A DNA stretch of 64,000 nucleotides from Branchiostoma floridae (lineage: Eukaryota > Chordata > Leptocardii > Amphioxiformes > Branchiostomatidae), in contig NC_049979.1 of assembly GCF_000003815.2 (NCBI RefSeq), positions 3,417,269-3,481,268 of the forward strand, read 5' to 3'. Below, one piece after another: positions 1-64,000 of the stretch. How positions within the stretch are numbered: the first letter of the stretch is position 1; the number at the start of each line of letters is the position of its first letter. The notes beneath the pieces were generated by a model. It made no database searches and was not told the DNA's origin. It saw only the letters and a list, made by a program, of their open reading frames with translations. A program made the translations under genes and the position numbers.

Positions 1-841
1 GAGGCAGGCTCCCCTCCACAGTCCGCTATGGGTTATGGAGCACGGCTAAATACGGCACATACTTGTCGTACTGTCGAATACGCATTTTTGCCAATGACTC
101 TATGCCATATATGACCGGCCCAAAAATACCAGATGGTGTATCCTTTCGCTGCACGCCTCCCGACTCTAACACTGGGGCACTGCACGGGCGAAACCATTCC
201 CCCGCGGGGAGGGCCAGGGATGAAAACAATTTACCCCGGAGAGCGGGTTTCGCCGCTGGCATCGTGACAGTTTGGTAAAAGATGCCAAATATCGGGCGCC
301 AAGCATAACATATTCCTGTCTAGACAAGGGAAATCTCATCTTTTCTATTCCGATCCAGGAAAAAAAAATCCGCCTCTCCGAACTGTCATGCCATATTACA
401 CGAGGTATGCCCTTCTGCCAATATTTCCCCTGCAATAGTACACAGACGCGTGTACATATTCACGCACGGAGCGGTCGTAACCGGGCAGATCCCAGCAACG
501 GTCCAACCGCCCGGCTCCACGTCAGGCTAACCTTACCCGACTGTCCGGTATGCGGGACATGTGATCCCGCCTGGCCACCATTCATATTTAGGAGCCGCGA
601 TTTTCCCTCCGGGCCGGGCCCGAGGAGCGAGTCCGCTCGGCCGTGTCAACTTTCATCTCGCGTTATGAATACGGAGAGAACATTTTATAATAAGCACAGA
701 ACTGTGGAGCAGCCGCAAAGCAGGCCGCCGCAGCTAACTGCAGAGTTTACACGGCTTGAGTTGTGACCTCCGCTTCGCGTCTTCCCGCGGGCTAGTGCTT
801 TATGTGGTCAGGAGTCGTGACTCGATGATCAGAGCTTTGGT
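1..841. other. Gene-free stretch at window start
   Basis: No gene is supported here. An open frame of 164 codons runs on the plus strand at 272-766, but overlapping frames on both strands are similarly open. The translation shows no domain, signal peptide or recognisable motif, and no splice structure links it to neighbours. The sequence is moderately GC-rich, which lengthens chance frames. It could be the edge of a repeat or of a gene outside the window. Confidence 0.4.
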
Positions 842-1073
842 TTATACCCCTGTCACATTATCCACGATCTTCGGACGTATCGATGGAAGATCGGCCATAT
901 TTTAAGATCGACAGAGGGTTGCGCGTATTTTCCATATGAAAACCGTCCCTGCCATATAAAAGCCATACTTTGTACAATTGTTGTGCAATAAGGTTATTAT
1001 CATAAGCGAGGCTCGGGCGATTGCCGCAGAATCGTCGTCCGATCGATTTTCGCCAAATGTGACAGGGGTATAA
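842..1073. mobile_element. Short TIR DNA element (MITE)
   Basis: The two ends are inverted copies of each other: TTATACCCCTGTCACATT on the left (842-859) and its near-perfect reverse complement on the right, ending at 1073. The 232-base interior has no reading frame of interest. This is the form of a non-autonomous cut-and-paste transposon. The superfamily is not assigned; the ends resemble TTA/TA-targeting elements. Confidence 0.72.
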
Positions 1074-4000
1074 GAACGTCTCCTCCGATGGGACGTAAAC
1101 GGGGGTACCTGTTGGAGGAGAACTAGTACTACATATCTCGAGCACGTTTAAGATCCCGTATATGTGGCACTGTTAATATACGTTACAAAACTTCTTGAGT
1201 TTAGCGCCACACTGTTCTCGTCTGTCCAAAAGCAAAATAGAAAAAAATATCCCATCACAGTTATCGATTAGAGTTAGGGTCCTTCTCGGTACAAACTCTT
1301 ACAGTATAGCTCTGGGTTGACATCTTGTTGAAAAAGTGGCGCCATCTCAATATCAATGCTGCCACAAATGTGCTCTAAACCTCAATATTACATGATAAGA
1401 TTGATAAAGAAAAAAAAACACTGCACGTCAATGATTTTTGTTCAGTTGATCACGCTGGCTGTAACGTAAGACCGGGCATTGATTCGTGAGCACATGTAGA
1501 ACAGACTGAACATGAAAGGGTTACGATATAAATCACCGGGCATTTAGCGATGGAAAGGCCTCAGGAATGGGAAAATCTAATCAGCTATAAAGTCGGATAT
1601 CTCTGTAACTATAAAGGTTATGGTAGATGTTAAAGTACATCAATATAGAGACAGGCATTTTGTTGCACTTGACCTTGGAAATGTCATCGCGCATTCAGCA
1701 ACGACTTGAACTATTTTGGGGTCATTCTGGATTACCAAGTCCGCATAATTGATTGATTGGTTGACGGTTTGAAATTACCGCTGCTACAATTTCAATTTCT
1801 TAAGGTTTACAACTCTACATACAAAATGTTCTTAAGTCAGAGAACGGTTGATCTTTCCAGTTTTTAAATCATCGCATCCCGATACCCCTCCAGTCCGTTG
1901 TTCTAACGTTCCTGCTCAGTCACTTAGAATCCCCAATCACATAGAGATTGCTATCTGGCAGAATTGCCGATTCTACCTTGAATAGAGATTCCGACAGAGA
2001 CTCCGATCAAAATGTTAGGAAGTTGTTTAAGTGGTCTCCCACTTGTAAAACAAACTTTCAGGTAAATCCGTTGATCCAGACAGGCATGAATCGACGTTGA
2101 AAAGTTTCGTATTCAAAACAAAATAAGAGACTCCGACCGGGCAGACGGCAGTCCGCACCCTGAGATATCTCCTGCACGTATCCATGTCGGTGACGTCATG
2201 TGCATCCCGGCCAATCAGCAACTGACCAGTCGGCTAATGGAAACGGACCTTCGTTAGCCGGATAGCTCCGGCGTAGCTCTCTTGTAACGTCCCGTAACAG
2301 TAATTGGGAGTAAGAGTACGTCAGACCCTATATATACCAATAAGACTAGATCTGACCACGTGCATGTATGGACATGTGCTAGTCCCTGCATTGTAAACAT
2401 ATAGAACAATACATACGAAACATTTGAAATTTTAACAAAGACTGTGCAAGTATATAATCTCAGTCTGTACTAAATCTTTGAAGAGATTAGGGTCCTTCTC
2501 GGTACAAAGTCTGTAGAGTATTAGATAACTCTGTAGAGTAGTAGATTGTTTCCTAGAACTGTCGTCCACTTTTCCATGTGGCGTTGAATCACTATTATTT
2601 TAATCTATCTCTATTGGACCTCCTGATCATATGAGAGAGAAAGATAACCAATTGTCTCCAATGAGAACAATGTAGATTACGCAAATGTGCCTGGCAGCTA
2701 ACATTCATTTCAAACGTTGTCATTTTAGTTGTCTATAATGTTAAATGTTCTGTCTTCTTTCCTGTTCTTTCTTTGACTGGTTCACCTGGATAGAAATGAC
2801 AATGACAATGACACCCTGCAAAAACGTACTACCGGCAGTTGTAACGGCAACAATCAATTACAACAGCAGCAACATTGCCAGACAGAAAACTTCTTTTTTT
2901 TAAAGGCTCAGGCCATTTTGATTTGATTATATGGATGACATCCGCGCGCGCATCAATTTTCGGCCGTTTTCAAAAATAAATGAAAAGTTTCCAACCATGC
3001 TTTAAATCATACAAAGCAGCTGCAGAAGGAGCAAATATATGCTGTTAATAAAAAAAAAATATATACATATATCGGAAAACATATACAAATGCCAGCGTCA
3101 ATTCCAAGGTCAAACAAGAAGATGTGAAAGCAAAAAGTAAAGAATCTATTGTACTTGGTCATTTGTTCAACCTTCAGGGTCACTTAGATTTCATAATAAA
3201 GAAAATATTTTATTTTGCTAACCTTTTTTTTACTCACACGCTGGTATCAGTTTTGGGGGGTCCGAGATGATGTCATCCATGTAACCTGTCAACGTCATCT
3301 AATGTATTATAGAAGAAAAACGCTGTTTTCTATTGGTTCGGCATACTTTGGTTCGAACAGCAACAAAAGGTCAGACATGACTACGTGATAGGACAAAAAT
3401 GCTTCGGTATGTTTGACAGACCTTGGATAGGAACAAGAGTGACACGCATGTCTACGAAACAGATTTCAATTTTCCTACGTGTCCGGCCCCTCGTAAGCAC
3501 AAGTCAAGTGTCCCCGTACTAAGTGCACCGGCCGTACGTCCTACACGTGACATTGCTGTTGAGCACCCGAATAGTCAGTGCCCCTACATTGCCTCCCATT
3601 ACCATCTCTCTTACTGGGGGTTATCGACCTGTAGTTACTTAAAGACGCGCATTCCTCTTGTAAGACGTCTTCAAGGACGTCCTTCAGTTCGGCAGGTTTA
3701 ATTTGTCCTTCAAGACGCTCGCTCGGTGGATCTGAAGTTGGCCGGTAGCGACGTCTTCCCCGCATTCTTCTCCACATCAAGTACGCCTCTCCCGGCCGTC
3801 GTTTATCCCGGACGAGGCCGCTGATGCATGCATGATAACCTGGCGAGCCGCAGCAGCAGGTATTGTTCCGTAAATCACGCCCGGCCATGACGAATGGAGG
3901 TCGCCTTGGCCCGAACCTCGCCCGTCCATCTTTCAGGCGGCCGCGCCAGGTGATAACTGCGCTATCTCCATGCGCGCCGAGGATCCCCATCCGTCATCTA

Positions 4001-7000
4001 AACTCCCCCCGTCTGCGTCTGACGGCGTCGTTTTAATAAAACGGACTGTGGAACAAGTATCGGCGGCGATCAGCTCTGCCTGTCCCGCCGTCAGCACTCT
4101 CTGGCCCGGCAAAGTCATCTCTCTCCGTCCCCGCAGGCCTCACAAGCCGGTCCAACTCTATCAGGCTTTCATCCATCTTTTTATAGCATAGATTTGTTCG
4201 TCCGTGTTGTTGAAAAGGTAAAAGGCAAAGAAAGCCGTCATCCTCAAGCCGAAGTGAAGCATGATGCATTTCCAAGTAGCTGGTGGTGGTGCAGTGCGGG
4301 TTCCCTACGGCTCGCTTTTTTGGCCGAGCACACCGAGTCACCCCTACTCTTTTCGATAAGTGTGTTGGGTTCTTTACAACGTTTGATGCCTGAGGCTAAC
4401 ACCTAAAGCTCTCTTATGCACGGAGAACGGAAAGTACGGCACGACTCCTCTAGTCGTGTCCAGACCCGGGCGCAAACTCGGACCGCCGCCTTCGTCACAA
4501 ATCAAGTGCCATTTATAAGCATTATCAATAGGCATTTTCGGCCAAAGTACGTCCGACTTCCTGGTGATTACTAGAACTTCCGTTGATTTTTAGCAGCTCG
4601 TCTGTTGGGATTCAATTATCCGTGTGGTGTCAACTGTGCACCAAATGGCGGAAAGGACAATAACTTGAACTGTACGGAATACAACACCGAGCCCAACCCA
4701 ATCTGTGGTGGTCGACGCTCGGGCGATTTTGAAATTCGGCCAATCTAGAAAAATTCAGCCTGCTTTCGCTTTAATTATGGCGGCTTTGCAGAATTAGAAT
4801 ACCTTGTGGCAAGTTCGCAAATCTCTAGAGAATTTAACATGACGTTGACGCCTTGTGTTTCTCTTACACGTTTACCGCACTTCAGCAACCTCGGACAGCT
4901 CATAGCAAGCATTTCTGTGGCCGTATATCAGGCCTCATCCGAGGACCACTGAGAAAGCCGAAGGTTGGTTTTCCCATCAGTCATGTCGACGTCAGATGAC
5001 GAGCGAGTCAATGTCGAGTTACACGTCAAAGTTCGCCTTTTCATCGCTAAGTCCTGTACTTATAGTGAACCTACCTCACTCAGGCGTTCGACGGTATCCG
5101 CCGGTAGAGACCGCTGAAACCGGACTAATGCTAGCGGGACTGGATTCGATCACCCGCCCATATATGCACATATGAACATCTACAATGCTTCCGTGAATAG
5201 TTTCAGCAGGTTCGTGTTTGGCTTAATAGCAAAGTTCTTTATTCACAACTGTAGGTTTTTCAAGAGCCGACATTTCGATGACCATCTGTCATCTTCTTCA
5301 GGGCAATATTATTGACGGACGGTCGTCAAAGCGTTGTCGCTCCTAAAATATGGCTGTGAATGATAAAAAAATTATGATGTTATTCATCTACAAAAAAAAA
5401 GCAAAAGATACTTGACAGCAAGCATATGGAGCTAGTGATAAAAAATAACTATGCTGAGGAGAGGAGCAATGGCACATTGACCTTCATTCATCAGAGACGG
5501 CGGGCGGTACCAACTTCCTATTTGACCTATTTGTTATGTCACGTTATTCAACTGACTGGTCATTTGACACTGAGTAGGTGTGTTGTAGAGATGCCCATGA
5601 GTTCAAATTCCTCCTTGTTGATTCTGCTGAAGCACATTTCAGGGACCAACAAAGAATACAAAATAGCCCATGAGTAGTTTCCTAATACTGGTAAACCACT
5701 GTATAACAAAGTTCTTTGTATGCAACCAAATGTTTATACCTATCCGACATTCCAGTGACCGATTGGCCCCTTCCAAGGGTATTTCAGATAGGTATAATAC
5801 ATTCGTTGCGTACGAAGGGCTTTATTTCCCATTTCCATAGAGTAGCTTTTTCGAGTTGGAAATAAGGAACGCCGAAGCCCAGAGATGGCATTGACGTATC
5901 GGGTAGCTGCTATCAGCTGGAGGCAGCTGTCTGCTACAGAAAGCCTCGCGATGTAAACCCGTATATGTTATTCATGGAAACACGGGAAAGCGAGCTCTGC
6001 ATAATCTGCCATGAAGGTGGATCTTAAGGACTATGATAGGTGGATATTTTGGAGCTATGTCACTGACCGAAATCTTGAATTTATCATGTTATTTATAATT
6101 ACTTGCTACGAACTCGTTTCATGCATATAAATGGCATGTGCATAGCAACGCTCAACCGCATTTTTTATGTCAATAGATAATTTGAAAGAAAGGCAGTAGA
6201 AGTCGCCCCAAACACTCAGATGCAAGTTTCTTGTTGTGTCCAGTTGTGGAGTACGGTCTGCAACGGAGGAATAGACACAGGGAGGTTCATGAACACAACT
6301 TGAACTGACTCACGCACAGGTTCCCCTGGGCTCAAAATCGTTCTTAACAGATGACCTTCGCCTGTATAAAGAGACAGATAAGATGGCCGCTTCATTGCAG
6401 ATATACATGTCTGCTTATCTGATGGTCACAGAGGTGATGGAGAACTGGAAATAGAGTTCAAACGTCAAAAGATGCAGGCCTTCTCAGCTCAGGGTTCATC
6501 CATGAATGCATTTCCTGTAAGTCTGGTTTGGAGCTATTTGGTACCATTGTACCAGTTCGTTAGTCTTTAAACGCCATGTGCCCAGTACCCCCCAGGCCAG
6601 TGTCAATGCAGTCGCGCCGGCTCCTGAAATTGAAGTTGTAGGCGGAATCTTTCCCTCCCCTCTGTAAAATAAGAAACAATGACGCCCGTGTCATCATTTC
6701 CATTTCGAAGGAATCCTGTTCTCAAAAGCACTGACGCCCCAATATACACTTTTCTTTTACGTTTCTGAAGCTTTTTCGGATGGTCAAGTGTTTGATGATG
6801 TCCAGACCTTCAGTGCGGCAATCTCATAAATACCAAATGCGATGATGAGCAGTTTCAGTTCGATATATCCATGGCAACAGGCTTGTTCCCAGAAGTCTAG
6901 ATACTCGTACTTTTCTTCAACACGCTTATGGCTTTGTTTCATGATCCTAATTTTTGTACCTATAGTTCATTCTAATTTTTTGTATCATAGATAAATGCTG

Positions 7001-7754
7001 TGCTGCCCTTACGGCTGACTCAACATTGGAATGGTGATCATGGTCTCCGTGCGTTCATCGGTTACATTGATATTTTGACGATGCACTGAGCTTCAGCCTC
7101 TGTCACACAGTCGATGAGTTTAGGTAGTGCTTGTTTGATAATCGCTAGAAAGCCGACAGAGAATCGAGCGTATCCATATCCTATCACATCAGACGGTGCT
7201 CCTAGAGTCGTCAACATTGATCGATCCCTAAAAATCGCGCGATCATCGAGAGTTTTTTTCTGACCTTCATTTAACCTTGATACATTTTTCAAGGTTGGGA
7301 GGTCAGAAGTCTTGCCTTCTTGAGAGTACACAAAAATACAATTCGACATTACATAATTACTTTCAAAGTAGTCAACATAATATCAGTCTATCTTCTCATA
7401 ATCCATAGTTACATAATTTCTCGTCGCGCCATGTTCCCAAAAGTAACGACTGAAGGCACCTGCCTCAAGTTCTCCAGACTGTTCCACAAAACTGTGCCTG
7501 GGTAGAATATAGATATTCTAAACACTTCCCTGCGGACCACTGGTAAGTATTAATAGTAGGTTTGACTCGCTTTGTCACGATGCTCTATCTGCCCTGTCTC
7601 TACAGTACGTGAACATGTCCCTCATCGATGTAGGCTGACAGTAAGTTGTTGAGATACTTGTATGTCAGCGATGCCTTCTGGTGTCTGTGTGTGGTTTTGA
7701 TGTTCTTCCAGCCTAGACGAGTCAGTACTTCAGCCGAGGGTGAACGGGACCGTC
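1074..7754. other. Intergenic, repeat-rich; no gene recognised
   Basis: About 6.7 kb without a supportable gene. A segment at 1167-1245 recurs at 32996-33075 inside a DJ-1-like gene intron; both carry the shared string CTCGTCTGTCC followed by A-rich sequence. A motif beginning TTAGGGTCCTTCTCGGTACA occurs near 1273 and again near 2488. A segment near 2915-2990 containing ATGGATGACATC resembles copies at about 25588 and 47812. A GC-rich block at 3500-4200 has overlapping open frames on both strands (minus 3541-3990 and 4033-4341) but no recognisable domain. An end-like segment near 5270-5305 resembles transposon-derived sequence at 44518-44560. Confidence 0.45.
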
Positions 7755-7975
7755 AGTAGCCGGTATAACCGTCCTTTGGCGTAACACAGCAGCTTCTGTA
7801 TCTGTATCTATATCTAATAGCCGGAATAACCGCCCTTCGGCGGATCACACCAGCTTCGCAGGCACGCGGCGCGGCAGCAGCTGGTTATATTACACTGAAC
7901 GACCCGTCACACTTAACATTTTCACATCTATCTGCAAGGCTAGCGTTCTTTAAAATACCCTTAAAACTACCCAGA
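7755..7975. repeat. Dispersed repeat, short form of the 12017-12535 element
   Basis: Contains two units of the same minisatellite found at 12017-12437 (TCTGTATCTGTATC followed by AGCCGG, ATAACCG and CCTTCGGCG). The flank is also the same: GCACGCGGCGCGGCAGCAGC, then TTATATTACAC, then GACCCGTCACAC. Shared unique flanks show that this is one repeat family with a variable internal copy number. Confidence 0.7.
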
Positions 7976-8184
7976 GAAGATGCCCCTACCCTGTTTTCAA
8001 TGTGGCATACATAAAGCAGAAGTTTGACTGTCAAGAGCAGCTGTAGACTCAGACTGAATATCGCTGCTTGTTTACGAGCACAGAAATATCAGACCAGTCG
8101 CGCTGCCCGGGACCTGCTGACCGTCGGGCGGATTGGATATCTCTGACCCAGTTGGCACGGCACAGAAATATGTCTGCTGCTGGT

Positions 8185-8480
8185 CTGGACCGGTGCAATG
8201 GCCGAGGGGTCCGCCTTGCATTCGGTAGGTCATGAGTTCGATCCCCGACCGAGTCATACCAAAGACTTATAAAGATGGTACACGCTGCTTTCTCTGCTTA
8301 TTAGCACTCAGCAATAATGAGGAAGAGTATGGGAGTTAAACATTGTGAGGCCATTGTGTCAATGGCCTCTAAACTGATCTGAATACTTAAACTTGGACTG
8401 GTGACCTCGCCCTTTTCATCTACAAGTGACAGAATTATCAGCTGGTTGCTGGTTGATATCGGTCACTTTCAAAAGAAGAA
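8185..8480 (+). mobile_element. tRNA-derived SINE-like element
   Basis: The segment at about 8190-8265 looks like a tRNA gene head. It has an A-box-like stretch (CAATGGCCGAGGGG) and, about 35 bases on, a B-box-like stretch (GAGTTCGATCCCC), followed by a non-tRNA tail. It lacks a convincing complete cloverleaf, so a functional tRNA is not called. The 3' boundary is a guess. Confidence 0.5.
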
Positions 8481-10056
8481 GAGAAGAAGAAACACGCATC
8501 ACTACCAGCGGGCTGCCCCCTGCTGTAGTGGCCCGTACAGATGTGTGGCCCAAGGGCTTCAGAAATCGAGATGGGCGCCACCCCTAAGCATCCGTTATAG
8601 ATGTACGGGCAACTTTAACTTTTAACTAGTCTGTACCAGCACACGGATATGCAAACCGGCGGGGTGGGGGCGGGTGGTGTGGCAGGGTTCAATGCTCCAG
8701 CTGGTATGTTCCATGGCCACTGTTCCAAGGGCTGATTGGCAGGGTTCAAGTGTAGCTGCGCGGAGTCAAGTTCAACTCGCGAATCCGTCACCGTTTGATG
8801 GATGAAGCACCTGCACGGGCGGTGTCTGAAGAATATCTATTTAATGAGATTTACCACGTTTGTGGAATGACATACTAGTAACAGGTCACCTTTTCAAGAT
8901 GTCAACCCCGAGACCAGTCCTAGGTTTGATCCTTGCCAATCTTTACCTTGCGAACACCCATTTAACTTCTTTCGATAGGCTGTCTATATGATATGCTGTA
9001 ACCAGAGGTTTAGGGACTAGGTATATAGGTAGGTAGGTAACAAGACATTATAGATTTACTTGTTCTAGCCTTTGATACACAGAAAGGAGAATTTTAACAT
9101 TCATTTTACATTACTTTACTTTGTGGTTGACCATACCAAAGTCGCTGTACTTTTTGTTGTGTCATTAAAGCTTCTATATGATATGAAGCAAAATCTTTAA
9201 AAAAAATCAAAATCGAGGTTCCTCTGTAGTACTGTGTCGCCAAGTCGCTAATGTGCAGGACATAAAATAATTTCTAGGTCTCATTATGACTTACCCACAC
9301 AGCAAATATCAAGATAACCCATCCAGGCCTTCTCCAGTTATCGTGTTCACAGATGCTGGTGTGTTAAGATGGCGGTTAAACTGGGTATAAAGATACAGAT
9401 ACAGATACACAGACACACACAACATAACCTTCTTGGCGAAGGTAAAAACGGGAACAAATGGTGCCTTGTTGACGAGTGACTGTAGCGGTAAATCCCTATT
9501 CGCTAAGCAGAGGTTGGGTTGCGAAGATAGTTGTAGTCGGGATTTTTCGGGGGAGCGAGCCGGTAAAAATCCCAACCACAAGCATATCTGCGACCCAACC
9601 TCTGCTTGGGAAAAAGGAAATCCCGCCTTGTTCATTGCGGATGAGCATCAGCACGGCGAGCTAATGCTGCCATCAATATTTGAAGGGGCGCGAGGAAGCC
9701 GCCACTGCACTTGCTGGATTCGAAAGATTACTCAACGAATTTCAAATAAAAAACGAATTTTCTTACGTTTTTGTTTGTATTCTGTTGTCTTCTAAGTCAT
9801 ACTTTTACGTATTAAGCAATATCTAAATTATAAAAAAGTCAGCAGTTTCAGCAGCGAACGAACCCCGCAGTGCCGCACCAGTGCCCCAAGTGCAGTGAGA
9901 TGCCACATTTAAGCACGCATTCCTTCTGACGTCTCCGTATGGGCAGACTGAAAAATAACGGATGTCCCTGACAGACTTGGGCTGACCCTGCGCGCTGGAT
10001 GAATCTGTTTGCAATGCGAACCCGTAGATCAAGGTCGCAATGGCATGGTTAGAGTC
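8481..10056. other. Intergenic; one hairpin element, no gene
   Basis: Two overlapping opposite-strand frames at 9309-9795 look attractive by length only; they are created by the inverted repeat at 9483-9632. Another SINE-like fragment may lie at 8499-8620. Nothing else is recognised. Confidence 0.4.
9483..9632. mobile_element. Hairpin element (inverted repeat)
   Basis: The left arm around 9504-9547 contains AAGCAGAGGTTGGGTTGCG. The right arm around 9567-9611 contains its near reverse complement CGACCCAACCTCTGCTT. Matching continues outward through GGTAAATCCC and GGAAATCCC. A stem of roughly 45 bp with a short loop fits a foldback MITE. Confidence 0.55.
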
Positions 10057-10225
10057 AGGTCACATTTCCAAACCGGGGCCCGGTCGGGCAGCTTTCAGGA
10101 GCGAAAGGAATTACCACAAAAGACATCAGAATATACAAAATTTTACACTTAGATTCATGGCATGATTTGTGTATATCTCGTTCCTTTAAACATCCCGGCT
10201 GAGCCCCGGTTTGCAAATGTGACCT
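10057..10225. mobile_element. MITE with GGTCACATTT-type ends
   Basis: The left end AGGTCACATTTCCAAACCGG and the right end (reverse complement AGGTCACATTTGCAAACCGG) are inverted repeats differing at one base in 20. The interior is non-coding. A second element with similar ends follows within about 15 bases. Confidence 0.62.
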
Positions 10226-10238
10226 AAGGCTAAGGCTA

Positions 10239-10421
10239 ACGTCACATTTTTACACCGGGGCCTGGAAACAAAAAGTAGAAATGTATACGTAAAATATACA
10301 CAACTAATGCCCACGACTATTTCCTTTACATCTTGTGAAGTTTGGTGTCTTTTATACCTGTATCATACGTTTCGTTCCCGAAAGCTGCTCGGCCGGGGTC
10401 CCTTTGTAGACATGTGACGTA
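10239..10421. mobile_element. Second MITE of the same kind, adjacent
   Basis: Begins ACGTCACATTTTTACACCGG and ends with a degenerate inverted counterpart (reverse complement ACGTCACATGTCTACAAAGG). It is more diverged than its neighbour at 10057-10225. Confidence 0.48.
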
Positions 10422-10859
10422 GGCCTAACACGGGTTTCTGCAAATCAAAGCTGGCACCCGTTTCCCCACTGCAGGCGAACCCAGGTACACAGAAAATCAC
10501 CCAAGTTTTAGAGAAGTATTTCTCTGGCGCGTCCCAGCTGTGGAGGTCATCTCTAACATAATACGTGATGGAATGATTCAATATCGCGCCAATTACCCGC
10601 CGTGTACGCGACCCGGGGTCAGGGGTGGGAACAACCCGGGCATGTTCACTTCCGGGATGGTGCACGACGTGTGCTGAAGCAGGGAGCTCGAGAGAACAAC
10701 CCGGGCATGTACGCGTCCGGGATGGTACACGGCGTGCGCTGAATTGAAGCAGGGATTACAGATGACTGTGGAATTTGCTACCCAGAGATTTCAAGATTGT
10801 CTCTGATACACAATTGATGATAGAACCATTTTATGGATCATAATGGTTTTAGTGTATAT

Positions 10860-11045
10860 AAACCTCTGACCTCATGACTCGTGATTTTAGACTTTATGTA
10901 TGTATTTGTATGTAAGTCTGACCTGTTTTGAGTGGATGTTATTGTATCCGTTTATGTATTTGTATATACTGTATGCCTTCTTATTTGTATGAGCCCTGGA
11001 AGATGAGCTAAAGGGTATCTCAATAAACTCAATGAACTCAAACTC
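10860..11045 (+). mobile_element. 3' end of a non-LTR retrotransposon (CR1/L2-like)
   Basis: The segment has a UTR-like sequence rich in TGTATTTGTATG, then GAGCTAAAGGGTATCTCA, then a short repeated tail of CTCAATAAACTCAATGAAC units. A short tandem tail of this sort is typical of CR1/L2-type LINE 3' ends. No reverse-transcriptase coding remains beside it. The 5' limit of the fragment is uncertain. Confidence 0.5.
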
Positions 11046-11353
11046 AATATCGCGGTGTGTTCAGGGATAAGGATGGATATTTGTGTTGTCTCCTCGTCCG
11101 AGGAAGCTCTGTTTTTACTCGGCATGTGTGTTTCTGGAATAGATGATCGGTATATCGGACTTTTTTTGGTACAAAAGAGAAAAAAAGCAAAAATCTGACA
11201 TTGGTTTCCAACCTTGTTATACTTGCCCTTGCTAAATTTCCTCTCTCGCTCCTATGTTCTGGTGACTTAACGCGGAAGCTAGCTGCGCAAAACGTAACTA
11301 AACGCTTAAGATATGTCTATGGAGCTTAGCACCATCTGTGGCTGTTCACAAAG

Positions 11354-11690
11354 TTGACATAACTGTCCTCGGTGCTGAAGATATTCGGCCCAACATAAAC
11401 ACACAGGCATGTAAAATATCTGACCTGTCCTTGGTGCTGACGCCTTTTCACATAAAATAAACATGGAAAAATGTAAACATGTCTGTCCTTGGTGCTGACG
11501 CTCTTCCACCTAAAATAAATACATGAACATGTGAAAAATTCACTGGTGCCGAAGACTTCCAAACCCAAAAGCAACCAAGCAAACATGTAAATATATCTGT
11601 ATATCTGTAATTAGCACTGAAGAGTCGCTACACAAATTGTTCACAAAAACATGCAAACAGACCTGTCCTTGGTGCTGACTTCCCACCACA
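11354..11690. repeat. Degenerate 55-70 bp tandem repeat
   Basis: The core CTGTCCTTGGTGCTGA and variants recur near 11363, 11428, 11486, 11542, 11611 and 11668, each followed by an A-rich ACATAAAATAAACATG-like stretch. The repeat generates several overlapping open frames on the minus strand, which I do not regard as genes. Confidence 0.65.
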
Positions 11691-12016
11691 CGTGGTGGTT
11701 GTTGAGTATCGTTATTTGCACGAAATATTTTCAAACCGTAAGAATATTCCCTCATCTCGCGCCTAACTTTAACGTTTCTCCTCGCTTGACAGTTTCCTCA
11801 CGAACCATCAATCAATCAGTTCTCCCGTCCAGGAGTCCTGGAGGTCAGAGGCCAAACGCGTTTAACGCGCGATGCAGCGGCGCGCGCGGCCGTTAGTATG
11901 CAGCGGCACGCCACGAGGGGAATAAAGAGTCGGGGCACTCTATAAAACTACTCCGTAATCTGCGGGACGAACTCCGCTGCACGCGCAGAGCTCCCTCAGC
12001 GTGTCAGAGACATGAG

Positions 12017-12535
12017 ACTGCGTCTGTATCTGTATCTATATAGCCGGTGTAACCTCCCTTCGGCGTAACACACCAGCTTCTGTATCTGTATCTGTATCTG
12101 TATAGCCGGTATAACCGTCTTCGGCGTAACACACCAGCTTCTGTATCTGTATCTGTATAGCCGATATAACCGCCCTTCGGCGTAACACACCAGCGTCTGT
12201 ATCTGTATCTGTATCTGTATAGCCGGTATAACCACCCTTCGGCGTAACACACCAGCTTCTGTATCTGTATCTATATAGCCGGTATAACCGCCCTTCGGCG
12301 TAACACACCAGCTTCTGTATCTGTATCTGTATAGCCGGTATAACCGCCCTTCGGCGTAACACACCAGCTTCTGTATCTGTATCTACATGTATATGGCCGG
12401 TATAACCGCCCTTCGGCGTAACACACCAGCTTCGCAGGCACGCGGCGCGGCAGCAGCTGGTTATATTACACCGAAGGACCCGTCACACCTACCTTTTGCA
12501 CATCTATCTGCAAGCGTTCTTTAAAACTATCCAGA
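12017..12535. repeat. Minisatellite array (about 7 units of 55-65 bp) with dispersed flank
   Basis: Each unit is a run of TCTGTATC repeats, then TATAGCCGGTATAACCGCCC, then TTCGGCGTAACACACCAGC. The number of TGTATC hexamers varies between units. CCGCCCTTCGGCG-type sequence can form a small hairpin. The 3' flank (12430-12535) matches the flank of the copy at 7755-7975. It is not CRISPR: the whole unit repeats with no unique spacers, and the genome is eukaryotic. The long minus-strand frames here are repeat translations. Confidence 0.85.
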
Positions 12536-12989
12536 GATCAGGCTCAGGCGTCAGGCTCGCCGTGAGCAGAGGCGGCCCCCAGCGGCAGGAGGGCGCGGTT
12601 TACGGGATGATAGTGGATATAGGAGACGCTGCGGCGGGGTCCATGAAACGCTAAGCACAGCAGCGGTCATTTTTAGCACACTTTACGCAATATCTGATGT
12701 GATGCAAGCTCAATAGTTCAACTTGTTGCGGCGGCGGTGACGGAGAGAGTGAGCTACAGTATCCTTGTTTCTTTCATAACTTTTGGAATGCTACATAAAT
12801 GTTGGAAAAATACCTAATTTAGTATTTATATTCGAGACCTTCCAATCATCTCCAGGCTCCTACAATCTCTCAATGACATTCAATTAATGATGACGTGTGA
12901 ATTTTTCGTCGGGTGCGTCTGTCGAAATGCAGTCCATCAGAACAAGGCGTATGGTATATCAGGAAAAAAACTACATAAGAACAAAAAAA

Positions 12990-14030
12990 TGGCTCTGGCC
13001 GGAGTCCGCTATGATATCAGTTCCCTCTTATCTCCGCTAAGATACCAGTTCCCTCTTATCTCCACTCCATCAGGTGTTTTCCCGGAACTTCCCGAATCTC
13101 GGTCTTTGAGAAAGCAGAAGCTATCAGAATGGCAAAATAAAAGCTCTGCCCGGAGCCCGTTATGAATGCTGGCAGTTCTCTCCTATCTCTACCCTTACAG
13201 GTGTTTCCCCGTAAAACTTTCCCGAATCTCCGAAACTAGAAGCTATCAGAACAGATCGTACCAGAGAAAACTACATAACCATAACCACGGCAAAATGAAA
13301 GCTCTGCCTGGAGCCCGTTATGAAACCTGCCAGTTCTCCACTCCATCAGGTGTTTTTCACGTAAAACTTTCCAGAATCTCCGTACTTGGGAAAGTAGAAG
13401 CCATCAGAACACAGAAAGCACCAGGGAAGACTACATATTAATCACACAAAGGGCAAAACGAAAGCTCTGCCCGGAACCCATTATGATGGAAGCTGCCAGT
13501 TCCCTCCTATCTCTACTCCAACAGGTATAAAGTAGAGTGGACTCATTCCTCAGCTAACCGTCATCTATCGCACCGTAGTCATCCCGCTCTACTCTAACTT
13601 GTGTTTTCCGAATCTCGACTCTTGATAAAGTAGAAGCTCTCCGCCCGGAGCCCGTTATGATGGAAGTTGCCAGTTCCCTCCTGGCTGTCTCTACTCTAAC
13701 AGGTGTTTCCCCCGTAAACTTCCTCGAATCTCGGTCCTTGAGAATGTAGAAGCTATCGGAAATATGGCAAAATAAAAGCCCGTTATAAAAACTGCGTTCC
13801 CACCTATCTCTACTCTGGCACTCCAACCGGAGCCCGTTATGATGGAAGCTGCCAGTTCCCTTGTATCTCTACTCTAACAGGTGTTTTTCTCGTAAAACTT
13901 TCTCGAATCTCCGTCCTTGAGAAAGTAGAAGCTATTTGCCCAAAGCCCGTCATGACGAAAGCTGCCAGTTCCCTCATATCTCTACTCCATCAGGTGTTTT
14001 TCCCGTAAAACTTCCACGAATCTCTCCCCG
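12990..14030. repeat. Degenerate tandem repeat, about 110-175 bp units
   Basis: Units begin with GCTCTGCCCGGAGCCCGTTA-like sequence and continue through GCCAGTTCCCTCCTATCTCT, CAGGTGTTTTCCCGTAAAAC and GAATCTCCGTCCTTGAGAAA. Unit starts are near 12990, 13142, 13300, 13461, 13634, 13776, 13824 and 13935. Open frames at 12887-13826 are by-products. Confidence 0.75.
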
Positions 14031-14331
14031 TCCATCACGCCGACTAACCGGCAGTCAGCGGCCCGCTCATGCGGCTCGGCGATGATGGAAATTCCGCCTG
14101 GCGCCTCCTCACTTCCCGCCGATTAATCAAAGCTGACACCGCGCCTACTCCCCGCTCCGCTGATCGACCACTCATAATTTCCCCCGAAGTTCAGCGGGGT
14201 TCCTCTCTCCGCTTGGATGACACCCCTTTAACGGCTGTATTGACCCCTTATCGGAGACTCCAGGCGACGCCGGTGTTTTCAGCCTAGCGGCAATCTGACG
14301 CTAAACGACGTGCAAGCGTTTATCACGCCGG

Positions 14332-14618
14332 ATGGTTTGTTATCGTCTCACTCGGGCTTATCTGGAGACGCCCGTGCGTCGTGACGTCACGACGTAATAA
14401 ACTGTCGGTGATGTGTACATTCCGTGTGGCTAGCCTCCATAACAGACACCCCGGTGGCGTACACTTTTGATCTAGATAGCCCCGTAATCAGACGCTTGGG
14501 CTGTTTCTATCGTCTCACTCGGGCTTATCTTGAGTCGCCCGTGCGTCGTGACGTCACGACGTAATAAGCTGCCGGTGATGTGTACATTCCGCGTGGCTAG
14601 CCTCCATAACAGACTCTC
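14332..14618. repeat. Two tandem copies with an 18-bp perfect palindrome
   Basis: Copies at about 14336-14451 and 14507-14618 share TATCGTCTCACTCGGGCTTA, then CGTCGTGACGTCACGACG, then GTGATGTGTACATTCCG and TGGCTAGCCTCCATAACAGA. The palindromes lie at 14377-14394 and 14544-14561 and contain the TGACGTCA (CRE) octamer. The array runs into the assembly gap, so the copy number is unknown. Confidence 0.8.
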
Positions 14619-14718
14619 NNNNNNNNNNNNNNNNNNNNNNNNNNNNNNNNNNNNNNNNNNNNNNNNNNNNNNNNNNNNNNNNNNNNNNNNNNNNNNNNNN
14701 NNNNNNNNNNNNNNNNNN
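14619..14718. other. Assembly gap (100 N)
   Basis: Exactly 100 N bases lie within a tandem repeat region. The round number suggests a gap of unknown true length. Open frames that span it are artefacts. Confidence 0.98.
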
Positions 14719-14945
14719 CACACACATTCCATCTAGATATAGATGTCCTCATAAGCAGACGCTTCCTAAGGGCTGCTTTTGATCCTCAGGTTAGCCTCAT
14801 AAGCAGACTCATGGGATATTGTATGGGTATCACTCGGCCTTATTATACACGTACATTACATCTAGATAGTCTCATAAGCAGACGCTTCCTAAGGGCTGTT
14901 TTTTTTAAATCCTCATGTTAGCATCATAAGCAGGCTCTTGGGATA
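14719..14945. repeat. Tandem repeat continuing after the gap
   Basis: Two units share CTCATAAGCAGACGCTTCCT followed by AAGGGCTG and ATCCTCA, near 14750 and 14872. They are interleaved with ATCACTCGGCCTTAT, which resembles the ATCTCACTCGGGCTTAT part of the repeats before the gap. A further related fragment occurs near 16847. Confidence 0.65.
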
Positions 14946-14989
14946 GTTACCTGCATGTATGCAGGTTCGTATGGTTTTCACGGGCGTGG

Positions 14990-15600
14990 GAAAATTTGTA
15001 AGTTGGGGACTTAGGGCGCTGTATCTCAAGAACGGATGGTGCGAGCACGACGATTTTTGGTACGTGGGTTGGGGGTGGTAGCTTGACACTCAGGTTTGAT
15101 TTTGGGCTTCCTGGCGCTTGAACTTGACATTGCAGGTGGCATTTTTGGTGTTTTGGGGGCACTTTTGGCGCTGTGTGTCCGGAACGATACGCGTCATTGC
15201 GACGTTTTTTTGGTGCATGGGTGGGAAGTTGTTGCCTGTTGCCTAGGATTGACTTTGGGCCTTGTCGCGTTTGAACTTGACGCGGTAGGTCGAATTTTGT
15301 GTCCGGGAGGGGTATTTCCGGAGTTATATCTTCTGAACGGTTGGGGCGGGCGCAATGATATTTGGCACATGTGTTGGCGGTGGCTGAATAATTCTCAATT
15401 TTGATTTTGGCGCCCTTGGTGCTTGAACTTGACATTCCAGGTTACCTTTTGTGCGGGCAATGCGCGTGCGCTGTATCTCCGGAACGCAAGGTGACATCGT
15501 GTTGCTTTTTGTTTCGTGGGTTGTTGCTGGTGTCCTGGTGGTCAGGTTTGATTTTGGGCCTCCTAGTGCTTGAACTTGATACTGTAGGTTGACCCTGTTT
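14990..15600. repeat. Degenerate tandem repeat, about 150 bp units (4 copies)
   Basis: Recurring parts are GCGCTGTATCTCCGGAACG, TTTTTTGGTACATGGGTTGG-like sequence, GGTTTGATTTTGGGCCTCCT and GCGCTTGAACTTGACATTGC. Units end near 15133, 15290, 15440 and 15590. Long frames on both strands (minus 14947-15435 and 15324-15704; plus 15096-15404) follow the repeat and are not supported as genes. Confidence 0.75.
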
Positions 15601-18229
15601 TGGTGTGGTTGGGGCATCCCCCCAATATCTGCTTGGTTTGGTTGGGTTTGGGTTGATTGATAGGTCTTTAAGCTTAGGTGTAGAATCGTCATCTGTTTTT
15701 GCACTGGCTTCTGCCACCTTCAATGTATCAGGTTACTTTGTATCAACAGTGTCTGACCTGCCAGATGACATACCTAGTCTAGTATCTGTTGCTGTATTTG
15801 TTAGGTACAATTTGAGTTTGCTACTTAGTCCGACTTTGTGGTGTTTTGAGAGCTGTGTAGTACTGAGTTTAAAGTTCTGGTACAAGTTCCTTTACCCTGT
15901 GTGGCAATCAGCAGAAGATACAACTTTCTAAAGTGGAGAAGAAATGTATAGAGCTTGAGTGTTAGAGAAAGGTATGTGTATGATTTTTCCTTCTTGCTGT
16001 TTCTTTGGGGTTGCCATTTCCGTATTGTATGCAGGTAATTTGTAGTTTGGGGCTAGTCATATTCGCTTGACTTTTGGGCCCGCTTAATCTATAGTACGAG
16101 CAGGGTTAAGTGGTAGAGGCTTTGTTCTGTTTTAAATTTAGTATCGTTTGTTGCATTTTGTCACTGCAAAAATATGATGAAATTGTTTTCCCCCTCTAAG
16201 CAACTGCTCATTGATTTTGTGGGATGTTTGCTGGGTGTTCACTCTGACTACAACAGCTTTCTGAACTTTTTAAAGCAGCAGCAGCTTGCCATCTATGAAT
16301 GGGATTGAAAAGGACATTTTGAATAGTAAATTCTGCTGTTAAATTTGGCTTAGGTACTTCAAGAGATTTAGGTTTTAGTTGGACGGATTGAATAAAATAT
16401 CATACCACCCTGGGGACTAACTGTTACTGCTGGATGGGGGCTACCACTATTCATATTGTCTATGGAACTACTGTAAAAATATAATTGGTCAAATTATGCA
16501 AATAACCTTCCAGTGCCAAGTCATATGTGACAGAATAACTACATGGGCCATCTGAGACAAATAAAGGTAGGAAAAGTCGTCTCAACAACTTCAAGGTACT
16601 GTGGTTGGTTACCTGCTTAAGAAATCCAAAATAAGTAATGTTCATCCATGCCCAAGCTTACACATTCCCAAAATGGAATTTCAGACTTTGGCATGGTGCA
16701 GTCAAACCAACAAGGTAAAAATCTCACTTTTCCAACCACGCAACCACGGACGAAAAGGAAAAAAAATAAACAATAGGTCTACAGACACCCAATACATTTC
16801 ATGCAGGCCTGAGGTCTACGAACTCTTGTTTTTATTGTACACGTATCACTCGGGCTTATCTGTAGCTGCTCATGTGTTATTGATAGTGATTGATGGACCG
16901 GCTACTCTCTCTGCACAGCCAGGGGCTGAATTGCGAGGAGCTTACAATACAATAGGCGGGGTAATTCTCAAGGGTCTGTAATGGCAGCCTGTATACAGCG
17001 CCTTGTGACCTCAATGCGACAGTAATTGCCCCAGGTGCGGCAGTAATTGCCCCAGTTGAGGACTTTCCTAATCTTCCACGTTCAGTGCGTTCTTTTACGT
17101 TCTCGAGGTGTGGCTCTCCTCAGACACGGGAACTTCATTGAACGTCCCATCCAAGGGATAGCCCTAACCGAAGCTAGGTACTCATTTACACCCAAGTGAA
17201 GTGAGGGAAGTTGTGTCAAGTGCCTTTCAAGCAACAGCAACGGCACAACATCGGGGCATAAAAGATCGGGATCCAGGAAATAAAGGTAAATAGACGGGAA
17301 ACACTGATCAACTGGTCCCTCACCTGTGACTGAAGTGCCACCTGGCGAGTTGGACATGTGCAACATTCAGTAGTAATCCAGTTTCATCTAGACCAAGGCT
17401 ACTCAACCGAAAAAAAGTACAGGACTTTAACTTATCATATCTGTGATGTTAGGCACCGTGATAAATGACATTGGTAAGTTTGTTTATAACCGTTTAAAGT
17501 TGTACGTTATCTGTTATGAGCACACATTTGTGGCTAAAGCTATGATGGCTAAAGCTTTGATGACTTAATTAGATTTAAAAAAAATGAGAAAAAAGTACAA
17601 AGGAAGCCAAATGCAGAATAAAATCAGTCTTTATCTGACAATTTTCACCTCTAGAGAAGTAATGACAGACAGAAACACACAGTAATAAATCCAAAGATAA
17701 TATACAAGTATTTACAAGTCCAAATTACATTTTTGACAGTATTTACACACAGATACTAACGTGCTGGTTTGGTGAAAATATTTGTACTGATGTACAAGAG
17801 TGAGTCTTCCCAATGAGGCCCTGTAATATAAGGTCTGTGCTGTACCTAGTCAAATGGCTGACTGATGTATTGTGTTATAAGTAACAGAGACCAGTGGAAA
17901 TAGTCTCTGAAAAAGGGAGGCAAAGCAGAAATGGCTTACCGGGGCCAAAATGTCTCTATGAAAGACAAGATTTCTAAAGCACCTCAAACCTAATTCTGAC
18001 CATTCTGATGACATAATACCGGAATGTTGAGCGATCAAGAGCAGGGCAGGTACGTCATGAAAACTCAGGAAAGCTGGACGAAAATTTGTATGTCAAACTG
18101 TTAAATGACAGTACAACAAACCATTCTCTTAAATTTTTGTTAAATGTGGCAAAATCAGAGGAATCAGAGTAGATGTGTAGGAATGACAGTAAGTATAACA
18201 TTTTTTTACATCTATATATCCATGTAGCA
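15601..18229. other. Intergenic region downstream of IFT57
   Basis: A plus-strand frame at 15605-15931 overlaps a minus-strand frame ending near 15723. Neither has a recognisable domain. A SINE-like fragment in reverse orientation lies at about 17185-17260 and shares the tail type of the element at 32835-32945. The rest is AT-rich with nothing recognised. I found no clear poly(A) signal for IFT57 here. Confidence 0.4.
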
Positions 18230-21200
18230 TCAGTACTGCTCCTCAGACAGGGGTTTGTTCATGTCCCTCTGCATGTTGGACTTGTCCTTGAGCTTGGCCT
18301 GGTTAAGGGTGTGCTCCACCACGCCCGAGCGGATGTCCATCTGGGTCATCTCTGTCTTCAGCCGGGTCAGCGCCTGTTTGATCTTCACCAGCGGCGCTGT
18401 GAAGGGGGGCAATGAGTTTGTTACACAGTCCACATGTCAGGTATGAGTTTATCATGGTGTGTGACGGGGTTGTAGCCAGCCTGAAATTATTTTCCGTCCC
18501 CTCGACTTTGAATGGACAATCCTATTGAGCGCCAAAGGCCCTTTGAGGTTCCCAGGAGCGTCCGGGGGCATGCTCTTCCCGAAAATTTTTAAATCTAGAC
18601 CCTCTGAAATGCTATTTCCTGCATCTTGAGGTGTAAATTTTGCTGGTAGACTAATCTGTTCTACCCTAGAGATTCATAGGTAAATAGACAAATAAGAGAC
18701 AGAACAAGACTCACTTCCGTCTGTCATGCTAGTGCCTCGCTCCTCCATCTCAGACTTCACCTGCTCCAGCTCTTCTGTGATCTGGAGGGAAAGTACATCC
18801 ATTTCATTCTACTGGTAATCTTAAAATATGTGCGATGGTCCACTGCAAGCATGCTTTTCCAATGTATTGCTCCTGTGCTGCAGTTGTCATAAAAAACTGC
18901 AAGAAGCATCACCAGAAAACGAAATTCCAGCAAAGAGAAATGAATTTAAGGTAATCTACAGCTTTGGCTGCAGCACTGCTTTCAGCCAGGGCTACCCAAT
19001 GAGCTACTACAATGTGTTAACCCTACACAGATAGTTTGTGTGCACCTCAGCTATGTTTTAATGTACATTATCATATAGCCAGGCGCCGCGGACCAATCAG
19101 AAGGCCCCGTTCCACGTTGGTTATGACGCCGTAACACTTAGATTCCGGCCAGGCCGGTGTGTATCCTCCTACTGATTGGTCAGAATGAATCGACACCGGC
19201 ACCGGTGTCGATTTGCATCGACATTGGCACCAGTGTCGATTCATTCTGACAAACCAGACTGAGCAATACACACAAGATATGCAGGGTTTGGCCAATCAAA
19301 AGGAGCGAAACATATGCCAGAGCAGAGGGAATAAGTACAGACTGCAAGGAGGGAATAGCTCCTTCTGTTAACATTGATAACGAGTTAACGTTTTGTTGTT
19401 CTAAAAAGCGAAAGACTGCAATGTTTTGAATATTTTCTGTGGAAATTTGGGTTTCAAACTGCAATCTGTAAACAAATGTATGTACCAAGGAACAAATATG
19501 AACTTTCAGAAATTCGACAAAGGAATTCACACGTATAGTACCAAGGAATCTATGCGTCATACAGGAGTTTGCAAGTTTGGGTAGGCTATATGATAATAAC
19601 GTTAATGACCCCCGTGACTCACCGCAGCTCGGTGGTTTTATTCATTGGTTATAGCAAAGGACTAGGCGTCATGACACCATATACACCTCGAGGCGGGTCA
19701 TTAACCCTTAAGTAAGTAATCCCAATGATCACACAACATTGACCATGTGAGTAAATATAACATGGCCTCACCAATGCCAGTTCCCTGGTCCTCTCTGTCA
19801 CTCCACCGCTGCCTTCTCTGTACTTCTCCTTAGCCTGGAACAGACACAGCATTCAGATTAGAACACATGTACAAAAAGATGTACTACTGTGTTAGAATAA
19901 CTATAACACTGAGTTGATTTGGACTATAGACTAGCAGCTCCCCTCTATTTGTTTTCTTTCAACTACAGGTAAACCTACTCGAAGTCTTGGTGGCCCTGAA
20001 CTCCTGCAGGAAGCTCTGCCTGAACCGACGTAACCCCTGACCTATAACATGCCCTCTGACCTGTGCCAGCTGGTCCTGCATGGCCCTGAACTCCTGCAGG
20101 AAGCTCTCCAGCTGGTTATTGCCTTATGACCTTAACGGTGCACACCCCAGTTCTTCCGCGACAGGGGTCCGAGGTAGTGCGCGACAAAAAAATGACGAAA
20201 GGCTTCCGAGGGTCAATGTTTGAGTTGAGATTTCTCATTATTTCCTGCGAAATGACATTAAACGGTTACATGGCTGAAAAGCGTAGGAAATGGTGTGTTT
20301 TTGGTGCAAATTGTGTTTTGGTCCGCGGCTTACTTCCGGGATATTCCTACGCCTGAATGTAAACAGGCCGGTGACCTAGATTGACCTCTGAAGCGCTGTG
20401 TTAAGACAAGTTGCAATACCGCGCGTCTTGGATGATTAAAAAAAACTGTAGTACTAGAACTTTCTTAATAATTGGCTGGATTCCTCTTTAGACTTTCCTC
20501 TTTCTGGCAGTATCAGTCGTCCTTGCCGGAAAAATCTGCTTCATCTGTTTTATCCAATGCGAAAATGCCCAATTTTGTGCATCATTTTTGACATGAAAAT
20601 AATGGTTTTTCCCTATCATTTTTCAAAATTAAAGAAGTTGAAGGATCGAAACTCAGTTGGTCTTGTAGCTGAAGGAATATCCTTTCACCATATATACAGT
20701 TATTTTGCTTCAGGATAATTCCCTGGAAGAGATGGTCGCTAGACTTGAGGGTGTGCCGCCTCCATTTGAAACCCCAAATAAACTGGGGTGTGCCCCCTTA
20801 ACCCCTGACCTACAACCTCAGGGTTCTCCCCAGAAATTTCAAACAGAATGGAGGAGGGTGCGAAGCATCCTAAGGCGACGTGCGTAGCGCGGCGCAGGGG
20901 GGTGGTCCAGGAGGGGGGTTCCCCCCCCTCCTGGGGTAGAAGCTCTTGTATTTTACCTTTTTCAAATACAAATGGAGGCCATTTCCTGGGAGTTAGCTTC
21001 ACAACTACAGTTTCAACAAGGGAAGAGAAATCCTCAAGTCCAATCTTTCAAATCACACTAAAAAACTCTTATGATAAAAGGCATAAGATCATTTGTCTAT
21101 GCCTCTGCATTATTAGTTACCAGTTTAATGGAAAGAAGAATGTTTTTCTTTTATTCATCCTCCCTCAGTACTCTCATCAGTACTCTCATAATGTCCTAAT

Positions 21201-24200
21201 TTTTCTGTCCCAAATTTCTATTAATGTACTGCATATTTTCCCCCAAAAAATTAAAGCAATAAACATATCCAAAAGTCTCCACTTAAATGATAAATTTTGC
21301 ATGTGGTCACAGGGTCTAAATCAGATGACAAAAATGTGTTTTGGGGCTAGCCACAACAACCTAATACTGTAAACTTTAAATAACCAACTTTAGTCTTTTC
21401 AACATAGCTGTCATTTATTCCCTAGATTTTGTGCCTTCCCCCTGCAGCAAAATTACACTACTATTATTGTTTAATTCATAGAGAATCCAAATACAGTCAA
21501 ACCTGTATTAGCGGCCACCTTTGCATAACGGCCACCTGCCCATAGTGGCCACTTTTTGTCGGTCCCTTGGATTCGTAATGATTAAGAAATAGGCTTAGCG
21601 GCCACCTGTCCAACGCGGCCACGGCCACACGATTTCCGGTCCCGCAGGTACAAAAACACTGCCGATTACGGCCACGCCGACCGCTGATCTATGTTTCGGC
21701 ACGCGTTCGGCCATATACAGCGGCGGTATCGTCACCCTACGCCGGATTAAAAACCTCTTTGACTTATTTTCTAAACAAAACTTCGTAAACTGGCGCTACC
21801 CATACCCGCTGACAAACGAGGTCATATAAGGTCAATAGACGACACCAATATTACGGAGGTAAATTGTGTTAAAGTTACGTTCTAATACACGATCGCTTAG
21901 GTTAATTTACATCACAAAAATTTCTGAATAAATTGTTACAAAGACAAAATGATATGGACTTCAGACTATGGTGGATTTTATTCTTACATTTATTAAGAGA
22001 TAAGTCTAAAATGACGAGACTTTTCTTGTGAGTACCACATTAGCATAATCTGACGTGTGAACGCGAGCGAGAACACACGGACGGCGAAGTATCAAAGGAT
22101 ACAAGACGAAAGATCAAAGAAATATGACGATACCGGTCTCTTCAGACAATTTCAACTGTAGAACATTTTAAACTTTTTATAGCTTTTGTTTTCTTAATAC
22201 ATATAGTGTAAAAATCATTGCAGTACATGTACTGTACAGCACTGTATTATGTGAATAAAGATCACTGTGGGTACTCACGATGTGTAACTTATTGCTTGTG
22301 GTCAATTAATTAGCATATTCTCTATAGTGGCCACCTCTCTATAGTGGCCAATTTTGACCAGTCCCTTGAGTGGCCGCTATAGACAGGTTTGACTGTATTT
22401 GCTTTGAGAAACGTGTTGTAAGAACCCCTCAGAATTGCAACATCACTAGCCAGTGGTTAACAAGAACAAGGATATCATGTTACTTGTGGTGCCAGGCAGA
22501 CTGGGGATCCGGAGATGTGGCCTATTTCTTGGAAAAAGCAGCACACTCTATGTTGGGGGGAGGAGACTTTTTCTTTCAAAATACATTCATGGTACAATTA
22601 ATAAAATAAGATTATGATTTACTCTAATTCATAGTAATTGAGATACTTATTGACTTCTTGATTTGCACTATGAATTTAAACTTTTCTGACAAAGTTTTAA
22701 TGGTTGTTGAAAAAAGATATTCCCCTTACTTGAAGTGAGCTCTTCCGTGGGAAGTGAGCTTTGGCGGGAATGCCATGCCAGGAGTAACGTAACTTCTACG
22801 CAAATTGTCAAGGAAGAATCGGGACTTTTTGAAGCTCTAAACTTGATTGTGGTAGGATTTAAAATATTCTGAAATATTTGGAGAGTAATACAGTTTCTAT
22901 TGATGAAATACATGTGGTGTTGTTGCTATGTTATCATTGGGAAAAGATCGTTTTCACAATGTAAACATGGGGGAGGGCAAAGTTGTTTACATGCAAAATT
23001 TTGACACATTGATTGCGTTTCTTTGTAGTATCATAGCGGGATAGGCCATTGTGTTTCAATTATCGGCAATTCACAAGTTTTTACAGACAAAGGCCAGGGC
23101 AAACAATTGGTAAAATCCACGCCACTCGGCCAAAAAGTAGCAAGTTTGGGGCAAAATTACCAGGGAAAACTTGTGGAAACATAAGAAGAAAATGCAACTT
23201 TGAAAATCAACAGCCTGGCGGGCGGACAAGGACAGCCTGGCGGGCCGCCACTCAATCATCCTTTACGGAGATCCCTGAACCTGCCCCCTGACCTGTGCCA
23301 GCTGGTCCTGCTAGCCCTGAACTCCTGCAGGAAGCTCTCCAGCTGGTTATTGCCTTATGACCTTAACCCCTGACCTATAACCTGCCCTGACCTGTGCCAG
23401 CTGGTCCTGCATGGCCTTGAACTCCTGCAGGAAGCTCTCCAGCTGGTTGTTATGACCTGACCCCTGACCTAACCCCTGACCTATAACCTGCCCCCTGACC
23501 TGTGCCAGCTGGTCCTGCATGGCCTTGAACTACTGCAGGAAGCTCTCCAGCTGGTTATTGCCTTATGACCTTAACCCCTGACCTATAACCTGCCCTGACC
23601 TGTGCCAGCTGGTCCTGCATGGCCTTGAATTCCCGCAGGAAGCTCTCCAGCTGGTTGTTATGACCTGACCCCTGACCTAACCCCTGACCTATAACCTGCC
23701 CTGACCTGTGCCAGCTGGTCCTGCATGGCCTTGAACTCCTGCAGGAAGCTCTCCAGCTGGTTGTTATAACCTGACCCCTGACCTAACCCCTGACCTATAA
23801 CCTGCCCCTGACCTGTGTCAGCTGGTCCTGCATGGCCCTGTACTCTTGCAGGAAGCTCTCCAGCTTGTTGTTGCCTTATGACCTAACCCCTGACCTATAA
23901 CTTGCCCCTGACCTGTGCCAGCTGGTCCTGCATGGCCCTGAACTCCTGCAGGAAACTCTCCAGCTGGTTGTTGATGTACTTCTCGCGGGAGCCGATCTTC
24001 TCCAGCGTGCGTGTGATCTCCTGGTGCAGCTTGTCCAGGTGACCCCTGGTCTCCGTCAGGCTGTGCTCGATCCCATCTCGGTGCTGCAGCATCTGCTCGA
24101 AGTGGGCGCGCCAATCCTGGGGGAGGGGAGGGGGAAGACAGTAGTTACCGCAAGGGTGTTCCAACATCTCACTTTCCAACTCATTTTTTTGTCTCTCCTT

Positions 24201-27200
24201 CTCCAGGTTGACCCTCCTTTGGGGGATAGACAATCTTAGTATATCCCAAACATGCATATTGAATAGGAGGTGCTCTTTAAAAACTGATGCCTGAAGTAAT
24301 ATGATCTCTTCTTTTGCTGGACTGGAGTTGAGCACACGTCAATGTACTCCGTACTAACCCAACACAGGAATAGATTGTTTAGTAGCATCAAGGTCTCTGC
24401 CTGACTTACTAAGTAACCTAGCTACAAGGTGAAACAATCCCCACCTTGTTGTCGGCCTTGATGTGGACCTTCAGCGACGGCAGGACTCTCTCCACCTCCA
24501 GTTTCCACTCAGCAGCATCAGTGGTGGACTCCATGATCTCCACAGGTTTGGAGCCTTCAGACTCCTGTAAGTGTTAAACAACAAAGTTTGTTTATTTGTT
24601 TGTTGTGCAGTGGTCGACTCCATGATCTCCACAGGCTTGGAGCCCTCCGACTCCTGGGGAACAACAAATTTGTTTATTCATTAAAGTTATTTGCCTATTC
24701 GCCGATGTGAACCAGTCAGAGTTGGCCTGAGCAATGTGACAGACGGACATCAAAACGTCGACAAAAATCTAGCTGTGGCTGTATAAAAGGTGACAACAGT
24801 ACTTACATTTTTCATGGACTGTTTCTTCAGCCCCTCTAGATCCAGGAATGTCTCTTCCTCTTCAATCTCATCATCATCATCCTGGGTGGGAAAATACAAT
24901 CATGACAGATTATACAAATGTATACATAGGCTAGCAAAAGCAAGACTTTGTCCCAAAATGTGTAAATTTCACTTTAAACCCCATGACTTTGCATTACCTT
25001 GTTCATAATTATGGACTCTTCCTTCCTATCTATATTCAGCATACAGAAAATCTGTATCCAAACTGAGATTGTATTGTAGTTGTACACCCAAGACATTCAA
25101 ACAGAAAACCATTGTCAAGTCTACATGCTTTTTTCTGCATGCTGTGAATCAGTACTGTTTAGGGATGCAAATCTGAGTAGCAAAGTAGCACTACTACGGC
25201 CTCATAGTCATATAACTTTATTTTATGAATGACACCATTTAGAGGCCCAAAATTTCACCATGTCATTCATAAAATGAAGTTTCTGCAGCCTGAACTTTAT
25301 TTGCCACCCATGCTACATTGACATGCAAGCAGGCTACTACATGTACGTCTCTTCACTTTGTTTGTTTGTTTGTTTGTTTGGATTTACCTTCAAAGGCTCC
25401 ACCTTGAGAAATGAGCAGGAGAAAAGTAAGACATGAACGATGATGAGATGAATGAGAGGATTTTTAGTTTCCTCTGTGAAACATGACATGACTATGGGAG
25501 AATCTGCTGTACATTATGATATTATACCTATCATGACGGCAAAAGACATAGAAAACAACAACTTCTAAATCTAAACTAAAAGTAAGGCCACACTGAATTA
25601 ATTTTATGGATGACATCTTCTGATGAGACCCTCAAAAGTAAAAAAAACTAATGTGGTAGGGGAAAAAAGAAAAGAAAAATCCAGCAAAAAAGGATCGATC
25701 ATGGCAAAAGACATTAAACCCAACTTACAAAACAAAAGGCAATATATCATGACAAAAAACTTATGTATATATACATCCATACTGAATATTGTTACCTTGT
25801 TGATGTTAATGTTAAGATGACATATTTTTGATGGACAATGTGTGGTACAGGTGAGATCTATGTGGTACAAGTAATTTTGAAACCTTCCTACAGGTGAGAC
25901 TTACCATCATCATCTCATCCTCCACTTTGTTCAGGGTGAGTTCAGCATCATCATCCACCATCGTTTCCTCTTCCATCTCTTCTTCTGGGTACACAGGTCT
26001 GATATAAACAAACAAACAAATAAACATCATTATCCACCATGGTTTCCTCCTCCATCTCTCCTTCTGGGTACACAGGTCTGATTTTAACGAACAAACATCA
26101 TCATCAGCCATCATTTCTTCCTCCTTCTCCTCCACAGGGTACACAGGTCTGATAAAAACAAACAAGTAAACAAACATCCTCATCCACCATTGTTTCCACA
26201 TTAAACATCATCCACCAAGCAGGGGAGGATGTACATTCGAAGAAACGGACATACTGCTGGTGCTTATTTTTTATTCATCAGTAAGATCTTTAAATAATCA
26301 GTAAGATATAATAATCAGTCAGATCTTAATAATCAGTAAGACCTTGAAAAATGATATGTCATTCTTATGTCGTTTTCATGCTGCTTACATTTTAAATAGT
26401 CAAAAGGCACGGGCCCTATATCATCCCCAGGACGGTCACTTTCGTTGTAAAAATAAAGTTTGAAAGTTGAAAGTTTGAACCCTTCTCTGTCCCTGTGCTA
26501 CTCACTTGTTTCTTTGTCCATATTCATCATTCAGATTTTAATGCTTTCTATGTATTTCAAACAATGATAAGGCACAAGCACTGTAAAACCAATGCAATTC
26601 ATTGTAACAAACAATGTTTGGAAGTGGAAAGTATTAAACCTCCTGTCCCTGTGCTACTTACTTGTCCCAGGTGAAACCCGTTGATGTCATGGCCTCGTCA
26701 GCCAGCTTGTCCAGTATGTACACGGCATGTTCACCACAGCCCTGCTTCAGCTTGGAGGGGGGGAAGTCAACCGCTCCTCCCTGGGATACAGGAGATCAAT
26801 CAATCAATCAATCAATAAACTACAACAGACAAAGTTGGGGTCTTCTTTCAGTTTACCCATGATCTTAGTACATCTCTCATGTATCCAGTGTTTGCATTGG
26901 GTACAGAATATAGAGTTATCTCCCACACCCTTGTGACTAGGGCTGTGTACCTAAACAAATTTCAGGTACAGGTACAGGTACACGGGTTTAGGTACAGGTC
27001 CGGACCTGCACCTGTACCTAAAAAAGTTTAACCAAGTATATGTAAGTTAAACATGTAGCTAGCTGTCTTTGCTAGTAATAAATTGTCATCTTTGTATGGG
27101 GAATTACATATTTGAATCTCAAAACAATTTCTTTGCAAGTTTTCTTAAGTTTCAATTGCAAGATTATTACCATTGTCATTGTTGATTCGGGATTTACTTG

Positions 27201-28216
27201 TCCAGAAGTCTTAAAAAGTAGTGTTTAATAGTGATTTAGTTTAGGTACAGGTACACAGATGTTTAGGTCCGGACATGTACCTAAACAATTTTTTAGGTAC
27301 AATACAGGTACGGGTATTTAGGTACACAGCCCTACTTGTGACATACACCGCAAGGGAATTACACGTGTTTATCAACTTTTAATACTTACCAGTCTTCTGA
27401 CTTCATCCAGGATGTTGGATATGGTGGCGTTGGGGTCGTCGTACTCCTGCGGTTGGTCGAAGTGTTTCCCGCACTTGGTGATGAGCCAGGCGCAGAGCGA
27501 GGTGAAGGCGTAGAACTGCTCGCCGGGGTTGGTGGGGATAGCAAAGTAATGTCTGCAACGGGAATACCCAGCAATAGAATACTGTAAATGCATTTAAGTT
27601 CGCTGGGATTTAATTTCGCAGTAGCGGGAAAATGGACTTTTCGCGGTGGTTTTAATTTCGCGGTAGCACCATGCACTGTAGTCTCTTACTGTTATGGAAA
27701 AATGTCCGCGGTGGTTTTAAATTCGCGGTGAAGCGGCCGCCGCGAAGACCACGAATATTAATCCACCGCGAACATTTCTGCATTTACAGTATTACACAGG
27801 GCTCTAAATACCACCTGCATATGCAGGTTAGTGCATGTAAAATTGGAGCTGTCCAAGAATCCAAGATAGGTGCTATGCCCGGAAAAAAAGGCATAATTTT
27901 TTGAAACCCTCTTTTATCATTCTTAGGATTGACAATGACATGGAGTGTAAAAAAGACCTCCTTGGGGCATACAAGACGCTTAAGACTAAGAGCGCCTTTT
28001 TTTAACTAGTGCCTTGATATGAAAGACTTATTCTGTGACTAAGTAAAACCCGTACCTCGTGATGGGTTTGAATCCCCAGCCTTTGATGAAGCCGTCCTCG
28101 TACTGGAGCAGCTTGAGTTTGTCCACCAGATCGTCCATCACCACGAACACCTGGTACGCCTGGCCCGGGCCCTTCTCCGAGCCCTCCTCCGCGCCACGCC
28201 GACCTTCTTCTGCCAT
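18230..28216 (-). CDS. IFT57: IFT57, intraflagellar transport complex B subunit (11 coding exons)
   Basis: Intraflagellar transport protein 57 (HIPPI) is a peripheral subunit of the IFT-B complex that carries cargo along cilia. Joined on the minus strand, the exons are 28056-28216, 27390-27552, 26662-26780, 25905-25998, 25388-25402, 24807-24881, 24445-24564, 23913-24116, 19772-19834, 18715-18781 and 18230-18396. Every border is GT/AG and all phases agree, giving 414 aa against about 430 for human. Landmarks are QVFVVMDDLVDKLKLLQYE in the N-terminal calponin-homology-like part, RHYFAIPTNPGEQFYAF, QPQEYDDPNATISNIL, DDAELTLNK (acidic linker), STTDAAEW, EITRTLEKIGSREKYINNQL and GGVTERTREL in the coiled coil, and VEHTLNQAKLKDKSNM near the end. 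The start is the first ATG of exon 1, matching the family N-terminus. The five-codon exon (25388-25402) is the weakest element; the gene stays in frame without it. Three exons have partial duplicates in adjacent introns. Confidence 0.94.
18525..18660. repeat. Dispersed repeat in IFT57 last introns
   Basis: Contains GAGCGCCAAAGGCC, then GTCCGGGGGCATGCTC, then AAATCTAGACCCTCTGAAAT and CCTGCATCTTGAGG. The same chain of motifs occurs three times at 63495-64000. Confidence 0.6.
19179..19250. repeat. 72-bp imperfect palindrome in an IFT57 intron
   Basis: The left arm begins GTCAGAATGAATCGACACCG and the right arm ends with the inverted GTGTCGATTCATTCTGAC. The first 18 bases of each arm pair perfectly. 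The arms also contain a nested CACCGGCACCGGTG. Flanking ATTGGTC/GACCAAT and CCAATCA motifs extend a weaker symmetry. Confidence 0.75.
19985..20145 (-). repeat. Detached copies of the IFT57 exon 8 end
   Basis: One full unit (about 20057-20140) and one broken unit (about 19985-20022) match the last 60 bases of IFT57 exon 8 plus its donor and adjacent intron. They lie over 3 kb from the main array in the same intron. They have no acceptor of their own. Confidence 0.75.
20700..20960. repeat. GC-rich dispersed repeat with inverted G/C runs
   Basis: Contains GGTGCGAAGCATCCTAAGGC, then GACGTGCGTAGCG, then CCAGGAGGGGGGTTCCCCCC followed by CTCCTGGGG, a strong local hairpin around 20907-20937. The two opposite frames here are created by the repeat. 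Confidence 0.5.
21494..22395. mobile_element. Non-autonomous Tigger/pogo-like DNA element, TA target duplication
   Basis: The left end CAGTCAAACCTGTATTAGCG and the right end (reverse complement CAGTCAAACCTGTCTATAGC) are inverted repeats, each flanked by TA. Sub-terminal GCGGCCACC/GTGGCCACT repeats extend the symmetry. The 902-bp interior has no transposase frame. It lies in an IFT57 intron. Superfamily placement rests on the end motif and the TA duplication and is an inference. Confidence 0.78.
23283..23912 (-). repeat. Tandem array of IFT57 exon 8 3'-end plus donor
   Basis: Six units precede the true exon end at 23913. The shared start ACCTGTG(C/T)CA falls at 23291, 23390, 23498, 23598, 23704 and 23811, with the genuine site at 23911, so the period is 99-108 bp. 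On the gene strand each unit reads as the last 20 codons of exon 8 (NNQLESFLQEFRAMQDQLAQ with few changes), the GT donor, and about 45 bases of intron made of GGTCAGGGGTTA-like repeats. No unit has an acceptor, and the intron part contains stops. Confidence 0.92.
24608..24653 (-). repeat. Partial duplicate of IFT57 exon 7 start
   Basis: On the gene strand this reads CCCAG then a copy of the first 15 codons of exon 7 (ESEGSKPVEIMESTT), then diverges. It lies 44 bases upstream of the true exon. It retains a usable acceptor but has no donor of its own in frame. Confidence 0.85.
25353..25380. repeat. TTTG microsatellite
   Basis: A run of TTTG units lies immediately beside the donor of the five-codon IFT57 exon, on the intron side. 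Similar AAAC/TTTG runs accompany the exon 4 duplicates at 26003-26180. Confidence 0.8.
26031..26200 (-). repeat. Three partial duplicates of IFT57 exon 4 start
   Basis: On the gene strand, copies with their own ATCAG acceptor begin at 26148 (PVYPVEEKEEEMMADDD) and 26077 (PVYPEGEMEEETMVD). A broken piece at about 26176-26200 reads VETMVDE. The genuine exon begins at 25998 (PVYPEEEMEEETMVDDD). Spacing is 71 and 79 bp. Copies lack the second half of the exon and its donor, and each is followed by an AAAC/TTTG-rich tract. Confidence 0.88.
26405..26478 (+). mobile_element. LINE 3'-tail fragment
   Basis: CCCAGGACGGTCACTTTCGT, then AATAAAGTTTGAAAGTTGAA with a short repeated tail, resembles the 3' terminus of a non-LTR retrotransposon. 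No coding part remains. Confidence 0.38.
26938..27334. mobile_element. hAT-type MITE with 8-bp target duplication
   Basis: The element starts TAGGGCTGTGTACCTAAA and ends with its reverse complement. Identical octamers CTTGTGAC flank it at 26930-26937 and 27335-27342. An 8-bp duplication with an (A)GGGCTGTG-like end is the hallmark of hAT elements. The interior contains many GGTACAGGTAC repeats and no transposase. It sits in the second IFT57 intron and has a well-preserved structure. Confidence 0.85.
27582..27789. mobile_element. MITE with CTGTAAATGCA ends beside IFT57 exon 2
   Basis: CTGTAAATGCA and TGCATTTACAG-type ends are inverted repeats flanked by TA. The interior holds repeated TTCGCGGTGG/CCACCGCGAA motifs. 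One end lies 29 bases from the exon 2 acceptor, so it may overlap the branch-point region. A second member begins at the donor of the alpha-arrestin exon at 53300-53485. Confidence 0.78.
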
Positions 28217-28328
28217 CTTCTAGTCCCGCTCAATCTCTCAGAAACGATACAATGTCTCAGATAGTTTCCTTGTCCCGAATAAGCCTTTCTAAAGGCAAAG
28301 AGCGGGCCAAAATATCAGCAGATTTCGT

Positions 28329-28341
28329 GTTGCCAGGGACG
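28329..28341. promoter_or_regulatory. Candidate X-box (RFX) half-site upstream of IFT57
   Basis: GTTGCCAGGGACG matches the first half (GTTGCC) of the RFX motif, with a poor second half, about 115 bases upstream of the IFT57 ATG. RFX factors are established regulators of ciliary genes, and the position suits. The match is partial. Confidence 0.35.
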
Positions 28342-28645
28342 CTTGAATGAAGGGAGGGGGGCGCAAGCCTCAAATATCGGCTTCGCTACCGCACAAAATC
28401 AGCCGAATAACCCTTTGTCAGGCTCTGGGGATGACTCTTCCTTGGAACACTTCTAAAATTCTTAAATATAGACAAGTTGGGTCGTTCAGTTCTCCGTAAT
28501 TGTCTATAAAACAGCCAAAGAATCCTGAACACTTTCAACTTTTTTGCGCTTCCGAAGTATGTGCAGGACCCGGATGTTGACGCGCAAGGCATGACGGGTA
28601 CCCTAAGACGGAATATTCCATCGATCAAGAGGGGCGAGGGTCTGG

Positions 28646-28659
28646 GTTACCATGGAGAA
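28646..28659. promoter_or_regulatory. Second candidate X-box
   Basis: GTTACCATGGAGAA resembles the RFX consensus in its first ten bases (one mismatch to GTTGCCATGG), about 430 bases upstream of the IFT57 start. The second half-site is weak. It could be chance. Confidence 0.32.
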
Positions 28660-29524
28660 TCTAGCTATAAATTATAATTTGTGGCCTTTGCGTCTTCATC
28701 TATCTAAATCACTCTATTTGACAATTCGTGTATCGTTTTTAGAGAAGAAGGTTAAACTCCGCAGATAGCCTTGTCGCAACGCACTTTGTTCTTCAGGGTT
28801 TGTTTTCTTTTACTTGCTTTTCATATATTTCATTTGCCTGTTCTACATCATAGTACATGTACACTATATGATGTTAATTGTTCATGATCACACACAATAT
28901 ATAAACTTTCGGGCATGAATTTGCAATCAACTTTTAGCAGGGGCATATTAAAGATAAGGTCTAACGTTGTATAATTCTAAGGCCTTGAGTATATATTGTC
29001 ATCATCTAAAGGTTATCCCAACAGAAGCTTTTGAATGAGTTACGTAACGCAAAAGGTGTGCCCTTGATAAAGTACCCAACTCTGTCGAGTCACCTTCATT
29101 CATCTTTCAAAGCCTTGTCAGTAATGTTATCTGGGTCACGGTCACAGGTCATCCGACAAGTAGGCACATTCTTCACAGTCTGTTTCACTTGTATGCTTTT
29201 CATGCTTGAATTTATGCTTCTGTTAACTGTCATCACACACAGTTAACGCTTTATTCATCGTTGATCATCATTTGTCTCACAACAGCGATGCTTTTAGCGA
29301 ATAAAATAATTACAATAATATTACCAAAAGTAACCGAATCCGTGAGGGTCATGTGCACAGGGTATGCCCTTGGTAAAGTGCCCCACTCATTTCTGTCGAG
29401 TCACCTTCACTTGGTCGTCATGGCCCGCCAACATTGTCGCCGACAATCATTCAAGTTATTAACGCGATGACGTCAATGACAAGCTTGTATACTGCCCAGT
29501 CATGTCGTGGTATTGTGCTCCAGG

Positions 29525-29646
29525 TGTCAAAGGTCACCCGGCAGGTATACACCCCTGACTAGCGCCCACCGCCCACTACAGACGCGGTAACACATCGCAC
29601 AGGTCACACCGAGAATCTGTCTGTCTTCAACCTGCTCGGAGCAAAG
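29525..29646 (+). promoter_or_regulatory. Conserved 5' block and non-coding first exon of DJ-1-like gene A
   Basis: The block runs through GTCAAAGGTCACCCGGCAGG, AGCGCCCACCG, AACACATCGC and GAGAATCTGTCTGTCTTC to a candidate donor CAAAG/GTGGGT after 29646. The same chain precedes gene B at 40728-40850. An acceptor (TTGCAG) ending at 31448, 19 bases before the ATG, completes a 5'-UTR intron of about 1.8 kb. There is no TATA box. The exon start cannot be placed from sequence alone. Confidence 0.6.
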
Positions 29647-29910
29647 GTGGGTGTTCAAGGAGCTATCGATTCTGTACTTTATCGGTAAAAGTTTGTAGGT
29701 CATGGCCAGTAAGGCTGGGATATTCCCCTAGTCTCAGTACATTTGTAGACTGACAACTTGAACAGAGGGGAATCCGATCTTATCTGTTACGCAATCTGTT
29801 CAGTATTAAAATCGGTCTGATTATGCTCGAATACTCGGTGTTGTGTGGCTTTGGTTAGTGGGTCAGGGTAGTACGAGTCTGTAGCTTGCAAACTTGTGTA
29901 ACATCCAGCT

Positions 29911-30112
29911 CTATCGTGGATTGGGTGAGCTCCCTTCGGGACAGCAGGAGCTCTCCGCCGCCCGGGTCAACTAGGGTACGGTAGTGGTTTTACGGGATTG
30001 GAGTGATTCTAATACTTAAGGTAAAACTACTACCGGGTGTCTTGCTTTGACACGGGCGGCGGAAAGCTCCTTCTGCCAAGTAGAAAGTCTAGTCAGTCCG
30101 ATTCACGATTGA
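29911..30112. mobile_element. Hairpin MITE in 5'-UTR intron of gene A
   Basis: The inner arms are GGAGCTCTCCGCCGCCCG and CGGGCGGCGGAAAGCTCC with CGGTAGTGGTTTTAC and GTAAAACTACTACCG further in. Outer weak symmetry reaches TATCGTGGATTGG and CCGATTCACGA. The element is an imperfect foldback about 200 bp long. Confidence 0.6.
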
Positions 30113-30221
30113 CAAGATGCCTGGTTACTAATTACTGTAGTGGTCGGATTCCAAGAGAGCAACTAAAGATCACTAAAGTCAGTTGGGCTACAATAAACAC
30201 TTAATCCTCCAGATTGCTAAT

Positions 30222-30374
30222 CTCCAAGCAGATCCTAGGTGGTGTAAGATAGTATCATAATCCTGACCAATGAGTTAAGTCGGCCAGGCAGTGTGTTTAA
30301 ATATTTGCCAACCAACCTAAACTCCTCGGCCAGCTTTAATATATGACACTATCTTATGCCACCGTAGGGTTTGC
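30222..30374. mobile_element. MITE, member 1 of a pair found in both DJ-1-like loci
   Basis: The left end reads CTCCAAGCAGATCCTAGG...TAAGATAGTATCAT and the right end is a decayed inverted copy (CACTATCTTATGCCACCGTA). A better preserved relative is at 42899-43071 in gene B. Confidence 0.6.
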
Positions 30375-31467
30375 TATAGCGACAAGGCTCTGCTATTTCA
30401 TTCCTGTACAGCCACACTATTACGACACAGGCGGTCGCACATCATTTGGTCAGAAAACTGTACGACCCAGAGTGTACGACCTAAAGAATGTCACGATCTT
30501 CCCTCCCAACATCTGCTTGAAGATCAGTAACCTCGCCGATAATCGTCACGGTGCTAGCCTCCACTAGGCCTTCAAACGGGGCATGGATCGTCACATTCGG
30601 CACAAAAATCCGACACATTTGGCCAGCAGAGTCAGTCCACCGGCTACTCCCCCTCCGGAAATTCAAACAATCCAAATCCCCTGGCATCATTCTCCCTATT
30701 AGCCAGCTTGGTCTGTCTGGTAGAGACTAGTTTTGTGTCGAGCTATTGTCGAGATCTATTGAACCCAGGAGTGGGCGTGCCAAGGATTACTGTGCGCGTC
30801 AGGGCCCACTTTTTGGCGACGCCTCAAGGAGCTGGTACTTAAGTAGTGGCAGATGGAATGGCACCGGTGTTGTACTTCGATACGTGATCCGACTTAACCG
30901 TCTGGATCTTCCTGTTCATCTAGTGGCGTTTTGATAAAGTGCACCCAGGAACATAATGCCTACCCATATTCAGTTTTTAGCTATCTTATCTTGAATTGTC
31001 TTATCTAAATCTTGTCTTGTCTTATCTTAATTTATCTTATGACAAACATCCTCAGCACTGACATGTATAGCAGACGGGGGGACAAGAAAAATAAATTGGT
31101 GGTGGCAGTGTTGTATAGCCAAACTGAAAGACGATGTCGAGGTAGCATTCTTAAACTCACAGCCCGATTTCAAAAAAAAAAAATGGGAGTGCCAGAGAAT
31201 ATGTCTGCTATGTCAACATCTACTTGGGGATTTATATGAAACGTGTAATGTCGATGAAGGTTGGACATCTAGGTAATAAGATACGCGTACGCCAAATAGC
31301 AATTACTCAAGCAACTGGGAACAGTTAGTCGTTTCAGGTAGCATTTACTACACTAACTTTCGTCAGTGACACTAAGGTGATCTGTTGAAGAGCAGGTTTT
31401 ACACTCTAACGCGTACAAATGTATCTCTCTGGAATTACTCTGTTGCAGATATAATTCACGGTCCAAG

Positions 31468-33956
31468 ATGGCAGTTCTGCTGGTAGTAACCGGACACGGG
31501 CAGCTAGGTAACACGGGGAAGCCCACTGGCTGGTATCTGCCGGAAGTCGCGCATCCCTGGAAGGTCTTCACGGACGCCGGGCTCAAGGTCACCTTCGCCA
31601 GCCCCAAGGGAGGGAAGACGCCGATGGTCAGTAATTCATCTTCTTGGGATTGCATCTTTGTTTCCCCCTTAATGATCCACCGCCTGTCCTGACCCTGTCA
31701 TCATTTAGAATGGGTCAAAAAGTGTAACAGAATTCCTAGCAACAAACGCTGTCCGTCATGTTGGTGTCCCTATTTGCATTTCAGTGAGGCATCACTGAAC
31801 ACAGCGCCGATTGTTTGTTACGACGATATCGCTTTCAAGCAGTCTTGAAGATTTGGAGCTTACATGGCAGTTATCTTAGGATGTCAGAAAATACTCAAAT
31901 GTCCGAAAAACGTATTCGAAATGCAAATAGGTACACCACCATGGTAACCGAACTACCCCTAACCTTAACCCCAACCCTAACCCTAACCCTAACCCCGACT
32001 CCTAACCCTAACCCTAACCCTAACCACAACTCCTAACCCCAACCCTAACCCTAACCCTTACCCAACCCTTACCCAACCCCAACCCTTACCTAACCCTAAC
32101 CCTAACGCCTAACCCTAATGCCTAACCCTAACCCTAACCGCCCTGCAAATGTAAAAATCACATCACGCAAACGTCTCCGTCTCTGTGCTAACAGGACCCT
32201 GGCAGTGCTGAGGCGTTTAAACAGGATCCCATCTGTACGGATTTCCTAAAGAACACGGACATCATGGCCCAGCTGGACAGCACTGCGTCACTGGCTAAGG
32301 TCAAACCAGGGTAAGTTGTCATAATCTCTATATATGGTGTTTTGCTGTCACGTGATTATGACGTAAGCATTGTCCGCCATGTTGAATGGTTAAACCTGGA
32401 TGTTAACCGTTACGAGGTAACTTGATATTGTGAATTTGTCATTACAATTACGAATCCATAGATGTTTTGTCGTCTATTCATTGCCAGATGCCAATCATGT
32501 CAAACTATCCCTGTGAACCAAAAGGCACCAGAAAGGAATTTAGATGTTTTAGCCATCAGTGCATTCGTTGCATTGTACTTTTCGTTTGATAACCCCTCAC
32601 TTTTATACATGTATTCATTTTTTAAAATTTTCCTGTCGTCGCATTCAGCGACTACAAGGCTGTTTTCTTTGCCGGTGGCCACGGTACGATGTGGGACTTC
32701 CCTGATGACGTCAACGTCCAAAAAGTGACCACTGCCGTCTATGAGCAGGGAGGGGTGGTGTCGTCCGTGTGCCACGGCCCGGCAGGTGAGGAGCATCCTA
32801 TCATGATTTGTGTGTCAGAAAAAAACGAAGCCTAGAGATCTCGAGTTCGATACTCGCTGTTCCCCCGACGCTGTGCCATTGGGCCCATTGGGAAAACATT
32901 TTACACGACCTTCCTCACTTCATATACAGGTGTAAAAATGGGTATCTGACTTCGTTTGGGGAGGTAAAAGAAAAGAATCCTTTACTTTGTATGTAGCACT
33001 GTTAATATAAGTTACTAACTTGAGTGCAGTGCTACATTGTCCTCGTCTGTCCGAAAGCAAATAGAAAAAGACAACAACTCGATGCTGTACTTTATTTCCC
33101 CAGCCTTCGTTAACGTGAAGCTGTCGGACGGCAGTTACCTGATCAACGGGAAGAAGCTGACGGGTTTCACCAACAACGAGGAGAACGCGGTGAAGCTGAT
33201 GGAGGTCATGCCTTTCGCCATGGAGACCAAACTCCGGGAGAGAGGCTGCGACTTCGTCGAGGCTCCGCTGTTCACGGAAAACGTGCAGGTACGAATTACA
33301 GCATATATATATATATATATATATAGTCAAACCTGCCCAAGGCGACCACTCAGGAACTGATCTGTCTGGTTGTCATGGACAGGTGGCTATGATAGACAGG
33401 CTTCGTAATACCTCTGTCATTGGAAAATAATGTCAAAGAGACCGATTGTTATACCGGCTATATAGATACAGATATCAGTCGCATTGGCCAGATAAACCTT
33501 ACTCGAAGGTGCTCACTGGCACAGGTTTGACTGTACGTTTCAAGACTCCCCAGTAGTTCCAACGCAGAGGGTCTAGTCTTCGTCTTCAACCGCCTTTTAG
33601 CTACCGTTATGTCGTACAACTGGGCCAGTCATTCGAAACAAGACCAGAGTTGTGGTCAAAAATCCATAATGTACGGCAGATCTTCCTGCGGCAAAATCGT
33701 CGGTCGGAACAGCATCCATGGGTCAACTTAAGATACTTTTCATTCATTGGCCATCAGTGCTCCACTGACTCGGGAGCTTTCATGAGAAACTTGCGACTTT
33801 ATCTTTCTGTATGACCATAGTTGATGTGAAATAGAGTTGATCAATAGTGATCTCGTTGTATTCCTGTATCAGGTGGCAGGCCGCCTTGTGACGGGACAGA
33901 ACCCGGCCTCCGCCACGCCCACAGCAGCGGCAGTCGTCAAGGCCATCAAAGGCTGA
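31468..33956 (+). CDS. DJ-1/PfpI-family protein (type-1 glutamine-amidotransferase-like), copy A
   Basis: A small cytosolic alpha/beta protein of the DJ-1/PfpI superfamily, whose characterised members act as glyoxalase III, protein deglycase or stress chaperone. Coding exons are 31468-31626, 32195-32310, 32649-32785, 33104-33288 and 33873-33956. All have GT/AG borders and compatible phases, and together give 226 aa. Landmarks are MAVLLVVTGHG (first strand), GWYLPEVAHPW with the conserved acidic residue E26, VTFASPKGG, FFAGGHGTMWDFP, and the nucleophile elbow VSSVCHGPA with Cys133-His134. The end is VAGRLVTGQNPASATPTAAA, typical of Hsp31-like class members. Introns hold telomere-like repeats, a SINE fragment and a pogo-like MITE. 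Candidate poly(A) signal ATTAAA is at 34256. The substrate cannot be told from sequence. The start is the only ATG after the 5'-UTR acceptor and matches copy B. Confidence 0.9.
31955..32135. repeat. Interstitial telomere-like (CCCTAA)n tract
   Basis: Runs of CCCTAA are mixed with CCCCAA, CCCTTA and CCCGACT variants over about 180 bases in the first coding intron of DJ-1-like gene A. Gene B lacks it. The degeneracy suggests an old internal site, not a chromosome end. Confidence 0.88.
32835..32945 (+). mobile_element. Truncated SINE
   Basis: A B-box-like GAGTTCGATACTCG is followed by GCTGTGCCATTGGGCCC and TTTTACACGACCTTCCTCAC, the tail type seen in reverse at about 17185-17260. The A-box part is missing. 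It lies just after exon 3 of DJ-1-like gene A. Confidence 0.45.
33296..33324. repeat. (AT)n microsatellite
   Basis: A pure TA run lies directly next to the left end of the element at 33325-33533. Insertion into TA-rich sequence fits a TA-targeting element. Confidence 0.8.
33325..33533. mobile_element. Short pogo/Tigger-like MITE in intron 4 of gene A
   Basis: The left end AGTCAAACCTGCCCAAGG and the right end (reverse complement CAGTCAAACCTGTGCCAG) match each other and the ends of the 902-bp element at 21494-22395. No coding sequence is present. Confidence 0.68.
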
Positions 33957-34255
33957 ACAGCGACACCATACGGACTGCTCATGTACTGCACATACAACGC
34001 TCGCATATTGCTCATGGACTAGTCTGCTAGTTAAATATATTGCTAAACATATTGTTGTAAACTGAAATTATAACATATATTCCAGGTGTACTTGGTGATC
34101 GTCAGTTTTCTTCAAATTCAATTGGGGTATATTATCTGAGAATATATGTCAAGGATCGTTGAACGTATCAACAGATATGACGTTTGTTACCTTTGTCAAT
34201 CCTATTCCTTTTGATACTGTCTTCTTGAACAGACTGTTCTCAACATAGAATCGCT

Positions 34256-34261
34256 ATTAAA
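34256..34261 (+). terminator. Candidate poly(A) signal of gene A
   Basis: ATTAAA lies 300 bases past the stop of DJ-1-like gene A. I saw no closer AATAAA. Confidence 0.35.
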
Positions 34262-35081
34262 CGTTTGTACCACTCAACTTGTAAAGGCTTATCATTACTG
34301 AAAGGTACTTAGCCACGGCGGGTTCTTTTGCTTGCAGGCTTATACATTAGACCTGTCAACATGTTTGATGTATAAGACTGCAAGTAAAAGAAGGCAGTCA
34401 ACAGCCGCCGCGACGCCCGCGAAGGGTGCTATAAATGTTGCATGCAACTGCAAGCAAGGAACCACAGTCACACACATATATTGGATATTCCTTTATAAGG
34501 ATTGAGTTTAGAATACAGGATAAATTCAGTAGGTGAGAAATCTCTATGACAGTTAAAACTAGGGACGACATTCACCAATAATTCATCAAGTCATTAGTTC
34601 CAACATCGTACAATACATGAAAATAACAAGTTTACCCAGGATGTAATAATCATATATCCTCCTCCTACAATAGCAGCTACATAGTTGCCTCCACAAAGAT
34701 TCTTACCGACGACATACAATATTCAACTCAATAAAATGCAGAGCCGACCCACTATTGACAACCAGCAGATTTTCTGATACTCTTTTTGGTTATTCACCCA
34801 TCGAACATCAACAGTTATCTAATATGGCTCCTAAAAATCAAACATGTACATACAAATGTGGAGGAGGTTTATCGATCAGGAACTCAAGGCATATATGACA
34901 GAAATTGAAGGAAACGAAAACTGAAGGCTACAATGCACCAATGAATATTTTCTGATATTCCCCACTCCCCACTCAAACACAGTCTTCTATCACTGTGCAG
35001 TGATGGTTTTGTTGTCTGTAGTCTTCATTTGTGCGACACCCCTTGAACACTTCACCCTTAAAGTGCCAAAGGCTAAAATGT
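34262..35081. other. Spacer between gene A and receptor kinase 3' end
   Basis: The two genes converge here. There is a weak inverted arrangement around 34310-34400 (GGGTTCTTTTGCTTGCAGGC and CTGCAAGTAAAAGAAGGC). No poly(A) signal for the kinase on the minus strand was found. Confidence 0.4.
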
Positions 35082-37895
35082 CTACAGAGCAGTCTCCATT
35101 TCAATGATCTCATGAGGAAGCAGTCGCAGTAGCCTGTTTTCTATCCCTTCTGGAGTCGGTCTTGTAGCTGGTACATCGCGCCAACACGACCTCATCAGTC
35201 GGTACAGGTCCTCTGGACATCCCGGCGGCCTCTCCATCCGTATTCCCCTCCTCAGAATCCCTACCATCTGTAGAAAGCTCAGCTGAATCCTGCCATCGTA
35301 GCACGGATCTTTCCCCAGCGTGGCTATCTCCCACAGCAGCACGCCGAAGGACCAGACGTCACTCTGACAGGTGTACTCGCCTGTCTCGATGGACTCCAGC
35401 GCCATCCACTTCAGCGGAAGGAGTTCGTCAACGCCTGGACGGTTGGTTCGTACATACTGAGTAGTGGCGTAGACATCTCTGGCCAGTCCAAAGTCAGCCA
35501 GCTTGGCCACGTCATCGGCAGTGATCAGGACGTTGCGAGCGGCCACGTCACGATGGGCGATTCTCAAGCGTTCCAGCTCTTGAAGACCTCGGGATATGTG
35601 GACTGCGTATCCGAGAAGGCTTCCAAGCAGTTTTATCTGATCGACGTTTCTTATTCCTCGTAAGAACCCGAGCAGATCACCCTTTGGAGCATATTCCAGA
35701 AGAATGTACTTTTCTGCAGACTTGGTGATGAGCCCAACAAGTCGAACAATGTTGGACTCACCAAGACCTCCATTTTGTTCCTGGTGCACTGTTACCAGTA
35801 TGGCTGCTTCTCTGTAGAAGTCTCGGTAGGATTGTGAGTCTTCCACGCGAACTGTCTTGGCGGCCACATCAAGCTGTCCCTCAGGTGTGCGCAGCTGTGC
35901 CCTTCTGACTTGCCCAAACATCCCTTCCCCTATCAGCGGACCAGGAGTAAGATGGCGGATCTTCGTCTCCCAACGTCTGAGCCAGCCTGGCTGTAGCCTC
36001 TGTGCTAGATCCTCCTCCACACGCCTGAGCTCACGGAGAACTTCGGCTTCGTGGTCTTCTTTTTTCGCGAAACAGTCAGTCGTATAGAGGACGATTAGTA
36101 CTAATACGGAAACTATTAAGAGAATGGATCCCAGAGGAACAAGGATTTCAATCAGTGATGTAACCGGAGTGACGTCTAGTTTGTCACAGTTCCTCCCTCC
36201 CCACGGTGGCACACACGCACAGCTGCCGTCCACGTGGTGACAGGTGGCGTTGTTCTTACAGCTGCAAACCTGCCGGCACCGCCAACCGTACCTGCTTTTG
36301 GGACAGGCTCCGTCGCAGTTCGATCCGTACCAGCCGGCCGTGCAGTTACACCTACCGTCGCTAGGGCTACAGCTCGCCCCATTTTGGCAGCCACAGGTCT
36401 TTGCACAGCCTTTACCGTACGTGCCCTCCGGACATTGTGTCTGACACCTGGTTCCCGTCCACCCGGGCGGACACACACAGCCAGCCCACCGGTCACAACT
36501 GGCACTATGTAGGCAATCACACACTTCATCACAAAGTTCGCCTTTTCTATTTGGAGGACAGTTGACGTTTAACACAACAGTTGCATTGAACACTTGTCCG
36601 CCCTTGTCTCTAGCCTGACACGTGTAGCGTCCTTTGTTGTGTAATTGTGCGTTAAAGACGTTTATGTCTAATTGACTTACACCTTTACTCATGATCACAG
36701 ATGCATTTGGAAACCGGAAAGACAAAGTTTCGACATCAATGTGGTACACGCGGCAGTGAATCGTCACGTTGGTGGAAATGTAGATGGCTCGAGAATCGCT
36801 AGGTGTCGTTGTTGCGGCGATGTCAGGTTTAGGAATGTCACAGGCTACACCTTGCCAGCCGTGTTGACATTTACACGCCCCATTAAACCCATGGCAGCGG
36901 GCTCCGTTTTTACAGATGCAGTTTTTATCGCAGAGTAAGCCGTATTTATCCCCGGGACAGCCTTGCGGATGGACTTCCATGTTGAACGACTGCACGTGTA
37001 CAACTTTTGTTAGTGGGGTTCTATCTATTCTGACTGGTTTTCCTAACGGCGGAACTTGGCAGACATACCGCGTTGTACTCTTCATTGGGAATGGCAAAAT
37101 CGCCATACGCATAAACATGTGATGACCTGAATATCTTTCAACAACATATTTCCAATTGAACTTACGAGTATCAGCCATTGACGGTCCATAAGCGGTTTTA
37201 AACTGGTGGAAAGTAAGATCGGGAGCGCTGACGTCTGCACGACAAGACAAGCTATGTAAATTCTCGAACCACAGTTCGCTTGCAACTAGTACATCATGTA
37301 CGTTACGTACAGCCCATATCTGCTGAAACTTGCATTCATCGTTTTCGGCGTCGAAAACTGGTGTCAGACTACTCCAATTCTCAAGAGGCTTGCTTATTGT
37401 CTTCCTAACCACATAAACGTCTCCAGTTTCTGTCTCGGCTTCACCGTTTAAGTCAAGTCTGAACAGAAATTCTCCGGTGTCCTTACCGGCGGGGTTGATC
37501 GGAGTCTCACACGTCTCATTATACACGGGAGGATAGCCCGGGACGTCGGTAACCTGTATCGACACACTTCTGACTTCTCCACGATGCCCGACGCGAATCT
37601 TGATGGTATATTCCGACTGTACTGACCAGTCCAGAGCGTTGGCCACCACAAGGGTGCATTCCTTAGTCAGAAGGAACCTGTCGTACGGATCTCCCTCCGT
37701 TTTCACACACGGAAGTTCCGCTTTCTGCATGCCCAGCCAGTGTCGCACACCGACAACCTCTGTCCCGACTGTAGCATTTTCGGGCACGGAAACGTTAAAG
37801 CTGCGCCCCTCCGCTAACCTGGCTCGACTCAAGACGACGACGACATTAATCAGAAGTGTTAATATCAGGTTAACTGCCATGACGAGGCCGTCCAC
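35082..37895 (-). CDS. Intronless receptor tyrosine kinase with cadherin-like, EGF and Ig ectodomain
   Basis: A single uninterrupted frame of 937 aa. Residues 1-30 are a signal peptide. Residues 33-125 are cadherin-like (SVPENATVGTEV, EYTIKIRV, VTDVPGYPPVYN, with no full DxNDNxP). Residues 126-310 show no recognised domain. Residues 313-353 are EGF-like and 357-445 Ig-like (C381, C426, GRYTCQA). Residues 446-571 hold three Tie/MEGF-type EGF repeats. A membrane helix spans 581-605. The kinase domain is 651-925: GEGMFG loop (656-661), VAAK Lys680, helix-C Glu696, HRDVAARN (781-788), DFGLAR (801-806), loop Tyr809 and Tyr814, KWMALES (829-835), SDVWSFG (845-851). All catalytic residues are present, so activity is expected. 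The C-terminus ETAL fits a class I PDZ ligand. ATGs occur at codons 1 and 6; the first is called. No vertebrate orthologue is assigned. The kinase and EGF-Ig arrangement are nearest Tie receptors. Neighbouring genes have introns, so a retrocopy or intron loss is possible. Confidence 0.92.
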   Translation of the reverse strand: MDGLVMAVNLILTLLINVVVVLSRARLAEGRSFNVSVPENATVGTEVVGVRHWLGMQKAELPCVKTEGDPYDRFLLTKECTLVVANALDWSVQSEYTIKIRVGHRGEVRSVSIQVTDVPGYPPVYNETCETPINPAGKDTGEFLFRLDLNGEAETETGDVYVVRKTISKPLENWSSLTPVFDAENDECKFQQIWAVRNVHDVLVASELWFENLHSLSCRADVSAPDLTFHQFKTAYGPSMADTRKFNWKYVVERYSGHHMFMRMAILPFPMKSTTRYVCQVPPLGKPVRIDRTPLTKVVHVQSFNMEVHPQGCPGDKYGLLCDKNCICKNGARCHGFNGACKCQHGWQGVACDIPKPDIAATTTPSDSRAIYISTNVTIHCRVYHIDVETLSFRFPNASVIMSKGVSQLDINVFNAQLHNKGRYTCQARDKGGQVFNATVVLNVNCPPNRKGELCDEVCDCLHSASCDRWAGCVCPPGWTGTRCQTQCPEGTYGKGCAKTCGCQNGASCSPSDGRCNCTAGWYGSNCDGACPKSRYGWRCRQVCSCKNNATCHHVDGSCACVPPWGGRNCDKLDVTPVTSLIEILVPLGSILLIVSVLVLIVLYTTDCFAKKEDHEAEVLRELRRVEEDLAQRLQPGWLRRWETKIRHLTPGPLIGEGMFGQVRRAQLRTPEGQLDVAAKTVRVEDSQSYRDFYREAAILVTVHQEQNGGLGESNIVRLVGLITKSAEKYILLEYAPKGDLLGFLRGIRNVDQIKLLGSLLGYAVHISRGLQELERLRIAHRDVAARNVLITADDVAKLADFGLARDVYATTQYVRTNRPGVDELLPLKWMALESIETGEYTCQSDVWSFGVLLWEIATLGKDPCYDGRIQLSFLQMVGILRRGIRMERPPGCPEDLYRLMRSCWRDVPATRPTPEGIENRLLRLLPHEIIEMETAL

Positions 37896-38102
37896 TCACA
37901 GGGAGGTTACCGACTGTGGCAAACCGTGAACCCACACGGGGACACTGAAATTGCATCGGCATGTGACAGTCTGCGGTCAGTGTGTGACATCAGCAACCCT
38001 TAATTATCGCCCGAGGCCGAGGAAGTTCCGTTTTTTTACGATCATTGCTCTGTATTCACAACAAGCCTTCGCTAGTTTGATTTTTCATGTGGTTCCAATG
38101 TC
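37872..38102 (-). promoter_or_regulatory. Receptor kinase start and upstream region (duplication unit 1)
   Basis: Includes the first codons of the kinase and about 200 bases upstream: CCACTCACAGGGAGGTTACC, CAAACCGTGAACCCACAC, TAATTATCGCCCGAGG, GCTCTGTATTCACAACAAGC and CTTCGCTAGTTTG. The same order recurs at 38168-38341 and 38861-39046. The core promoter probably lies here. No TATA box is evident. Confidence 0.6.
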
Positions 38103-38167
38103 TCTAATGCCTCTACAAAAGGGTCAAGGACAATTGGAACCCGACTTTCTAAAGACGACGTAGAACT

Positions 38168-38341
38168 GCCATGACGCGGCCGTCCTCTCACAGAGACGTT
38201 ACCGACAGTGGCGAACCGTGCACCCACACAGAGACACTGTCACTGCACCAGCGAGTGATAGTCTGCTGTCAGTGTGTGACGTCGGCATAACATAATTATC
38301 GCCCGAGGAACTTCCGTTTTTCACGATTGCTCTGTATTCAC
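38168..38341 (-). repeat. Duplication unit 2 of the kinase 5' region
   Basis: Matches unit 1 from the ATG-proximal GCCATGACGCGGCCGTCC through GTTACCGACAGTGGCGAACC and CGCCCGAGGAACTTCCG to GCTCTGTATTCAC, where it is cut by the LTR element at 38342. It resumes after the element (ACAACAAGCCTTCGCTAGTT at about 38859). It is a start region without a kinase body. Confidence 0.8.
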
Positions 38342-38856
38342 TGTAGTGATATCAGTAAAATCATCAGTCAAAGAACACCCCCTCCACTTCCTTGTATTTG
38401 TCCATATCTGCATATTTAGTGGCTCAGAATCTTAAGTAATGTCACACCGAGCTTCCCTCTCTTTGCATCCGGAGACCTGCACTGAGCACACACGTATGTC
38501 ATCCCTCTACTAACCATTTGAAATTAAAGTAGCTAGAAGAGTAGTCTCCGTCTAAGTTTCTATCCAAGTCAAGACTATCAACAGGTCACACAACATGGTG
38601 TCAGAAGTGGGATGTGCTGTGCCTTGTTTTGGGTCTGAGCTCCATGCACAGCAGCACTATTGACGGGTTGGGTGATCACCCTCAGGGTGGGCTGGTCCGA
38701 CTCAGAAGTCCTGATCACTCTACAGAATCATCTAATGTCAACTCAGATCCCTTGACGATCAGTTTCACCCTAACTTTGTCTGAGTTGGGGGATGTAGTGA
38801 TATCAGTAAAATCATTAGTCAGAGAACACCCCCTCCACTTCCTCGTGTTAGTCTAG
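38342..38856 (+). mobile_element. Small internally deleted LTR retrotransposon (TRIM-like)
   Basis: A 254-bp left LTR begins TGTAGTGATATCAG and ends CACACAACA (38342-38595). It is followed at once by a primer-binding-site-like TGGTGTCAGAAGTGGGA. A purine tract GAGTTGGGGGA (38782-38792) precedes a second LTR start TGTAGTGATATCAGTAAAAT, truncated after about 64 bases. TCAC occurs on both sides (38338-38341 and 38857-38860). The target can be seen uninterrupted in unit 1 at 38050-38056. No gag or pol is present. Confidence 0.78.
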
Positions 38857-38860
38857 TCAC

Positions 38861-39046
38861 AACAAGCCTTCGCTAGTTTGATTTTCCACGTGGTTCTAAT
38901 ATCCTTGACTGGGCTGTGATCCTTTCAAATCCGATGGCCACAGATTTGCCTGTGTCTTATATCCGGCCATCCACTCACAGGGAGGTTAGCGACAGTGGCA
39001 AACCGTGAACCCACACAGGGACACTGCAACTGCACCGGCAAGTCAA
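38861..39046 (-). repeat. Remainder of unit 2 plus duplication unit 3 of the kinase 5' region
   Basis: AACAAGCCTTCGCTAGTTTG (38861-38880) continues unit 2 past the LTR element. CCATCCACTCACAGGGAGGT through CAAACCGTGAACCCACACAG (about 38966-39020) begins a third copy, which fades by 39046. The ATG position is not preserved as a coding start. Confidence 0.7.
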
Positions 39047-40727
39047 GTGACACTAATGTAAGAGTCCAAACCCCCGAGACAAATGGTATGGCCCAGGTCG
39101 GGGTCAGAGGTCACGGTTCTAGTTCAGTTCTGCACATGTTTTCAAGAATACAGTTACACTTCAGAGCAGTCCTTGTCTGAGCCTCCTTTCATCTGAGTAT
39201 CCTTGGGGTGAGGGACAGGGCGGACAATTCGAATCTTACACTATGCTACGGTATTGACAACATAGCTTGTTCATTGAAGAAGAACTTCAGTTTTTGTACG
39301 GCTTGACTGGTGGTTTTGAACTAGCCAAGTATTTTAAAAAATATGTAAAAACAACGGGCAATTCCCCTGTTACTTCTGAATTCTACAAACGTGTACTGCG
39401 TGATCCTCTCCCCTCGTCGTCGTTGTCATGTTTAGTAACAATATGCGAGTTAAGGAAGTACCTCCCTTAATAAAGAAGTTATGCCTCCCAAAGGATGGAA
39501 TAACGGAGGCCCTCCACTATACTCCTAGCCCAGCTCCACTATTCTACTTTTGAATTTTAGTGTGTTTCTTCCCTATTTTCTTGGTTAGTTTTGCTAGAAT
39601 TAATGAAAATTCACTGATTTTTGTGCCAAGTGGCATCACTTTTTCAGTGATTTTTGTCTGCAAAACCTTGTCAATGGGTGATGATCAAAACAATAGTCAT
39701 TTTACCACTTCACAACAAAGGAATCACTATAATATATCATACTTGTAGTATTTGACACCCTCTGTCATTGCAATATGAACCCATTTTCATGAAAACGCAG
39801 CGTGTTGGTTCGGGTTATTTTTGCCAGCCCCTCCACTATACTAAAAAAATCTGGGGAGAACCCTGGATGTCAATACTAATAGCGATGTCACTTGCCGGTG
39901 CAGTTCACATACCACGTTCATACTGTTCGGTCAACTCATACTCTCTCATTCTCACTGATAATTCAACTCGCACCAACGGTTTTGACAACAAGACGGGCAA
40001 TAAAAATGCCATGGCGACGATTGAGGTGAACTTGAGGTATATCAAAGTAGAAATAAAGGAAATCCAAACCAGGAATCGAAAGGTAGTTGCTGTCATGGAG
40101 ATTTTTTCCCTGCTGATTCCTCGGCCTATTCATAAAGATTCTTAACTAGTAATTTGAATGATGCTAACCGTGCTATTCAGTATTGATATATAACGTCATG
40201 CATCTTTGTACATCGACTGTACAACATATCTCTACCGCTGGACTTACTAAGTTTGACAAACTTTTCTGGCCGACTGTCCCAACATGCTAGGACGAATGCC
40301 TCCGGGGATTCGGTATTACCTACTTAAGCTTTCTACCATCACAGTTCGTCTATAATACTCCTCGTAGAGACTACCAGTAACGCCCCAAACATTCCTTTGG
40401 AATCTAGCATTACTGAGGACACTTTCCTGTACAATTCCTATAATAGTGCAGACTGCACACAATACTATATAATTAGGCCCCGAAAAATGAAACAACGACA
40501 CTTCTTATATTAGCATTAGGTTTTTCGTGCTACTTTGCTCACAGTTGTATCACATGACGCTTTACCTGTATTACATGGCGTGTCCGATATATCTTCGAAA
40601 ACACTATTGATTGAATATTTGATAAAATTAAAGAGGAATTGTCACGGCTCGAATTTCCTACTGGGGGAATAGGTGCACTGGTGCAACTAACCCAGTAGGG
40701 GTCACTGCGGAGCCAAGGCCACTATGT
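39047..40727. other. Spacer; no gene recognised
   Basis: AT-rich with short frames only. CTCCACTATACTA-type strings occur near 39512 and 39831. A small hairpin (CCTACTGGGGGAA and ACCCAGTAGGGG) is at about 40660-40700, just before the conserved 5' block of gene B. Confidence 0.45.
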
Positions 40728-40850
40728 CAAAGGTGACCCGGCAGGTATGCATTGTGTCCTGATTAGCGCCCACCGTGCCTCCTAGTCGCCATAACACATC
40801 GCTGGGGAACTCCGCAGCTCGGAGAATCGGTCTGTCTTCTGTGATCAAAG
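40728..40850 (+). promoter_or_regulatory. Conserved 5' block and non-coding first exon of DJ-1-like gene B
   Basis: GTCAAAGGTGACCCGGCAGG, TTAGCGCCCACCG, AACACATCGC and GGAGAATCGGTCTGTCTTC lead to donor TCAAAG/GTAGGT after 40850, parallel to 29525-29646. An acceptor (CCCGCAG) ending at 41657 lies 13 bases before the ATG. The duplication therefore carried promoter and first exon. Confidence 0.62.
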
Positions 40851-40909
40851 GTAGGTGATCAAGGAAGTAAAGATTCCTTGCTTTAACTGTATAACTTGTA
40901 GGTCATGAC

Positions 40910-41090
40910 TAGCCTCTACGAGGCTCCACAGGTCGCTGAACAAGCTTAGTAGTAGTAGGAATTGGCCAAATAGACAGATATAACATACCAGAGGCGTTAG
41001 CTACCAGCTACCAGCCTACTCTGAGATGGCAAATGTCTATTTGACCATTTTTTGCTTTTTTCCACGACCTGTGGAGCCTCGTAGAGGCTA
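40910..41090. mobile_element. MITE with 26-bp perfect inverted ends
   Basis: TAGCCTCTACGAGGCTCCAC plus AGGTCG at 40910-40935 is exactly reverse-complemented at 41065-41090. Inner segments around AAATAGACAGAT and ATGTCTATTTGACC also pair. It is absent from gene A at this position. It lies in the 5'-UTR intron of gene B. Confidence 0.85.
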
Positions 41091-41670
41091 GGACTAGGAT
41101 GCCGAGGACTAGGATATTCCGGCTAGATCACATATTGTGACGACTGACATACAGGACAAGCCGAGTCGGGGCGACAAAAGGTTTTACGTCCTGAATGCAG
41201 TAAGCTTAAGGCTCGGCTACATGTATGTACTGTACACGTACACTCAGGTTACAAGCCCGAAGGTCACTCGTTCGCACACCTTCTGGTGAGAAAAGCTGTT
41301 AAAAAAGTTAAAGGATGTCACGATCTTCCTTTCATGCCACTGATTTAACGTAGTTTAAGATGAATATCAAAAATTGTGGTGTGCACCAGTTTTGTGTCAT
41401 GGCTAAATAGGCGACTGGTTGTGCGACGCCACAAGACCCAATGTGCTGGTTGTTTAGCAAAAAAATGTGGAATGGTGTTGAATTTCACCACATAATCAAA
41501 AGCATCTTTGTAAGACATGCTACTTCTTAGTAGGGCAACCCTAGCTATGCGTGCTGAACACCCGCCCCCCAAAAAAGGGGTAAATAAAAGGTTTTCAAAG
41601 TTCAAAAAAAATGTGCAGTCTACCCACACCTGCTTATGTATTGCTTCACCCCCGCAGATAGCTGTCCGTG

Positions 41671-44217
41671 ATGGCTGTTCTGCTGGTAGTTACCGGAGTG
41701 GGGCAGATGGGCGACACGGGGAAGCCCACCGGCTGGTACCTGCCGGAAGTCGCGCATCCCTGGAAGGTCTTCACGGACGCCGGGCTCAAGGTCACCTTCG
41801 CCAGCCCTAAGGGAGGGAAGACGCCGGTGGTGAGTTATTAGTTTGTATATTTCACACGTTGATAACCCTCCTCCTGTAGTGAACCTGAACTGAAGACACC
41901 GATATATAGGTTAAAAAGTGCTCAGTGAATAAACCCATTTCACAGAGATCAGAACGAATGTGTGGCGACAGGAACTCGATGTCAATTAGGTAAAGGCACA
42001 CAAAAAGAAGACAAAACCCGCATTGAAGTTGTTATGCCAATCGAAAAAATGGTCGAGACTCGAGACAAGGATTGTTTTCTTTTATAGGGACTTTACCTTT
42101 GACATATTACCTAGAATTCCTGTTGCCGTACTGGAGTGGAGTCGATTACAAAACGCGTGTACACTATGTACTTCGCTTTGTACTGAAAATGTATGCATGT
42201 ACATGTACAAACTTGCTAAACAAAATCCAATAAAGCTCGACCTTCTCTCAACAGGACCCTTCCAGCGTGGAGGCCTTCAAGGGTGATCCCGTCTGTGCGC
42301 AGTTCTTAGAGAACAACGACCTGATGGCGCAGCTGGACAGCACTGCGTCACTGGCTGACGTCAAACCAAGGTTAGTCGTCTGTATCTCTATATATGGTGT
42401 TTTCCACTCACGTGGTTATGACGTAGGCATTGTCCGCCATGTTGAATGGTTAAATCTGGAAGTTGCGAGGTTATTTTGAATATGTACTTGCAATTACGTA
42501 TCTATGGTTGTTTTGTCGCCTATTCATTGCCAGATTGCATCAAACTATCTCTGTGGACCAAGTCACTAAAAATAAAATTTACATGTTTTATCCATTAGCT
42601 CATTAGTTTATGGTAGTTTCCTTCCCTGTTATCTATTTGTTGTTGCTTTTAGCGACTACAAGGCAATTTTCTTTGCCGGCGGCCACGGAACGATGTGGGA
42701 CTTCCCTGATGACGTCAATCTCCTTAAAGTGACGGCTGCAGTCTACGAGCAGGGCGGGGTGGTGTCGTCTGTGTGCCACGGGCAAGCAGGTACGAGGCTG
42801 GGCGGTGTCAGAGATAGGATGAATTGAAAGGATCCAAAGACTTGGACGATTTCTATGCCGAATCCTACGACTGAAGAAGTGCACTAGTTTTCTCTAATCT
42901 CCAATCAGATCCTACGGTAGCATAAGATAGCATCAAATGCTGGCAGCTGCAGAGGAGTGTAGCCGGCCTAGGAGTGTTACGCTACGGGTAGGCCGTTTGA
43001 CTCCCTTTGGCCGGCTGTACCCCTTGGCCAGCTTTGATACTATCTTATGGCATCGTAGGATCTGCTTGGAGACTATATTTTCTCTATTTGTCTCGTTTGT
43101 CTTCTATTTCTGACACTTTTTTTGGCATTGAATTTGATCATGAAACTGATCAGACGACGCTGTGTTTTCCGGCAGCGCTCGTGAACGTGAAGCTAGAAAT
43201 AGGATAAAGAAGCCATTGGCGATTTCTATGCATTACTACGACTGAAGAAGTGCACAGTAGTAACCTCCTTAAGTAGACTTTTGTTTATCTTATCCGTTTC
43301 TTTCGTTTGTGTCCTATCTGTGTTCACCTGTCATTACCCTCCGGGCACTTATTTTGAAGATGAAACTGAACAATGTGTTTCCCTGCAGCGCTCGTGAACG
43401 TGAAGCTGTCAGACGGCAGTTACCTGGTGCAGGGGAAGAAGGTGACGAGTTGGACCAACAACGAGGAGAACGCGGTCAAGCTGATGGAGGTCATGCCGTT
43501 CCCACTGGAGACCAAACTACGGGAGCGCGGCTGCGACTTCGTGGAGACAACGGTGTTTACTGAAAACGTGCAGGTACGAATGGTAGAAAATGCTGTATAA
43601 TGCTTTGGTCACAATCGCACGGGTATCTATAGGGGAGTAGCTCCGGCTGAACTCCGAAGCAAACAAAATTGTCCCGGTGGACTGCCGGATATAACAGCAC
43701 AGAAGTACCTTTCGGTATTTCCTGGGTACGAGTAGAACAAGGTGTCTACTCGCATTTATCGCCGGGCCCGGGGTTTATTTCAATTCAAGTTGAATGAAGT
43801 TTGAAGTTCACGAACTGTAGAAAATGCTATTCTGTATACTGCTTTGGTCACAATTGCACCGGTACACGCAGGGGTGTAGCCCCGGCCGAGCTTCGAAGCA
43901 AAAAAAAAACGTCCCGGTGGACTGCCTGATACCGCAGAAGTACCTTTCGGTGTTTTCACGGGTAGGCCAAGGCGTCTATTAATTGCCGGGCCCTGGGTTG
44001 ATTTTAATCCAGGTTTTAAAAAATCAGGGGCCCGACCGGACCCAAAAACAGCCCAGTAGCGTAGCAATTTTACCATATCTGACGTGTTTGTTTTTTGCTT
44101 GTTTATGTATTCATTTTTGCATTCCCGTGTCAGGTGGCAGGCCGTCTTGTGACGGGACAGAACCCGGCCTCCGCCACGCCCACAGCAGCGGCAGTCGTCA
44201 AGGCCATCAGCGGATGA
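41671..44217 (+). CDS. DJ-1/PfpI-family protein, copy B
   Basis: Tandem paralogue of the gene at 31468-33956. Coding exons are 41671-41829, 42255-42370, 42653-42789, 43389-43573 and 44134-44217. Their lengths (159, 116, 137, 185, 84) and phases are identical to copy A, giving 226 aa. I count about 194 of 226 identical residues. The elbow is VSSVCHGQA (Cys133-His134): Pro136 of copy A is Gln here. Acidic residue E26 and FFAGGHGTMWDFPDD are kept. Exon 2 is the most diverged (10 of 38) and exon 5 the least (1 of 27). The exon 2 donor is the weaker GTTAGT. A stub duplicate of exon 4 lies upstream at 43176-43194. Poly(A) candidate ATTAAA is at 44352. Both copies look functional. Different expression or substrate is possible but not shown. 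Confidence 0.9.
42899..43071. mobile_element. MITE, member 2 (gene B intron 3)
   Basis: CTCCAATCAGATCCTACGGT plus AGCATAAGATAGCATCAAA on the left is matched by the inverted TTTGATACTATCTTATGGCA plus TCGTAGGATCTGCTTGGAG on the right, about 38 bp with few mismatches. It is the same family as 30222-30374. Confidence 0.82.
43134..43194 (+). repeat. Duplicate of the exon 4 acceptor region of gene B
   Basis: About 40 bases of intron, the CAG acceptor and the first 19 bases of exon 4 (CGCTCGTGAACGTGAAGCT) are repeated 213 bases upstream of the true exon, after which the copy stops. Intron sequence GATTTCTATGC with ACGACTGAAGAAGTGCAC is duplicated with it (about 42849-42885 and 43219-43249). Splicing here would give a frameshifted product. 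Confidence 0.85.
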
Positions 44218-44351
44218 GCAGCGACATCAAACGGACTGCACACGTACTGCACATGGAACTCACTCGTCCCTTTTAACGATAGCATGATGTATCTCGGGCT
44301 TGTCTTTTATAGGCATGCTGAATTTGGATTATTATACGGATGGTTTATTTA

Positions 44352-44357
44352 ATTAAA
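44352..44357 (+). terminator. Candidate poly(A) signal of gene B
   Basis: ATTAAA lies 135 bases past the stop codon. Confidence 0.35.
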
Positions 44358-45191
44358 CAAAAAGTAACATTGATATGCTGTATTGCGATAGAACATATGA
44401 TATAACGTTAGAATTGGCATCAGACACTTTTACAAATAGATCACGACGAGGATAAAAAAATACATTAAAACAGTTGAACATAGTCTTCGTCGTTACAGAA
44501 CTATCCTTTTATTCTACAAACGTTTCGACGAACATCCGTGCATCGCCTTCATCAGTGCGTAATGAAACAGTTTCTATCGGTGCTAACTGAATTTAACATG
44601 TCAGTGCAAAACAGCCTTTAAAACAGTATTTGCCGGAATATGAAACAAAGGGTAGAAGACCGTCACGCCAAAAAAACCTTCACAGCGTCAACTTTTAAAG
44701 GTTATTGTGAGACGATATATACATGTAAAAGTTGGTCAAGTACAATGAGATATAAAAAACAGTCGTTATTGGAATTAGTTTTTTTTATATTTATTAAAGG
44801 TGGATCATACAAGGTAACGCAGAATGTCTCCTGCTTGAAATCGTGTTGCAAGTATCTCTAACGTGTCCCACGTTACTTTCAGTATACCAGTAGCGGATAG
44901 ACATTAATCAAGATTCAGGACTTGCGTCTTTGAAAAAAATGTTTCCCCTCATCAAATAGTAACCGTATCAGTACTGACACATGCAAATTAAAGTACTTTA
45001 AGGATTACATGTAACTGATAACAAAAATTACACATATAGGGATATACATATAACTTTGATAAATTTCAAGCAGATGTTTGAGGCCAAGATCTAACGTTTG
45101 TTTGAACCCATATTTCAATCCGTCTTTCCTGAATTCTGCTGTGATATTTGGAAGGACAGAAAATGCCAGATTATCATGTCAGTATTTCATA
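44358..45191. other. Spacer; possible transposon end, no gene
   Basis: ACGTTTCGACGAACATCCGT followed by GCCTTCATCAGTGC near 44517-44556 resembles element ends common in marine invertebrate repeats. The remainder is AT-rich with nothing recognised. Confidence 0.4.
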
Positions 45192-46406
45192 CGGACACCC
45201 CGACCAATCGAATGGGGACATCCCTCGCGAATGTGCACACTCCTCTAGAAAATAGGACACTCCTCGACTTTCAAGGGGGCGCTCCTCTTGGAAAGGGGAT
45301 GTTTCTCCCTCAATTAGGGGACGCTCCTCCGGAAATGGTATGGTTATCGGGCATAGGGGACGTCCCTCCAACACCCCCGCCGGCCCGTGGAATCGGCCGC
45401 TAACCCGACAAATCCCTTTCTAGTTCATCTAAATCACAACATCCAAAACTTTAACCCCGTCAGTGCTCTCGACAAACGTCATACCTCGCCAGGTAATGAT
45501 AGTTTGTTATTAAAAATTGAGGCATGTTGGAAAAAAAGCCGCCCGCGCGGCAGAACATTACTAGTCTTCAGTTTTAAAATGGCGGCGTACCGCACGCCCG
45601 GCAAGCACAACATCGAGTTTTAGCCTAAATATCCGCGTGCTTGTCGAGTTTTAAGGCCTCTCTCCCCAACACACGTACATGGGAGAAGTTTCTAACACGA
45701 TGTCAGACGTAGTTATTCGGGATTTTTTGTACAACGCGGCTACATGGCCCGATACCGTATCCGTGTGCTTGTCGAGACTGGCTTCCCTCCCCAGCACACG
45801 TACGGGCGCCGGGTCTCTGTCACGGTTAGCCGTAATACCGGGCGTTTCCAGTAAACCGCGGCCTTTTCACAAGCCATAACAGATAACTACGCCTGACATC
45901 GTGTTAGAAACTTCTCCCATGTACGTGTGTTAGGGAGGGAGGCCTTAAAACTCGACAAGCACGCGGATATTCAAGCTAAAACTCGATGTTGTGCTTGCCG
46001 GGCGTGCGGTACGCCGCCATTTTAACACTGAAGACTGGTGATGTTCTGCCGCGCGGGCGGCTTTTTTTCCAACATGCCTCAATTTTTAATAAAAAACTAT
46101 CATTACCTGGCGAGGTATGACGTTTGTCGAGAGCACTGGCGGGGTTAAAGTTTTGGATGTTGTGATTTAGATGAACTAGAAAGGGATTTGTCGGGTTAGC
46201 GGCCGATTCCACGGGCCGGCGGGGGTGTTGGAGGGACGTCCCCTATGCCCGATAACCATACCATTTCCGGAGGAGCGTCCCCTAATTGAGGGAGAAACAT
46301 CCCCTTTCCAAGAGGAGCGTCCCCTTCAAAGTCGAGGAGTGTCCTATTTTCTAGAGGAGTGTGCACATTCGCGAGGGATGTCCCCATTCGATTGGTCGGG
46401 GTGACG
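45192..46406. mobile_element. Giant foldback palindrome (arms about 525 bp, spacer about 166 bp)
   Basis: The left arm 45192-45716 and right arm 45883-46406 are near-perfect reverse complements. Because of this, the same proteins are read outward from both strands: a 78-codon frame at 45387-45623 (+) and 45976-46212 (-) differing at only a few residues. Arms contain an outer zone of GGGGACGCTCCTCC-like short repeats, a middle zone, and an inner zone with AAAATGGCGGCG. The spacer has a degenerate relative of the arm end (GTGCTTGTCGAG, CCCAGCACACGTACG). No transposase was found and no target duplication was identified. A foldback transposon or a recent inverted duplication is likeliest. Confidence 0.88.
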
Positions 46407-46689
46407 GATGGCGATTTGAAAATTCGTCCGTAGCACATTAGATTCTTTCGAATTTCATAAGGTTCGTGCAAATGCTTAGGCACCCCTGGATTTAGTGGTT
46501 GACTTAATCCTTTAAAAAACTGGACAGTCTGATTTCAAACGATGCGATCTTCCGGCCCCACATCTGCTCGGACTCGGAGATTACATCACCGGGATGCCCG
46601 CCAGGGGGCCTACTGCGCATGTCCGCAGGGGCGGTACTCCCTCCAGGCCGCGGGAAGATGACGTAGATCATACCAGCTGATCGTGAGAG

Positions 46690-46831
46690 GTTTGTGATGA
46701 CCCAGTTTCATCTGTTTACAGGCGGCGGTTTCGTGATTAAAACATCCCGAACAGTAATAACGTTACATCATGTGACACTGCGCTGATGAAACGTGAGGCA
46801 AAATACACCAGATGAAACAGGTCATCACCAG
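46690..46831. mobile_element. Short inverted-repeat element
   Basis: GTGATGACCCAGTTTCATCT at the left and AGATGAAACAGGTCATCACC at the right are inverted repeats about 20 bp long enclosing roughly 100 bases. It lies upstream of the alpha-arrestin gene. Confidence 0.6.
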
Positions 46832-47215
46832 TACGTGAGTCATCGCCCTCCCTCTGACATCTCAGAAACGTGTGAGTTTATGATAGAAGAGGAAGGGGAA
46901 GCCTGAGAGAGAGACACAGCCTACAGATTTGTGTGCTACAACTGCAAGACCAGACTGAAGGGTAAGTGGCACTAGACTAGAGTTGCTGATGAGACATGGC
47001 GAACTTTAATACTACTGTCACCAGTGCGTGAGTCAGCGCCCTCCCTCTGACATCTCAGAAGCGTGTATGGTACCAAAAGTGAAGAGGGAGAGAGACAACC
47101 GCCCACATATTGGTGTGCTACAACTACAAGACCTTGAAATTTAGCTGAAGGGCTGTGGTAAGGGGCACTAGTATAGACTAGAGTTGCTAATGAGACATGG
47201 CAAAACAGCTGGCGT
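46830..47215 (+). repeat. Two tandem copies upstream of alpha-arrestin A, possible 5'-UTR exons
   Basis: Copies at about 46830-47015 and 47020-47215 share GCCCTCCCTCTGACATCTCA, GAGAGAGACA, TGTGTGCTACAACT and AGAGTTGCT with ATGAGACATGGC. Each has a donor-like site after CTGAAGG (GTAAGT at 46961, weaker in copy 2). The ATG exon of the arrestin starts directly after an acceptor, so a non-coding exon must lie upstream, and this is a candidate. Confidence 0.5.
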
Positions 47216-48059
47216 CACAAGAGGATTGAGACATCGCCCAATTTATTCCTCTGATCTGAGTAACATCCCAGATCAATCCCAGAACGACTGTTTGTGAAGT
47301 GGGTTCATAGTGAGAGACAGCAGCTGGAAACCGTCGTCCACAGTGTGCTACATCATCTGTTGTTGTAAAAGGTATTAACGTTACTAAGATAAACGTTACG
47401 GTTTTGGGGATCCTCCTTGTTTGGATCTAGTGTTACCCATTTGTCATTCCACAGATGATTTTTAGATGTACAACAGACAGATTATCCTCTTGGGAGCAAA
47501 ATTCTCTCCAAATAGATGTTGAAAGGTGATGTCGTAACGTTTCGCAGTGTCCAGCTCGTGGAGAGAGGCGGCAGTTTCTACTCTCAAAGGGGAGCGTCAA
47601 AAACAAATTTCCCTGTCTATCTGCATCTGCTTGGAGATTAGCCAAAGTGGTCTCCTCTCGGTGTTTCTCGTTGTTGTGCCACTTATAGTTGGCACATCCT
47701 GTGTCCTGGATCAGGGATGGGATGCTGCCCTTGACTTTGAGGGTAATCAGCCATGCTGCTAAAGACTGCTAAAATCTAACATGGAGTGTAAAAACACCTG
47801 GCTTTGTATATAAGGCCACGTTGAATTGATTTTATGGATGACATCCTCTGTGAACCCCAAAACTGGTGCGAGCGTGTGAATAAAAAAAGTTTGGTTTGGG
47901 CCAAAGAAATTTTCCATCATCATGGAATGTAAGTGGTCAGGGAGGTTGAACAAATGACTAAACATGCAGCGTATGTTATATCAAACAGTAGATTCTTCAT
48001 CTTTGTTCTTTTTCATCTTCTTCTTTGACCTTGGCATTCTATGCCATTAGTATAATGTC
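47216..48059. other. Spacer upstream of alpha-arrestin A
   Basis: Contains a dispersed repeat at about 47812-47910 (AAGGCCACGTTGAATTGATT, then ATGGATGACATCC) also present at about 25588. A short hairpin is near 48025-48075 (TGACCTTGGCATTC and GAATGCCAAGGTCA). No gene is seen. Confidence 0.45.
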
Positions 48060-48350
48060 AGAATGCCAAGGTCATGAATGTGAGTGAGTGATTGTGATTG
48101 TGGTGAGTGTGAGTGAGTGATGTGATTTAGTGTGTGTGTGAATGCGTGAGTGGGTGTGTTAGTGAGTGAGTGATTGAGTGTAAGTGTGTGTGTGAATGCG
48201 TGAGTGTGAGTGAGTGATGTGATTTAGTGTGTGTGTGAATGCGTGAGTGGGTGTGTTAGTGAGTGAGTGAGTGAGTAAGTGTAAGTGTGTAAGTGTGAGT
48301 GAGTGAGCGTGTGAGTGAGTGGGAGTGAGTGAGATTGAGTTAGTGAGTGC
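48060..48350. repeat. (GTGA)n-type microsatellite/minisatellite
   Basis: Nearly continuous GTGAGTGA units are mixed with GTGTGTGTGAATGC. One larger unit of about 60 bases is repeated (about 48120 and 48220). It ends 60 bases before the first coding exon of alpha-arrestin A, within its intron. Confidence 0.85.
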
Positions 48351-48412
48351 AGCTCAGACCTTACAGAGTCAATTTATACAGAGAATGAATTACATTGTGC
48401 ATGTTCCCACAG

Positions 48413-51400
48413 ATGGGGAAAATCAAACAGTTCACGATCGCGTTCGAAGACGGGAAGGACGTGTTCGAGGCCGGGGAATGTGTCAAAGGTCACGTAGTCG
48501 TCGAGCTGGCAGAGGATGTGAAGATGAGAGGTAAGGAAGAAGACATCCGAAAGATAGAGTGTCTTAATGTAGGATTAACTTTGTTTTTTTAGTGGCAATA
48601 TTTTGGTTAGAAGGTTAGATGTCCAGGTAATAGGATACAGTGATGAAAGGCAGCGGATGCTGTCTGAAACTTCTGAACATTTCAAAAATAGTATTGAGTT
48701 GCTTGAGTCATTGCTATTTGGCATATACTATAATACATGTATATAAGGGTAATAAAAGTTCAGACTTGTAAAATGATAAGGTAGTTAATTAAGGTCAATG
48801 ACCTGAAAAAGATGACTGTCACCATGGTTACTGGAGGTGTGTCAGAGGTGTTTGATTACATGCAGGTTTGTGGCTGTTGTTCCACGGTCAGAGCGAGGTG
48901 GAGTGGCGGGAGCATGGATCCGATGACAGCTCCGTAACCTACAAGTCTGTAGAGACGTACTTCAAACATGAGGTCACCCTGTTCGGCACAGGTAGGAGTT
49001 TCCTGGAACTATCATAGAATGGAATTCATCACCATCAATTCGCAAGTACTGTAGAGCAGTGCAAATGTTCAAAACTATAGAGGGTAACTCTAGTAGAAGG
49101 CCATTTGCAGATAGATGTGTAAAGGTATTTATTTCGGTGTGACCAGTCATTCAGTATAATCTTAGCTGCTGCTGATGTGTTGCATGCCTACAAAGCTGCT
49201 GTGTTACATATACGTATGATAAAATAATGGCCATGATACTGATACAGAAGCTGGTGTGCTGAAGTGTGGTCTTTTTAATTTCCCATAATTCGTAGGGAGA
49301 GCCGTTGTGATTTGTAGTGAGACAACCAAATTTTACGCAATTGCCTTCCATGATTTGAGCAATTAATATGCAGTTTTTTGTTCTCAATTCAGCATAAAGC
49401 ATTGTTCGGACCCCCCATGCAGACACACCTATAGGTTTATGTTGTACAGTGTAAAATTTCATACAAATGGTTCCATTGCAGCGCGGGAACAAAGCTCGCA
49501 GGGGGACGCTGCGGTGCTGCCCATGGGTCGCCACGTCTTCCCGTTCCAGTACCAGCTCCCCGCGGAGGAACTGCCGTGCTCGTTCGAGGGGGAACACGGT
49601 TACGTTCGCTACATCATCACGGCCACCATCGACAGACCATGGAAGCTCTATCGCACCATGAAGACGTCATTCACGGTTTTGGAAAAAGAGGACGAGAATT
49701 CCAGGGAGGATTTCATTAGAACTGTGAGTTTTACAGACATTGTAGATGTGCGCCAGCTGTTATGTTTATTCTATTGTAAAAAGCTATAGTTTCACTGTGT
49801 TCACTGAGTAACACTTTTTGTACAGTTATCAGCTATCGGAACATAGGGGTGTCGGAACATAGGGGTGTCAGAACATAGGGGTGTCGGAACATTATTAAGG
49901 GGTGTCAGAACATAGGGGTATCGGAACACGAGTGTCTAAACATAGGGGTGTCAGAACATAGGGGTCATCATCATATCTTGTCGCTAAAACTGCATATCCA
50001 GCGGCAGGCTGCCTCATTGGCCTCTCTTAGGTCACTGTCTGAGCAGGTGGGGCCAAGTTTACAGTTTTGCAACAGGTGTTGTATGGTTTGCAGCTCCTCT
50101 CCACATGGGCAGTGGGGTGTGGGAACATAGGGGTGTGGGAACATAGGGGCGTCAGAACATAGGGGTGTCAGAACATAGGGGTGTTGGACATAGGGTGCTA
50201 GGACATACGGTGTACCGAAAGTGCAAAAAGGAACGAAAAGGAGCGAAAAGGAACAAAAAGGAACGAAAAGGAGCAAAAAGGAATGAAAAGGAACGAAAAG
50301 GAAAGTACCGAAAGTGCGAAAAGGAACGAAAAGGAAAGTACCGAAAGTGCGAAAAGGAACGTTGATTTCAATTTGAGGCCTGGTTCCAAAGACTTTTTCT
50401 GCCGAACCTGCACGTGAGACGTGAGTCGCCCGCCAGATCTGTCCGTAGTTTCCCAATATCCTTTGCACAAATTCCTCACGTTGGTCATTTCTTCCCGCAA
50501 AATGATACATCGTGAAGAAAACTCCTTGGTACAATGTATATTTGTCTATCCTTTCACAGCTTTTCTTTTGTCGTGAACGAGCAAGAAGATATGTCTCCAG
50601 TCTCCAGAAAACCATGTTGTTGGCCCTGTTGAATGGAGCTGTCATGCTCGTGGGGCAGCAGTCTATTAGCATATCCTTCCTGACCGGACTTCTATTAGAC
50701 GTAAACAATCGCAGTCTATTTGCATGCGGCGCTCCCATCTTGGGAGAACAGAAGCCACCCAAATACATATACTTTTTTTATCTCAGTTATGTTTTCTTGT
50801 TTTTCGCTGATCTTCAGAGAATAATTTAGCCACACAAACACAACAGCCTAAAACAGCCCCGTAAAAATTTGATATTGCCAAATTCTGAGTAAAATAAAAC
50901 ACGTTTCATAGGCTTCTAACGCCCGCAGTACCGGTTCCTTATATTCTCATTGATTTTATTTTAGTTTGCTTCATACTTCGTTCCTTTTCGCACTTTCGGT
51001 ACCAAAAAAAGCAAAAAGGAACGAAAAGGAAAGTGCCGAAAGTGCGAAAAGGAACGAAAAGGAAAGTACCGAAAGTGCGGAAAGGAACGAAAAGGAAAGT
51101 ACCGAAAGTGTAGTATACTACCAAAGACCCTATAGGTGAAATGGAGAACTATCTAAGGATTTATTACAGATATGTTACAGCTCGATGCGTTTCGACAGTT
51201 TTTGTAATCAAGCTTACGTTACCATTATTACCGCTCCAAATAGAAACAGCAGCCTTGGCGCGTCCGTTATAAGAAAGGGCACAACCAGATGAGTACTTAT
51301 CACCCGCAATTTCGTTCTGCAACCTGTCACTGTTCTATTTTTTTCATCGATTTAGTGCCAAAATTTACTTACGTTACCGCTTGACTTACGTTACCACTAC

Positions 51401-54400
51401 CTTATGCGATATCTACACACAGCGTTTAATAGGGTAATGAGGTAGGATTGAAAGTCAGAGAGCATGCAAAAGGTCAGGTAACACCTCTGAGGTCCAGTTT
51501 GACATGATGTCCATAGTTCTAGTACCGTGCCGACCTTATCATGAGCGTTAACAGGCAACATGTTTTTCCATGGATATACACCTGCTATTTAGGAAGGAAA
51601 TACGTAATAATTTCCTTTCAAGGATCAAACATAAAGCTTGTTAAATGTAATTGAACCATGATTGAACTCACAGGGGCAAAAAGTCAGTTAAATCTCACTT
51701 CTTTCATCGCAGAATCTGAATATTTGGCATTGGTAACGTAAGTAAACATTGGCGTGACTTTTTGAGATGAGCGGTATTTATGAAAACTTGAAGCGATATT
51801 TGTGACTCCGAAATGTGTTTTCCTACGGATAATATGATGATATAGTCGGGACAGTAGGCTCTATGTCGATTTCTGCACAGTTTCTTGATCAAGTCTTCAT
51901 CACACGGTAACGTAAGTCAACGTCAAGGCTATGGAGTTATTAAACTTCAAAGATGCCATAGTACATTGAACCCACTAGCTAAAACTATATTTCCTAACTG
52001 TTGTACACATTTTAGTGGAAATTCATTTTAAATTATATCTTCTATGTAGACAAATGCGGAGATACAGAGGGCATATAGGGAGAGTCGGGAGGTCAGGGAT
52101 GGCGATGGGTATATGAATCAAGAAGTCGCTCGCGTTATAGAATACTATACACCAGTGACTTCAGGGAGTAAGAGGGCTTTAGAGACGACAAGGCCAGAGG
52201 GGGAGAAGGGAAAATGGAGGGATAAAAAGCTAAACGTTGCGCTTAAAGATTAAGTTCAAAATTGGGCTTTAAGAAAAAAAGTGGACATTTCAACAAAATA
52301 AAGCAGGTGTGATATGAGTTAGAATAAAGGCAAATAAGAACTATATATTACCTTACATGGCACAATACAGGCATAGACAGTCTTCCCAGCATCTCTCACA
52401 CACGTTGATTGGTTTGTGCAGTGGTTTTATCTTTGATATTAGACATGTTTGACTTATAATACCAAGGTTATTGACTTACGTTACCATAGTTCACTGACGT
52501 CTGTAGGCAAAGTGCATACAGTTTAATGCCGACTGCCTTCAATGTTGTATCCTACAGTCCTTTGTTCTTCCTCCGGGGAAAAAAATAAGTGAATGCTGCC
52601 AGCTTTGTGTTCTCACCAGAAAAAAGGCTGATGTGTGCTTATTTTTTTCAAAATCAATCCAACTCATTAGGTACAAATTCTGGTAATTTCTATCGAAAAG
52701 TAAACAGAAATATCAAATGTTACCCATTTTCAGACACCCTGAGGGCTTCCGCTTGGATACAAATCAGAACAAAACGTCTGTATCCCTAGATTATTCATGT
52801 AGTAAACGTCTTCCGTTAAAGTTAAAATATCAACGTTAAAAAAGCCAATATCTCAAAATGGGAACGTTCCAGCACATTCCAAAACTTGTCATTGAAAGTT
52901 AACAGTTGTGGGAACAAGTTAAGACTGTTAAGTAACCTTTCTGAAGAACTTAATTTTTTACCATTTCTAACCCCCAATTGCACACGTTAACGAAAAATGG
53001 GTGAGGGGTGTCAGAACATATAGGGGTGTGGGAACATAGGGTGCTAGGACATAGGGGTGTTGGAACACAGGAGTGTAGGAACAATAAGTAGTGTTGGGAT
53101 ATGGGGGTGTCAAAACATATACAGGGGTGTGGGAGCATAGGGGCATCGGAACATTGTGTTTAACAAGGGTTGTCGGAACATTAGGGAGTCAGAACATAGG
53201 GTATCTGAACATAGGGGTGTTGCAACATGTTATTGTTACTGTTTGGGGTGTTGCTGTAGAATTGCAATATTATATTTTGTTGTATGATGTCCTTGTCAGA
53301 ACCCCCCCGACCTGTCTCGAGCGACGACCACCCCCGGCTGCCTGTGCTGCACTTCGGGGCCGGTGGAACTGCAGGTCCAGCCGGACCGGACCATTTACCG
53401 GCCGGGGGACGCCATCATCATCAGCGGGACTGTCACCAACAATAGCATGGAGGATGTCACCAGTGTCGAGGCCAGGCTGGTGCAGGTACTGTAAATGCAG
53501 AAATTTTGGCGGTGATTTTATGTCTGCGGTTTTACCGCGAACTTAAAGTTACCCCAAACATTTTTCCATGTCAGTAAGAGACTGCAGTGCATGGTTAGGG
53601 TTAAGGCCCTATGTAAGTCATCCATGTACATAATAGAGGAAAACAGCAAATGCATTAAGGAACTTTATTCACTACTTACAGTAAAATAAAATTGTGTGAA
53701 GCTCCTGGCATCCCAAACCAACATATTATGTTGCCCTTGGGCAATGCCTAGTAAGCAGAAGAGAATTATCATTAGAAACAATAATTTACGGCTCTTGGCG
53801 GCAAATGTTGGCACACGGGTGCACCAAATCAGTGTGTATTTTAAACCCTTTTGACAGATTTAGTCAAAGAGGCTTGGTGGGCATCTCTCCACCGTCATGG
53901 TGGGTATATTGTGTCAAGTGCCTTACCCAAGGGCACAAGGTCGAGGCAAGGCGAGTATCAAACCCAGTACCTAAGTTTTTAGTCGAGCACTCTAACCACA
54001 CAGACGCCACATATAATAGAAGAACAGGATGATATCTTGCTCACATTATTTCTCATGTGACACACCTATGACATAAGATTACTTCATTACAGATTGCAAC
54101 ATTTCATGGAGATTACAGCACGGTGTTCTCAGGGATTAAGACAAAGACAAAAGAGGCCGAAAAAATAGTACAGCGAGTGCAAATCTGCGGCTGCAAGCAG
54201 GGCGAGTCCCTGACGTTTTCTGCGGACAAGGGCGCGGTTCTCCGGGTCCCGCCAGTCCCTCCATCCTCACTCCGGTTCTGCAGGATCATCGACCTCGAGT
54301 ATCGACTGGATGTGAGTGTTATTAAGGGCGGGAGGGATGTATCAGCTTTCGAAAAAGTATCAGATTGCTTTGTCCTCAGTCAGGACAAGGAGGTTAATCA

Positions 54401-55770
54401 TCCTTGGTCTGAAGTTGCCTGCACTATCTCACCCGCAATTTATCTTGTGGGTAATATGCTCACAATTTCTTCTTTTTCTTAGTACGTCTGCCTAATGTCT
54501 GTCATTTCTAGTTAATTACTGTTTAAGCCTCATCAGTTTTATTTGCTTAGCATGGAAGTGCTCAAAAGTCTAGAAAAATAGTGTTAAACTGAAATATCAA
54601 ATTAGTAATAGAACCTGAAGGCTGTACTTGGTACACACAGTTTCAGGTTTGAGCATGAAATTTAATGTAGTATGATGCAGGTTTTCCGTCCAGTCTTCTG
54701 TTTATATGTTGACTGCTTCTAAATTTGCCCTTCAAAATGTCCAAGAACCAAGGAAATACTGGTAAATTGGTGTGGCCTTAGATGATTGATAACTTGAAAG
54801 TTCATCTGTGTTGGTAGAAGTCATTATTGAAGTAATTTAACTGGTTAATGTCTGACAGAAAAATTGGGCTCACCCAAATTTTGGACTGAACAGCACCAGT
54901 CTTTGTCAATTAGGGATGAACAATCCACTGCTGTCGTGACGTCACGTTGTGCAGATAGAACACATGACTCAGTAAGCAGTGGATCATTGATGATTGATTT
55001 TGTCTAATTTTTCATTAACTTTACAGGTTATTGCAAAACTGGAGGGCATGTGTTCCATTGATCTGAAGACTCAGATCCCCGTCAAGATTGCACCCTGCAG
55101 GCGCCACCCCCACGACAGCACACAGCCCCCCTGTGTGGACCCCCCTCCTCACCCCAGCCCCCCTGTGTACACCATTGGACCTGCAGTCACGACCCAGCCG
55201 ACATCCGCGGTCCCATCTGCACCTGACCTTGACCTTGACCTTCGTAAGTACAACCTTGTGACGTGGTGTCTCTTCTGGTGCCATTTTTCATCTCATTTTA
55301 ACTTCTTCTTGCTTTGTAAGTCTGTATCCTGAATTGCATATGTTTCCAAAATGCTTTCTCAGTAGGATTTGAGTGTTAGGGCATTTTGGAGCACTTGGGA
55401 ATCACCCCACCCAAACAACCTCCTTAGAACCAAATTCAAACCAGACATATATGCATCGATGATCGTACAGCAAATCGTTTTCAAGTTCACCTACTATTAA
55501 ACCCACAACATCTAAGAAAACAAGCCAGAATATTCCATATGGAAAGGTGTCGCCTTTTTTGGTAAAGGAAACTTGATTTCAGTTTGTTTAGATTTTGAGT
55601 ACTACAGTCAAGCCATTCTGTACATATTATAACTCTGTGTTGGTTTTACAGCTCCCCCGTCCTACATGGAGAGTGTGCAGGGAGCCAAGAGCATCTGGGA
55701 TGCAGACGACTCGGACAACTTTGTCCCCAAGTACGGCTACTACGACTGGAGCAGACATGGCCAGCTGTAG
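48413..55770 (+). CDS. Alpha-arrestin (arrestin-domain-containing protein) A, complete
   Basis: Alpha-arrestins of the ARRDC/TXNIP group are cytosolic or membrane-associated adaptors that recruit NEDD4-type ubiquitin ligases to membrane proteins. Coding exons are 48413-48530, 48866-48991, 49482-49723, 53300-53485, 54093-54311, 55027-55243 and 55652-55770. All have GT/AG borders and consistent phase, giving 408 aa. The N-terminal arrestin fold spans about residues 1-165 (GKIKQFTIAFEDGKDVFEAG, VKGHVVVELA, PMGRHVFPFQYQLP, GYVRYIITATIDRPW). The C-terminal fold spans about 175-315 (PGCLCCTSGPVELQV, YRPGDAIIISGTVTNNS). The tail carries two PPxY motifs, PPVY and PPSY, the known WW-domain ligands. 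The ATG follows directly after an acceptor, as in copy B. Intron 3 is 3.6 kb of repeats. The exon 4 donor abuts a MITE. ARRDC2/3/4 or TXNIP orthology is not resolvable by eye. Confidence 0.92.
49845..50200. repeat. Minisatellite GGAACATAGGGGTGTC, cluster 1
   Basis: Units of 15-17 bases (GGAACATAGGGGTGTC and variants) are repeated from about 49848 and again after a LINE fragment insertion to about 50200. A second cluster of the same unit is at 52995-53230, over 2.7 kb away in the same intron. Confidence 0.85.
49971..50115 (-). pseudogene. LINE C-terminal zinc-finger fragment
   Basis: Translated on the minus strand this gives CPCGEELQTIQHLLQNCKLG and ANEAACRWICSF. The CxCG..T..HLL..C pattern is the C-terminal zinc-knuckle of non-LTR retrotransposon polyproteins. 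Only about 45 codons remain. It sits inside the minisatellite cluster. The longer open frame it belongs to (to 50768) is otherwise repeat translation. Confidence 0.6.
50215..50365. repeat. Short repeat GGAACGAAAA, left arm
   Basis: Tandem AAAAGGAACGAAAAGGAGCG-type units, then two longer units containing GTACCGAAAGTGCGAAAAGG. The same composite occurs at about 50975-51115, partly inverted. Confidence 0.8.
50975..51115. repeat. Short repeat GGAACGAAAA, right block with inverted start
   Basis: Starts with the reverse complement (TTCGTTCCTTTTCGCACTTT then CGGTAC), which at once turns into direct units AAAAGGAACGAAAAGGAAAG, a local palindrome. Matching units are at 50215-50365. Confidence 0.75.
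51116..52994. other. Repeat-rich part of alpha-arrestin A intron 3
   Basis: No exon is seen. ACTTACGTTACC-type strings recur (near 51213, 51368, 51390, 52474), as do GGTAACGTAAGT inversions (near 51735, 51907), which suggests a dispersed short motif. A CTCGATGCGTTTCGACAG segment at 51181 resembles transposon ends elsewhere in the window. Confidence 0.4.
52995..53230. repeat. Minisatellite GGAACATAGGGGTGTC, cluster 2
   Basis: About a dozen degenerate units of the cluster-1 repeat end 70 bases before exon 4 of alpha-arrestin A. Confidence 0.82.
53488..53683. mobile_element. MITE whose end forms part of an alpha-arrestin donor site
   Basis: Begins CTGTAAATGCAGAAAT and matches the element at 27582-27789 (in reverse) through GCGGTTTTACCGCGAACTTA, ACATTTTTCCATGTCAGTAA and GAGACTGCAGTGCATGGT. 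The right third has diverged; an end-like TTACAGTA lies at 53676. The TA target falls on donor positions +2/+3 of the exon ending at 53485. Confidence 0.72.
53800..54012 (-). mobile_element. tRNA-derived SINE, minus strand
   Basis: On the minus strand, GTGGTTAGAGTGCTCGACT (A-box region) is followed about 35 bases later by GGGTTTGATACTCGCC (B-box). A tail includes CTTGTGCCCTTGGGTAAGGC and CTTGACACAATATACCC. It lies in intron 4 of alpha-arrestin A. It is clearly not a functional tRNA because of the extended tail and imperfect stem. Confidence 0.65.
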
Positions 55771-55786
55771 CCTGGCGTAGGCTAGG

Positions 55787-57147
55787 GTCACAATTGGCCC
55801 GGTGCCCGTCAGGGATGTAGCCCCGGCCGGGCTCTGAAGTCGGGCGGACACCGGCTGTTTACCGGCTGTCGTGGTCACAATCAAACGTTGTCTTCGCGCT
55901 GCCCCATGGGGGTCCCGGAGTGTTCCGGCGGGCACCCCGTCATTTTTCTTTAAAAAATTTCCACCTTCCTAGGTTCGTCTCCGGCAGACACCCGTCAGAT
56001 GTTCTGACGGTGTCCTGTAGTCACCCCTGCGGGGTCCGACAGGGTAACGTTTGTCTCTCACAGCCCGGTGGGGCAGTTGTAGGGTCCCTGCCGCATGCCC
56101 TGCGAACAACGGCAGGGAACCAGGCAGGCTCCTGGTGGGCACTCTTTAAGGGGTATAAAAACAAGCATTGTCTGCATTCACTTAAGGTAGTACATCATTG
56201 AACTTGGAGTACTGGTGCGGTACGTCGGGGTCCGTTCACTGCGGCACGGTTTTTTTCGCCAACTTTTCCTCGCACTCGCACTGACGTGCGGCACTGTTAC
56301 GTTTCTAAACTAAACTAAATAAACATGTTATTGGAATTTTTAATGTCGGCGGATGACTTGCCAAACTGTTGAGGCCTATATTTTTATATTTGTAAAACGA
56401 AAAAAAAAAGGCTTATGGGTCCGAATGACTGCAAGTTTGGCGTTCCGTCGGCCAATTGCAGAGGAAACGTCCTTCTTCAGCCAAACATCTTTCTTCAGCT
56501 TGTTTCTATAGTCTGGGGTTGTAATATCGTAAAAAACATAGAAGCTTTCTATGAAGGAGGCTATCTGTTCGTCCTGCTTCTCAGTGATGCAGCCTATTAT
56601 GTGGTCTGTTGCGTGGTGTGTTGTCCTATCCCCCTCTGTTCAGCCCTTGTCTGCAGAAGTTTCTGTTGCTGAATTCTTCCGCCTGCCTAGTGGGCTAAGC
56701 GCTGTTTCCCCTGGTCTTCTCCTTTCCCTTGGTATAGCGCTATGCACTTAACTCCACTGTAATACGAGAACTGTGTGATACGTGTAAGTTCACGGCTTTT
56801 GTCCTTTCACGTGATCTGTGACGTCACATATTTGACCCGGTGTTACGAATTACACACTTTTATTCCGTAAACCTGGTCTTTGACGTAACGAATTTATTCC
56901 GACAGACTGCCGGCAACCGGAGGGGTCCCTCTCGGTGTTGTCACGATTAGGTCGCGGGGTGGTTGTACGAGCGGGTCCCTGGTTCATTTTAACTCAGACT
57001 TAAATTGAACCAGGGTCCCGGCCGGGCCTCAAAATACCCCGGCAGCCGCGAGGTGTCCCACAGGGCAACGCAGGGGTCACGCCCGAAAGTGCCATAAAAC
57101 AGCCCGTGAATTGCCCGGCAGGGCCCCTTTTTCGAATTGTGACCTAA
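55787..57147. mobile_element. Candidate 1.36-kb non-autonomous element after alpha-arrestin A
   Basis: AGGGTCACAATTGGCCCGG at the left and the inverted form of AGGTCACAATTCG at the right bound a GC-rich stretch containing several GCCCGGCCGGG and CCCGGCAGGG motifs. Similar GGTCACAATTGCACCGG strings occur twice in gene B intron 4 (near 43609 and 43846). The end repeats are short, so the boundaries are tentative. It contains the best poly(A) signal of the preceding gene. Confidence 0.5.
56318..56323 (+). terminator. Candidate poly(A) signal of alpha-arrestin A
   Basis: AATAAA lies about 550 bases past the stop, inside the element called at 55787-57147. I saw no closer canonical signal. Confidence 0.35.
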
Positions 57148-58755
57148 GCCGTAGTCTGGCGCTTCTTGGGCACATGTCGGGCACGTGTCGGTTATGAGGC
57201 AATCCACTTGAATGTATAACCAGTATTAAAGGGCCATGCTTATTTGAATTGCCGGTTCTCTACCGAATCGAAAAGATGCTACTAAACTGCAAAGACATTA
57301 CATACAAACAGAGTCTCAGGGGAAAACCTGTACCTTGGTGTACGCAGTATCACGGAGTGAATGTAGTCACTCAGCTGCGGACATCAGATGTCTGCATGGA
57401 ATGCAAGTTGGACCGTCCTTCTCCACTCCTCCTTATCCTCCATCAGTGATCTTAATTCAGTTGTGCAGCTCTGTCTGTCATTTCTGTCAACAGCGCATCT
57501 TTATCTTGGCCACGTCTGGAATTTTCAGTAAGAAATGTCTGGTATAGACATACGTAAATATTATGTAACGTTACATGGATTTTAACGTGGGCTTATGCTT
57601 TTAGTTAATTGAGTCTCATCACATGTTTTTGTGTGTGAAGTCAAGGACTTTTCGTCCTTGGTCAAGTGAGCATGTTGGACCTAATTATAACGTCACATCG
57701 TGATCTGTAGAAGTGAACTACGTTTTGCAAATTCTGTTAAGAAGTGAGTTTTGAATATCATTGCAGAGTCATTGTCCTTTCGTCTAATGTGCGTCTCATT
57801 TGTCCGTGTTCATAGCATAGCACTTTCTTACCACTATAGTCATTCCACGTACGGCTATTAAATGATGATGTTTCTGCTGCAGTTTACGTTTTACCTGATT
57901 GAGATCGCTGTAGTATGTGTAATTACTATAGGATCAGTGTTGAAGACGTCACCGTATCCGTACTCTTAAAGATTACAACTTACTTGTTCCTTATTGAAAC
58001 GCAAGAGGGCTCTCCAAATTGGACCAAGTTTCAAGGAAAGAAACATCAGGCCCTATACCTATAATGCGTCAAAAACGAGTTACCCAATCAAATGGATAAG
58101 ATTTTGGAAACGATCAGACGTTTTAGACGGCATCCACTATCTTCCTCAGTAACACTGAAGAGCCTCTTGGAGAGCATTTTTTATGCCCTCACTCAGACTT
58201 TGAATTCATATGCAAACTTGAGCTACAGAGACTTTTAAAAGAATGGTAAGACAAAGACGAGACGAAGATGATGCAAATGAGTAGATTAGCTCTTGTTGTT
58301 TCCTACTGGACTATCTAACATTTTCTCGAGCTCCTTTTGTGTATCAATCCTTAGGATCTAAAATCTGCTGTCCAACAAGATCTTTACAGGATCTTCCAGT
58401 GTGAACCATGCTCCTTGGTGTCACTGACGAAAGGGAGTGGATGCTAACAAAGTTTATTAACCTAAAACGTCTTTATACCGTTTCCAAAATCACATCCTGT
58501 TGCTTGTCGAATGAGAAACTGCGATTTGGCGTGTTATTACCTGGATGTCTGACCTTCATAAAACATATTGGTTCCCATTTTGGGCCGCGTGTTGCGCAAC
58601 ACAACAACCATGATGATTGTATGACGTCAGGCCATTACCACACTAGCCTCAAGGCTCGCGAGGCAAAGAACAATCAAAACAAAAACATGGCTGCCCCTCA
58701 GGGTACGGAGGTGTACAGCAGACAGTGTTTCTCAAGGTCAAAGCGTAGTCTCGTC
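57148..58755. other. Spacer with dispersed repeats
   Basis: A repeat at about 58395-58568 contains GTCACTGACGAAAGGGAGTG, GTTGCTTG and TTACCTGGATGTCTGACCTT. Related copies lie at about 31252-31325, 48603-48735 and 61862-61996. A short hairpin (CAAGGACTTTTCGTCCTTG) is near 57651. No gene is seen. Confidence 0.45.
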
Positions 58756-59325
58756 TCGGTGTTTGTCGATCGTAGTAGATCGTAGATTGAACATCACTTT
58801 ACAATGTTTGCTTCACTGAAAAGCAAAGTGTGATGTTTATCTATCGCCGCTCCCATGTCAAAGGTGAAACATTGACACCTAATTGTGTGTCTATTTACAC
58901 TCAAAAAGTGAACAAACAGGTTTGGCTGATCATTTCATGCGGAAGTCAGGATTCCATGTCGGAGCAGGACTGAAATATCCCTGACATTGCCGTCAACTTG
59001 GGCTTTGACAGGTGGTAATACATGAACTGTACAAATTCTAGAGACCCCAAGGTCAAGGATATCGCTGCTGTTGTGCGAGATCAAGGGATAAGGTGAGGTA
59101 AGGTCAGGTGAGTTGTGTGAAGGGGGCGGGGGGGGGGGGTGCAGCATAACTGAAGAAGTTGTGGATGGATCCGTATGAAATCTAATATGTGGTACACGAC
59201 TCGACAATTGAACAAGACATGTCGATGTCGCTAAAACGAAGGAGAAGTTCGAAAATTGACCTGTCACGCTTCTGGAATAGTTTACCGACAGCGCTTAAAG
59301 ACGTGAATTAGTGTAGGACGACTAC
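58756..59325 (+). repeat. Large tandem duplication, copy 1
   Basis: Shares with 59486-60085 the ordered segments GTTTGTCGATCGTAGTAGAT, ATCGCCGCTCCCATGTCAAA, CAACAGGTTTGGC, CATTGCCGTCAACTTGGGCT, TGTGGATGGATCCGTATGAA and ATGTCGCTAAAACGAA. A short frame starting there reads MSLKRRRSSKIDLSRFWNSL and stops after 28 codons. The unit offset is about 730 bases. Confidence 0.85.
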
Positions 59326-59485
59326 GTACGATACAGGTATGGTGATACATATTGTATTTGTAATGTTTCTCCTTCTTCAGTATGCAAATGAAGACCTAAT
59401 TTTCATAATTGATGTGAAAATGCTATAATCCCATTGTGGAAAATGACCGGAATTTCTTATTTGGCATTTCAAAGTTATGTACAGG

Positions 59486-60085
59486 TGTTTGTCGATCGTA
59501 GTAGATCGTAGATCGAACATCGCTTTACACTGTCTGCTTCACTGAAAAGCAATAGGTATGATGTTTATCTATAACTATCGCCGCTCCCATGTCAAAGGTG
59601 AAACATTGACACCTAATTATGTGTCTATTTATATATATATTCATATACTGACTCACACACAACAAGTGAACCAACAGGTTTGGCCTATCATTTCATGCAG
59701 AAGTCACGATTCCATATTGGATCAGCACCGAAATATCTCTAACATTGCCGTCAACTTGGGCTTTTTACGCACAGGCGGGGATACAAAACTACAAATTCTA
59801 GATAGCTGACTCTAGACTCCAAGGTCGAGGTTATCGCTGCTGTTCTGTGATATCAAGGGATAAGGTGAGGTAAGGTCAGGTGAGTTGTGTGTATGGGGTG
59901 TGTGTTTGTGGGGGAAAGGGGGTGGTGGTCAGCATAACTTGAGAAGTTGTGGATGGATCCGTATGAAATCTACATGGGTAAAGATACTAAATGTCGCTAA
60001 AACGAAAGAGAACTTCTGAACTTTCCCTATCACGCTTCGGTACTAATTTACCGACAACGGTGAATCAGTGTGTGTCGACTACTAC
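59486..60085 (+). repeat. Large tandem duplication, copy 2
   Basis: Second copy of the 58756-59325 unit with small indels. The corresponding frame reads MSLKRKRTSELSLSRFGTNL and continues to 60272 through unrelated sequence. Neither copy shows a recognised domain. Confidence 0.85.
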
Positions 60086-60469
60086 TACATGTACGTACCA
60101 TCAATGGTGGGTTAGAATACATGTAGCTCCTTACGTCACAGGAAAAAGCTGTCAGTTACGCCAAGGAACTTATATAAGCAAAAGCTCCTTGGTTACGCGT
60201 GTCAGTACTTCACGTTCGGTACCGAATTCTCAACACTGTAGCAGCGCCACCTATAGCTGCAGTGTGAAGTAGTATCAGTCAGTACTGCCCTGGGGAAGGT
60301 GGGAAAACTCAGATGGTGAAACTCTTTGGATGCGAATAAAAAATTTTGTCATTCAGTGAATCGAGTTTAGCAGGTAGCGTGCCCAGTCCAGTAGTGGTTA
60401 TTAGAGGCCCTGCCTCTGGGACTAGAGGCCGTGGGTTGGATTCGACTTACACGCAACCAGCAAAGCAAG

Positions 60470-60940
60470 CAAACGCCTGTTTCTTCTACGCAGACTTAAA
60501 CATTTCCACATGTCCAAGGAATACCTTGTTACTGTGTACACTTCCTACATTCGCCCCGCGACCGAGTACTCAACACCTGTCTGGCACCCAGGGTTAGCCA
60601 CACCGCTGAGTAACAAGATAGAACGTATCCAGCGCAGAGCGGTACGGATCATCATGGGATGTGACTACACCGGATATTCTGATGCGTGTGCACAGCTCGG
60701 CCTGCCATCTCTTAATTCCAGACGGTCGACTCTGACTCTTAAGTTTGCGAAATCACTCTTAGTGTCTGAACAGTACCGCCACCTTCTACCACACACAAGG
60801 ATGAACATCAGCTGCCGACAAACCCGCTCCGCTCACAAGCTGGACGTTCCTTAGTGTAGAACTGAACGTTATAAGACTAGTGCCATTCCGTACATGGTTC
60901 GCCTACTCAACTGTTCAAATGTCCCCATGTCCGGATTCTA
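60470..60940 (+). pseudogene. LINE reverse-transcriptase C-terminal fragment
   Basis: The frame at 60510-60854 reads SYIRPATEYSTPVWHPGLAT, IERIQRRAVRIIMGCDYTGY and LGLPSLNSRRSTLTLKFAKS. These are the conserved tail motifs of non-LTR retrotransposon reverse transcriptase (jockey/CR1/L2-like group). Upstream bases 60478-60509 extend it in another frame (RRLKHFHMSKEY). Downstream, RTERYKTSAIPYMVRLLN appears after a frame change near 60855. The catalytic YADD region is absent, so it is 5'-truncated and broken. Confidence 0.8.
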
Positions 60941-61051
60941 CTAGTATTTTACGCCACTAATATTGATGTTGTAAATACTCGCGATCACTGGTCGATATTA
61001 TGTATATAACGATATATACATATATATCGTTATATTCGTATAAAATATCCA

Positions 61052-61087
61052 TCTTAAAAATAGAAAACTTATAGAATCAGATTACTA

Positions 61088-61166
<79 letters not shown>

Positions 61167-61213
61167 GTCTGTACGTAGTAATCTGATTCTAAAGGTTTTC
61201 CATTTTTAAGATT
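61052..61213. repeat. Inverted repeat around an (AC)n(AT)n microsatellite
   Basis: The left arm TCTTAAAAATAGAAAACTTA plus TAGAATCAGATTACTACGTAC is mirrored by the right arm GTACGTAGTAATCTGATTCTA plus AAGGTTTTCCATTTTTAAGA. Between them are about 75 bases of AC and AT dinucleotides. It may be a MITE with a microsatellite core. Confidence 0.8.
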
Positions 61214-61539
61214 TGCTGGTGAGTGATACTGATCTACTTTATTTTACTGTAGTATCAACTGCAATTCAGCCCCTGGGCTGCGAATGTGATACGTTTTTCT
61301 TCTTCTCAATAAATCATTACTACAGTCTTAGGACGGGACGTGATAAGCCCTGTAAGCCCTGGTCCGCTGTTCTTTGTGCTCGTCGAAAAAAAGCAAGGCA
61401 AATTTCCCGGCACAACTAATTAACCCGTAAATACTGTATGTGCATAGCGTCTGTGTTCGCTGTCACGACCCGTGGAAGAGTAGCTCTTCAATAAATTTTT
61501 ACTGATTCAGTATCATTTCCACTTTCCCCTTTCCCACAG

Positions 61540-62796
61540 ATGGGGAAACTCCGACAGTTCGCCATCGAGTTTGATGAGATGAATGACGTGTTCGAGCCCG
61601 GGGAATTTGTCAAAGGCCACGTGGTCGTTGACCTGGCAGAGAAAATAAAGATAAAAGGTACTGAAGAAGACATCGGACAAATAGAAACATAACGTTGGCA
61701 TATATGGTTAGTTCAAACAACCTCTTCAGTGTTTATCTTCAGCTTGAGTTTGCCTTACCTTTGTTTCCTATTGGAATCCAAATTGTCTTCCGCTTGACTT
61801 TGTCTTACAATGTTTCCTATCTGCCTTTTGGACATCCAAAATTGTCTTCATTCATAGTTAGACCAGTTTCTCCCAGTGTCACTGACGAAAACTAGTGGAT
61901 GCTCGTTGAGAAGTCTGTCCGTTTCCGAAAAAGTATCCAGTTGCTTGAATACCTGCTTTTTGGCATATCTTATTACCCGGATGTCTAACCTTCATTGACG
62001 TAACTATTGACGTTGCAGTGGTTATGTCACAGATCAAATTTTGTAAGAGGTACATGATGTATAAACTTTAAGGAGACCATACACATCAGGGCACTCCAGC
62101 CATCACTGAACAGAGACGGTGGGAGTTATAAACTTCCTGGCATGTTTGATCAATTTCTGACGTCATGTATCTACAGGATCAGATGATGTTAGAAATTGGA
62201 TTAAAAGACGTTTATTTGCAACTTCGTGCCCGAGGGCTAATTGCAAGTAATATGCTATAAACATAGTAGGTATACAAGTGACAATGAACAGCTATAAACA
62301 ATATTCTACCCTAATACTAGTGTTGGCTATTCCTTAACAGGATGGGTTGGACTTCTTTTTTGGAAGCAGAGGGAGACAAAAAGCCCCACCTTTTCTTAAG
62401 TTTGTGGGTTCTGCGATTTCAAGAGAAAAGTGGCTTTCTGTTCTTCTGTCAATGTGGGGAAGTTGGGATAAGTCTTAATTAATTAATAAGATCAAGTGTC
62501 TGTAACTTGTGAGTTAACATTCTGAAGTGATAGGTCATCAGTATTGATCCTGAAGAAGACGACAGTGGTGTTGAAAATTTGATACCTCTTTGTTGGAAGA
62601 AAGTTTAGAGGCAGCATTGTACCATATAAACATGATGTGTTTGCAAATGTTACACCTGTTACTCCTGCAGGCGTGTGGTTGCTGTTCCATGGACAGAGCG
62701 AGGTGGAGTGGGAACACGGATCGACCGATGACGACTCCATAACCTACAAGTCTGTAGAGACGTACTTCAAACAGGAGCTCACCCTGTTCGGCACAG
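61540..62796 (+). CDS. Alpha-arrestin B, first two coding exons (continues beyond or truncated)
   Basis: Tandem paralogue of the gene at 48413-55770. Exon 1, 61540-61657, encodes MGKLRQFAIEFDEMNDVFEP and VKGHVVVDLAE. Exon 2, 62671-62796, encodes GVWLLFHGQSEVEWEHG, TDDDSITYKSVETYFKQ and LTLFGT. Exon lengths (118 and 126) and phases equal copy A exactly, and both ATGs follow a CCCACAG acceptor. Intron 2 stays alignable to copy A from 62797 to about 63140 (GTAGGAGTTTCCTGGAACTA, AAGTGTGGTCTTTTT, CCCATAATTCGTAGGGA) and then diverges. No exon 3 equivalent is visible before 64000, although in copy A it starts 490 bases after exon 2. Either a repeat insertion pushed it outside the window or the copy is a truncated relic. 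The two exons show no disabling change. Confidence 0.85.
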
Positions 62797-64000
62797 GTAG
62801 GAGTTTCCTGGAACTATCATGGAATGGAACTCGTCACCATCAAGTACTGTAGAGCTGACGTTACCCAGGATAGTTTTGAACATTGGCAGATACTAGTAGA
62901 CGTGTAAGGGTGAGGTGTGCATGAGTCATTCATTATAATCTAGCTGCTGCTGCTGTATTGCAATACCTACAAAGCTGCTGTGTTACGTATACGCATGATT
63001 ATACGAGGGCTGTGATACTGATACAGAAGATGGTGTGTTATACTGGCTATGCAGACACTGATACAGAAGCTTGTGTGCTGAAGTGTGGTCTTTTTTATTT
63101 CCCATAATTCGTAGGGAAAGCCGGTTGCGATCGTAGTGAGGCGTCTCTTGTGCTGGAACGCCTGTTCAAATGAGCGCTTGATGCCATGAACCCATTCCTT
63201 ACTCACTCGTGTTTAGGGGCCAATCAGCGCCATTTTCCAAAGAGGGTCTGCATGGGGAGGGGGGGGGGGGCTTGGTAACGCTTAACGGTGAATTCATTCC
63301 TATTCATACAACGCTAGAGTAGTTATATCAATGGGTGACTGAAAATACATTGTGAGAAGCAAAAGGCACCCGTGCAGGAGGAATGACAGTCCGGACAATG
63401 TCCATGACATCTGTACATTGACGGAGGTAGAGTTCCCGGCCCGCCACAGAGACAGCGGCAGCAAATTTCTTAAGGGGGGATTGAACTAATGTTTCAGCAC
63501 ATGCATGTATGGAGCGCCGAAGGCCGGGGGTCCGGGGGATGCTCCCCGGGAAAAATGTTAAAATCAATTTTAACATTTTAACATTTTCGGCCAATTTTGC
63601 CGACCGACTAAGCTGAGGTTGATTTTGACATTTTCATCAAATTAGGCATGATTATACTCGTAGCTTTGGCCTCCACCCCCAGAGCCCCGACATATTTTTA
63701 CCATTTCGAGCTCGGAAGGCTTGAGACGTTGCAATATAAGTCCGGGAAAATTTTAAAATCTGGACCGTCTGAAACGCCATTTACTGCATTTTGAAGGACA
63801 GATTTTGCCGTAAGACGAAACTAAATTAAATGACATTTTATGAGAGAAAAGTTGTTTTTTTGTTCGAAAACCCACGCCCCCAACATACTAGTATTTTTGC
63901 CATGTCGTCGTGAGCACCAAAGGCGCAAGCCGTCGCAATTGAGGTCCGGAGAAACCTTATTTTCTGCATTCTAGGAGAACTTTTTCCCCGAAACTAAGCT
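62797..64000. other. Alpha-arrestin B intron 2 and repeat block to window end
   Basis: The first 340 bases align with copy A intron 2. From about 63495 three degenerate units of a dispersed repeat follow (GAGCGCCGAAGGCC, GTCCGGG, AAAATTTTAAAATCTGGACC, GAAACGCCATTTACTGCATT). The minus-strand frame at 63328-63594 has no recognised content. Confidence 0.5.

Follow-up and report, generated by a model that had tools for sequence, protein, structure and literature searches.

The receptor tyrosine kinases closest to the gene described here belong to several families with distinct ectodomains. Tie1 and Tie2 (TEK) combine Ig-like and EGF modules and carry FN3 domains next to the membrane, RET has four cadherin-like domains followed by a cysteine-rich domain, and the ectodomain of FGFR1 to FGFR4 consists of three Ig domains. 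The Drosophila receptor Cad96Ca/Stitcher, compared here by its description only, joins a cadherin repeat to a receptor tyrosine kinase domain and is without an EGF-Ig-EGF3 stalk. We know of no human receptor with the ectodomain order EC-X-EGF-Ig-EGF3, in which EC is a cadherin repeat and X is the domain that follows it. A literature search covering titles and abstract openings found no description of a family with this order joined to a tyrosine kinase, although part of it may already be listed in D'Aniello et al., who surveyed the tyrosine kinases of amphioxus in 2008.

The window, meaning the whole 64-kb stretch of DNA that was analysed (C1:3417269-3481268), lies in the 513-Mb, 431-contig genome of Branchiostoma floridae and holds one such gene. 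Its minus-strand frame runs uninterrupted from ATG to TAG over 932 codons, and the second-longest stop-to-stop frame of the window has 268. The first-pass annotation was right about the single frame, and its count of 937 codons includes five in-frame codons upstream of the ATG. The signal peptide (by inspection), membrane helix and catalytic residues that it reported are all present, as are its cadherin, EGF, Ig and triple-EGF modules; what it overlooked is a domain of about 185 residues after the cadherin repeat, the X domain. The features are as follows.

35082..37880, minus strand: receptor tyrosine kinase coding sequence, single exon, 932 codons plus stop (open reading frame list, translation)
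37872..38059, minus strand: 5' flank including the start codon, with copies at 38164-38341 and (partial) 38965-39043, found also upstream of paralogue L026
37809..37880, minus strand: signal peptide judged by eye, about residues 1-24
37527..37805, minus strand: cadherin (EC) repeat, residues 26-118 (sequence and fold)
36966..37526, minus strand: X domain, residues 119-305, the most variable part of the family (paralogue alignment, structure model)
36834..36959, minus strand: first EGF module, residues 308-349 (domain search; pooled dN/dS 0.11)
36567..36833, minus strand: Ig-like domain, residues 350-438 (domain search, PDB match)
36180..36560, minus strand: second EGF array of three modules, residues 441-567, resembling TIE2 EGF1-3 (PDB match)
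36090..36152, minus strand: transmembrane helix, about residues 577-597 (sequence)
36020..36021, minus strand: site of the phase-0 GT-AG intron of three paralogues, residues 620/621; no intron in the window gene
35136..35960, minus strand: RD-type tyrosine kinase domain with its catalytic residues, residues 641-915 (domain search, PDB match)
35085..35093, minus strand: C-terminal T-A-L, class I PDZ-ligand pattern (sequence)

The protein thus has the extracellular domains, the one membrane helix and the tyrosine kinase with catalytic Lys, Glu, HRD and DFG of a receptor tyrosine kinase (Lys675, Glu691, HRD at 776-778, Asn783 and DFG at 796-798). As in Tie1 and Tie2, an Ig domain and three EGF modules form one block, followed by a membrane helix and a tyrosine kinase; the best PDB match of this block is TIE2, with which it is collinear over Ig2-EGF1-3. 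Unlike Tie, the protein has an N-terminal EC repeat, an X domain and an extra EGF module before the Ig domain, and it is without a third Ig domain. With RET it shares a cadherin-type module and a kinase 40.6% identical in sequence, but it has one EC repeat instead of four with a cysteine-rich domain, and it carries EGF and Ig modules that RET does not have. FGFR3 is the closest ordinary kinase in the PDB ranking (194 bits alone, 222 as a profile), where only an EGFR tandem construct, counted twice in its score, stands higher; the three-Ig ectodomain of the FGFRs is missing.

Residues 26-118 show both the sequence and the fold of a cadherin EC repeat. Cadherins carry the calcium motifs LDRE and DxNDN between repeats; these motifs are absent here. 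The paralogue rows listed (35 of 36) have an LDWS/LDYG/LDFG-type motif and, for the second motif (28 of 36 rows listed), a DVxGYPP-type motif. Most have a PEN-type motif. Sequence searches give no assignment for the X domain (residues 119-305). A structure model of the N-terminal region was built from 41 paralogues, a single-sequence fold of residues 24-312 having been discarded (pLDDT 33.6); the rows listed by a fold search with the paralogue model are filled by cadherin matches, none of them informative for the X domain. Judged by eye from strand order, its predicted beta-alpha-beta-beta-alpha-beta core recalls SEA/ferredoxin-like domains. An Ig-like assignment, considered for a Cys-Trp-Cys pattern, is countered by the predicted helices.

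The receptor gene is enclosed by a tandem pair of plus-strand genes, DJ-1/PfpI-like and multi-exon, at 31471-33956 and from 41662 to at least 43588. The two are 90% identical over 176 bases around the first coding exon; the DJ-1/PfpI Pfam match is confined to a single exon of the first copy and lies below the cut-off (22.9 versus 26.6 bits). Farther neighbours are an IFT57 gene (minus strand) and an arrestin-domain gene (plus strand). Inside the window, tblastn finds no other match to the receptor below E 1. Three partial copies of its 5' flank, adjoining two other short repeats, lie within 37872-39043, a possible duplicated promoter. Tandem repeat arrays occupy 12023-12433, 31953-32139 and 49836-51110 of the window, one of them a chromosome-internal CTAACC-type hexamer array of 31 copies.

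Relatives outside the species were sought among human kinases and PDB chains, and the family itself was searched for in the B. floridae genome; within this scope, the lineage specificity proposed in the first-pass annotation may hold. The whole protein yields at least 53 match rows (49 of 750 candidates scored) and the N-terminal region 119 (128 of 128 candidates scored). Eighty-three of the 119 rows, representing 82 distinct loci, have open frames that reach 840 codons or more; these lengths treat masked N as open (the fetched long frames L019 and L032 contain N). At least 76 of these loci, on 14 contigs, also have a tyrosine kinase match whose frame is equally long and which lies no more than 3.5 kb away on the same strand; the remaining six have nearby kinase matches only in frames of different length. 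Two of the six, C12:17734024 and C12:22890913, have identical scores and may be an assembly duplicate. The other 36 N-terminal rows lie in frames shorter than 840 codons, 13 of them in fetched loci, where they are fragments, broken genes and intron-bearing members. Even the three most divergent fetched members (32-37% identity, tblastn) align in one frame over nearly the whole protein, two of them with one EGF module fewer in the second array (by inspection). The receptor family proposed in the first-pass annotation is thereby strongly supported, with 82 long-frame loci, 76 of which combine N-terminus and kinase in same-length frames.

Further divergent members lie 120-140 kb from the window gene (C1:3315600-3332019), three of them with frames 917-922 codons long. 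About 75 kb away, two members of the same subclade, L003 and L026 (C1:3.376 and 3.380 Mb), are both incomplete: in L003 about 89 residues are missing from the start, and in L026 the open frame stops in the membrane helix, with the kinase match in a separate downstream frame. Local decay is therefore under way.

Catalytic residues and disulphide cysteines are under constraint in the family. Forty-nine loci were fetched first, and 36 full-length frames without N were used for the alignment; the 13 dropped as truncated, interrupted, intron-bearing or N-holding are L003, L019, L021, L022, L023, L026, L027, L028, L029, L032, L047, L048 and L049. Lys675, Asp778, Asn783 and DFG are invariant in all 36 paralogues, Glu691 is present in 35 of them, and the ectodomain cysteines persist in 35 or 36. 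Pooled dN/dS is 0.36 overall, 0.25 in the kinase, 0.11 in the first EGF module, 0.43 in the cadherin repeat and 0.45 in both the X and Ig domains, computed from at most 15 chosen pairs, of which 10 to 15 per domain remain after removal of undefined or saturated dS. The invariant catalytic residues and ratios well under 1 strongly support, at the level of sequence, the function that had been thought probable for this gene.

The X domain stands out in the C12, C7 and C8 groups, where its synonymous and nonsynonymous divergence is several-fold above that of most flanks. Gene conversion homogenising the flanks would give such an excess, and misalignment of a fast domain would push in the same direction. 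We considered positive selection on the X domain and set it aside: windows within it give dN/dS of only 0.18-0.90 and single pairs at most 1.06 (two C7 gene pairs, 0.95 and 1.06), and misalignment may inflate both rates. Five short windows outside the X domain reach 1.0-1.45. Ratios near or above 1 in these windows and pairs fit local relaxation as well as function.

The kinase was compared with 18 human kinase domains, a reference set without ROR, DDR, ALK and others. It is 32-42% identical to them, with FGFR4, FGFR3, TIE1 and RET highest. In a tree with 42 family kinases, the family is split from all 18 with support 100 (89 at the node after re-rooting) and stands beside, not within, the group of TIE, FGFR, VEGFR/PDGFR and RET (joint group 96, exclusion 90); a second tree, of nine family members plus two C16 kinases that resemble TIE2, gives 79 and 71, respectively. 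In AU tests with nine members, sisterhood to FGFR (0.003) and to VEGFR/PDGFR (0.001) is rejected, whereas SH (0.17) rejects neither; KH gives 0.013 for FGFR. AU does not reject sisterhood to TIE (0.355), TIE plus C16 (0.27), C16 (0.27), RET (0.21), MET/AXL (0.19), INSR (0.13) or TRK/MUSK (0.06). The PDB ranking had pointed to an origin from FGFR; the nine-member AU test rejects it, but SH does not, nor does the single-sequence AU test (0.14), which rejects only VEGFR/PDGFR and SRC/ABL. The phylogeny against Tie, RET and FGFR that had been called for earlier thus separates the family from the human kinases and leaves sisterhood to Tie and to RET unrejected by AU. As judged from these trees, the kinase is probably a separate lineage beside TIE, FGFR, VEGFR/PDGFR and RET.

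The gene could instead be a divergent lancelet Tie, one from which Ig3 and FN3 disappeared and to which a cadherin repeat was added. The collinear Ig-EGF3 block and the unrejected TIE sisterhood would agree with this, but a domain search up to E 1 finds no FN3 in the protein, whose EGF array ends near residue 567 with the helix starting about 10 residues later, at about 577, the free trees place the family outside the group that contains TIE, and the best genome matches of human TIE2 are two other genes on C16; we therefore regard a Tie origin as quite unlikely. These two genes (L054, C16:16614000-16620300) lie on opposite strands, and their kinases are closest to human TIE2 (45-46%, 247 bits); one has Ig domains and the other is largely masked. 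They were also considered as a parent of the receptor gene and rejected, the readable one having Ig domains and no EGF or cadherin module by eye, and the other being partly masked. That the window gene is a young processed retrocopy whose decay is yet to come would explain its single exon amid multi-exon neighbours. This is highly improbable: paralogues with an intact single frame number in the dozens and range down to about 32% identity, comparisons with L002 and L004, both intact, give dN/dS of 0.31 and 0.37, a neighbouring paralogue has a common 5' flank, and no multi-exon parent was seen.

The question of origin then concerns the family as a whole. Its intronless state is not universal: L047, L048 and L050 share a phase-0 GT-AG intron of 336, 369 and 430 bases, respectively, between membrane helix and kinase. 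An intron-containing vertebrate orthologue of the same architecture had been named beforehand as a refuting finding; what was found goes weakly in that direction, namely three examined paralogues with one intron, in B. floridae only and not in vertebrates. L025, the tandem neighbour of L050, is without the 430-bp intron exactly at the splice sites, and precise intron loss (or gain) therefore occurs in the family. This would fit a history in which introns were shed piecemeal at the DNA or cDNA level, instead of one retroposed founder. In the kinase tree, however, the intron-bearing genes form one clade with the intronless L024 and L025 (support 100), and other members without the intron (L052/L053, L051 and the C7/C8 arrays) fall outside this clade, the C7/C8 order with support of 69 only, so that a single gain with two losses is more economical than about six losses of an ancestral intron; the members read are also without any other intron. 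Piecemeal shedding is thus rather unlikely. The intronless state is older than most of the radiation sampled.

Retroposition, which the first-pass annotation offered for the family as an alternative to intron loss, may have taken place, although its hallmarks were looked for and not found. The gene has the single exon of a retrogene, but searches of its own genome (with 13 of the 36 short rows in loci read) show no multi-exon parent, and neither a poly-A tract nor a target duplication was found. There is no AATAAA or ATTAAA within about 1.5 kb past the stop; AATAAA is not enriched in the 3' flanks of the paralogues (24 of 36, versus 27 of 36 antisense), so the missing signal carries little weight. 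Among the fetched loci, the 5' flank is shared by L026, the sole other match (L003) being an overlap of the fetched stretch with the same place, and the L026 copy therefore arose by DNA duplication. For the family, one retroposed founder followed by DNA duplication would be the likeliest origin. The amphioxus SYCP1 retrogene is similar in being a single coding exon of ~3200 bp that is multi-exon in most animals and whose parent is lost; unlike the family here, it is one gene that replaced its parent, with no expanded family (PMC5803294).

The frame is probably a functional single-pass receptor tyrosine kinase gene, belonging to a large family of the B. floridae genome whose members mostly lack introns. 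In such a receptor, the N-terminal EC repeat and the variable X domain may bind a ligand or a partner on a neighbouring cell, and the EGF-Ig-EGF stalk would keep these binding domains off the membrane. Binding would gather receptors, whose kinases could then trans-phosphorylate the activation-loop pair Tyr804/Tyr809, kept in 36 of 36 and 34 of 36 paralogues. Since the window protein has no tyrosine in residues 601-684 nor after 893, output would probably run through sites within the kinase and a PDZ scaffold on the C-terminal T-A-L, and less through SH2 sites in the tail. A class I PDZ-ligand pattern ends 27 of the 36 paralogues; the divergent L051 ends in ETTV, and L052 and L053 are without the pattern.

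The window gene and L051-L053 have the HRD motif. HGD or HCD replaces it in 18 of the 36 aligned members (16 C7/C8 genes plus L024 and L025) and in the intron-bearing L047, L048 and L050, and the other catalytic residues persist throughout the 36 aligned members, apart from Glu691 (35 of 36). Kinases without the HRD arginine are reported to be linked to innate immune signalling across kingdoms (PMC8463890). By analogy, the loss of this arginine in two groups (C7/C8 and L024/L025-like) might parallel the non-RD immune receptor kinases of plants, and at least 76 apparently intron-free receptor kinases with a variable X domain on homogenised stalks and kinases might form a recognition system, be it microbial, allorecognition or cell identity. 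We offer the two ideas jointly as a speculative reading that is unlikely as it stands.

The observation is confirmed, and it is larger than could be predicted from the window sequence alone: both a family and its constraint were found. The human genome encodes about 58 receptor tyrosine kinases altogether. If true, a family of at least 76 in one invertebrate chordate would mean that receptor tyrosine kinase repertoires can grow like those of odorant or immune receptors. The family would also serve as a natural experiment on how ectodomains diversify, how tandem genes lose introns and how animal receptor kinases of the non-RD type signal.
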